Part shown: positions 1-42,514 of the stretch, in pieces | Numbering within the stretch: the first letter of the stretch is position 1 | Layout of the letters: every line of letters begins with the position of its first letter | Source of the DNA: Ectothiorhodospiraceae bacterium | GTDB taxonomy: Bacteria; Pseudomonadota; Gammaproteobacteria; Nitrococcales; Aquisalimonadaceae | DNA: 42,514 nucleotides | Assembly: GCA_007125985.1 (NCBI GenBank) | Contig: SLCE01000212.1 | Location: 1-42,514, forward strand | Direction of reading: 5' to 3' | The notes under the pieces: model-generated | What the model was told of the DNA's origin: nothing | Database searches by the model: none | What the model saw: only the letters and a program-made list of their open reading frames with translations | Program-made: the position numbers and the translations under genes

Positions 1-4
1 CTGG

Positions 5-28
5 TCGGTCACCGCAAGCGGTGACCGA
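5..28. repeat. Near-perfect palindrome (11-bp stem, 2-nt centre)
   Basis: TCGGTCACCGC (5-15) is the exact reverse complement of GCGGTGACCGA (18-28), with AA between. As RNA the innermost pairs would open to a small loop. It shares the ACCGC/GCGGT core with the hairpin at 240-268, suggesting a related REP-like unit. The window edge cuts off its context, so its neighbour is unknown. Confidence 0.6.
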
Positions 29-221
29 TGCCCTCCAGTACTCGGTCCAGGCGGGGGAGGCCGAACTCGCTCCGGTCCTGACTGACCTCCGCTCAAACAG
101 GCGGCAGCCCTGTTCCCGCCTGGCCCTGCGTGCTTCGGCTGCGCCGAAAGCCGCCAACCCGGGCCACCACCGCCCCCAGCCAGAGGTACGGGAGTCGATG
201 GTCGTGACGTGCTTACACCCC

Positions 222-268
222 CCGGCCTCACGGCCGGCTGGTGGCAACCGCGTTCGGCGGTTACCACC
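222..268. repeat. REP-like double hairpin, copy 1
   Basis: Two adjacent hairpins are visible: CCGGCC-TCAC-GGCCGG (222-237), then a 12-bp stem with one C/A mismatch (240-251 against 257-268). A related arrangement, with a weaker second hairpin, occurs at 3416-3457. The shared words are CCGGCC-N4-GGCCGG and GGCAACCGC. It lies about 30 bp past the ettA stop codon, a typical place for REP/BIME-type elements that protect or end transcripts. The family assignment is inference; only the pairing and the two-copy resemblance are seen. Confidence 0.5.
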
Positions 269-297
269 CTTGTCTCTTGGCTCCGCAGCGCCCGGCC

Positions 298-1965
298 TCA
301 GCCCGCCAGCCGCTTGTACTTGATGCGGTGCGGACTCAGGGCCTCGTCACCCAGACGCTTCTTGCGGTCGGCTTCATAATCGGAATAGTTACCGTTGAAG
401 AAAGTCACCTGGCTGTCGCCTTCGAAGGCGAGGATGTGGGTGGCGATGCGGTCAAGGAACCAGCGGTCGTGCGAGATCACCACCGCGCAGCCCGGGAAGG
501 TGAGCAGGGCTTCTTCCAGTGCACGCAGGGTTTCCACGTCCAGATCGTTGGTGGGTTCGTCCAGCAGCAGCACATTGCCGCCGCTCTTCAGCAGTTTGGC
601 CAGGTGTACGCGGTTGCGCTCACCGCCGGACAGATCACCGATGAACTTCTGCTGATCCGAGCCCTTGAAGTTGAACCGGCCGACATAAGCGCGGGAGTTG
701 GTCTCGTAGTTGCCCACCTGGATCATGTCCAACCCGTCGGAGATTTCCTGCCAGACGGTTTTGCTGTCGTCCAGACTGTCGCGGCTCTGGTCCACGCAGG
801 CCAGCTCCACCGTCTCGCCCAGCACCACTTCACCGGCGTCCGGCTGCTCCTGGCCCATCATCAGACGGAACAGAGTGGTCTTACCGGCCCCGTTGGGCCC
901 GATCACGCCGACGATGCCGCCCGGGGGCAGGGAGAAATCCAGGTTCTCGTACAGCAGGTTCTCGCCGAAGGCCTTGCTGACCCCGTGGAACTCCACCACC
1001 TTGTCACCCAGTCGCGGCCCCGGTGGGATGTACAGTTCCTGGGTTTCGTTGCGCTTCTGGAATTCCTTGGACTGCAGTTCGTCAAAGCGCGCCAGCCGGG
1101 CCTTGCTCTTGGCCTGCCGGCCCTTGGGGTTCTGCCGCACCCATTCCAACTCGGCCTTGATCGCTCGGTTGTGTGAGGCCTGCTGCTTTTTCTCCTGCTC
1201 CAGCCGCTTTTCCTTCTGTTCCAGCCAGGAGGAATAGTTGCCCTCCCAGGGAATGCCCTGGCCGCGGTCCAGTTCCAGAATCCAGCCGGCGACGTTGTCG
1301 AGGAAGTAGCGATCGTGGGTCACGGCCACCACGGTGCCCGGGAATTCCGCCAGGAAGCGCTCCAGCCACGCCACGCTCTCGGCGTCCAGGTGGTTGGTGG
1401 GCTCGTCCAGCAGGAGCATATCCGGGTTGGACAGCAGCAGGCGGCATAGCGCCACGCGGCGCCGCTCACCGCCGGAGAGCTTGCTCACATCCGCATCCCA
1501 GGGCGGCAGCCGCAGGGCGTCGGCGGCCTGTTCCAGCTTGCGGTCCAGATCCCAGGCGCCGGCGGCCTCGATCTTGTCCTGCAGCTTGGCCTGCTCCTCC
1601 ATCAGCTTCTCGAAATCGGCATCGGGGTCGGCCATCTGTGCCGAGACCTCGTTGAACTGATCCAGCAGTGCCTTGGTCTCGGCCACACCGTCTTCCACGT
1701 TGCCGCGCACGTCTTTCGCCGGGTCCAGCTCCGGCTCCTGCGGCAGGTAGCCGATGTTGATGCCGGGCTGCGGCCGGGCTTCACCCTCGATTTCGGTGTC
1801 GATCCCCGCCATGATGCGCAGCAGAGTGGATTTACCGGACCCGTTGAGGCCGAGCACGCCGATCTTGGCGCCCGGGAAGAAGGACAGGGAGATGTTCTTG
1901 AGAATCTCGCGTTTCGGGGGGACGATCTTGCCCACCCGGTTCATGGTGTAGATGTACTGAGCCAT
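298..1965 (-). CDS. ettA: Energy-dependent translational throttle protein EttA (ABC-F ATPase)
   Basis: This is a soluble ABC-F protein that binds the ribosomal E site and couples translation to the ATP/ADP ratio. It has two ATPase cassettes and no membrane segments. The first Walker A (GLNGSGKST) is at residues 39-47, followed by [11 protein letters not shown] and [14 protein letters not shown]. The second cassette has [21 protein letters not shown] and [14 protein letters not shown] charged linker ([13 protein letters not shown] region) separates them. The start at 1965 gives 555 aa, the length of E. coli EttA, and begins [13 protein letters not shown] as the family does; the frame stays open upstream to 2172 but that part is not conserved. 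A promoter-like pair lies just upstream (2003-2031). It is transcribed alone, divergently from the TPR membrane gene. Confidence 0.95.
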
Positions 1966-2002
1966 GGAGAATAGGTTGCCTGTGGCTTGCCGGAAAAGGC
2001 AC

Positions 2003-2031
2003 ATTATCCCGGACCGGGAGCGGGAAGCCAA
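2003..2031 (-). promoter_or_regulatory. Candidate sigma-70 promoter of ettA
   Basis: On the minus strand, TTGGCT (2031-2026) and GATAAT (2008-2003) are separated by exactly 17 nt. The -10 lies about 38 nt upstream of the chosen ettA start, leaving a short leader. Match and spacing are good, but there is no experimental support. Confidence 0.5.
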
Positions 2032-2053
2032 ACCAGTAAGCACATGAAAAATG

Positions 2054-2082
2054 AGGCGCCTGGTATTAAGGCGCGCCTTTTT
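2054..2082. terminator. Hairpin with T-run between divergent ettA and TPR gene
   Basis: AGGCGC (2054-2059) pairs with GCGCCT (2073-2078) across a 13-nt loop, and T2078-2082 follows on the plus strand. An A-run upstream makes it terminator-like on the minus strand as well. No gene ends here, so if transcribed on the plus strand it would lie in the leader of the next gene as a possible attenuator. It may be fortuitous. Confidence 0.3.
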
Positions 2083-2139
2083 GTGAACAGAGGCCGGCGG
2101 GATGCCGGGCGGCACACAATCAACAGGGAATACATCGAC

Positions 2140-3381
2140 ATGAGCAGGGCACACATCACCCCCTATTGGCACCGACTGCCAGCTTTCTTTCGTTTTCCGT
2201 TCCGCCGACCGGCGCTGGATCTGCTGGGCCTGACCGTCCTGCTTGGCGTGGTGCCGTTGTTGCTGGGGGTTGGACTGCTGGTATTCTTCAGCTCGCTGGC
2301 GATGATCTTCGTGCTCATGAAGTATGGCTACGAGACGCTGCAGAGCACCGCCTCCGGTGAACTGGAGCCGTTGCCGCTGGGGGAGGCGCTGTCGGGCGAG
2401 GGCTATGCGCTGCCGTTGAAGCAGTTTGCCGTGATCGTCTGCCTGTTCGTGGTCGTGGGCTTTGTGGGCGTGATCTCGCCGGTGCTGATGCTGATCATGT
2501 TTCTGCTGGTGTCCCTGCTGCTGCCGGCAAGCGTCATCATCCTGGGCACGGAGCGCAGTTTTTTCGCTGCCGTTAATCCGGTCAACCTCTACTCGGTGGC
2601 CGTGCGTATCGGTTGGGCGTACCTCGGGCTTTTCGGCCTGTTGTTGTGTATCCAGATCGCCACGGCGTCAGCAGCGCAGCTTGTGGAGTTCCTGTTGCCG
2701 GCCGGGGGCAACCCCTACCTGAATTACAGTGGCATGATCTTCGTGGGAAATTATTTCACGTTGATGACGTTCAATCTGCTGGGCTATGTGGTGTACCAAT
2801 ACCACGAGGCGCTGGGCCACCCGGTGCATCATGCGGAAGACGGGGAGTTCGACGAACTGGCGCTGTTCGAGGAACTGCTGGAGGCCGGCAATCACCAGGC
2901 GGCCCTGACCGAGCTGCGTTCAGTGATTGCGCACCACCCGGAACGCAGGGACCTGAAGGAAAAGCTGGTGCGCCTGGCCCGGCTTGCCGGCGATGCGGCA
3001 ACCCTGAAACGCGAGGGGCCGGAGGCCATTGCCAGCCTGGTGCGGGCCGGGCGTATGCGCGATGCCACGGATGTGTACCTGGACTGCCTGGAGGTGGATC
3101 CGGGCTTCCGACCGCAGGCGGCGGAGGTCCATGACGTGATCGCCATGGAACTGCGCAGTCGGGGCCAGATTCGCGAGGCATTGATGCTGCTGAACGGCTT
3201 TCACCAGCGGTTTCCCGGGCATCCGCTGGTGCCCCGCGCCTACCTGCTTGCTGCACGCATGTTTGTGGATGATGCGCGCAAGCCGCAGCAGGCGAGGAAG
3301 TTGTTGACGTACCTCCAGCGGCATTACGCCGACAGCCCCTACGCCTCCGAGGTGGAGTCGCTGCAGCGCAGTCTGACCTGA
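2140..3381 (+). CDS. Integral membrane protein with C-terminal TPR-like domain, function unknown
   Basis: The 413-aa product has a hydrophobic N-terminal half with about five to six membrane helices (residues roughly 20-250). The region has an alternating glycine/leucine-rich pattern and a conserved-looking [11 protein letters not shown] segment between helices. From about residue 265 it is soluble and helical with TPR-like repeats ([21 protein letters not shown], then [20 protein letters not shown] and [19 protein letters not shown]), suggesting a cytoplasmic protein-binding tail. I do not recognise a named family with certainty; DUF4013-type membrane proteins are a possible comparison. The start [10 protein letters not shown] at 2140 was chosen because upstream codons look non-coding; the ribosome-binding site is weak. 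The gene is alone, convergent with the malonyl-CoA decarboxylase gene. Confidence 0.75.
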
Positions 3382-3415
3382 GCCCATGGCCGTGTTGCAC
3401 GGAGGCGTCATCATG

Positions 3416-3457
3416 CCGGCCTTGCGGCCGGTGCCGGCAACCGCCTGCGGTGTTGGC
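3416..3457. repeat. REP-like double hairpin, copy 2
   Basis: CCGGCC-TTGC-GGCCGG (3416-3431) is followed by an imperfect hairpin built from GGCAACCGC and GCGGTGTTGGC (about 3433-3457). The first hairpin differs from copy 1 (222-237) only in its 4-nt loop. It sits between the convergent TPR gene and malonyl-CoA decarboxylase gene, the usual place for REP-type elements. Confidence 0.5.
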
Positions 3458-3491
3458 GCACCGCATCCCCGACAACGCCGCGTGAGGCCTG

Positions 3492-4862
3492 CTATGCCGG
3501 CGTGGCCGGCGGCTCATGCTTGAGCCGTTTCTCCGCCTGCTTGGCCTGGCGTTGCACCTCGCGGCTGCTGACGATGTGGCCCTGGCTGGCGAAACGCTCG
3601 TGGTTGGCCTCGATCTCATCAAGGACGTAGAGGTAATTCACCATCAGCCCCAGGCTCTGCCGCAAGCCGTTATCCGAGACATCTCCCAGCCAGTTCAGCC
3701 GGTGCAGGCGGGCGCCGTTGCCGAGATGGAAGCGTGCCACCGGGTTGGCAGGCTGTCCGTGGCGTCCTTTGGCCTCCAGCAGATAGTGGGCGGCCAGCGG
3801 CATGACCAGTTGCTGCAGGCCATTGGCCGCCTGCAGCAGGCTGCGTGGGTCGGGGTTATCCAGAATGGCGAGTGCCTTGCGGTCCGACTCGCTCAGCGGG
3901 AAAGCCGGGTCGTCACGCCGCTCCCGCAGCCAGTCCACGAAGCCGGGTAGCGGCGACAGGGTGACGAAATTGCGCAGGTTGGGCAGTTCCTGGCGCAGTT
4001 CCTGAACCACCTGCTTGATCAGGAAATTGCCAAAGGAGATACCACGCAGCCCCACCTGACAGTTACTGATGCTGTAGAACGCGGCAGTATCGGCTTCCTC
4101 GGCGGCACTGGGGTCGGCAGCTTTGCTGTCCAGAATGGGTTGGATGCGGTCGGGCAAACCGTCGGTGAGGGCCACCTGCACGAAGATCAGCGGTTCGTCG
4201 CCGGTGGCCGGGTGGAAGAAGGCGAAGCAGCGCCGGTCCGCCGGGTTCAGGCGCCGGCGCAGGTCATCCCAGCCGCGCATGGCATGGACCGCCTCGTAGG
4301 CAATGATCTTCTCAAGGACGGCGGCCGGGGTGTGCCAGTCGATACGTTGCAGCACCAGAAAGCCGCGGTTGAACCAGGAGCTGAACAGGGCGGTGAAATC
4401 CGCATCCAGTGGGCGCAGTTCCGGGTGCTCACGCAACAGGTGCTGCAGGTCAGCCCGCATGCGGACCAGTTCGAAGGTGTAGCCGGGCAACAGGTTCAGG
4501 CGGCGTAGCAGTTCCTGGCGCGGTGGTTCGCAGGCGCGGAACAGGGCCTGGGCGTGGGCGCTGTCCGGATCTGCACTGTACGCCGCATAGGCCGCATGCA
4601 CGGCATCCGGGTCGGGGTTGAAGCCGCTGGCCAGGGCCTGGAAGAAGCGCAGCTTGTCCGTGTCGGACAGGCGCTGGTAGCGCTGCAGGGCGCGGTGCGC
4701 GTGGGCCATGCTGGATGCCTCGCCGTCGCTGTCCAGCAGCACCTGGCATTGCTCCAGGAGCAGTTCGGCACCCTGGCCATTGTCTTCGTGCCGGGTGACC
4801 CAGCGCCGGGCATAGCGCTGAGTCAGTGTGCTGAGCAAATCGTTCAGAAACGTGGCATTCAT
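3492..4862 (-). CDS. Malonyl-CoA decarboxylase
   Basis: This enzyme converts malonyl-CoA to acetyl-CoA and CO2 in the cytoplasm. The 456-aa product has the helical N-terminal domain (to about residue 170) and the acetyltransferase-like catalytic domain of the MCD family. FYSISNCQVGLRGISFGNF is the acyl-CoA-binding segment and holds the family's catalytic serine. FHLGNGARLHRLNW carries the catalytic histidine (His379), and TLSPLPGF precedes them. The start at 4862 has a strong ribosome-binding site (GGGGGAGAG) about 7 nt upstream; the frame is open to 4919 but without a better site. No malonyl-CoA synthetase (matB) or malonate transporter is adjacent, so it may control malonyl-CoA levels rather than serve malonate use. 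Confidence 0.9.
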   Translation of the reverse strand: MNATFLNDLLSTLTQRYARRWVTRHEDNGQGAELLLEQCQVLLDSDGEASSMAHAHRALQRYQRLSDTDKLRFFQALASGFNPDPDAVHAAYAAYSADPDSAHAQALFRACEPPRQELLRRLNLLPGYTFELVRMRADLQHLLREHPELRPLDADFTALFSSWFNRGFLVLQRIDWHTPAAVLEKIIAYEAVHAMRGWDDLRRRLNPADRRCFAFFHPATGDEPLIFVQVALTDGLPDRIQPILDSKAADPSAAEEADTAAFYSISNCQVGLRGISFGNFLIKQVVQELRQELPNLRNFVTLSPLPGFVDWLRERRDDPAFPLSESDRKALAILDNPDPRSLLQAANGLQQLVMPLAAHYLLEAKGRHGQPANPVARFHLGNGARLHRLNWLGDVSDNGLRQSLGLMVNYLYVLDEIEANHERFASQGHIVSSREVQRQAKQAEKRLKHEPPATPA

Positions 4863-4952
4863 CGACAATCTCTCCCCCAGTCCCGTGTTCCGGCACCTGT
4901 CATCCGGGGACTGTAGCACGCGGCGCAGTGGGAGGCAGCAGGCCCCGGGGGC

Positions 4953-6428
4953 TCAGCCGCCGGACGGGGCGCCGCCGTGCATCTGGCGCAACAGGTGCCT
5001 GCCGTACTCCGCTTGCGAATGCCCGGGAAAGCCGCGGGTCAGAGTTTCCAGATGCGGCTGGGCCCGCTCCGGATGGCGGGCCCGGAGATGTGCTTCCGCC
5101 ACGGCCACCAGCATGTCAGGTGTTTCCGGTAACCGGTTGCGCTGTGCCACCGCAAGCAGGCGTTCGGCCTCGGTCGTGGCGCCCTGTCGCGCGAGCAGAA
5201 TACCCAGGGACTGAATCAGACGACCATCGAAGCGGGCGCGCGGGCGGGCGCGCTGGGTGTAGTCCCGGAATGTATCCAGAACCAGCTGCGTGTCCGCCGG
5301 TGCGCGGGGTGTCATCGACAGAATCCGTCGGGCAACCCGGTGAAAGGCCTCTGACTGTGGTTGCAACTGAAGGCAGCGATAGAGACGGCGCAACAGGTCC
5401 GGATTATCCGGGTCCTGCTCCAGCAGGCGCTCCAGCATGGGGTGGGCCTGGTCGAACTCCAGTTCCCTCAGATGGGTGTCCACCTTGGCAAGCTGGGCCG
5501 CCGGGTCATCCTCGGGGCGTTGCTCGCGCACGTAGGCCCGGTTGATGCGCGATGGCCAGAACCGGACCAGCCCCATGGCGATCACTGCGCCCGCGCTGAG
5601 GCCGGCGGCATGGGCGGCGTAGTTGACGTTCCCGTCCGCATCCAGCCAGAACCAGGACAGCAGTTCGTAGCCCAGCCATACGGGTAACAACAGAATGGCC
5701 GGGGCCCGGGTGACATTGAAATACACCCAGATGAAGTAGAAAAACTGCACCCGCGTGCGGCCGAACAACACGCAATACATGCCCATCAGTGCAGCAATAG
5801 CGCCGGAGGCGCCCACGCCCGGTATGAAGCGCTCGCCGGCAACCACCAGATCCGCCGCCCCGGCCAGTACGCCGCCGAGGAGATAGGCCGACAGCATCAG
5901 GCGGCTGCCGATGGCCCCTTCCACCAGAAAGCCGATGGCCAGCAGGAACAGCATGTTGCCCAGCAGGTGAAACGGATCGCCATGGAGAAACATGTGGCTC
6001 AACAGGGTCAGCGGCTCGGCTTCGGCGGGTCGCAGCCCCCAGGCCCAGAATGTGACCTGGTTGAGTTTGTCATCCAGTGCCGCGCGCTTCTCCAACCACG
6101 CGGCGTGGTCCGGATTCTCCGGCGGCAGGGCGGTGCCATCGCGCACCCGCAGCATGAATTCCTCATCGGCGGTCAGATGCCAGAGCACCGCGGCTGCAGG
6201 TTGATCACGGACGGCCTCAACGTCCGCGCCGCTGCGTTCCTGCAGATATTGCTGCCGCTCCAACTCCATCAGGCCCGAGTCGGCGTAATAGGTGACGGCA
6301 TTATCCAGATGCTGCGGTTCACCGCTCTGGAACAGCAGGAAGGCCAGGATATTCGCCAGGATCAAGCCCAGGGTCACAACAGGCGGGCGTTTCCAGTCCG
6401 GCTTCCGGTCAAAGGGGATGAGCAGCAC
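4953..6428 (-). CDS. Rhomboid-family intramembrane serine protease with TPR-like C-terminus
   Basis: A six-helix rhomboid core contains HLLGN (His154, oxyanion Asn158), the catalytic serine in GVGASGA (Ser208) and the catalytic histidine in YAAHAAG (His273). It is therefore predicted to be an active protease cleaving membrane-helix substrates. An unusually long loop (about residues 35-135, acidic) sits between the first helix and HLLGN. After residue 290 a soluble helical tail of about 200 aa (VDTHLRELEFDQAHPML, LARQGATTEAERLLAVAQ) resembles TPR repeats. A GTG start at 6428 is chosen because AAGGA stands 7 nt upstream; the frame runs on to ATG codons near 6509, but that part overlaps a decayed gene remnant and lacks a ribosome-binding site. 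It appears monocistronic. Confidence 0.85.
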   Translation of the reverse strand: MLLIPFDRKPDWKRPPVVTLGLILANILAFLLFQSGEPQHLDNAVTYYADSGLMELERQQYLQERSGADVEAVRDQPAAAVLWHLTADEEFMLRVRDGTALPPENPDHAAWLEKRAALDDKLNQVTFWAWGLRPAEAEPLTLLSHMFLHGDPFHLLGNMLFLLAIGFLVEGAIGSRLMLSAYLLGGVLAGAADLVVAGERFIPGVGASGAIAALMGMYCVLFGRTRVQFFYFIWVYFNVTRAPAILLLPVWLGYELLSWFWLDADGNVNYAAHAAGLSAGAVIAMGLVRFWPSRINRAYVREQRPEDDPAAQLAKVDTHLRELEFDQAHPMLERLLEQDPDNPDLLRRLYRCLQLQPQSEAFHRVARRILSMTPRAPADTQLVLDTFRDYTQRARPRARFDGRLIQSLGILLARQGATTEAERLLAVAQRNRLPETPDMLVAVAEAHLRARHPERAQPHLETLTRGFPGHSQAEYGRHLLRQMHGGAPSGG

Positions 6429-6476
6429 GCTGTGGTCCTTTTTTCTGTGTTTGCTCGGTTGTGGTGGTTGGGGGGG

Positions 6477-6531
6477 TGTATCGCACACCGCCCGGTTCCG
6501 ACACATCATAGCCTTCCATGGCGGTCGCTCG
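6477..6531 (-). pseudogene. Remnant of a tup-regulator-like gene 3' end
   Basis: This 55-bp stretch aligns without gaps to 8768-8822, the 3' end of the regulator gene at 8760-9641, with 45 of 55 bases identical and an 18-base perfect core (6506-6523). The minus strand reads RATAMEGYDVSEPGGVRYT against RAVAMEGYELSELGNVRYNA in the intact gene, in the same frame. No homology is visible upstream of it (6532-6620) and there is no stop at the matching place. The best reading is a leftover of a second, related gene or a recombination footprint. With the intact copy it forms direct repeats on both sides of the phytochrome gene. Confidence 0.65.
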
Positions 6532-6623
6532 CGGGTGCCCGCAGACCTCTGTTGCTGACGCAGCTTGCTGGCTGGTGTTGAGGATCTTTGCGACGGAAGC
6601 GCTCCGGAAGCGAGCCGTTCTGA

Positions 6624-8675
6624 TCAGTCGGTTGCCAGCTCGACCCGGTTGCGTCCGGCATTTTTAGCGGCATAAAGGGCCTGGTCCGCGCGGGTCACAA
6701 ACTCGCGTTGTGCCTCTTTTCCGGCAGTGACGGCCACCCCGATACTGACGGTAACGGTACCGTAGGCGCCCAGATCCAGGTTTTCGATCATCTGCCGCAG
6801 TCGCTCTGCAAGGAGCCTGCTGTCGTCCAGGCTGGTTTCGGGCGCCAGCACGACGAATTCCTCTCCCCCCCAGCGGCCCACATGGTCGGTCGCACGCAGG
6901 CTGTTCCTGGCTGCCTCGGCGACCCGCACCAGCACGTCATCACCGGCGTCGTGACCGAAGGTGTCGTTGAAACGCTTAAAGTGGTCGATATCCAACATCA
7001 TCAGGCAACATTCACCGCCATAGCGTCGTGCCCGTTCGATTTCCTGGTTGATCTCCTCCCCGATGCGATAGCGATTCCATAGCCCGGTCAGATGATCATG
7101 GCTGGCCATTTGCGTGAGTTGCTCGTTCAGCCGCGAGATTTCGTTGGCCGCAACCACCGCGGCCACATCGCTGGCCAGGTCCTGGGCCGCCCGCATTTCC
7201 AACGTCGTCCAGGCCTCGCTACGCCCCCGTACTTCCTCCTCCCAGGACCGGAAGGAGGAGCGCGGGCTGATTCGCCCACCACTGCTTTCCAACCTTTTCT
7301 CCGGGTTGCCGGCCCAGACCCGCGTTTTGATCTTCTCGTGCCGGAACAGCAGCAACCAGGCGATTCGTGAGTGCCGGATGGGCAAGGGAGCGGCAAGCAG
7401 CCCCCCGATACTGGATGACACCCACCGGCCCAGCGGCGTCGCATCCAGCTTGCTGCTTGCCCAGGCCTGCCCATGGTTTGACTCGCGCGCCAGCCAGGCC
7501 AGGATCGACTCGAGATCCCCCTGGTCCGGGACTTCGCCTACAACTTCCAACCGTTCACCAACCGCCAGTACGGCGCCGCTGGCCCGGAACACTTTCAGCC
7601 ATCCCTTTCCATGCCGCTTCAGTAGTTCGGCGACCTGCCGGAATTCACCTTGCTTATCGAGCAGAAGGGCACGGCTGTCGTTGGCCCGGGCGATCAGCTC
7701 GGCCTGTTCATGCGCCTGGATCAGTTCCACCTGGAAGGAGGCTGATTGCGCCACGGCACGCAAAGCGTCCCGTAATGCTGGCGAGAGTATCATCGGCCTT
7801 TCGGCATGACAGGCCAGCAGCCCCCAAAGACGCCCTTTCACATGCAGGGCAATCGACATGGAGGCAACCACGCCCATGTTGGCCAGGTAGAGCCGGTGAA
7901 TCGGTGCAACGGCTCGAAGCACACCTTTTGACAGATCCAGCGGCGCATCATCTTCTGGATCTGTTTCCGGCACCAAGGCGACCGGATCGGCAGTGGCGTC
8001 CGGAATGTCACGGACCCGCTTGATGCTGTATAGCCGGCGCACCTGTTCGGGAATATCGCTGGCCGGAAAGTGATGCCCGAGATAGCTGTCAACCTGTTCG
8101 GTCCGACTCTCTGCAATGACACTCCCATTCCAGTCCTCGTCGAAACGGTAGACCATCACTCGGTCGTAGCCTGCCAGATCGCGGGTCAGTTCGGTCAGTT
8201 CATTCGCCAGAGTGTCCAGGGTGCGGATTCTGGAAAGCCGTGTCTGCCAGTCGGTGAGCACCGAGAACAGTGAGCGCTCGGGTTGGCCTTTAACGGGTTC
8301 GAACTCGAGCACCACGCGAGAACCGCTGTGATAGGGCAGCACCCGGAAACGACGAGCCCGCCCTCCAGTGCGGATCGAGAAAATCACCGCCCGAAACGGG
8401 GATTCATTGTCGATGACGTCACGAATGTGCTCCAGCCGCCGCGACCCCATCAGTTCCTCCGGTGAACCTGCCAGTACCTGGTCTGCAGTGATGCCCAGCA
8501 TGGCCTCGATATTGGCCGACACCTGATGGATACGTGTGAGCTGCGCATCGCAGCTGATCAGTACACCGTGGGGCTGAATGGCACCAGGGATATGCACCGG
8601 CTCGGTGGCGCAAGCGAGCAGAGCGGCCTCCAGTTCATCCGGCGAAAGCTCATGTTCGTTGCTCACCGATTTCAC
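6624..8675 (-). CDS. Bacteriophytochrome-type diguanylate cyclase (PAS-GAF-PHY-GGDEF)
   Basis: This predicted red/far-red photoreceptor makes c-di-GMP. The PAS domain starts with the biliverdin-binding cysteine (Cys22) in CATEPVHIPGAIQPHGV. The GAF domain has PASDIP (Asp207), His260 in VAPIH and His290 in LLACH, the same positions as in the Deinococcus phytochrome. The PHY tongue is recognisable (PRSSFRSW, about 490). The C-terminal GGDEF domain has GGEEF at 603-607 and an intact inhibitory RxxD site (RATD, 594-597), so an active, feedback-inhibited cyclase is expected. The length is 683 aa. The GTG start at 8675 is preceded by AGGGGG. No heme oxygenase (bphO) gene is adjacent, so biliverdin must come from elsewhere. 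It is flanked by a direct repeat of the neighbouring regulator gene's end, a possible sign of acquisition. Confidence 0.93.
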   Translation of the reverse strand: MKSVSNEHELSPDELEAALLACATEPVHIPGAIQPHGVLISCDAQLTRIHQVSANIEAMLGITADQVLAGSPEELMGSRRLEHIRDVIDNESPFRAVIFSIRTGGRARRFRVLPYHSGSRVVLEFEPVKGQPERSLFSVLTDWQTRLSRIRTLDTLANELTELTRDLAGYDRVMVYRFDEDWNGSVIAESRTEQVDSYLGHHFPASDIPEQVRRLYSIKRVRDIPDATADPVALVPETDPEDDAPLDLSKGVLRAVAPIHRLYLANMGVVASMSIALHVKGRLWGLLACHAERPMILSPALRDALRAVAQSASFQVELIQAHEQAELIARANDSRALLLDKQGEFRQVAELLKRHGKGWLKVFRASGAVLAVGERLEVVGEVPDQGDLESILAWLARESNHGQAWASSKLDATPLGRWVSSSIGGLLAAPLPIRHSRIAWLLLFRHEKIKTRVWAGNPEKRLESSGGRISPRSSFRSWEEEVRGRSEAWTTLEMRAAQDLASDVAAVVAANEISRLNEQLTQMASHDHLTGLWNRYRIGEEINQEIERARRYGGECCLMMLDIDHFKRFNDTFGHDAGDDVLVRVAEAARNSLRATDHVGRWGGEEFVVLAPETSLDDSRLLAERLRQMIENLDLGAYGTVTVSIGVAVTAGKEAQREFVTRADQALYAAKNAGRNRVELATD

Positions 8676-8700
8676 CCGTCACACCCCCTCACCGGCTGTT

Positions 8701-8720
8701 GTGCTTTATTCGACAAGCAC
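8701..8720. repeat. Inverted repeat in the phytochrome 5' region
   Basis: GTGCTT (8701-8706) and AAGCAC (8715-8720) are exact inverted repeats around TATTCGAC. They lie in the 84-bp gap between the regulator stop and the phytochrome start. The repeat could be a transcript-end hairpin of the regulator or an operator of the phytochrome gene; there is no U-run on the minus strand. Confidence 0.3.
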
Positions 8721-8759
8721 TTTACTCAGTGATGTCAGATGCTTGCGTATGATATCGGT

Positions 8760-9641
8760 TCAGGCGTTGTAACGCACGTTGCCCAGTTCTGACAGCTCAT
8801 AGCCTTCCATGGCGACCGCTCGCTGCCGAAAGCGTTCCGTGCGGGCGAAGGCCAGCAGGCGTTGTACCGGCGGCTCGAAGTAGCTGCGGCGGCGCAGCGC
8901 CAGATCGAAGTATTCTGTGTGCAGCGGGATGAAGTGCAGGCCGTGGCGGGTGGCTGAGGCGCGCACGCCCAGGCCCGCGTCGGCGCGCCCCTCGCGGACA
9001 TCCAGCGCCAGATCGTCCTCGCTCAGGGCCGGGTGGGGCAACAGTTGCAGCTTGCCCTGCTCGAGCCCGGCATCGGCCAGGAGCTGGCGGAACAGGGTGC
9101 TGGCTCCAGCCTCCGGTTGTCGGTTCGCGACCCGCAGCGGCTGGATTACCAGGTCATGCAGGCTGTTGATGCGGCGCGGATTGCCGGCGGCCACCAGCAG
9201 ACCTTGTTCCCGCCGGGCCCAATGAATGATCACCAGATCACGCATGCCGCTGAGCCCGAGCCGCGCCGGATCATTGTAGCTGTCGTCTTCCGCATGGCGC
9301 ACATGAATGCCGACCAGCATGGCCTGACCCGCCAGCAACCGCTGTACGCCGTCGCCGCTGCCGTGGCAGAGCTGGGCCAGTTCGCTGCCGGATTCCCGCA
9401 GTGCCCAGTCCAGCAGCGGGTCCTGGCTGCCGGCCAGTACCCAGGGGACTGGCCGACCGGCCTGTTCATCCCCTTCCAGGTGACTCATCAACCAGAGATC
9501 CACGGCCTGCTTCGGGAAGAGCAGCTTGCCGGTGATCTTGGTGCAGGGGATCAGACCCTGACGCACAAGATCATAGACCTTGCGTTCCCGCAGGCGCAGG
9601 TAGGCGGCGACTTCGGCGGTGGTCATCAGAGATGGATTCAT
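8760..9641 (-). CDS. Transcriptional regulator, excisionase-type HTH plus periplasmic-binding-like domain (probable tungstate/molybdate regulator)
   Basis: The N-terminus (residues 6-50, MTTAEVAAYLRLRERKVYDL) is an excisionase/MerR-like helix-turn-helix of the type that selects DNA. The rest (about 65-290) resembles the PBP-like substrate-binding domain also found in tungstate and molybdate binding proteins: LLVAAGNPRRI, QPEAGASTLFRQLL, ADAGLGVRASATRHGL. The end carries the family motif MEGYELSELGNVRY. It is divergent from tupBCA with a 92-bp shared promoter region, so it probably senses the transported oxyanion and controls tupBCA. The ligand is inferred from context only. The start at 9641 lacks a clear ribosome-binding site; an in-frame ATG five codons further on is an alternative. 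Confidence 0.8.
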   Translation of the reverse strand: MNPSLMTTAEVAAYLRLRERKVYDLVRQGLIPCTKITGKLLFPKQAVDLWLMSHLEGDEQAGRPVPWVLAGSQDPLLDWALRESGSELAQLCHGSGDGVQRLLAGQAMLVGIHVRHAEDDSYNDPARLGLSGMRDLVIIHWARREQGLLVAAGNPRRINSLHDLVIQPLRVANRQPEAGASTLFRQLLADAGLEQGKLQLLPHPALSEDDLALDVREGRADAGLGVRASATRHGLHFIPLHTEYFDLALRRRSYFEPPVQRLLAFARTERFRQRAVAMEGYELSELGNVRYNA

Positions 9642-9733
9642 GCGTTTTGCTGTTTTTGACTGTTTCTGTTACTGAGCTGGATGTTTTGTCTCACAGAATA
9701 GCGGCATGATGCTGAAAAAGAACAGGAGGAGTG
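9642..9733. promoter_or_regulatory. Divergent promoter/operator region between regulator and tupB
   Basis: This AT-richer gap contains CTGTTTTTGA-CTGTTTCTGTTA (about 9650-9671), three tandem CTGTT words that could be operator half-sites. TTGACT (9656-9661) could serve as a plus-strand -35, but I see no convincing -10 at the right distance. On the minus strand TATTCT could be a -10 for the regulator. AGGAGG at 9724-9729 is the tupB ribosome-binding site. The assignment rests on position more than on sequence. Confidence 0.4.
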
Positions 9734-10438
9734 ATGGAATCCGGTGAGAACGCCTTCCTGACCGCATTCCAGCTGATTGTCGGCATGGATCCGGTGTTGA
9801 CCGGGATCGTGCTGCTCTCCCTGCAGGTCAGCCTGTCTGCGGTGCTCATCGCCGCGCTCATCGGTCTGCCGCTGGGCGCGGCCATCGCCTTGTGGCGCTT
9901 TCCCGGCCGCGGGCTGCTGATCACGCTGCTCAATGCCTTTATGGGGTTGCCGCCGGTGGTGGCCGGGCTTCTGGTCTACCTCCTGCTTTCCCGGGCCGGC
10001 CCGCTGGGCCAGTTTGGCCTTCTGTTCACGCCCACAGCCATGGTGATTGCCCAGTGCCTGCTGGTGCTGCCCATCGTTGCTGCACTGACGCGACAGGTGG
10101 TGGAGGATCTCTGGAACGAGTACGCGGAGCAGTTGCAGTCTCTGGGCGCCTCCCGGTTACGCTCCATCCCCACCTTGCTCTGGGACGGCCGTATCAGCCT
10201 GGTGACAGCGGTATTGGCCGGTTTCGGCCGTGCCAGCGCTGAAGTGGGGGCGGTACTGATCGTGGGCGGGAATATCGATGGTGTCACCCGCGTGATGACC
10301 ACAGCCATTGCCCTGGAAACCAGCCGCGGTGACCTGCCGCTGGCCCTGGGGTTGGGACTGGTACTCATGCTGCTGGTGGCATTGGTCAACGGCGCCGCCT
10401 TCCTGATGGGGGAAGCGGCCAGGAGGCGGGCGGGATGA
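9734..10438 (+). CDS. tupB: Tungstate ABC transporter permease TupB
   Basis: The 234-aa inner-membrane permease has about five to six transmembrane helices and the ABC-permease EAA-type loop (EYAEQLQSLGASRLRSIPTL). The strings NAFMGLPPVVAGLLVYLLL and GRASAEVGAVLIVGGNI are typical of TupB/WtpB-like permeases. It forms the membrane channel for the binding protein TupA and the ATPase TupC encoded next to it. ATG at 9734 is chosen; a GTG at 9731 is almost on top of the AGGAGG site and is less likely. It overlaps tupC by 4 bp (ATGA), so the two are translationally coupled. Confidence 0.9.
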   Translation: MESGENAFLTAFQLIVGMDPVLTGIVLLSLQVSLSAVLIAALIGLPLGAAIALWRFPGRGLLITLLNAFMGLPPVVAGLLVYLLLSRAGPLGQFGLLFTPTAMVIAQCLLVLPIVAALTRQVVEDLWNEYAEQLQSLGASRLRSIPTLLWDGRISLVTAVLAGFGRASAEVGAVLIVGGNIDGVTRVMTTAIALETSRGDLPLALGLGLVLMLLVALVNGAAFLMGEAARRRAG

Positions 10439-11178
10439 GCCGGTTGGAACTGCCCGTGTCGTTGTTGCCGTTGGAACTGCGGGAGGTGGGCTTCCGCCAC
10501 GCTGACCAGAACCTGCTTGACGGAGTCACCCTGCGGCTGGGACGCGTGGGCAAGACGGTCATCATGGGACCGAACGGGGCGGGCAAGAGCCTTTTGATGC
10601 GGCTGTGTCATGGCCTGCTTCGCCCCACCAGCGGCTCCATTGTGTGGCACGGCGCGGGGCGTCTGGGGGTGCAGGCAGTGCAGCATCGGCAGGCCATGGT
10701 GTTCCAGCGCCCCGTGCTGCTGCGGCGCAGCGGCCGGGCCAACGTGGAATACGTCCTCGCACTGCGGGGCATGGGCCGCCGGGAGCGGCGCCGGCTAGCC
10801 GGAGAAGCGCTGGAGCGTTTCGGGCTGGCAGCCATCGGGGATCGTCCGGCCCGGGTGCTGTCCGGAGGCGAGCAGCAGCGGTTGGCCCTGGCGCGGGCCT
10901 GGGCGCTGCGCCCGGAAATCCTCTTTCTCGATGAACCCACATCGGCGCTGGACCCCGCCGCCACCAAGGCGGTGGAGGATGCGGTGCAGGCGTTTCACGA
11001 AGACGGTACCCGCATCGTCATGAGCAGTCACAATCTGGGCCAGGCCCGGCGACTGGCGGACGATGTGGTGTTCCTGTGTCGCGGGAGGCTGTTGGAGCAC
11101 ACCCCGGCCGAGCACTTCTTCACCGGGCCCGCCTCGGCGGAGGCCGCTGCCTTCCTGCGCGGTGATCTGGTCTGGTAA
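10435..11178 (+). CDS. tupC: Tungstate ABC transporter ATP-binding protein TupC
   Basis: The 247-aa ATPase powers tungstate import. It has Walker A MGPNGAGKSLL (about residue 44), a Q-loop in AMVFQRPVLLRR, signature LSGGEQQRLALARAW, Walker B EILFLDEPTSALD and the H-switch in MSSHNLGQ. It lies between the permease and binding-protein genes, overlapping tupB by 4 bp; a short gap separates it from tupA. Compared with ModC it lacks a C-terminal TOBE domain, which fits TupC. The substrate assignment depends on TupA and the operon. Confidence 0.9.
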   Translation: MSRLELPVSLLPLELREVGFRHADQNLLDGVTLRLGRVGKTVIMGPNGAGKSLLMRLCHGLLRPTSGSIVWHGAGRLGVQAVQHRQAMVFQRPVLLRRSGRANVEYVLALRGMGRRERRRLAGEALERFGLAAIGDRPARVLSGGEQQRLALARAWALRPEILFLDEPTSALDPAATKAVEDAVQAFHEDGTRIVMSSHNLGQARRLADDVVFLCRGRLLEHTPAEHFFTGPASAEAAAFLRGDLVW

Positions 11179-11203
11179 CACCCATGCTGGGAGGGGAACG
11201 ACG

Positions 11204-12013
11204 GTGATTCGGCGGATAAGACGACTGGTGCTGGGCCTGCTGTTGTTGGGACTGCCTGGAGGTGTTTCCGCCGCCGACCGCCACATCACGCTGGCGTCCA
11301 CCACGTCCACCGAGCAGTCCGGGCTGTTCGCCCACATCATTCCCGTGTTCCGGAACAGCACAGGCATTGACGTGCGGGTGGTCGCCGTGGGTACCGGCCA
11401 GGCTTTTGCCATCGCCCGCCGTGGTGACGCGGACGCCCTGCTGGTCCATGACCGGGACGGTGAGGACGAGTTTGTGGCCCGGGGCTATGGCCAGGAGCGC
11501 CAGGACGTGATGTACAACGACTTCATTCTGATCGGCCCGTCGCAGGATCCGGCGGCAGTGGCCGGGGCCGATAACATTGTCGACGCCCTGCAGCGTATCG
11601 CCGGGGCCAGGGTGCCGTTCGTCTCGCGCGGTGATGACAGCGGCACATACCGCGCGGAACGACGGATCTGGGAATTGGCGGGCATCTCACCCTCCGGCAG
11701 CTGGTACCGGGCGTTGGGAAGCGGTATGGGGCCGACACTGAATACCGCCGCGGGGATGGACGCCTATGTGTTGGCCGATCGCGGGACCTGGCTCAGCTTC
11801 GGTAACCGGCAGAACCTCACCGTTCTGTTCGAAGGCGACGAGACGCTGTTCAACCCCTATGGCAGTGTGCTGATCAATCCGGAGCGGCATCCGCATCTGA
11901 AGCACGACCTGGCAGAGATCTGGCACCGTTGGCTGATCTCCGACGAAGGCCAGGCGGCGATTGCGTCCTTCACGCTCAGGGGCGAGCCGGTGTTTTTCCC
12001 GAGCGGCCGTTGA
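11204..12013 (+). CDS. tupA: Tungstate-binding periplasmic protein TupA
   Basis: This secreted binding protein captures tungstate in the periplasm. A Sec signal peptide is seen at residues 1-23 (arginine-rich start, leucine core, GGVSA before ADRH), followed by ITLASTTSTEQSGL, the characteristic TupA oxyanion-binding start with its TTST stretch. Later RGDDSGTYRAE, AAGMDAYVLADRGTW and a C-terminal WLISDEGQAAIASF match the family. The length is 269 aa. The start is GTG at 11204, with GAGGGGAA about 6 nt upstream; the open frame upstream is inside tupC. High specificity for tungstate over molybdate is a property of characterised TupA proteins, not shown here. Confidence 0.92.
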   Translation: MIRRIRRLVLGLLLLGLPGGVSAADRHITLASTTSTEQSGLFAHIIPVFRNSTGIDVRVVAVGTGQAFAIARRGDADALLVHDRDGEDEFVARGYGQERQDVMYNDFILIGPSQDPAAVAGADNIVDALQRIAGARVPFVSRGDDSGTYRAERRIWELAGISPSGSWYRALGSGMGPTLNTAAGMDAYVLADRGTWLSFGNRQNLTVLFEGDETLFNPYGSVLINPERHPHLKHDLAEIWHRWLISDEGQAAIASFTLRGEPVFFPSGR

Positions 12014-12017
12014 TCGC

Positions 12018-12935
12018 TCACCCTTTGCCGCGGGTCCCGGTCTTTCCGGGTTCGGCCTTTTTCTCGATGAATTGGATGATGCTGCCGGCGATGTCCTTTC
12101 CCGTAGCGCGTTCAATGCCTTCCAGGCCAGGGGAGGAATTGACCTCCAGCACCACCGGGCCGTGATTGGATCGCATGATGTCCACGCCGGCCACGTTCAG
12201 ACCCATGATGCGCGCCGCCCGGACGGCGGTGGAGCGCTCCTCCGGAGTGATGCGGACGGGCCGCACGGAGCCCCCCCGGTGCACATTGGAGCGGAACTCG
12301 CCTTCCTTGGCCTGGCGCATCATTGAGCCGACGATTTTGTCGCCGACCACGAAACAGCGGATGTCCGCGCCGCCCGCTTCCTGGATGTACTCCTGGGTCA
12401 GGAAGTAGGCATGCAGTCCACGGAAGGCGTCGATCACGCTCTCCGCTGCCTTGTTCGTTTCCGCCAGTACCACACCCTTGCCCTGAGTGCCCTCCAGCAG
12501 CTTGATGACCAGTGGCGCGCCGCCCACCATGTTGATCAGGTCGGTATTGTCGTCCGGCGAATAGCCGAACCCGGTGACCGGCAGGCCGATACCCTTGCGG
12601 GAGAGCAGTTGCAGCGAACGCAGCTTGTCCCGGGCGCGACTAATGGCCACGGACTCATTCACGCAGAACGTGCCCATCATCTCGAACTGCCGCACAACAG
12701 CCGTGCCGTAGAAGGTGATGGAGGCACCAATCCGCGGAATGACGGCATCTGCGGGTTCCAGCAACTCGCCCTTGTAATGGATTTCGGGGCGGTGGGAACT
12801 GATGTTCATGTAGCAGCGCAGCGGGTCGATGACCCGCACATCATGGCCACGTGATTCGGCCGCCTCCACCAGTCGACCGGTGGAGTACAGGCGCCGGTTG
12901 CGGGACAGGATGATGATCTTGCGCGGTTCGGTCAT
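12018..12935 (-). CDS. rimK: RimK, ATP-dependent glutamate ligase for ribosomal protein S6
   Basis: This is an ATP-grasp ligase of 305 aa (E. coli RimK is 300) that adds glutamates to the C-terminus of S6. Features seen: [19 protein letters not shown] near residue 70, the ATP-grasp core [42 protein letters not shown] and the metal-binding end [15 protein letters not shown]. It lies 40 bp after rimB in the same direction, matching the rim gene pairing known in Pseudomonas. It converges with tupA, only 4 bp apart. A rimA gene is not visible here. The start at 12935 follows GGGAA. Confidence 0.92.
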
Positions 12936-12975
12936 GATTGGTTCCCGTCTCGAGGGGATGTCAGTTCGGGTGGGG

Positions 12976-13407
12976 TCAGCGCCCGAACAGGTACGATGCG
13001 CTGGGGTCGACGATCAGATGCCGCCGCATGGCCCGGCGGCCAAGCAGCATGCGGAAACCCATGCTATCGCGGTTGGTCAGGGTCAGTTCAATGGGCCATT
13101 GATCCTCGCCCAGGCGGAGCAGGGTGCGGATCACCGGGCGCGATTCCACATGACCATTGGAGCTGCGGATCTCCCGTTCGTCCATCACGTCCGCCACGCA
13201 GTGCACGGTGATGTCGCTGCGCTTCTGCAGTGGGTGGATGTCGAAACGTACCCGCGGCCGGCCGTTCTCCTGGAAACGCCGGAGGTGGATGGCGTGCAGC
13301 GCCGACGTCAGTGCCCCGGTGTCCACCTTGGCCTTGACGGCTTCAATGCCCAATTCCGGCAGGCAAACCCATTCACGCCATCCCACAATCTGCTTTTTCA
13401 CCTGCAT
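12976..13407 (-). CDS. rimB: RimB, retropepsin-like aspartic protease partner of RimK
   Basis: The 143-aa protein belongs to the family often mislabelled ATP-dependent zinc protease. The aspartic-protease motif [12 protein letters not shown] is at residues 28-39, and [18 protein letters not shown] is the flap/second-lobe end typical of the family. In Pseudomonas the RimB product trims the glutamate tail that RimK adds to S6; the pairing with rimK here supports the same job. The start ATG at 13407 begins [17 protein letters not shown], a common start in the family, though the ribosome-binding site is weak. It is the first gene of a rimB-rimK unit. Confidence 0.85.
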
Positions 13408-13503
13408 GCATCGGAACTCATTGCTGTCGTTCCTTTCTCCTGGTGGCTTCGTTCACAGGCCCGGGGCGCGGGCAGGCTTAGCGGAAGCGCCACCCATTGC
13501 AGG

Positions 13504-13611
13504 GCTGATACCGGACAAGGCGGTCTCAGACTGTCGGCGAGAGGGACCTCGCCGACAAGCCCACAGGGACGTATTTACGGTGTGTCTGGGACCGCCTTGT
13601 CCGGTGTCAGT
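13504..13611 (+). repeat. Nested-hairpin element, copy 1 (possible structured RNA)
   Basis: An outer helix pairs 13504-13531 with 13584-13611: 28 pairs with three G-U wobbles when read as plus-strand RNA and no mismatch. Inside lies a 10-bp hairpin (13532-13541 with 13548-13557) with loop AGGGAC, then a 26-nt unpaired segment (13558-13583) containing ACAGGGACGTATTTACGG. Copy 2 at 27563-27658 keeps the inner stem length, the loop pattern and the 26-nt segment, while the outer stem sequence is different but still paired. It lies in the 435-bp gap between divergent rimB and glyA. The function is unknown. Confidence 0.65.
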
Positions 13612-13706
13612 CCGTATCGAAGCCCCCACATGCCGCCCTTGTAGAGCAATCCGTGTCCACTGACAAGCAAAGTTGCAAGGATGCAGGGGGAAACGTGTTA
13701 TTCCAG

Positions 13707-13746
13707 CACTGTATCAGTGCATTGCACCATGAAAATCAGGTATGCT
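13707..13746 (+). promoter_or_regulatory. Candidate glyA promoter with overlapping palindromes
   Basis: TGCATT (13718-13723) and TATGCT (13741-13746) stand 17 nt apart as weak -35/-10 boxes. Two overlapping short palindromes cover the -35: CACTG-TAT-CAGTG (13707-13719) and GTGCA-T-TGCAC (13717-13727), which could be an operator. The leader to the glyA start would be about 90 nt. There is no match I recognise to a known glycine riboswitch or PurR/MetR box. Confidence 0.35.
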
Positions 13747-13842
13747 ATGCGGCTCCGTGAAGCCGGTCATGCTGGGCTCACCCAGTTTCCGGGTGCCACA
13801 ACCGCATTCGTTTTCCATTCCATTTCACGCCGAGGACGCCGC

Positions 13843-15111
13843 ATGTTCGCCAGCGATATGAACATTGCAAGTTTTGATGCCGAACTCTGGGACGCCATCC
13901 AGGACGAGACCCGTCGGCAGGAAGAGCACATCGAACTCATCGCCTCCGAGAACTATGCCAGCCCGCGGGTCATGGAAGCGCAGGGCACGGTGCTCACCAA
14001 CAAGTATGCGGAAGGGTATCCCGGCAAGCGCTACTACGGCGGCTGCGAGTACGTGGACGAAGCCGAGCGCCTGGCCATTGACCGTGCCTGCAAGCTCTTC
14101 GACTGCGCCTACGCCAACGTGCAGCCGCACTCCGGCTCCCAGGCCAATGCCGCGGTGTACATGGCGCTGTGTCAGCCGGGCGATACCGTGCTGGGCATGA
14201 GCCTGGATCACGGCGGCCACCTGACCCACGGCGCCAAACCCAATTTCTCCGGCAAACTCTACAATGCCGTGCAGTACGGGCTGAACCCGGAAACCGGTGA
14301 AATCGACTACGAACAGGTGGAGCGGCTGGCGCTGGAGCACAAGCCGCGCATGATCGTGGCTGGCTTCTCCGCCTATTCCCGCGTGGTGGACTGGAAGCGT
14401 TTCCGCGAGATCGCCGACAAGGTGGGCGCCTACCTGCTGGTGGATATGGCCCATGTGGCGGGCCTCGTCGCGGCCGGAGTCTACCCCAGCCCGGTGCCGT
14501 ACGCGGATGTCTGCACCACCACCACCCACAAAACCCTGCGCGGCCCGCGCGGTGGCCTGATCGTGGCGCGGGAGAATCCGGAGCTGGCCAAGAAATTCAA
14601 CTCCCTGGTGTTCCCGGGTACCCAGGGTGGGCCGCTGATGCATGTGATCGCCGCCAAGGCCGTGGCCTTCAAGGAGGCCATGGAACCCGGTTTCCGTGCC
14701 TATCAGGAAAAGGTGGTGGAAAACGCCCGCGCCATGGCTGCCGTCATTGCTGAACGCGGTTATGAGGTGGTTTCCGGAGGCACCGACAACCATCTGTTCC
14801 TGGTGAGCCTGATCAAGCAGGGCATCACCGGTAAGGACGCGGACGCGGCGCTGGGTGCGGCCAATATCACGGTGAACAAGAACACCGTGCCCAATGACCC
14901 GGAGTCGCCGTTTGTCACCTCCGGCCTGCGCATCGGCACCCCGGCCATTACAACCCGCGGGTTCACGGCTGAGGACTCCGCCCAGCTGGCGCACTGGATC
15001 TGCGACGTGCTGGACGATATCGGCAATGCCGCCGTCATCGAACGCGTCAAGGGCCAGGTGCTGGAGATCTGCAAGCGGTTGCCGGTCTACGAATTCAACC
15101 GGTTGGCGTAA
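13843..15111 (+). CDS. glyA: Serine hydroxymethyltransferase
   Basis: This PLP enzyme interconverts serine plus tetrahydrofolate and glycine plus methylene-tetrahydrofolate; it is cytosolic and a main source of one-carbon units. It is 422 aa against 417 in E. coli. Motifs: [12 protein letters not shown] near residue 34, [15 protein letters not shown], the PLP-binding lysine in [15 protein letters not shown], and the C-terminal [14 protein letters not shown]. The start at 13843 ([12 protein letters not shown]) has GAGG 7 nt upstream; the longer open frame upstream crosses the promoter region and is not used. nrdR follows after 39 bp, the frequent glyA-nrdR order. Confidence 0.97.
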
Positions 15112-15150
15112 CGGGTACGGGCCGCCTCGGGCTGTCCAGGGAGTAATGCA

Positions 15151-15627
15151 ATGCGTTGTCCGTTCTGTCAGGCGCAGGATACCCGGGTGATTGATTCCCG
15201 GCTTGGCCGCGATGGCGACCAGGTGCGCCGGCGGCGGGAATGCAGCACCTGCGGTGAACGGTTTACCACGTTCGAGACAGCCGAATTGCTGCTCCCGCGG
15301 ATGGTCAAGCAGGACGGTACCCGCGAGCCCTTTGACGAGGGCAAATTGCGCACGGGCATGATGCGTGCCCTGGAGAAGCGGCCGGTGGATACTGACCGGG
15401 TCGAGTCGGCGGTGCACCGCATCGTGCAGCGATTGCGCTCCCTGGGTGACCGCGAAGTTCCTACGCGCCAGCTGGGTGAGTGGGTTATGGAGGAACTCCG
15501 CGAACTTGATCAGGTGGCCTACGTGCGGTTCGCCTCGGTCTACCGCAGCTTTGAGGATGTCAGCGCCTTCCGCGAAGTGATTGACGGCCTGGAGCGGCAG
15601 CCGCCGGGTTCCAGCGGAAAGAGCTGA
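15151..15627 (+). CDS. nrdR: Transcriptional repressor NrdR
   Basis: NrdR senses ATP/dATP and represses ribonucleotide reductase genes. The 158-aa protein shows the N-terminal zinc ribbon MRCPFC with [12 protein letters not shown] (four cysteines, residues 3, 6, 31, 34), then the ATP-cone domain (about 45-140: [50 protein letters not shown]). CAGGGAG is 7-8 nt before the start. It sits between glyA and ribD, the common proteobacterial arrangement. The ribD GTG start is 13 bp past its stop, so they are probably co-transcribed. Confidence 0.96.
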
Positions 15628-15640
15628 GCCGACGATCACC

Positions 15641-16759
15641 GTGACTGCCTCTGCCTTTACCACCGAAGAACGCAGGTATATGGCCCGCGCCCTGCAGCTT
15701 GCCGAGCAGGGCCAGTGGACCACCCGGCCCAATCCACGGGTGGGTTGCGTGCTGGTGCGGGATGGGCACGTGGTGGGGGAGGGCTACCACGAGCGCGCCG
15801 GTGAACCTCACGCCGAGGTGCACGCGCTGCGCCAGGCCGGGGAACTGGCCCGTGGCGCCACCGCCTACGTGACCCTGGAGCCCTGCTCGCACCATGGACG
15901 TACCCCCCCCTGCGCCGAGGCGCTGGTGGAGGCCGGTGTGGCACGGGTGGTGGTGGCCATGGAGGACCCGAATCCGCAGGTGGCCGGCCGTGGACTGGCC
16001 CGATTGCAAGAGGCCGGCATCGGGGCCCGGAGCGGCCTGCTGGCCGCCGAGGCAGAGGCGCTGAACCCCGGCTATGCCCGCCGCATGCGCGGCGGCCTGC
16101 CCTGGGTGCGGCTGAAGCTGGCCGCCAGCCTGGATGGGCGGACAGCCATGGCCAGCGGTGAGAGCAAATGGATTACCGGCCCTGCGGCCAGGGCGGATGT
16201 GCACCGACTCAGGGCACGCAGCTGCGCCGTGGTCACCGGTATCGGCACCGTGGTTGCGGATGATCCGCAGCTCACCGTTCGGAACGTGGCACAGGCCGAC
16301 CGGATTCCGCCGCCGCTACGCGTGGTGCTGGACAGCGAACTGCGCACGCCGCCCACTGCCGCACTGCTGCAGGATGGTGGCCCGGTGCTGATCTACACGG
16401 CTTCCAGGGATCAGGCACGCGCCTGGGCTTTGCTGGAACGTGGCGCCCGTGTGGAAACACTGGTTCGCGCCGGGCAGCTGCCGCTGCGCCGGGTGCTGGA
16501 GCTGCTGGCCGGGAGCCAGATCAATGAGGTGCTGGTGGAATGCGGAGCCACGCTGGCTGGTGCATTCCTGGCGGAAGGCCTGGTGGACGAGCTCTGGCTG
16601 TACCAGGCCATGCATCTCATGGGTGACGCCGCGCGTCCCCTGGTGCGCCTGCCGGATGTGACACAGATGAGACAACGTCATGCGCTGGCACTGGCAGACC
16701 AGCGGATGCTTGGTGATGATCTGCGGCTGATCCTGAAACCGAAAACGGAGGCTGGCTGA
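15641..16759 (+). CDS. ribD: Bifunctional pyrimidine deaminase/reductase RibD
   Basis: RibD carries out the second and third steps of riboflavin synthesis from the GTP-derived pyrimidine. The N-terminal deaminase has the zinc motif HAEVHAL and PCSHHGRTPPC. The C-terminal reductase starts at LKLAASLDGRTAMASGESKW and continues through TGIGTVVADDPQLTVR and LVECGATLAGAFLAEGLVDE. The length is 372 aa, near the E. coli 367. A GTG start at 15641 is inferred because the conserved YMARAL segment lies 13 residues in, as in homologues; no strong ribosome-binding site is seen, so coupling to nrdR is likely. Its TGA shares one base with the ribE ATG. Confidence 0.94.
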   Translation: MTASAFTTEERRYMARALQLAEQGQWTTRPNPRVGCVLVRDGHVVGEGYHERAGEPHAEVHALRQAGELARGATAYVTLEPCSHHGRTPPCAEALVEAGVARVVVAMEDPNPQVAGRGLARLQEAGIGARSGLLAAEAEALNPGYARRMRGGLPWVRLKLAASLDGRTAMASGESKWITGPAARADVHRLRARSCAVVTGIGTVVADDPQLTVRNVAQADRIPPPLRVVLDSELRTPPTAALLQDGGPVLIYTASRDQARAWALLERGARVETLVRAGQLPLRRVLELLAGSQINEVLVECGATLAGAFLAEGLVDELWLYQAMHLMGDAARPLVRLPDVTQMRQRHALALADQRMLGDDLRLILKPKTEAG

Positions 16760-17418
16760 TGTTTACCGGAATTGTGCAGGCGCTGGGCAGCATACGTGCC
16801 AGCGACAGCCGTGGCGAGGACGTGCGCCTGACCATCGGCACCGGTACCCTTCCCATGACCGATGTGCAATTGGGGGACAGCATAGCCGTCAACGGTGTCT
16901 GCCTCACCGCGGTGCAACTGGAGGCGGACAGCTTCGCCGCCGATGTCTCCCGGGAAACCCTGGAGCGCACCAGTCTGGGCGGCCTGTCCCAGGGTAGCCG
17001 TGTGAATCTGGAAAAGGCGCTGACGCTCTCCACGCCCTTGGGCGGGCATCTGGTCAGCGGTCACGTGGACGGCCTGGGCGAGGTGCTGGAAAGCCGGCAG
17101 GACGGGCGATCCTGGCGGCTCCTGTTTCGCGCGCCGGATCGACTGGCGCGCTACATCGCGGAAAAAGGCTCCATCTGCATCGATGGCACCAGCCTCACGG
17201 TTAACGGCGTGAACGGTGCCGAGTTCCACGTCAACATCGTCCCGCATACCATGGACGCCACCATCATGGGGGAGTATCGTCCCGGGCGAAAGGTGAACCT
17301 GGAAGTGGACCTGATCGCGCGCTACCTGGAAAGGCTGGTGCTGGGCGATCAGGCCGCCGTTCCCGAACAGGGCATCACGCGGGAATTTCTTGCCCGGCAC
17401 GGTTTTCGTGTCGACTGA
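16759..17418 (+). CDS. ribE: Riboflavin synthase alpha chain
   Basis: This enzyme dismutates two 6,7-dimethyl-8-ribityllumazine molecules to riboflavin, the last step of the pathway (named ribC in E. coli, ribE in many annotations). The 219-aa product has two lumazine-binding barrel repeats. The first starts MFTGIVQALGSI and contains DSIAVNGVCLTAV; the second, from about residue 100, contains GHVDGLGEV and GSICIDGTSLTVNGV. Start and ribD stop overlap by one base (TGATG), so translation is coupled. ribB follows within 20 bp. Confidence 0.95.
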   Translation: MFTGIVQALGSIRASDSRGEDVRLTIGTGTLPMTDVQLGDSIAVNGVCLTAVQLEADSFAADVSRETLERTSLGGLSQGSRVNLEKALTLSTPLGGHLVSGHVDGLGEVLESRQDGRSWRLLFRAPDRLARYIAEKGSICIDGTSLTVNGVNGAEFHVNIVPHTMDATIMGEYRPGRKVNLEVDLIARYLERLVLGDQAAVPEQGITREFLARHGFRVD

Positions 17419-17436
17419 CCCAGCAGGATGACAAGC

Positions 17437-18558
17437 ATGGCGTTCAACAGCATCGAAGAGATCATCGAGGACATGCGCCAGGGGCGCATGGTGATCATCA
17501 TGGACGATGAGGACCGGGAGAACGAAGGCGACCTGGTCATGGCGTCCAGCATGGTGCGCCCGGAAGACATCAACTTCATGGCCCGCTTCGGCCGGGGCCT
17601 GATCTGCATGACCATGACCCGCGAGCGCTGCGAACAGCTCCGACTGCCGCTCATGGTCAACGACACCGATCAGGCTCAGTCCACCAACTTTACCGTGTCC
17701 ATCGAGGCATCCACCGGCGTCACCACCGGCATCAGCGCGGCTGATCGTGCGCGCACGGTCCAGGCGGCCGTCGCTCCCAATGCGCGACCGGAAGACCTGG
17801 TACAGCCGGGGCATATTTTCCCGCTCATGGCCCAGCCCGGCGGTGTGCTCACCCGGGCCGGCCACACCGAGGCCGGCTGCGACCTGGCGCGCCTGGCCGG
17901 CTTCGAGGCGTCCTCGGTCATTGTCGAGATCCTCAACGAGGATGGCACCATGGCCCGCCGCGACGACCTGATGGCTTTTGCGCGGGAGCACGGGCTCAAA
18001 ATCGGTACCGTGGCCGATCTCATCGCCTATCGCATTCGCAACGAGCGCACGGTGGAGCGCGTGGGTGACTGCGAATTGCCCACGGAATTCGGCGATTTCC
18101 ACCTTTATGCCTATCAGGACAACGTGGACAACCGACTGCATTTCGCGCTGGTGAAAGGCCGCCTGCAGCCTGAGGAGCCGGCGCTGGTGCGCGTTCATCT
18201 TCAGAACACCCTGGGCGATCTGTTCGCCAGCAATGGTCCGCTGTGTGGCTGGCCGCTGCGTGCTGCGCTGAAACAGGTGGCGGAGGCCGGCGCCGGCGTG
18301 GTCCTGGTGCTGCGTAACAACGAGGATGATTCCACCATCCTCAACCGCATGCGCGACTACCAGCGGCTGACCGCGGGCGCCAACCCGGAAAGCGTGGGCG
18401 CCGGACACGGGTCGCCGGAACTGCGTACCTATGGCCTCGGCGCCCAGATTCTCACTGATCTGGGGGTGGCGCGGATGCGTGTGATCAGCTCGCCGAAACG
18501 GATGCACGCCCTGTCGGGCTTCGGCATGGAAGTGACCGAATACGTGGATCCGCAATAG
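17437..18558 (+). CDS. ribB: 3,4-dihydroxy-2-butanone 4-phosphate synthase with degenerate GTP cyclohydrolase II domain (RibBX type)
   Basis: The N-terminal 200 residues are an intact Rib[12 protein letters not shown] (acidic metal/substrate loop), [13 protein letters not shown] and [18 protein letters not shown]. It makes the four-carbon precursor from ribulose 5-phosphate. The C-terminal region (about 205-365) has the GTP cyclohydrolase II fold signature, but the zinc cysteines are missing: where active RibA has HSECLTGD and CDCG this protein reads [23 protein letters not shown] cyclohydrolase activity is therefore unlikely and a true ribA is expected elsewhere. Such RibBX proteins are described in Proteobacteria. 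The start ATG at 17437 ([12 protein letters not shown]) has AGCAGG 9 nt upstream; ATG 17428 is an alternative. Confidence 0.94.
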
Positions 18559-18605
18559 GGTCGGGCGATCCCGGCTATACCCTGAACTGAACGACGGACG
18601 TAACC

Positions 18606-19073
18606 ATGAAAACCATCGAAGGCAGCTTTACCCATACCAGTGGCCGTTACGTGATTGCTGTGGCCCGTTTCAACAGCTTCGTGGTGGAAAGCCTGCTGGA
18701 AGGGGCGCTGGACGCCCTGCGCCGGCATGGCGTGAAAGATGCCCAGATCACCCTGGTGCGTGTACCCGGTGCCTGGGAACTCCCGCTGGTGGTGAACCGA
18801 CTGGCGCGCAAAGGCGATTGTGATGCCGTGATCGCATTGGGTGCGGTGATCCGCGGCGGCACACCGCATTTCGAGCATGTGGCTGGCGAATGCACCAAGG
18901 GCTTGGCCCAGGCATCCATGGAACATGACGTGCCGGTAGCCTTCGGCGTGCTGACGGTGGATACCATCGAGCAGGCGATTGAACGGGCTGGCACCAAGGC
19001 GGGTAACAAGGGTGCCGAAGCGGCCCTGTCCGCGCTGGAGATGGTGGATCTGCTGGCGCAGGTGGGCAAATAG
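18606..19073 (+). CDS. ribH: 6,7-dimethyl-8-ribityllumazine synthase
   Basis: RibH condenses the RibD-derived pyrimidine with dihydroxybutanone phosphate to the lumazine used by riboflavin synthase. The 155-aa protein has the family marks [48 protein letters not shown] (with the catalytic His) and [20 protein letters not shown]. It normally forms pentamers or 60-mers. It lies between ribB and nusB; nusB starts 5 bp after its stop. There is no FMN riboswitch in front of this rib cluster, so regulation must be different or constitutive. Confidence 0.97.
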
Positions 19074-19078
19074 GCAGC

Positions 19079-19606
19079 ATGAGCAGGCGAGCGAAAAAGC
19101 CCCAGGCCGGGCGTCGGCTCACCCTGGCGCGGCACCGCGCCATGCAGGCGCTTTACCAGTGGCAGGCCACCGGGCATTCGGCCGCCCAGATCGAGTTGCA
19201 GTTTCTGCCGCCGGAGACGGATGAGCCGCCCGAGGCGGAGTCGGCGGTGGAGCCGGACCGGGAACTGGAAGACGCCACCGACATGGCGGATGCCGATCAG
19301 AACCTTTTCCGAGAGCTGCTCTACGGCGTGATGGACCGCCTGGAGGATTGGGATGCACAGATCGTCCCGCACCTGGATCGTGCGCTGAAGAGTCTGGATC
19401 CGGTGGAGCGGGTGATTCTGCGTATGGGCACCTACGAGCTCAACGAACGTCTGCAGGTGCCTTACCGGGTTGTGATCAACGAATACGTGGAACTGGCCAA
19501 GCTGTTCGGGGCCGAGGACAGCTACAAGTACATCAACGGCGTACTGGACAAGGTGGCGCGGGGCAATCGCTTCCGTGTCGCGGAAATGCAAACCCGGCAG
19601 CGCTAG
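19079..19606 (+). CDS. nusB: Transcription antitermination factor NusB
   Basis: NusB binds boxA RNA with NusE (S10) during rRNA antitermination. At 175 aa it is longer than E. coli NusB (139 aa). The start (RRLTLARHRAMQALYQWQ) and the C-terminal half (DRALKSLDPVERVILRMGTYEL, PYRVVINEYVELAKLFG, DSYKYINGVLDKVAR) are conserved. The extra length is an acidic, proline/glutamate-rich insert at about residues 42-70 (PPETDEPPEAESAVEPDREL), probably a disordered loop between helices. It is tightly linked behind ribH, as in many gammaproteobacteria. Confidence 0.95.
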   Translation: MSRRAKKPQAGRRLTLARHRAMQALYQWQATGHSAAQIELQFLPPETDEPPEAESAVEPDRELEDATDMADADQNLFRELLYGVMDRLEDWDAQIVPHLDRALKSLDPVERVILRMGTYELNERLQVPYRVVINEYVELAKLFGAEDSYKYINGVLDKVARGNRFRVAEMQTRQR

Positions 19607-19700
19607 CTGACCCATTCTCATGGTGCCCGCCGTTGCCGCATCAGATTCAGTGCGCGCCGAATAGCCGAACGCCTCGCGGCCCATGAGGGAGTCCAGCGCC

Positions 19701-20675
19701 ATGTCAGCCTCCGAATTTGAGCTTATCCAGCGGCATTTCAGTGAACTCGGCAGCCGTCGTGATGATGTGCTGCTGGGGGTGGGTGATGACGCCGCCCTGC
19801 TGCAGCCCACGCCGGGTGAGGTGCTGGCGCTGTGCGTGGATACACTGGTGGGCGGTGTCCATTTTCCGCAGGATGCGCCGGCTGACTCCGTGGGCCACAA
19901 GGCCCTGGCGGTGAACCTCAGCGATCTGGCCGCTATGGGCGCCCGCCCGGCCTGGGCGACCCTGTCGTTGACCGTCCCGACGGCGGATGAAGACTGGATT
20001 GCGGCATTTGCCCGCGGCTTCGGCGATCTGGCCCGCTATCACGGTATTGCGCTGGTCGGGGGCGATCTCACCCGCGGCCCGCTCAGCGTTTCCGTGCAGG
20101 CGGCCGGCTTTGTGCCCCGGGGCCGGGCGCTGACGCGCCGTGGCGCAAGGCCGGGCGACGCGGTCTGTGTCAGCGGCACACTGGGCGATGCAGCTCTCGG
20201 GCTGTGCCTGTGGCGCGATGGACGCGCGGATCTGGATGAGGACAGCCGCTGGCTGGTGGACCGCTTGCACCGCCCGGTTCCCCGGGTCAGTCTGGGCCTT
20301 GCGTTGCGTGACTGCGCCACATCGGCCGTGGACATCTCCGACGGGCTTGCCCAGGATCTGGGCCATGTGCTCCAGGCCAGTGGTGTGGGCGCGCAGCTGG
20401 ATGTGGACCGTCTGCCTCTGTCAACGGCGCTGGTCCAGTATGCGGCCAGAGAAGACCATCTGACCCAGGCCATGGGTGGTGGTGACGATTACGAATTGTG
20501 TTTTACAGTGCCCCGCAGCTGCCTCCACAAACTGGATGCCATCGCCAGCAGGGTCGGCGTGCAGATCACCCGCATTGGGACCATCCAGCCGGACGGTGGG
20601 CTTGAGCTGGTGCACGCGGATCGCTCACCGGCGCGGCTGGGCAAGGCGGGTTACACGCATTTCGATGCATCGTAG
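19701..20675 (+). CDS. thiL: Thiamine-monophosphate kinase
   Basis: ThiL makes thiamine diphosphate from thiamine monophosphate and ATP, the last step of vitamin B1 synthesis. It is 324 aa, as E. coli ThiL (325). PurM-like fold motifs seen: GVGDDAALL, LCVDTLVGGVHFP, GHKALAVNLSDLAAMGA, VGGDLTRGP, DISDGLAQDLG and GGGDDYELCF, which carry the acidic metal/ATP ligands. The start at 19701 (MSASEFELIQRHF) is preceded by GAGGGA; an ATG six codons upstream (19683) is possible. It follows nusB after a 94-bp gap with no visible promoter and precedes pgpA, the standard order. Confidence 0.95.
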   Translation: MSASEFELIQRHFSELGSRRDDVLLGVGDDAALLQPTPGEVLALCVDTLVGGVHFPQDAPADSVGHKALAVNLSDLAAMGARPAWATLSLTVPTADEDWIAAFARGFGDLARYHGIALVGGDLTRGPLSVSVQAAGFVPRGRALTRRGARPGDAVCVSGTLGDAALGLCLWRDGRADLDEDSRWLVDRLHRPVPRVSLGLALRDCATSAVDISDGLAQDLGHVLQASGVGAQLDVDRLPLSTALVQYAAREDHLTQAMGGGDDYELCFTVPRSCLHKLDAIASRVGVQITRIGTIQPDGGLELVHADRSPARLGKAGYTHFDAS

Positions 20676-20726
20676 GGAATCGTTCAGTGCTTCCCTGGCT
20701 GGAATCTTGCCGGGCGGGTCGGCAGA

Positions 20727-21233
20727 ATGCAGGCCATGAGCGAAAAAAACCTGGGTGCTCTCGGCGATCGCGCCCGCCTTTCCAATCCTGTACATTTTCT
20801 CGCCCTCGGCTTCGGCAGCGGTCTTTCGCCCAAGGCGCCGGGCACCATGGGTACGCTGGCCGCAATCCCCGTGTTTCTGTTGATAGCGTGGCTGCCGCTG
20901 CCCGCCTATCTGGCGGTGGTGGCCGTGGTCTGTGTTCTGGGCATCTGGATCTGTGATCGCGCGGCCCGGGATTTCGGCGTGCACGATCATCCCGCCATTG
21001 TCTGGGATGAGATCGCCGGATTCCTGGTCACCATGATTGCCGTGCCGGCCGGGTTTCTCTGGGTGGTGCTCGGGTTTCTGCTCTTCCGCCTGTTCGACAT
21101 CCTCAAACCCTGGCCCATCCGCTGGCTGGATCGCCGCGTCCATGGCGGTCTCGGCATCATGCTCGATGACATTGTGGCTGGCGTATTCAGCCTGCTGATT
21201 CTGCACCTGCTCATCTGGCTGGTGGGGGGCTGA
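20727..21233 (+). CDS. pgpA: Phosphatidylglycerophosphatase A
   Basis: PgpA dephosphorylates phosphatidylglycerophosphate to phosphatidylglycerol in the inner membrane. The 168-aa protein has SGLSPKAPGTMGTLAAIP near residue 30, HPAIVWDEIAGFLV with acidic catalytic residues, FRLFDILKPWPIRWLD and GLGIMLDDIVAG, plus three to four membrane helices. The start is uncertain between ATG 20727 (GGCGGG about 8 nt upstream) and ATG 20736 (MSEKNLG). It lies downstream of thiL, and its stop overlaps the start of the next gene by one base. Confidence 0.94.
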   Translation: MQAMSEKNLGALGDRARLSNPVHFLALGFGSGLSPKAPGTMGTLAAIPVFLLIAWLPLPAYLAVVAVVCVLGIWICDRAARDFGVHDHPAIVWDEIAGFLVTMIAVPAGFLWVVLGFLLFRLFDILKPWPIRWLDRRVHGGLGIMLDDIVAGVFSLLILHLLIWLVGG

Positions 21234-22132
21234 TGCTGAGTCGCCGCCCGCTGATGCTGGCCCTGATCGCGCTGCTGCTGCTCGGCCTGCTGGCGTATTT
21301 CGGCACCCGGACCTGGATGGAGTACAGGATGGCCGGCGTGGTTGACCGGCAATTGGCGCTGCTGCCGGGCCAGATGGATGTCCGCTACGACGGTATCCGG
21401 GTCAAGTTGTTCCAGCGCACCCTGCGCCTGGAGGGGGTACGCATCAGCCTCAGTCCGGACGAGCCCGCCATCTACCTGCAGGCGCTGGTCCTACACCGCA
21501 TTGACCGGGACAACCCCATTCCTCATGAGCTGGAAATTGAGGTGCGGGGTTTTGATCAGCGGCTTGCCGGCAGTCGGCTGCCCTTGGCTGACATGCTGCA
21601 GGCCCATGGTTATGACCGCCTGCGCGGCTCGGCCTATCTCCACTATCGTTACGTACCCGAGGAGCGCCGTCTGGAATTGCCGCGTCTGCGGCTGACGCTC
21701 CACGAGCTGGGAGAGCTGGTTACGGAAGGCCGATGGCCTCAGCATCGTCCGGCCGGGTTACCGTTGATGGACTGGCGCGTGGTGGACAGCCTGGCACTGG
21801 ATTTTCTGGAACTCAGTTATCAGGATGAAGGTCTGGTTCCGCGCATTTTACAGCGGTCGGCGTACGAGCAGGGCATGCTGTCCACCAGCCTCGCCTCCAA
21901 CATCGTTGCCGAGATGGAGTGGTCTGCCGCGGATTTCTCCGACGAACGCCTGGACGCTAGTGTGCGCGCCCTGCGTCTGTTTCTGCTTGATCCGCAGGTA
22001 TTGATCCGACTGCGGCTGGATCCTGAAGAGCCCAAGCCCCTGGGCGAATTGCGGGATCTGGTCCTGGTTGATCCGCCCAGGGCTGCGCTGGAGTTGCGCC
22101 TGTTGTTGTCAACTCCGGCGGCGGGGCGCTGA
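21233..22132 (+). CDS. Membrane-anchored envelope protein of unknown function
   Basis: The 299-aa product has a single hydrophobic N-terminal segment (residues about 8-25, LMLALIALLLLGLLAYF), probably an uncleaved signal anchor, and a large periplasmic part. The pattern after it (YDGIRVKLFQRTLRLEGVRISL) is reminiscent of AsmA/DUF945-like envelope proteins that start with a beta strand describing a lipid-contacting domain, but I cannot assign the family. The end is LRDLVLVDPPRAALELRLLL. It is coupled to pgpA by a one-base overlap, so it is probably the last gene of the rib-nusB-thiL-pgpA run. Confidence 0.75.
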   Translation: MLSRRPLMLALIALLLLGLLAYFGTRTWMEYRMAGVVDRQLALLPGQMDVRYDGIRVKLFQRTLRLEGVRISLSPDEPAIYLQALVLHRIDRDNPIPHELEIEVRGFDQRLAGSRLPLADMLQAHGYDRLRGSAYLHYRYVPEERRLELPRLRLTLHELGELVTEGRWPQHRPAGLPLMDWRVVDSLALDFLELSYQDEGLVPRILQRSAYEQGMLSTSLASNIVAEMEWSAADFSDERLDASVRALRLFLLDPQVLIRLRLDPEEPKPLGELRDLVLVDPPRAALELRLLLSTPAAGR

Positions 22133-22248
22133 GGAAGCGCTGAGTTACTTCCATCCTGCTCTGCGGAGCCATTCGCGTGCGCTCATAAGGAGGCGCGTGG
22201 TACGCCATTGCTGAGACAGCGGGTGCCGCTTCCGGTTAGACTGACCGT

Positions 22249-23544
22249 ATGATGATTCAGGCCATGCCCTTCGTGCCCGGACAGGTTCAGGGCACACTCT
22301 GCCGCGATGGAGCCGCCATCGGCCCCGAACCGTCCATCCTGCTTCTGCACTACGACGAACTCATGCATTTCCGGCAGGTGCCGGCCGGCCTGGTGGTGGT
22401 GGGCGGGGCACCGCTGTCCCACCCCATGACACAGCTCCAGAGCCTTGGTCTGCCCACCGTGGTGGTGAGTGAGCGGCAGGCGGCCGAGCTGCGGCCGGGC
22501 ATGCAGGTGCTTTTGGACGGACATGCGGGAACCATCCGGCTGGCTGGTGGGGAGACGTTCGTTGAACCGCCGCCGGCGGTTGGCCTCAAACCCGGCGAAC
22601 CCATGGAAACCGCCGATGGGGCGCGGGTGGAATTGCGCGCCAGCATCACCGGCGAGGCCGGCGCGGAGGATGCGCGTCGTGTCGGGGCCGCGGCCGTGGG
22701 CATGGTGCGTACGGAATACCTTGCCCCGCCCCATGGCCGCATGCCGGACGTGAGCTACTATCGCAAGGCTTTTTCCGCCATCTGCGAGGCGGCGGCACCC
22801 CTGCCGGTAACCTTCCGATTGCTGGATATTTCGGTGGACAAGAAGCCGCCCTGGCTGGGCCAAATGCAGGGTATGACGGGCCTGCTGGGCCTGCAGGGGT
22901 CACGACTGTTCGGCGTGCGCCCCGTTTCCACCGTGCTGCAGGCGCAACTCGCGGCACTGGAGACGGTGTCGCGGGATCACGATCTACGCGTGCTGATGCC
23001 CTATGTGGCCAGTCCGGAGGAGTTTCGCCACTGGCGTATCCGGGTGCGCGCCTGGCTTCCGGATCGGGTGGCGATCGCCGCTATGGCCGAAACGCCAGCC
23101 GCGGCCCTGGCCATGCCGGAATGGCGCCGCAACGGCACACGGATTTCGCTGGGCTGCAATGATCTGATGCAGTGTCTGTTCGGTGCGGACCGCGATATCC
23201 CCGAGGTGGCGGGTTATCTGGATCCGTATTCCCCGTCGCTATTCCGTTTCCTCAGCCTGGTGGCGAACAGCGCGGAGGCGCACCTGGAGAATGTGCAGAT
23301 TTGTGGGCTGCTGCAGCAGATGCCGGGGGTGCTGAGTATTTTGCTGGGGCTTGGTTACCGGAATTTCTCCACCTCCACGCGCCTGATTCCCTCGCTCGCC
23401 CAGGTGGTGCATCACACCCGGATCGCGGAAGCCGAACAACTGGCTGCCGCCGTGCTGGAAGCCAGCGACAGCGGCACCGTCCGCGATCTGCTGGGCCTGC
23501 CAGGCGAAAGCCGCCCGGCCACACCCTGGCTCGGCAATGCCTGA
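22249..23544 (+). CDS. PEP-utilising enzyme resembling the catalytic part of PTS enzyme I, without HPr or ATP-grasp domain
   Basis: The 431-aa protein consists of a phosphohistidine swivel domain and a PEP-binding TIM barrel. The swivel has GGAPLSHPMTQLQSLGLPTVV with the phospho-acceptor His58. The barrel keeps MVRTEYL, LLDISVDKKPPW, QGSRLFGVRP, VLMPYVASPEEF, MAETPAAAL, ISLGCNDLMQ and the catalytic cysteine in ICGLLQQMPG (Cys352), all aligned with PtsI. What is missing is the HPr-binding helical domain of PtsI and the ATP-grasp domain of PpsA or PpdK. It may therefore pass phosphate to an unknown partner, or be regulatory. No PTS gene is near. The start at 22249 lacks a clear ribosome-binding site. 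Confidence 0.78.
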   Translation: MMIQAMPFVPGQVQGTLCRDGAAIGPEPSILLLHYDELMHFRQVPAGLVVVGGAPLSHPMTQLQSLGLPTVVVSERQAAELRPGMQVLLDGHAGTIRLAGGETFVEPPPAVGLKPGEPMETADGARVELRASITGEAGAEDARRVGAAAVGMVRTEYLAPPHGRMPDVSYYRKAFSAICEAAAPLPVTFRLLDISVDKKPPWLGQMQGMTGLLGLQGSRLFGVRPVSTVLQAQLAALETVSRDHDLRVLMPYVASPEEFRHWRIRVRAWLPDRVAIAAMAETPAAALAMPEWRRNGTRISLGCNDLMQCLFGADRDIPEVAGYLDPYSPSLFRFLSLVANSAEAHLENVQICGLLQQMPGVLSILLGLGYRNFSTSTRLIPSLAQVVHHTRIAEAEQLAAAVLEASDSGTVRDLLGLPGESRPATPWLGNA

Positions 23545-23568
23545 ACAATCCTGGCGCAGCCGGTTGCT

Positions 23569-23592
23569 GGCGCCCGCCGCCGGGCAGGCGCC
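23569..23592. terminator. GC-rich hairpin between convergent genes
   Basis: GGCGCC occurs at 23569-23574 and 23587-23592, with a competing GCCC/GGGC helix inside. The site separates the convergent PEP enzyme and AhpD-like genes (stops at 23544 and 23598), where a bidirectional terminator is expected. No U-run follows, so function is inferred from position only. Confidence 0.3.
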
Positions 23593-23597
23593 GCTAC

Positions 23598-24167
23598 TCA
23601 GCCCCGGCCCAGTTGGTAGAACTCCTCGTTGGGCATCATGCTGCCGAAATTGGCAATGCGGTTGCTCATGGCGAAGAATGCGGTGATGGCGCCGATGTCC
23701 CAGATGGCCTCATCGTCAAAGCCGTGCCGACGGAGCGCTTCAAAATCGGCGTCCTCCACCTCGTTGGACCGCAACGCCACCTTCATGGCGAAGTCCAGCA
23801 TGGCGCGCTGTCGCGGCGTGATGTCAGCCTTGCGGTAGTTGATCGCCAGCTGGTCCGCCAGCAGCGGATGCTTGGCGCGGATGCGCACAATGGCCCCGTG
23901 GGAGACCACGCAGTACAGGCAGCCGTTGGCGCCGGAGGTGGCCACCACAATCATCTCCCGTTCCGCCTTGGTGAGCCCCACGTCCTTGTCCATCAGCGCA
24001 TCGTGATACGCGAAGAACGCCCGGAACTCCTCCGGCCGGCGGGCCAGCGCCAGGAACACATTGGGCACAAAACCGGATTTTTCCTGTACGGCCAGGATTT
24101 TCTCCCGGATATCATCCGGTAGCTCGTTCACGTCCGCCACAGGAAAACGGCTGATGGGCGCGGTCAT
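23598..24167 (-). CDS. AhpD-like / carboxymuconolactone decarboxylase-family peroxidase-related protein
   Basis: The 189-aa helical protein carries the redox motif GCLYCVVSHGA (CxxC plus His) in the position typical of AhpD-like proteins. ERGAND-like wording is present as KAEREMIVVATSGANGCLYC, followed by ALRSNEVEDADFEALRRHGFDDEAIWDI. This fits the uncharacterised peroxidase-related subgroup, expected to reduce peroxides with dithiol electrons. It is encoded downstream of the lipoprotein hydrolase gene, whose stop overlaps its ATG by 4 bp, so both are in one operon. The substrate is unknown. Confidence 0.85.
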   Translation of the reverse strand: MTAPISRFPVADVNELPDDIREKILAVQEKSGFVPNVFLALARRPEEFRAFFAYHDALMDKDVGLTKAEREMIVVATSGANGCLYCVVSHGAIVRIRAKHPLLADQLAINYRKADITPRQRAMLDFAMKVALRSNEVEDADFEALRRHGFDDEAIWDIGAITAFFAMSNRIANFGSMMPNEEFYQLGRG

Positions 24168-25213
24168 GGGGATACCTCCTCGCTATCGTTGTCGTTGATC
24201 GGGCCGCCGTCCTCGCAAAAGGCAGCCCGTTGACGCTCCGCGGTGTTTGCCAGGCCGGAGGGCAGGGCCCTGTTCCGGTCCAGCAGCCAGGCTGCAATAT
24301 CGTCGATGACCACCTGCCCCTGCAAGTCGCGGGTCAGCATGTGATAACCATCGGGGTACAGAATGAAATCCCACAGGCCGTTGTCCGGCAGGTCTTCCAG
24401 CATGCGGCAGGTGGGGCGCCGGGGGACGATCTCGTCATTGGCACCGTACAGAATCAGGGTTGGTATGCGTAATCTGGTACTGGCAGCCAGGGCTTCATCC
24501 ATCAGGTTCGCCAGGCCGTAAACCGCATCGATCCGGGTTTCACGAATCACCAGCGGGTCGCGGCTCCATTCCCGTAACATGGGCATGTTGTCGGTGGGCG
24601 TCACGCCGAGGCTGCGGCCGGTCACCTTGCGCCCGGGTGCCACCTTGGCGCCTACCCAGAGCGCCATGCGCTGATACCAGGGCATGGTGCGCCGTGCCCA
24701 GACGGCAGGCGCCACCAGTACGGCGCCATCCACCTCGGGCAGCGGATCCCGTGCCAGCGCGGCCAGGGTGATGCCGCCGCCCATGCTCTTGCCGATGATA
24801 TAGACGGGCGTCTCGGGGTGGCGCTCCCGGAGCAGGCCCAGCATGGTCCGGGCATCGTTGATCAGCCGTTCCTCGCCCGGCCAGATGCCACGGGCCTCGG
24901 TGGCACCGAAGCCGCGTTGATCGTAAGCGACGGTGAGAATGCCGTGTTCGGCCAGCGACCGGCCCAGTGAATCAAACGCGCCGCCGTAGTCGTTGAATCC
25001 GTGCAGGGCCAGGGCCACGGCGCGTGGGCTCTCCTCCGGCTCCCAATAGCGGATTGGCAGGTGCGTGCCGTCCGCCATCCGGGCGGTGCCGGACTCCAGC
25101 TGTGGCGCCTGGGTGACGTTGCCGCCATCCTGAACCGTGGGGCCGCCGCAGCTGGCCAGGGCCGCGGCCATGATGACGGTAAACAGGCACGGCAGCAGGC
25201 GGTGCGCAGGCAT
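24164..25213 (-). CDS. Lipoprotein alpha/beta hydrolase, monoacylglycerol-lipase-like
   Basis: The 349-aa protein has a lipoprotein signal (residues 1-22, AAALASCGG lipobox with lipidated Cys), so it is anchored to the envelope. The hydrolase core shows ALHGFNDYGGAF (oxyanion region), the nucleophile elbow YIIGKSMGGGITL, the acid in LILYGANDEIVP and the catalytic His in YPDGYHMLTRD. The pattern resembles lysophospholipase/monoacylglycerol lipase (Hydrolase_4). The C-terminal 40 residues are extra and acidic. It overlaps the AhpD-like gene by 4 bp. The natural substrate cannot be read from sequence. Confidence 0.87.
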   Translation of the reverse strand: MPAHRLLPCLFTVIMAAALASCGGPTVQDGGNVTQAPQLESGTARMADGTHLPIRYWEPEESPRAVALALHGFNDYGGAFDSLGRSLAEHGILTVAYDQRGFGATEARGIWPGEERLINDARTMLGLLRERHPETPVYIIGKSMGGGITLAALARDPLPEVDGAVLVAPAVWARRTMPWYQRMALWVGAKVAPGRKVTGRSLGVTPTDNMPMLREWSRDPLVIRETRIDAVYGLANLMDEALAASTRLRIPTLILYGANDEIVPRRPTCRMLEDLPDNGLWDFILYPDGYHMLTRDLQGQVVIDDIAAWLLDRNRALPSGLANTAERQRAAFCEDGGPINDNDSEEVSP

Positions 25214-25332
25214 GGGGCGGCTCGCTCCCTATTGAACCGGATGGACGATGCCGTCATCTTCCAGTGTGCATGCGCTGCAATCAAGCGTCTTCAGGGAGTG
25301 CGGATGAAACAATGTCAGGGGTTGACCGCCCC

Positions 25333-26601
25333 ATGAATCAGGTCGGCTCTGAGCGCGCACTGGAGCGCAGTCAGCGGGCAGTGCTGCGGCGTCACCAACG
25401 GTTTGCCACCGCCTGCCTGGTGGGGGCGGCCGGGGTTTACCTGGCCACGCATTTCGTGGAGGCGCCGGGCTACGGCATCCTGCTGCTGCGCGCGGGTGCC
25501 GAGGCAGGCCTGATCGGTGGCATCGCGGACTGGTTCGCGATCACGGCGCTGTTCCGGCGCCCCTGGGGCTTGCCGATTCCCCATACGGCGATTCTGCCGC
25601 GCAACAAGGATCGCCTGGGGGAAGGGCTTGGCCGCTTTGTTGCCCGCCATTTCCTCGATCCGGACGTGGTTCAGCATCGCCTGCAGCAGACGGAGCCGGC
25701 GCTACAGCTGGGGCGCTGGCTGTCCGGGCGTGACAATGCCGCCGTGGTGGCTGACCGCATCCTGGCGCTGGCGCCGGATGTGCTCTCCGCCTTCAATGAT
25801 CGCGAGGTGCGCGCCTTTTACCGTGATACCTTCCGCGATCAGCTTGGCCGCGTGGACCCGGTGCCGCTGGTGGAGCGCGTGCTGCGCACGCTGATGGAAA
25901 GCGGGCAGCATCAGCGCCTCTTTGATCGCAGCCTGCTGCTGGCGCGGGAGCTGTTACTGCGTAACCGTCAGCTCATCTACCAGCGCGTTGAGGAGCGCAG
26001 CAGTTGGTGGATACCGCGCCGCTTCGACCGGCGCCTGGCCGAGGCCATCATCAGCGGCGTGGAGGAGTGGCTGCAGGATCTGTCCGAGCAGGGCCACCCG
26101 GCACGGGAGGAATTCAATCGCGCCGTTTGGAATTTGGTGATCAACCTGCGGCACTCGCCGGTGATCCGCGAACGGCTGGAGGGGATGCGCGACGGCCTGC
26201 TGGCCAGCCCCGAACTCCAGGAACTGCTGGAAACCGCCTGGGATGACCTGCGCCGCGGCGCGCTGGACGATCTGCAGGATCCGGACTCCCGGTTCCGCCA
26301 TTCGCTGATCAACAGCCTGCAGCGCTTCGGTCGCACTCTGGAGGATGATCCGGACGCCCGTCAGCGGCTGGACGAACGGGTAGAGCTGCTGCTGCGGGAG
26401 CTTATTCTGCCGTTCCGCGACCGTATCGGCGGCTTCATCGCCGATGTGGTCCGGGACTGGGACACGGACAGCCTCAGTGACCGGCTGGAACTGGCGGTAG
26501 GGCGCGACCTGCAGTTCATCCGCATCAACGGCACCCTGGTCGGCGCGCTGGTGGGGATGATTCTGTTCGTTTCCACCGGGCTGGTGTTCGGGCACGTATA
26601 A
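25333..26601 (+). CDS. DUF445 (YjiN-like) inner-membrane protein
   Basis: This 422-aa protein has membrane helices at both ends (about 25-70 and the last 25 residues, LVGALVGMILFVSTGLVF) around a long helical, charged middle. The family signature GLIGGIADWFAITALFRRPWGLPIPHTAILPRNKDRLGEGLG is clear when read in pieces (residues about 55-95), and FVARHFLDPDVV follows. The function of DUF445 is not known. Start choice is uncertain: ATG 25333 (MNQVGSERAL) or ATG 25312; both have weak AGGGG or GGAG sites at long spacing. The end overlaps a TATAAT box that may serve the next gene. Confidence 0.85.
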   Translation: MNQVGSERALERSQRAVLRRHQRFATACLVGAAGVYLATHFVEAPGYGILLLRAGAEAGLIGGIADWFAITALFRRPWGLPIPHTAILPRNKDRLGEGLGRFVARHFLDPDVVQHRLQQTEPALQLGRWLSGRDNAAVVADRILALAPDVLSAFNDREVRAFYRDTFRDQLGRVDPVPLVERVLRTLMESGQHQRLFDRSLLLARELLLRNRQLIYQRVEERSSWWIPRRFDRRLAEAIISGVEEWLQDLSEQGHPAREEFNRAVWNLVINLRHSPVIRERLEGMRDGLLASPELQELLETAWDDLRRGALDDLQDPDSRFRHSLINSLQRFGRTLEDDPDARQRLDERVELLLRELILPFRDRIGGFIADVVRDWDTDSLSDRLELAVGRDLQFIRINGTLVGALVGMILFVSTGLVFGHV

Positions 26602-26602
26602 T
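26597..26602 (+). promoter_or_regulatory. Possible -10 box (TATAAT) for the sodium channel gene
   Basis: A perfect TATAAT lies across the DUF445 stop codon, 34 nt before the channel start. CACCGG, 17 nt upstream, is a poor -35, so the site could be weak, activator-dependent or fortuitous. Confidence 0.3.
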
Positions 26603-26635
26603 GCCGCCGATCCGTTCAACGAGAAGAGCCTGAGC

Positions 26636-27460
26636 ATGGAAAACGTCGGTCAGCAGAATCTGCGGCAGCGCTTGGGAGACTGGATCGAGAGCCCCCGCAT
26701 CCAGGCATGGATCATCGTCGTCATCATGATCAATGCGGTGACCCTGGGTTTGGAGACCTCGCCCACGGTCATGCGTCATGCGGGCGTGCTGGTGACCTCG
26801 GTGGAGGCCATAATCCTGACGATCTTCGTGCTGGAGATCGGTCTCAAGCTTTATGCCTTCGGTTTCCGTTTCTTCCGGGAACCGTGGAATGTGTTTGACT
26901 TCACTATCGTCGCCATCGCGCTGATGCCCGCCTCGGGGCCCTTCGCCATCCTGCGGGCGCTGCGGATCCTGCGTGTGCTGCGCCTGCTGACCAAGATCCG
27001 CCGCCTGCGCGACATCACCGAATCGCTGCTCAAGGCCATACCCAGTATCGGCTGGATCGCGGCGCTGCTACTGCTGGTGTTCTATGTGTTCGCGGTCATG
27101 GGCACCAAGCTGTTCGGTGCCAGCTTTGATGAGGATTTCGGTCATCTGGGCCGGGCCATGTATTCCCTGTTCCAGATCATGACCCTGGAGAGCTGGTCCC
27201 AGGAGATTGCCCGCCCGGTGATGGCGGAATACCCCTTCGCCTGGATTTATTTCATCACCTTCATCCTGGTCACCGCCTTCACGGTGCTGAACCTGTTCAT
27301 CGGGATCATCGTCAGCACCATGCAGGAACGGCATTACGAGCAGGAAGACGCCAAGCGGGCGGAGATCGAGGCCAAGGCCCACGCGGAACGGGAGGAAATG
27401 CTGGACCTGCTCCGTGAACTCCGCGACCGCGTCGAACGCATCGAACGCCGCGGGGGCTAG
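26636..27460 (+). CDS. Bacterial voltage-gated sodium channel (NaChBac/BacNav family)
   Basis: The 274-aa six-helix channel subunit assembles as a homotetramer. S4 carries regularly spaced arginines R107, R110, R113, R116 (RALRILRVLRLLTKIRRLR). The pore has the sodium selectivity filter TLESWS (183-188), where Glu185 forms the high-field site. S6 (FTVLNLFIGIIVSTMQ) is followed by the C-terminal neck and coiled coil (about 233-272, heptads of Leu/Ile in LDLLRELRDRVERIE). Compared with calcium-selective designs it lacks extra Asp in the filter. Such channels occur in marine and soda-lake bacteria and are linked to sodium cycling, motility or pH balance. It appears monocistronic, converging on the efflux operon. 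Confidence 0.93.
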   Translation: MENVGQQNLRQRLGDWIESPRIQAWIIVVIMINAVTLGLETSPTVMRHAGVLVTSVEAIILTIFVLEIGLKLYAFGFRFFREPWNVFDFTIVAIALMPASGPFAILRALRILRVLRLLTKIRRLRDITESLLKAIPSIGWIAALLLLVFYVFAVMGTKLFGASFDEDFGHLGRAMYSLFQIMTLESWSQEIARPVMAEYPFAWIYFITFILVTAFTVLNLFIGIIVSTMQERHYEQEDAKRAEIEAKAHAEREEMLDLLRELRDRVERIERRGG

Positions 27461-27504
27461 CGGCGGAGCGTTGTGCTTTGCTGGGCAGCAGGTTTGGTGC
27501 ACGG

Positions 27505-27714
27505 GTAGGGTGCTCTGAGCGCAGCGATGCGTACCAGAGTAACCACCGGAACCAAGGACGGTGCCGGGAGGAACGGGTCCGGACTGTCGGCCGGATGGAC
27601 CCGGCCGACAAGCCTACAGGGATGTATTCACGGCGTGTCCGGATCCGTTCCTCCCGGCGGCGGCCGAATTGAAGGCACCTAATGGTACGCATCGCTGCGC
27701 TCAGAGCACCCTAC
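27505..27714. repeat. 210-bp element bounded by perfect 32-bp inverted repeats
   Basis: Bases 27505-27536 and 27683-27714 are exact reverse complements over 32 positions, beginning GTAGGGTGCTCTGAGC. No target-site duplication is evident, and no gene lies inside. The centre holds copy 2 of the nested-hairpin element (27563-27658). It fills the gap between the convergent sodium channel gene and the efflux operon, so it may act as a two-way transcript end, or be a MITE-like insertion. Confidence 0.75.
27563..27658 (+). repeat. Nested-hairpin element, copy 2 (possible structured RNA)
   Basis: The outer helix pairs 27563-27584 with 27637-27658, 22 pairs with one G-U wobble as plus-strand RNA. The inner hairpin is 27585-27594 with 27601-27610, loop ATGGAC, then a 26-nt segment (27611-27636) with ACAGGGATGTATTCACGG. 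The layout and the lengths of inner stem, loop and 26-nt segment equal copy 1 (13504-13611), while the outer stems are unrelated in sequence. On the plus strand it would be in the 3' region of the sodium channel transcript. Confidence 0.65.
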
Positions 27715-27738
27715 GCCCGCCAGTAGCCGGAATCGGGG

Positions 27739-29343
27739 TTATCGTAGGACGACCTCGTCTTCGCCGGGAGCGGCGATGCCGCGGCGCAGGAGCAGGGTGC
27801 CGCTGTGGCGGTAGAGGTCGATCAGCGCCAGGCGGTAGGCCACGGTGGTCTCCACCTCTTCCAGCCGGCTCTCCAGCAGATCCCGCTGAGCCTGTGCCAC
27901 GCTGAGCGCCGTGGTGGCTCCAACCCGGAAGCGCGCCTCCTCCGCGCGTAGTACTTCCTCCTGCAATTCCCGGGTGGCCTGGGTGGCGTCGATCTGCTGC
28001 CGGCTGCGTTCCACTTCCAGCCAGGCCACCCGTACGTCCAGCGCTGTCAGCTGCGCCATGTTGGCCACGCTTTCCACCGCCTGTTGCCGGCTCAGCTCCG
28101 CCCGCCGTTGCTGTGCTCGTGGGCCGCGGTTGCCCAGCGGTGCCTCCAGGCGCAGGCCTGCCTGAAGATCGTAGCCCGGGCCGTCAATGTCGCGGCCCGA
28201 GGCGCCGAAGGAATCCGCGTAGCCGCTCTTCCCCAGCGTGATGAAAAGATCCAGTCGCGGCAGCACGCCGTTGCGGGTCTGCACCACATCCAGTTCCCCC
28301 CGCTGCACCCGCAGTCGCGCTTCATTCAAGTCCGGGCGCAGGCGCTGTGCCAGTTCCAGATAGGCTGCCACCGCATCCTGCGGCATGTCCGGCATACTGG
28401 GTTGGTCCAGCGGCTCCAGCGGGCGGTCCCAGTTACTGTCCGGCGGGTTCATCAAGCGCAGGAGTTCCAGCCGGCGCCGCTCCTGCTGGCTGCGGGCATC
28501 AATCAGGCCCTGGCGGCGCAACGCCACCTCCGCCCGCGCCGCGGTTTCCTCGGTTTCCGGCAGATCCCCCACCTCGATACGGCGCAGGGTGTCGGAAAGC
28601 TGGCGTTGGGCAACGCTGAGCGCTTCTTCAAAGATGCGCATCCGTTCCCGGGCCAGCACGTACTCCCAGTAGGCGGTTTCCACGTCGGAGACCAGTGCTT
28701 CGGCATAGCCCCGCAGTTCGTACAGTGATGCCCGGGTATCCATCCGGGCCTGGCGCAGCTGCGCCAGATTGGATTCAATGCTCGCGCCACGCAGCAGGGC
28801 CTGGGTCAGGGTCAGGCCCGCCCGCGTGTCGTACTGTTCGACGGCACGGTTGGAATCCCGCCTCACCCCGGCCAGGCTGAGCTGCAGTTCGGTGCCGGTG
28901 GGCAGTTCCTGGCGAATACCGAGTTCCAGACGGTCGGTTTCCGAGCGCTGCTCGAAGGGCTCCTGATCTGTTTCCACCGGCTGTCGCACTGCCCGGTCCC
29001 GCCCGACACTGAGTTCGCCGAACAGGCTTGGGTCGAAGCGTGCCCGTTCCACGGCCTCGAAGGTGCCGGCGATCACCGGTTCCAACTGCTGTACGTTCAG
29101 TGACTGATTGTGGCGCAGGCTGAGGAAGACGGCGTTTTCCACCGTCAACTCCAGCGGTTCCGCGGGCTCTGTGCTCTCGTCCGGCCGCCACTCCGGAGGC
29201 AGGCTGAGATTCAGGCCAGTGGCCATGCGTCCGCTGTCCGGCACGCCGGGGTTCAGGCTGTCCAGGTCCCGTTCCTGGTCAGCCAGGGCGGGCAGGCAAA
29301 GGGCCAGACTCAGGCCGGCGAGCAGCTGCTGGGCTCGGGTCAT
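27739..29343 (-). CDS. Outer-membrane efflux protein, TolC/OprM-type
   Basis: The 534-aa protein has a cleavable signal peptide (residues 1-21, LLAGLSLALCLPALA). Two outer-membrane-efflux repeats follow, rich in long helices: LRGYAEALVSDVETAYWEYVL and later AQLTALDVRVAWLEVERSRQ, plus VGATTALSVAQAQRDLLESR, the typical second-repeat end. It forms the trimeric exit duct for the RND pump encoded upstream. No lipobox cysteine is present at the cleavage site, which is nearer to TolC than to OprM. It is the last gene of the operon, overlapping the pump gene by 4 bp. Confidence 0.9.
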   Translation of the reverse strand: MTRAQQLLAGLSLALCLPALADQERDLDSLNPGVPDSGRMATGLNLSLPPEWRPDESTEPAEPLELTVENAVFLSLRHNQSLNVQQLEPVIAGTFEAVERARFDPSLFGELSVGRDRAVRQPVETDQEPFEQRSETDRLELGIRQELPTGTELQLSLAGVRRDSNRAVEQYDTRAGLTLTQALLRGASIESNLAQLRQARMDTRASLYELRGYAEALVSDVETAYWEYVLARERMRIFEEALSVAQRQLSDTLRRIEVGDLPETEETAARAEVALRRQGLIDARSQQERRRLELLRLMNPPDSNWDRPLEPLDQPSMPDMPQDAVAAYLELAQRLRPDLNEARLRVQRGELDVVQTRNGVLPRLDLFITLGKSGYADSFGASGRDIDGPGYDLQAGLRLEAPLGNRGPRAQQRRAELSRQQAVESVANMAQLTALDVRVAWLEVERSRQQIDATQATRELQEEVLRAEEARFRVGATTALSVAQAQRDLLESRLEEVETTVAYRLALIDLYRHSGTLLLRRGIAAPGEDEVVLR

Positions 29344-32300
29344 GCTTCGGCTCCCTGCCGGATGGGGATCCGGTCACGGTGAAACAGGGTGTACAGCACC
29401 GGGATCAGCAGCAAAGTGATCGCGGTGGAACTGAGCAGGCCGCCGATCACGGCCCGGGCCATGGGCGCCTGCGCCTCGCCGCCTTCCCCCCAGCCCAGCG
29501 CCAGCGGCATGAGCGCCAGGATGGTGGTGAGCGAGGTCATCAGAATGGGCCGCAGTCGACGCCGCGCGGCTTCCCGCACGGCCTCGGCCACCGAAAGACG
29601 GTCTCCGCGGTGCAGGCGTGCGCTCTGGTCCACCAGCAGGATGGCGTTGTTCACGGCGATGCCCACCAGCATGATGCAGCCGATCAGGCTTTGCACGTTC
29701 AACGTGGTGCCGGTGGCGAGCAGCATCAACACCACGCCGATGATCGCCAGGGGCACGGAGAACATCACAATCAGCGGGTCGCGCAGGGATTCGTACAGGC
29801 TGGCCATCACCATGTACACCAGAACCACCGCCAGCAGCAGGGCCAGGCCGAGCTCGGAAAACGCTGCCTCCTGCTCTTCGTAGTCTCCGGCGAACGTCAC
29901 ATCCACGTTGCGGGGCAGGGGCAGTTCGGCGAGCCGATCCCGGGCGTCGGCCACCACCGAGCCCAGATCCCGGCCGGCGATGTTGGCCGATACCGTGTTC
30001 AAGCGCTGCTGCTCCTTGCGGAATATCTGGATCGGGCCGGTCCCGGTCTCGAATCGCATCAGGTTGCGCAGCGCCACATGTTCGCCATTGCGGCCGGGGA
30101 GTGTCAGGTTGAGGATGTCGTCCAGGCCCATCTGTTCGGCGCCCTGCAGTTGCACCCAGATCCGGTGTTCGCTGCCGGCGTCACGGAACTGCCCGGCGCT
30201 GCTGCCGGCAATCGCGGTCTCCACCGTGCGCGCCACGTCGGCCACGCTGACTCCGAGATCAGCCGCCCGCCGCCGATCGATGCGAAGCAGCTCCTGAGGC
30301 ATGCCTTCCTCGCGGGCGAGGCGTACGTCGGTGATGCCGTCCACGTCGCCCAGCAATTCCGCCACGTCGCCGGCAATGCGATCCAGTACATCCAGTTCGA
30401 AGCCGCGCACCTCCACGGCGAGCCGTTCGCCCTCCTCGCCTCCCAGGCCGCGCATCACCATGCCCTGGCTGGCACGCACCCGCACCGTGGTGCCAGGTAT
30501 GCCGGACAGTTCCGGGCGCAGAGCGGCGGCGATCTGCTCGCTGGATCGGCTGCGCTGGTCCAGGCCCTGGAGCTGGATCTGGATCGAGGCGGTGGCCGGC
30601 GAGGAGGCGCGGAAGCCGGATGCGCCCACGCTGACGATCATGTGCTCCGTCTCCGGTACCGCCTCCCGCAGAAGCCGTTCGATGCGCCGGACCCGTTCAT
30701 CCAGTACATCAAGGCGGGTGCCGGGCTCCATTTCGATGGAGACCCGCAGCTCGCCCTCGTCAGTGGGCGGCATGAATTCGCTGCCCAGGCGCGGCACCAG
30801 GGAAACGGCACCCGCCAGCGCCACACCGGCCAGCACCAGCGTCAGTGCCCGGTGATTCAGGGTCCAACCCAGAGCTCGCTGATGTGCGTTCTCCAGCCCC
30901 TGGATCAGTTTGCCGCAAGCAGCAGACAGCCTGCGCACGGGGGCCGGGGCCGGGCGACGGGGTTCCCCCCATTGCGCCATCAGCATGGGCACCAGCGTGA
31001 GCGCCACCAGCAGTGAGCAGAACAGGGCGAAGGCCACCACGAAGGCCAGCTGCCGGAACAGTACACCGGCCAGTTCCTGGGCAAAGAACATGGGCAGGAA
31101 GATAGCCATGGTGGTGAGGGTGCTGGCGATCACCGCTGCCGAGACTTCCCCGGTTCCGATCACCGCTGCCGGACGTGCCGCGGCGCCGTGCTCCTTGCGG
31201 TGACGGCTGATGTTCTCAATGACGACGATGGCGTTATCCACCATCAGACCCACGCCGAGGGCCAGCCCGCCCAGCGTCATCAGGTTCAGCGTGAAGCCGC
31301 CGAAATACACCAGCATGAAGGTGGCGACCACGGAGACGGGTATGGCCGTGGCCGCCACCAGAGTGCTGCGAATGCTGCGCAGGAAGAACAGCAGCACCAG
31401 CACGGCAAGCGTGCCGCCGTAGAGGATGGAGCGGCTCACGTTGGCGATGGAGCGTTCGATGAACCGGGCGTTGTCCACAGCTGCCACGATGCGGAATTGT
31501 GGGAAATCGCTGTTCAGGCTGGCCAGCTCGCGTTTGACCGATTCGGCCACCTGAACGGTGTTGGCGTCCGACTGTTTGCGGACCGCCAGACGAACCCCGG
31601 GTTCGTCATTGATCCGGATGATGCGCGTGATGCGCTGATGGGTGTCCCGAATGGTGGCGACCTGGTCCAGGTAGATGGGAGCGCCGTCGCGCACGTCCAG
31701 TACGGTGGCACCGACTTCCTCCAGGTTGCGGAACTCACCGGGCGTGCGCAGGCGGATGTCGAAGCGCCCGGCCTGGATTTCCCCGGCCGGCACCACCACG
31801 TTGGCGTCGCGGATGGACTGGCGGATGCTGTCCAGCCCAAGGCCGAAGGCGAGCAGGCGATCCATATCCACTTCCACGCGGATTTCCCGCTCCAGCCCAC
31901 CCCAGACATCGATCGCGGCCACGCCGGGCACGCGTTCCAACCGCGGCCGGATGCGATCATCGATGATCTGCCGGGCCTCGATGGGGTCCAGTTGACTGGA
32001 GACGCCCAGCAGCAGGATGGGCGCCATGGCTGTATCGAACTTCCGCACCCGGGGTCGGTCCGCGTCATCCGGTAGATTGCCGATGATGCGGTCGAGGCGG
32101 TCACGCACCTCATTGGTGGCTTCATCCAGATTCGTGCCCCAGCTGAAAGACACCCGGACATTGCTGTTGCCCTCGGACGAGGTGGAGCTGACTTCCTCCA
32201 CGCCAGGCACAGCGGACACCGCCTCCTCCACCGGGCGGGTGATCAGCTGCTCCACCTCCTCCGGTCCCGCATTGTCATAGCTCGTGGTGACCGTCACTGT

Positions 32301-32429
32301 GGGGTAGGTGATGTCCGGGAGCAGATCGATGGGGAGCCGGGTGAGGGAAAACGCCCCCAGGGTGACCACGATCAGGGTGACCATGGTGGTGAACACCGGC
32401 CGCTCGACGGTGTAGCCGGCGATATTCAT
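29340..32429 (-). CDS. RND-family efflux pump, inner-membrane transporter (AcrB/MexB-like)
   Basis: The 1029-aa protein has 12 predicted membrane helices and two large periplasmic loops. It starts [19 protein letters not shown] with [19 protein letters not shown], the usual family opening. TM4 has [20 protein letters not shown], in which the proton-relay position reads Asp-Asn where AcrB has Asp-Asp. TM10 has [18 protein letters not shown]. The last helix ends [13 protein letters not shown]-like. Substrates are unknown; AcrB-like pumps export drugs, detergents or lipid-like compounds. It overlaps both the adaptor and outer-membrane genes by 4 bp (ATGA), so all three are coupled. No regulator gene is adjacent. 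Confidence 0.93.
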
Positions 32430-33607
32430 TCGCCAGCTCCGTTGTCAGCGCTTTCGGCAATGTGGACGCGGATTCCGTCGCTGAGCAGATGCTGGCCCAG
32501 GGTCACCACCTGCCCCTCCAGCACCGGTTCCCGGATCTCCACCCGTTCACCTTCGCGCACGCCCGGTTCCACAGCCACCCAGCGGGCCACGTCGGAGTCG
32601 TTCTCCACCAGGAACACCCCACGACGGTCCTCGCGTTCCACCAGGGCGTCCCGTGGGATGATCTGCGCGTTGTCGCGCTCCTCCACCTGGATCCGCGCCC
32701 GCACGAACATGCCGGGCTTAAGCAGGCCCTCCGGATTCGGTACCCGGATCTCCACCTGGGCCTGGCGGGAGGCTTCGCGGAACACCGGAGCAAGTCGCGC
32801 GATCTCGCCATCGAATGCCCTGCCGGGCAGGGCATCGCTGCGGATCTCCGCCTGCTGGCCGTTTCGCAGACGCATGTAGTCGCTTTCGGTGGCGAAGACC
32901 ACGGCGCGCAGCGGGTCCAGTGCCACCAGGGACAGCACCGGGCTATTGGCCTGCAGCACGGTGCCTTCATCGGCATAGCGCTCTGCCACCAGGCGGGTGT
33001 CGCCCGGCCCCTGCCAACTGGCGCGGACGGTGGTATAGGAAAGACGGATTTCCGCCGTGCGCAGCGCGGCCTCGCGCTGGGCGATCTGGGAGCGGGCGAG
33101 ATCCACCCGTGCCTCATGGGCCTGGACTTCGGTGACAGCCGCATCCAGTTCCGCCTGCGAGGCCACCCGTTGCTCACGCAGCTCACGGGTCCGGTTGAGG
33201 GAGCGGCGGGCGGCCTCCAGGGATGCCTCGGCCTCCGCCAGGTTGGCGCGGGCTACGGCCAGTTCCGCACGGGCCTGGGCCAGGTCCTGCTGAACCTCCT
33301 CGTCGTCCAGGCGGGCGATGACCTGGCCGCGCTCTACGGTATCACCCAGGTCTGCCAGCAGTTCCTCCAGGCGCCCAGCGATGCGGGTGGACACATCGAA
33401 CTGCGAGGCGGCGGTGAGGGAGCCGGTAAAACTGGCCCACTGACGGATGTTGCCCTGGCTGACCGGAGCCACCTCCACCGCCACCGCGCGCTGCTGACCT
33501 GCCTGACCCGGCCGCCCGGGCTCAGCGGAGCGCTCCCCTTGTGTCCACCACCAGGCGGCCGCTGCGGCGGCAATCAGCACAAGAGCCAGCCATCCGAATT
33601 TTTTCAT
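32426..33607 (-). CDS. RND efflux periplasmic adaptor (membrane fusion protein)
   Basis: The 393-aa adaptor joins the pump to the outer-membrane duct. An N-terminal anchor (residues 4-22) is followed by a lipoyl/barrel-sandwich part ([28 protein letters not shown]), a long alpha hairpin (about 105-180, repeated Ala/Glu/Arg heptads such as [20 protein letters not shown]), a beta barrel and a C-terminal membrane-proximal domain. The start at 33607 ([20 protein letters not shown]) is preceded by GGGAA; the open frame continues upstream without conserved residues. It is the first gene of the three-gene operon. Confidence 0.9.
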
Positions 33608-33741
33608 GCTGTTCCCGTCCGTCTCTAACCCCCGCATCGACAGGGTATTTCCACAGGGGTTCATCCAAGGAAGCGCTGAACGGGGACATCATGCCATAGC
33701 CGGAAGGGGCTGCCGTGGACCCAGCCGGGCTTTTGCACTTC

Positions 33742-33771
33742 TTTACAAGAGCATCACAACGGTCTTTTCAA
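33742..33771 (-). promoter_or_regulatory. Candidate promoter of the efflux operon
   Basis: On the minus strand TTGAAA (33771-33766) and TGTAAA (33747-33742) are 18 nt apart. The -35 overlaps the tpm stop codon. The leader would be about 135 nt and includes AACCCC/GGGGTT (33627-33632, 33656-33661), a possible hairpin. Confidence 0.35.
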
Positions 33772-34355
33772 GGCCGACGGATCAGTCGGTAGCCATCCTC
33801 CCGGAAGCCCGCTTCGTGGGGCAGCGTGAAGTCAGCGTCGTCTGGCCAGATCCAGCGGTCCGGGGTGAACAGTTCCTCGCGCATCTCGGTGAGGTCGCAA
33901 TGCCAGGGCGGGCCATTGCGCCAGGGTGTCTGGGCGAACAGGGCGTACAGGGTTCCACCTGGCTTCAGCCAACGGTACAGCCGTTCCGCGTAGGCCTGAC
34001 GCTGGTCCTTGGTGATGGCGCACAGGCAGGTCTGTTCGTAGATTGCATCGAAGGGTGTCGTCGGTTCCCAGTCGAACAGGTCGCCCAGCACGAGTTCCGC
34101 ATCCAACTCCTGCACCTTCAGGCGTTGGCGCAGGGAATCCAGTGGCTCCGGCACGATATCCACGGCTGTGACCCGGGCGCCATGACGGGCCAGCCATTCC
34201 ACCTCATAGCCGCTGCCGCATCCAGGGACCAGGATGCGCTCGGGCAACTGTTCCATGCCGGCGAACCAGTGCTCAAGGGCCGGACTGGTGGCGCCCCGGT
34301 CCCAGCCGGTCTTGCGCTCCGCCCAGCGTTGCTTCCAGTATGCTTCGTGATCCAT
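33768..34355 (-). CDS. tpm: Thiopurine S-methyltransferase family protein
   Basis: The 195-aa SAM-dependent methyltransferase closely matches bacterial TPMT. Seen: [15 protein letters not shown] near the start, motif [16 protein letters not shown] (about 42-56), VTAVDIVP with the SAM-binding acid, [23 protein letters not shown] and the C-terminal [12 protein letters not shown]. In Pseudomonas the family methylates selenium and tellurium compounds as well as thiopurines; the substrate here is unknown. It is divergent from miaB and upstream of the efflux operon, from which a promoter-like sequence separates it. Confidence 0.92.
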
Positions 34356-34481
34356 GTGCGTTTTCGTAACCCTCTGCCGGAGTTGATGTTCATCGGCGCT
34401 GGCGTTACCCTTCGCCGGCTAACTTTCTGTGCCGCTCCGGACACAGCAGCGCCACATGCTATCAGGGTTGCCAGCTTGCCA

Positions 34482-35846
34482 ATGACTCGCCGGGTTTACG
34501 TTAAGACACACGGATGCCAGATGAACGAGTACGATTCCGCGAAAATGGCGGATGTGCTCAGCGCCGAGCGCGGTTTCGTGCGGGTGGCCACGCCCGAGGA
34601 GGCCGACCTGATCCTGCTCAACACCTGCTCCATCCGGGAGAAGGCGCAGGAGAAGGTGTTCTCGCAATTGGGTCACTGGAAGCCGTTAAAGGACGCCAAT
34701 CCGGATCTGCTGATCGGTGTTGGGGGCTGCGTGGCTAGCCAGGAAGGCGAGGCGCTGCAGAAGCGCGCACCTTACGTGGATCTGGTGTTTGGGCCGCAGA
34801 CGCTGCACCGGCTGCCGGAGATGGTCGACCAGGTGCTGGAAACCCGTACCCCCCAGGTGGATGTCTCGTTTCCGGAGATCGAGAAGTTCGACCGGCTGCC
34901 AGAGGCCCGGGCCGAGGGGCCGACCGCTTTCGTTTCCATCATGGAAGGCTGCAGCAAATACTGCAGCTTCTGTGTCGTGCCCTATACGCGGGGCGAGGAG
35001 ATCAGCCGGCCCTTTGACGACGTGATCGCCGAAGTGGCGGAACTGGCGGAGCAGGGCGTGCGGGAGATCACGCTGCTGGGTCAGAACGTGAACGCCTACC
35101 AGGGCGAGATGGCGGATGGCACCGTGGCCGACCTGGCGCTGCTGGTGAACTTCCTGGCCGCCATCGACGGCATTGAGCGGATCCGTTACACCACCTCGCA
35201 CCCGGTGGAGTTCACCGACAGCCTGATCGAAGCCTACGCGGAGGTGCCCGAGCTGGTGGATCACCTGCACCTGCCGGTACAGAGCGGCTCCGACTTCGTG
35301 TTAAAGCTGATGAAGCGCGGCCACACCATTGCCGAATTCAAGGACAAGATCCGGCGTCTGCGGGAGATCCGGCCGGAGATCAGCGTCGGCTCGGATTTCA
35401 TCGTCGGTTTTCCCGGCGAGGACGACGACAGCTTCGAGGAAACCATGCAGCTAGTGGAGGAAATCGGTTTCGACCACTCCTTCAGCTTCATCTACAGCCC
35501 GCGCCCGGGGACGCCGGCGGCGGATCTGGCCGACAGCACGCCCATGGATGTAAAAAAACGGCGCCTGCAACGCCTTCAGGCGGTACTGGAATCCAATGCC
35601 CGGCGTATCAGCCAGGGTATGGTGGGCAGCGTGCAGCGGGTGCTGGTGGATGGTGTTTCCCGCAAGGACGATAATGAGGTTGCGGGCCGGACCAGCAACA
35701 ACCGCGTGGTTAACTTCCCCGGTCACCGCCGGCTGATCGGGCATTTCGTGAAGGTACGTATCACCGAGGCCATGCCGCACTCGCTGCGAGGTGAACTGGT
35801 GGATCTGGATGACGAACGGCTGGAAGCCGAAGCCGCCAGCGCGTGA
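34482..35846 (+). CDS. miaB: tRNA-2-methylthio-N6-dimethylallyladenosine synthase MiaB
   Basis: This radical-SAM enzyme adds a methylthio group to i6A37 of tRNAs reading UNN codons. The 454-aa product has the N-terminal MTTase domain with three cluster cysteines ([22 protein letters not shown]), the radical-SAM CxxxCxxC in [16 protein letters not shown] (about 155-170) and a C-terminal TRAM domain ([32 protein letters not shown]). The start ATG 34482 ([13 protein letters not shown]) is chosen by homology; a clear ribosome-binding site is not seen and the much longer open frame upstream overlaps tpm antisense. It is the first gene of the miaB-ybeZ-ybeY-corC-lnt run. Confidence 0.96.
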
Positions 35847-35866
35847 AGCGGGCCTCAGGAGCAGAC

Positions 35867-36844
35867 TTGAACAGCGAACACCCCGATTCCCTCGATTTCA
35901 CCCTGGAGCCGGCCGACAATCAGCGGCTGGCCAATCTCTGCGGTCAGTTTGACGAAAACCTGCGTCAGGTGGAGCGTAGGCTGGGCGTGGAGATCTCCAA
36001 CCGCGCTCACCGTTTCCGCGTCATCGGCGACACGCCGGCGGTGAAGGCCGCCGAAGCGGTATTGCAGGAACTCTATCGCGTCACCGCCAATGAGGAACTC
36101 TCGCCGGAGGAGGTGCATCTGCATCTGCAGCACTCCGGTGTGGAGGCCCGTATGCAGACGGAGCGCCCCGTGCCGCAGGATGTGGTCATCCGCACCCGCA
36201 AGGCGGAGATCCGCGGTCGGGGGCCCAATCAGCAGACGTATCTGCAGAATATTCTGGGCAACGACTTGAACTTCGGTATCGGTCCGGCCGGAACCGGAAA
36301 GACCTACCTGGCCGTGGCGGCCGCCGTGCATGCGCTGGAAAACGAAGAGGTGCGGCGCCTGGTGTTGGTGCGTCCGGCGGTGGAGGCAGGCGAACGACTT
36401 GGCTTCCTGCCCGGCGACCTGGCCCAAAAGGTGGACCCGTACCTGCGCCCGCTTTACGACGCCCTGTTCGAGATGCTGGGTTTCGAACGGGTGGGTAAGC
36501 TGATTGAGCGCAACGTGATCGAGGTGGCTCCGCTGGCCTACATGCGTGGTCGCACGCTGAACAGCTCGTTCATCATTCTGGACGAGGCGCAGAACACCAC
36601 CCTGGAACAGATGAAGATGTTCCTGACCCGCATCGGCTTCGGGTCCACGGCGGTGGTCACCGGAGATGTGACGCAGGTGGATCTGCCCCGCGGCACCCCC
36701 TCGGGGCTGCGCCAGGCCATTGAGATTCTGAAGGACGTGGACGGGGTCAGTTTCACCTTTTTCACCGCCGCCGACGTGGTCCGCCATCCGCTGGTCCAGC
36801 GCATCGTGCAGGCCTACGAGCGGCATACCACGGAATACAAGTAA
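35867..36844 (+). CDS. ybeZ: PhoH-like ATPase YbeZ
   Basis: The 325-aa protein has an N-terminal KH-like part (about 15-80) and a PhoH ATPase domain with Walker A FGIGPAGTGKTYLA (about 135-148), RPAVEAGERLGFLPGDL, Walker B SFIILDEAQNTT and GDVTQVDLPRG. YbeZ is known to work with YbeY in ribosome/RNA quality control. A TTG start at 35867 is proposed because AGGAG lies 5 nt upstream; a GTG at 35843 overlaps the miaB stop (GTGA) but has no ribosome-binding site. ybeY follows 60 bp later. Confidence 0.93.
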   Translation: MNSEHPDSLDFTLEPADNQRLANLCGQFDENLRQVERRLGVEISNRAHRFRVIGDTPAVKAAEAVLQELYRVTANEELSPEEVHLHLQHSGVEARMQTERPVPQDVVIRTRKAEIRGRGPNQQTYLQNILGNDLNFGIGPAGTGKTYLAVAAAVHALENEEVRRLVLVRPAVEAGERLGFLPGDLAQKVDPYLRPLYDALFEMLGFERVGKLIERNVIEVAPLAYMRGRTLNSSFIILDEAQNTTLEQMKMFLTRIGFGSTAVVTGDVTQVDLPRGTPSGLRQAIEILKDVDGVSFTFFTAADVVRHPLVQRIVQAYERHTTEYK

Positions 36845-36904
36845 TCCGGCTTGTCTGGTGGATGGAGCCGAAGGCGATATCCACCGTCGAATAATCTATT
36901 CCCA

Positions 36905-37369
36905 ATGACGCTAGACCTCGATATCCAATACGCCTCCAAAGCAGCAGACCTGCCGGACGAATCCAGCTTCCGCCGCTGGGTTGAAGCCGCGCTGGCCGGT
37001 CGCAGCGAAGAGGAGACCGAGTTGGTCATCCGTCTGGTGGATGAGGAGGAGGGGGGGGCGTTGAACCGGGATTACCGCGGCAAGGACTACGCCACCAACG
37101 TGCTGTCCTTCCCCTTCGAAGCGCCACCCGGAGTGGAACTGTCTGTCCTGGGTGATTTGGCCATCTGCGCTCCGGTGGTGCAACGCGAAGCCGCCGAGCA
37201 GGGGAAACCGGTGGAGGCCCATTGGGCGCATCTCACGGTACACGGCGTACTTCACCTGCTGGGCTATGATCACCAAGAGGAGGTGGAAGCGGAGGAGATG
37301 GAGGCGCTGGAGCGCCAGATACTGGAGGTGCTCGGTTTTCCGGACCCCTATGCCGATGATTCCGCATAG
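36905..37369 (+). CDS. ybeY: Endoribonuclease YbeY (rRNA maturation factor)
   Basis: The 154-aa metalloprotein acts in 16S rRNA 3' processing and ribosome quality control. The zinc motif [11 protein letters not shown] (three His) is near residue 115, preceded by [16 protein letters not shown] and [11 protein letters not shown], all well conserved. A GLU-rich stretch [12 protein letters not shown] follows, as in homologues. The start ATG 36905 ([10 protein letters not shown]) agrees with family length but lacks a Shine-Dalgarno sequence, so translation may be weak or coupled. The adjacency to ybeZ and corC is conserved in gammaproteobacteria. Confidence 0.95.
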
Positions 37370-37441
37370 CCGGCCGCGGATGATGGAGCTGATGCAATAT
37401 CCACCGCTTCGGCCCGCTCTGGATCGGTGTTCCCGGCCGGA

Positions 37442-37471
37442 TTCACGATTCGCCACGGAGGCTGCTAGACT
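37442..37471 (+). promoter_or_regulatory. Candidate promoter ahead of corC-lnt
   Basis: TTCACG (37442-37447) and TAGACT (37466-37471) are separated by 18 nt, each matching four of six consensus bases. They lie in the 202-bp gap between ybeY and corC, upstream of the leader hairpin at 37502-37537. Confidence 0.35.
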
Positions 37472-37501
37472 GTTTCGGCTTTGGCGTACAAGTGATCAAG
37501 C

Positions 37502-37537
37502 GTGAAGCGTGGAGCCGTCGATCCATCGACGCTTCAC
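37502..37537 (+). promoter_or_regulatory. Stable hairpin with alternative folds in the corC leader
   Basis: CGTCGAT-CC-ATCGACG (37516-37531) forms an inner stem, and GTGAAG (37502-37507) pairs with CTTCAC (37532-37537) outside an 8-nt bulge. Alternatively GTGAAGCGT (37502-37510) pairs fully with ACGCTTCAC (37529-37537). The two folds exclude each other. There is no U-run, so this is not a plain terminator. Its role is unknown. Confidence 0.45.
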
Positions 37538-37571
37538 CCCTGATTTCTTGGTGTAATGGTAACAACAACGC

Positions 37572-38444
37572 ATGAGCGAGGACCGATCTAGTAACGGTAG
37601 TCAACGAACCTGGCTGGAACGTATCGGCCAGGCCCTGTCCGGAGAGCCGAAAGACCGGGAAGATCTGGTGGAGGTGCTCCGGGATGCCCAGCGCCGAGGC
37701 CTGCTGGATGTGGATCAGCTGGCCATGATCGAAGGGGCGTTACACGTCTCAGAGATGCAGGTGCGGGATATCATGATTCCTCGCTCACAGATGGTGGTGT
37801 TGCGGCGCGATGCCGAGCCCGCGGAGCTGCTGGCGCCGGTGATCGAGTCCGGCCATTCCCGTTTCCCCGTGATCGGCGAGAGCCGCGATGATGTGATCGG
37901 CATCCTCATCGCCAAGGATCTGCTGCGCTACTTTGCTGAAAATGGCGGGGGTCGCTTCAATATGCGTGAACTCATGCGTCCGGCGCTGTTCGTGCCCGAA
38001 AGCAAGCGGCTGGACGTCATGCTCAAGGAGTTCCGCAGTAGCCGGAACCACCTGGCCGTGGTGGTGGATGAGTACGGTGGCGTGGCGGGCATGGTCACCA
38101 TTGAGGATGTGCTGGAACAGATTGTCGGCGAGATCGATGACGAGCATGATTTCGATGATGACACCTACATTCTCAGCCAGCGTGAGGGCAGCAGCATCGT
38201 CAAGGCGCTGACGCCCATCGAGGACTTCAATGCGCATTTCGAAACCGGTTTCAGTGACGAGGAGTTCGACACCATCGGCGGCGTGGTGGCCCATCATTTC
38301 GGCCATGTGCCGCGGCGTGGAGAGAGTGTGGTGATCGGGCGTCAGCGTTTCGAGGTCATCCGTGCCGACTCCCGCCGCATCCACCTGCTGATGGTCAGCG
38401 AATTGCCGGCGGACGCCGAAGGCGTATACTCCAAACCGCAATGA
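37572..38444 (+). CDS. corC: CorC/YbeX CBS-domain protein
   Basis: The 290-aa soluble protein has two CBS domains (about 65-190: VRDIMIPRSQMVVLRRD, SRFPVIGESRDDVIGILIAKDLL, HLAVVVDEYGGVAGMVTIEDVLEQIVGEI) and a C-terminal CorC/HlyC domain (about 205-285, EEFDTIGGVVAHHFGHVPRRG). It lacks the membrane DUF21 part of larger homologues. YbeX is linked to magnesium homeostasis and ribosome metabolism. Its TGA overlaps the lnt ATG (ATGA), so the two are coupled. A promoter-like sequence and a hairpin precede it. Confidence 0.95.
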   Translation: MSEDRSSNGSQRTWLERIGQALSGEPKDREDLVEVLRDAQRRGLLDVDQLAMIEGALHVSEMQVRDIMIPRSQMVVLRRDAEPAELLAPVIESGHSRFPVIGESRDDVIGILIAKDLLRYFAENGGGRFNMRELMRPALFVPESKRLDVMLKEFRSSRNHLAVVVDEYGGVAGMVTIEDVLEQIVGEIDDEHDFDDDTYILSQREGSSIVKALTPIEDFNAHFETGFSDEEFDTIGGVVAHHFGHVPRRGESVVIGRQRFEVIRADSRRIHLLMVSELPADAEGVYSKPQ

Positions 38445-39961
38445 CTCCCTCTGCCACCATGACACAGGGCTGGTTTGCCAGCCGATGGGTGCTGCTTGCC
38501 GCAGTGCTGGCCGGTGCCGTGATCCCGCTGGCTTTTGCGCCAATCCACCACGCCTGGCTGGCGGTCCTGTCACCGGCGGTGCTGTTCGCCATTCTCGCCC
38601 GGGCACCCCGACGTCTGGGGCTGTGGGCGGCTTACCTGTACGGGGTGTCCTATTTCGGCGCCGGTGGCCACTGGATCTACGTCAGTGTCGGCGAGTTCGG
38701 TGGCGGCCCGTTGGTGGCGCTGGTGTTCTGCGTAGTACTGGCGCTGGGCTTCGGCCTGTTGATCTGGGCGGTGGCGCGGGTTTGGTACTGGTTGCGTCCG
38801 CGCGATGAGTTGCTGGCATTGGTGGTGGCCTTGCCGGCCTGCTGGCTGCTGGTTGAATGGGTGCGTAGCTGGCTGTTTACCGGCACCACCTGGATTCAGC
38901 TTGGCTACAGCCAGACGGATACCTGGCTTGCGGGGCTGGCGCCGGTGATTGGCGCGCTGGGGCTGAGCCTGATACTGGCTGTGCTGGCCGGCCTGCTCGC
39001 TTGGGCCATGGTCAATCCGGGCAAGCGCAGTGCCGGTGTGTTCGCTGTGGCGGCGGTCGGCGCCCTGCTACTTGGCGCGCTGCTTGCGCGTGACTGGACG
39101 GAGCCCGCAGGCGAGCCTCTTCAGATCGCGCTGCTACAGGGGAATGTGCCGCAGGACGAGAAATGGCTACCGCAGAATCGGGAGCCGATCATGGATCGTT
39201 ACGAGCGGCTCACCGCCCGGTTCTGGGGGGCGGATGTCATCATCTGGCCGGAAACGGCCGTACCCGCGTTCTACCATCAGGTGGTCTCGGATTACCTGGC
39301 GCCTTTGGCGGCGGAGGCGGAGGAGCGTGGCACCGACCTTTTGGTCGGTCTGCCGGCCTGGGATCGCGAGTCTGGCGCTGTCTACAACTCGGTTGTGTCG
39401 CTGGGCTCCGAGATCGACTTCTACCACAAGCGGCACCTGGTTCCCTTTGGCGAGTACGTGCCGTTCCGGGATGCTTTCGGCGGCCTGCTGGACGTGTTCG
39501 GCGCGCCCATCGCCGACTTCTCTCCGGGTTGGAATGCCAATACCTTGCGGCTCGGGGGGCAACCCATGGCCGCCTTCATCTGTTACGAGATCACCTTCCC
39601 GAACCTGGTGCGCGACTTCCTGCCGGAGGCCACCGTCCTCGTGAACGTGTCCAATGATGCCTGGTTCGGTGGCTCGGTCGGACCGCACCAGCATTTCCAG
39701 AAAGCGCGTATGCGTGCCATTGAGACCGGCAGGCCGTTGGTACGCTCCACCAATACCGGAATCACCGCCGCCGTGGATCATCGCGGGCAGGTGATTGCCC
39801 GCGCCCCGCAGTTCGTCATCGATGCGTTGCTGGTGGAGGTCACCCCACACCAGGGCATCACGCCGTATGTCCGCTGGGGGGACTGGCCGGTGCTGGGCAT
39901 CATGGGGCTGATGCTGCTGGCCGCGGCGGGCTTGCGATGGAAGGAATCCCGCGCGGCCTGA
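38441..39961 (+). CDS. lnt: Apolipoprotein N-acyltransferase
   Basis: Lnt adds the third acyl chain to lipoproteins at the inner membrane, needed for Lol export. The 506-aa product has about seven membrane helices in the first 215 residues and the nitrilase-fold periplasmic domain with the triad Glu271 (IIWPETAVPAF), Lys (HKRHLVPFGEY, near 330) and Cys381 (AAFICYEITFP). VSNDAWFGGSVGPHQHFQ is the conserved later segment. ATG 38441 overlaps corC; ATG 38459 is an alternative. This closes the miaB-to-lnt run; the 132 bp after it contain no gene or clear terminator. Confidence 0.96.
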   Translation: MTPSATMTQGWFASRWVLLAAVLAGAVIPLAFAPIHHAWLAVLSPAVLFAILARAPRRLGLWAAYLYGVSYFGAGGHWIYVSVGEFGGGPLVALVFCVVLALGFGLLIWAVARVWYWLRPRDELLALVVALPACWLLVEWVRSWLFTGTTWIQLGYSQTDTWLAGLAPVIGALGLSLILAVLAGLLAWAMVNPGKRSAGVFAVAAVGALLLGALLARDWTEPAGEPLQIALLQGNVPQDEKWLPQNREPIMDRYERLTARFWGADVIIWPETAVPAFYHQVVSDYLAPLAAEAEERGTDLLVGLPAWDRESGAVYNSVVSLGSEIDFYHKRHLVPFGEYVPFRDAFGGLLDVFGAPIADFSPGWNANTLRLGGQPMAAFICYEITFPNLVRDFLPEATVLVNVSNDAWFGGSVGPHQHFQKARMRAIETGRPLVRSTNTGITAAVDHRGQVIARAPQFVIDALLVEVTPHQGITPYVRWGDWPVLGIMGLMLLAAAGLRWKESRAA

Positions 39962-40093
39962 CCGATCCCCGTCCAGTGGATTCACGCTGCCTCCGCCACG
40001 AATGATTATCCGGGCACAGGCCGGAAACAGAGGTCTATCTGACCCTCCAGGCTACTCAGGCTCGCACGAACCCCCGCGGGCCGGTGGGAAGGA

Positions 40094-40624
40094 TTACTCC
40101 TCCGTGTCCTGAGTCTCCCGCGTGATGCGCTCGAAGCTGGTATGACTGCATTTGGGGCAGGGTGGAATGTGGCCCGCCTTCTCAAACCGCATGACCTTCC
40201 CGCAGCTCTCGCAGCGCAGTTCGCCGGGCCCGGTGATCTCGCCGGTATGCCAGTGCGCCGCCCGCTCCAGAGTCTCGCTCAATTCCATCAGTTCGACGCG
40301 GGTGCGGTCGGCGATCAGGGAAAAACGGTCCAGCAGCCAGTTCTCCAGCAGCTGCATGTCCATGCGGAACCAGCCGGCCATGTCCTCCTGGTTACGGCTC
40401 AGGTACTTGGCGGCATCCTCTACATCACGGCGCACATAGTCGGCAATGCGTTCCGCTTCCTCGGAGGTGAGTTCCCCCAGTTCCACGGCGCGTTTGCGGG
40501 CCCGTTCCAGGGCCTCGCGCAGTCGCGGCTTGGCTTTTTCCTCTGCCTGCTCCATGGCCTCTGTGACACGCTCCAGCATGCGCTCGTAGGCCTTGGTGTG
40601 GTGTTTATCCCGGTCGTCCGCCAT
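40094..40624 (-). CDS. DUF1451 zinc-ribbon protein (YbeL-like)
   Basis: The 176-aa protein has a long helical, charged N-terminal part (coiled-coil-like, ERMLERVTEAMEQAEEKAKP) and a C-terminal zinc ribbon with RCESCGKVMRF and PPCPKCSHTSFER (four cysteines). This is the DUF1451/YbeL layout, and in E. coli ybeL likewise lies next to leuS. The start at 40624 has GAGGAG about 8 nt upstream; the longer frame to 40729 is not supported. The function is unknown. It is divergent from leuS. Confidence 0.88.
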   Translation of the reverse strand: MADDRDKHHTKAYERMLERVTEAMEQAEEKAKPRLREALERARKRAVELGELTSEEAERIADYVRRDVEDAAKYLSRNQEDMAGWFRMDMQLLENWLLDRFSLIADRTRVELMELSETLERAAHWHTGEITGPGELRCESCGKVMRFEKAGHIPPCPKCSHTSFERITRETQDTEE

Positions 40625-40684
40625 GGTCCGCTCCTCAAGTCCCGTGAATCCATTTCCAACATTATGCCTGCACCGCATGGTACA

Positions 40685-42514
<1,830 letters not shown>

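Follow-up and report, generated by a model that had tools for sequence, protein, structure and literature searches.

Genomic islands that use tyrosine recombinases integrate into the 3′ ends of genes and are bounded there by att direct repeats. The usual target duplications are far shorter than about 60 bp. In E. coli, single crossovers of circularised fragments produced partial duplications of the homologous end, 109–950 bp in length (PMC3240628). The phytochrome-activated diguanylate cyclases have spread largely by horizontal transfer (PMC9587094).

Here, we analysed a window of 42,514 nucleotides, the whole stretch of contig SLCE01000212.1 from Ectothiorhodospiraceae bacterium (genome G000). 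On its minus strand, a tup-type regulator gene is followed by a bacteriophytochrome-GGDEF gene and then by a rhomboid-TPR gene (Table 1). A remnant of the regulator 3′ end lies between the latter two. Taken as a whole, the locus is probably the product of an insertion of ~2.3 kb bringing the phytochrome, with ~60 bp of the regulator tail duplicated and the remnant left as a scar.

Table 1. Features of the regulator, phytochrome and rhomboid locus in window coordinates
Feature	Position	Strand	Remarks
Rhomboid-TPR protein	4953..6428	-	Pfam
Ancestral regulator-rhomboid spacer (putative), between remnant and rhomboid start	6429..6471	-	Resembles the G001 and G002 spacers
Remnant, last ~60 bp of tup regulator gene	6472..6531	-	Upstream of rhomboid gene as in relatives
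Phytochrome-remnant spacer	6532..6623	.	Unrelated to regulator; single copy in genome
Bacteriophytochrome diguanylate cyclase, PAS_2-GAF-PHY-GGDEF, 683 aa, inserted gene	6624..8675	-	Pfam
Regulator-phytochrome spacer	8676..8759	.	50% GC; single copy in genome
Intact copy, final 60 bp of working regulator's coding sequence	8763..8822	-
Tup-type regulator, HTH_17 and PBP_like, 293 aa	8760..9641	-	Pfam; adjoins tupB/C/A; collinear in relatives
tupB/C/A	9731-12013		Beside tup regulator

This arrangement resembles the att-type islands in that the insert has an intact gene 3′ end at one border and a displaced copy of that end at the other. Unlike them, it has no integrase, carries a single 2-kb gene and has repeats only 80% identical. 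It also resembles the homology-facilitated integration at E. coli lacZ, where foreign DNA sits at a homologous end and is flanked by the duplicated target-gene end, but those duplications are 109–950 bp and fresh whereas this one is ~60 bp and 20% diverged (PMC3240628). The inserted gene shares the PAS-GAF-PHY-GGDEF order with the PadC-type bacteriophytochromes.

The repeat is real. As an earlier note on this DNA had stated, positions 6477–6531 and 8768–8822 share 45 of 55 bases, have the same orientation and keep the frame (MEGYDVSEPGGVRY versus MEGYELSELGNVRY on the minus strand), and the phytochrome gene lies between them. It is 92 bp away from each copy. The ungapped local score is 26, while the maximum in 200 Markov shuffles is 17. 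A search of the whole genome with the remnant found only one other place, 8757–8823, with 79% identity over 67 bases (E 6.8e-10). The remnant and the intact tail make the best 60-mer pair (48/60), and the next best anywhere in the window reaches 32/60.

The shared stretch corresponds to roughly the final 60 bp of the regulator gene, and the regulator stop codon is lost from the remnant. Further upstream, 6532–6640 gives nothing above shuffles when compared with the regulator, and an 11-base match to G002 (GAGCGCTTCCG), considered as an extension of the remnant, is within chance. Thus, the remnant is a decayed regulator 3′ end as the note had read it, but not a second copy of the gene. A promoter and terminator scan over 6380–8850 gave nothing above shuffles. 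The remnant itself is most likely functionless.

The relatives compared are two congeners, G001 and G002, and G012 from another genus of the same family. In all three, the rhomboid gene comes immediately after the regulator, without the phytochrome (G001 C72:6603–7481 then 7537–9006; G002 C30; G012 C255), and the regulator end occurs in a single copy at the locus. The Znp-rimK-tupACB genes are collinear in the three and are on the other side of the regulator as in the window. None of the three genomes has a phytochrome photosensory match at E ≤ 1e-60.

The junction itself can be followed closely. In G001, the regulator ends in ...GYDIRKLGDVMYNA-stop and the rhomboid GTG comes about 50 bp on. 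In the window, the remnant and its spacer occupy the orthologous junction before the same rhomboid GTG, which opens VLLIPFDRK after an AAGGA ribosome-binding-like site; this start and the spacer upstream of it are conserved in G001 and G002. Because the relatives have the regulator and the rhomboid gene without the phytochrome and the remnant marks the same junction, the phytochrome was most likely gained there, between the regulator 3′ end and the rhomboid gene. With the repeat, the empty site and the remnant position all observed, we infer the direction to be gain rather than loss.

The ancestral state would have been an operon-like pair of the tup regulator and then the rhomboid gene. An insert of ~2.3 kb with the single bacteriophytochrome-GGDEF gene would have opened this pair in this lineage, with ~60 bp of the regulator 3′ end repeated directly at the two borders of the insert. 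The regulator-side copy would complete the working gene, and the rhomboid-side copy would be a scar at the original junction, decaying as non-coding DNA. The route was most likely homologous integration, either by a single crossover or one-ended, in which a linear or circularised fragment carried or copied the regulator tail; such integration can leave a 60-bp gene-end repeat at each border of the inserted DNA.

Other known routes were considered with the two direct repeats of the target gene end flanking the insert. No integrase is in the repeat-flanked element, the phytochrome being the sole ORF filling 6532–8767, so an integrase-driven genomic island was rejected. Insertion by an IS or a transposon was rejected as well because no transposase ORF is seen in the insert, the flanking spacers are single copy and a repeat of ~60 bp is too long. 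The single-copy spacers also dismiss a mobile-repeat origin for both of them.

A second example of such a repeat-flanked insertion was looked for and none was found. The finding is ordinary in kind and needs no new mechanism, while its polarity is unusually clear. The locus reads as a scar with a direction, left when a single gene was acquired; the empty site is seen in congeners and the repeat marks the junction. It may help in studying the entry of individual regulatory genes into operons when no mobile element is involved.

The two tails differ in ways that bear on which copy is which, in a comparison of 60 bp only where every count is small. The remnant has its best match in the local intact tail (48/60), followed by G002 (42/60), and ~30 further regulators from other species score lower. 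Over 60 columns, the grouping of the remnant with the intact tail rather than with G002 has a bootstrap value of 0.94, which is no more than suggestive. Hence, the idea that the remnant is closer to another species' regulator than to the local one went unsupported.

The remnant and the intact tail differ at 12 sites, split 4/4/4 over the codon positions, while the intact tail differs from G002 at 18 sites, 12 of them third positions. The even split fits one copy having been without coding constraint since the duplication. Together with the lost stop codon, it argues against the view in the earlier note that the remnant had diverged as a gene before its decay.

The copies differ by 20%, and dS between the window species and G002 is 0.7–0.8 for the regulator, tupB and rimK. 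The duplication would thus be younger than the split of these two species. It would also be so old that excision between the repeats is no longer favoured.

The main alternative concerns the origin of the tails. The intact tail has the unusual GYELS and the remnant has the common GYDVS; nearly all relatives have D there as the remnant does. The remnant also keeps the ancestral-looking base at about five sites. Relative to G002, the intact tail and the remnant have changed at four sites each, which is odd if drift was open to the remnant only. The residue difference and the ancestral-looking bases suit an exchange where a close relative's regulator tail came with the phytochrome and completes the working gene, leaving the remnant as the recipient's original tail.

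We regard this exchange as possible but rather unlikely. The copies are nearer to each other than to the nearest congener, the regulator has no mosaic breakpoint versus G002 and G001, and no regulator adjoins a phytochrome elsewhere among 54 genomes of the order. The missing breakpoint also counts against the preferred insertion. Insertion of the phytochrome with a relative's regulator tail had been proposed before; the gain part agrees with the empty sites, but a tail of a clearly different species is unsupported, the local copy being closest. A tail from a very close donor is possible.

The decay of a complete tandem duplicate, also proposed before, would have eroded a second regulator to its last 60 bp and let the phytochrome enter the gap. 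Decayed tup clusters do exist in the family, as G006 C193 (L062:764–1793) has a second one made up of tupA, a tupC scrap and a regulator reduced to its final 97 residues. But no relative has two regulator copies at this locus, no trace is left upstream of the 60 bp and more steps are needed. We therefore find this course improbable, and gain by insertion at the junction is preferred to it.

Still less probable is that the regulator-phytochrome-rhomboid order is old and that the congeners lost the phytochrome by a precise excision made possible by the direct repeats. A deletion between direct repeats would restore the G001 and G002 arrangement, and the heme oxygenase is also patchy. This course needs several independent losses, however, including one in the other genus (G012). 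Moreover, the phytochrome GC3 is atypical at 0.70, with all eleven neighbours measured at 0.78–0.83, and the phytochromes of G007 and G176, on contigs long enough to tell, are at other loci beside heme oxygenase genes.

It is highly doubtful that small single-gene circles use the ~60-bp regulator end as an attachment-like site and that the phytochrome is a mobile cassette restoring the gene end on entry. A chance match or an assembly artefact has next to no likelihood, despite the shortness of the segment and the draft state of the genome (248 contigs), given the genome-wide E value, the score far over the shuffles, the orthologous position and the 20% difference, which speaks against a mis-joined identical repeat.

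Some other features are seen at the junction. In the window, an ATG within the remnant lengthens the rhomboid ORF by 27 codons (6429–6509). Since a stop closes the extended frame in G001, translation more likely begins at the GTG at 6428. In G002 C30, the regulator-rhomboid spacer (L083:4805–5030) holds a ~205-bp repeat element with TA ends and ~30-bp terminal inverted repeats (GGGAAACGCTGACCTATTCCCATGG), placed directly at the regulator stop. With at most one mismatch allowed, its 18-base core has 24 occurrences in G002, three in G001 and two in G000. The G002 rhomboid gene (L083:5030–5960) seems shortened, with stretches absent near its start and in its TPR part.

The inserted gene encodes PAS_2, GAF, PHY and GGDEF domains in this order. 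Its translation has the biliverdin-binding N-terminal Cys (LLACATEPVHIPGAIQPHG), PASDIP and GGEEF, a GG[DE]EF motif. The protein is predicted to be a diguanylate cyclase controlled by red/far-red light, and light control of this kind is what we presume from the established knowledge of its family. Its best relatives are 46–48% identical and are found in G007, G006 and G176.

Searches of the order (54 genomes), the class (369 genomes) and the plasmid records turned up no phytochrome donor or intermediate, in a sampling that is thin near the window's genus; the plasmid records reach 36% at most. This negative result weighs against the insertion reading. Scanning named genomes with the regulator gave matches mostly in Halomonadaceae (59–69%), and their 6-kb flanks contain no phytochrome or rhomboid match.

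Among the family genomes examined, the three that bear a phytochrome (G000, G006 and G007) also encode a heme oxygenase. It was not found in G001, G002 and G012, all without a phytochrome and two of them only 86–88% complete. The phytochromes of G007 and G176 adjoin their heme oxygenase genes, the G176 neighbour being named by resemblance only, whereas the window phytochrome is apart from the heme oxygenase gene of its genome. The inserted phytochrome may depend on this heme oxygenase as its chromophore enzyme. The heme oxygenase gene is on another contig, C201 (L117:5496–6110), and adjoins an Old Yellow Enzyme-like gene, so named from its translation.
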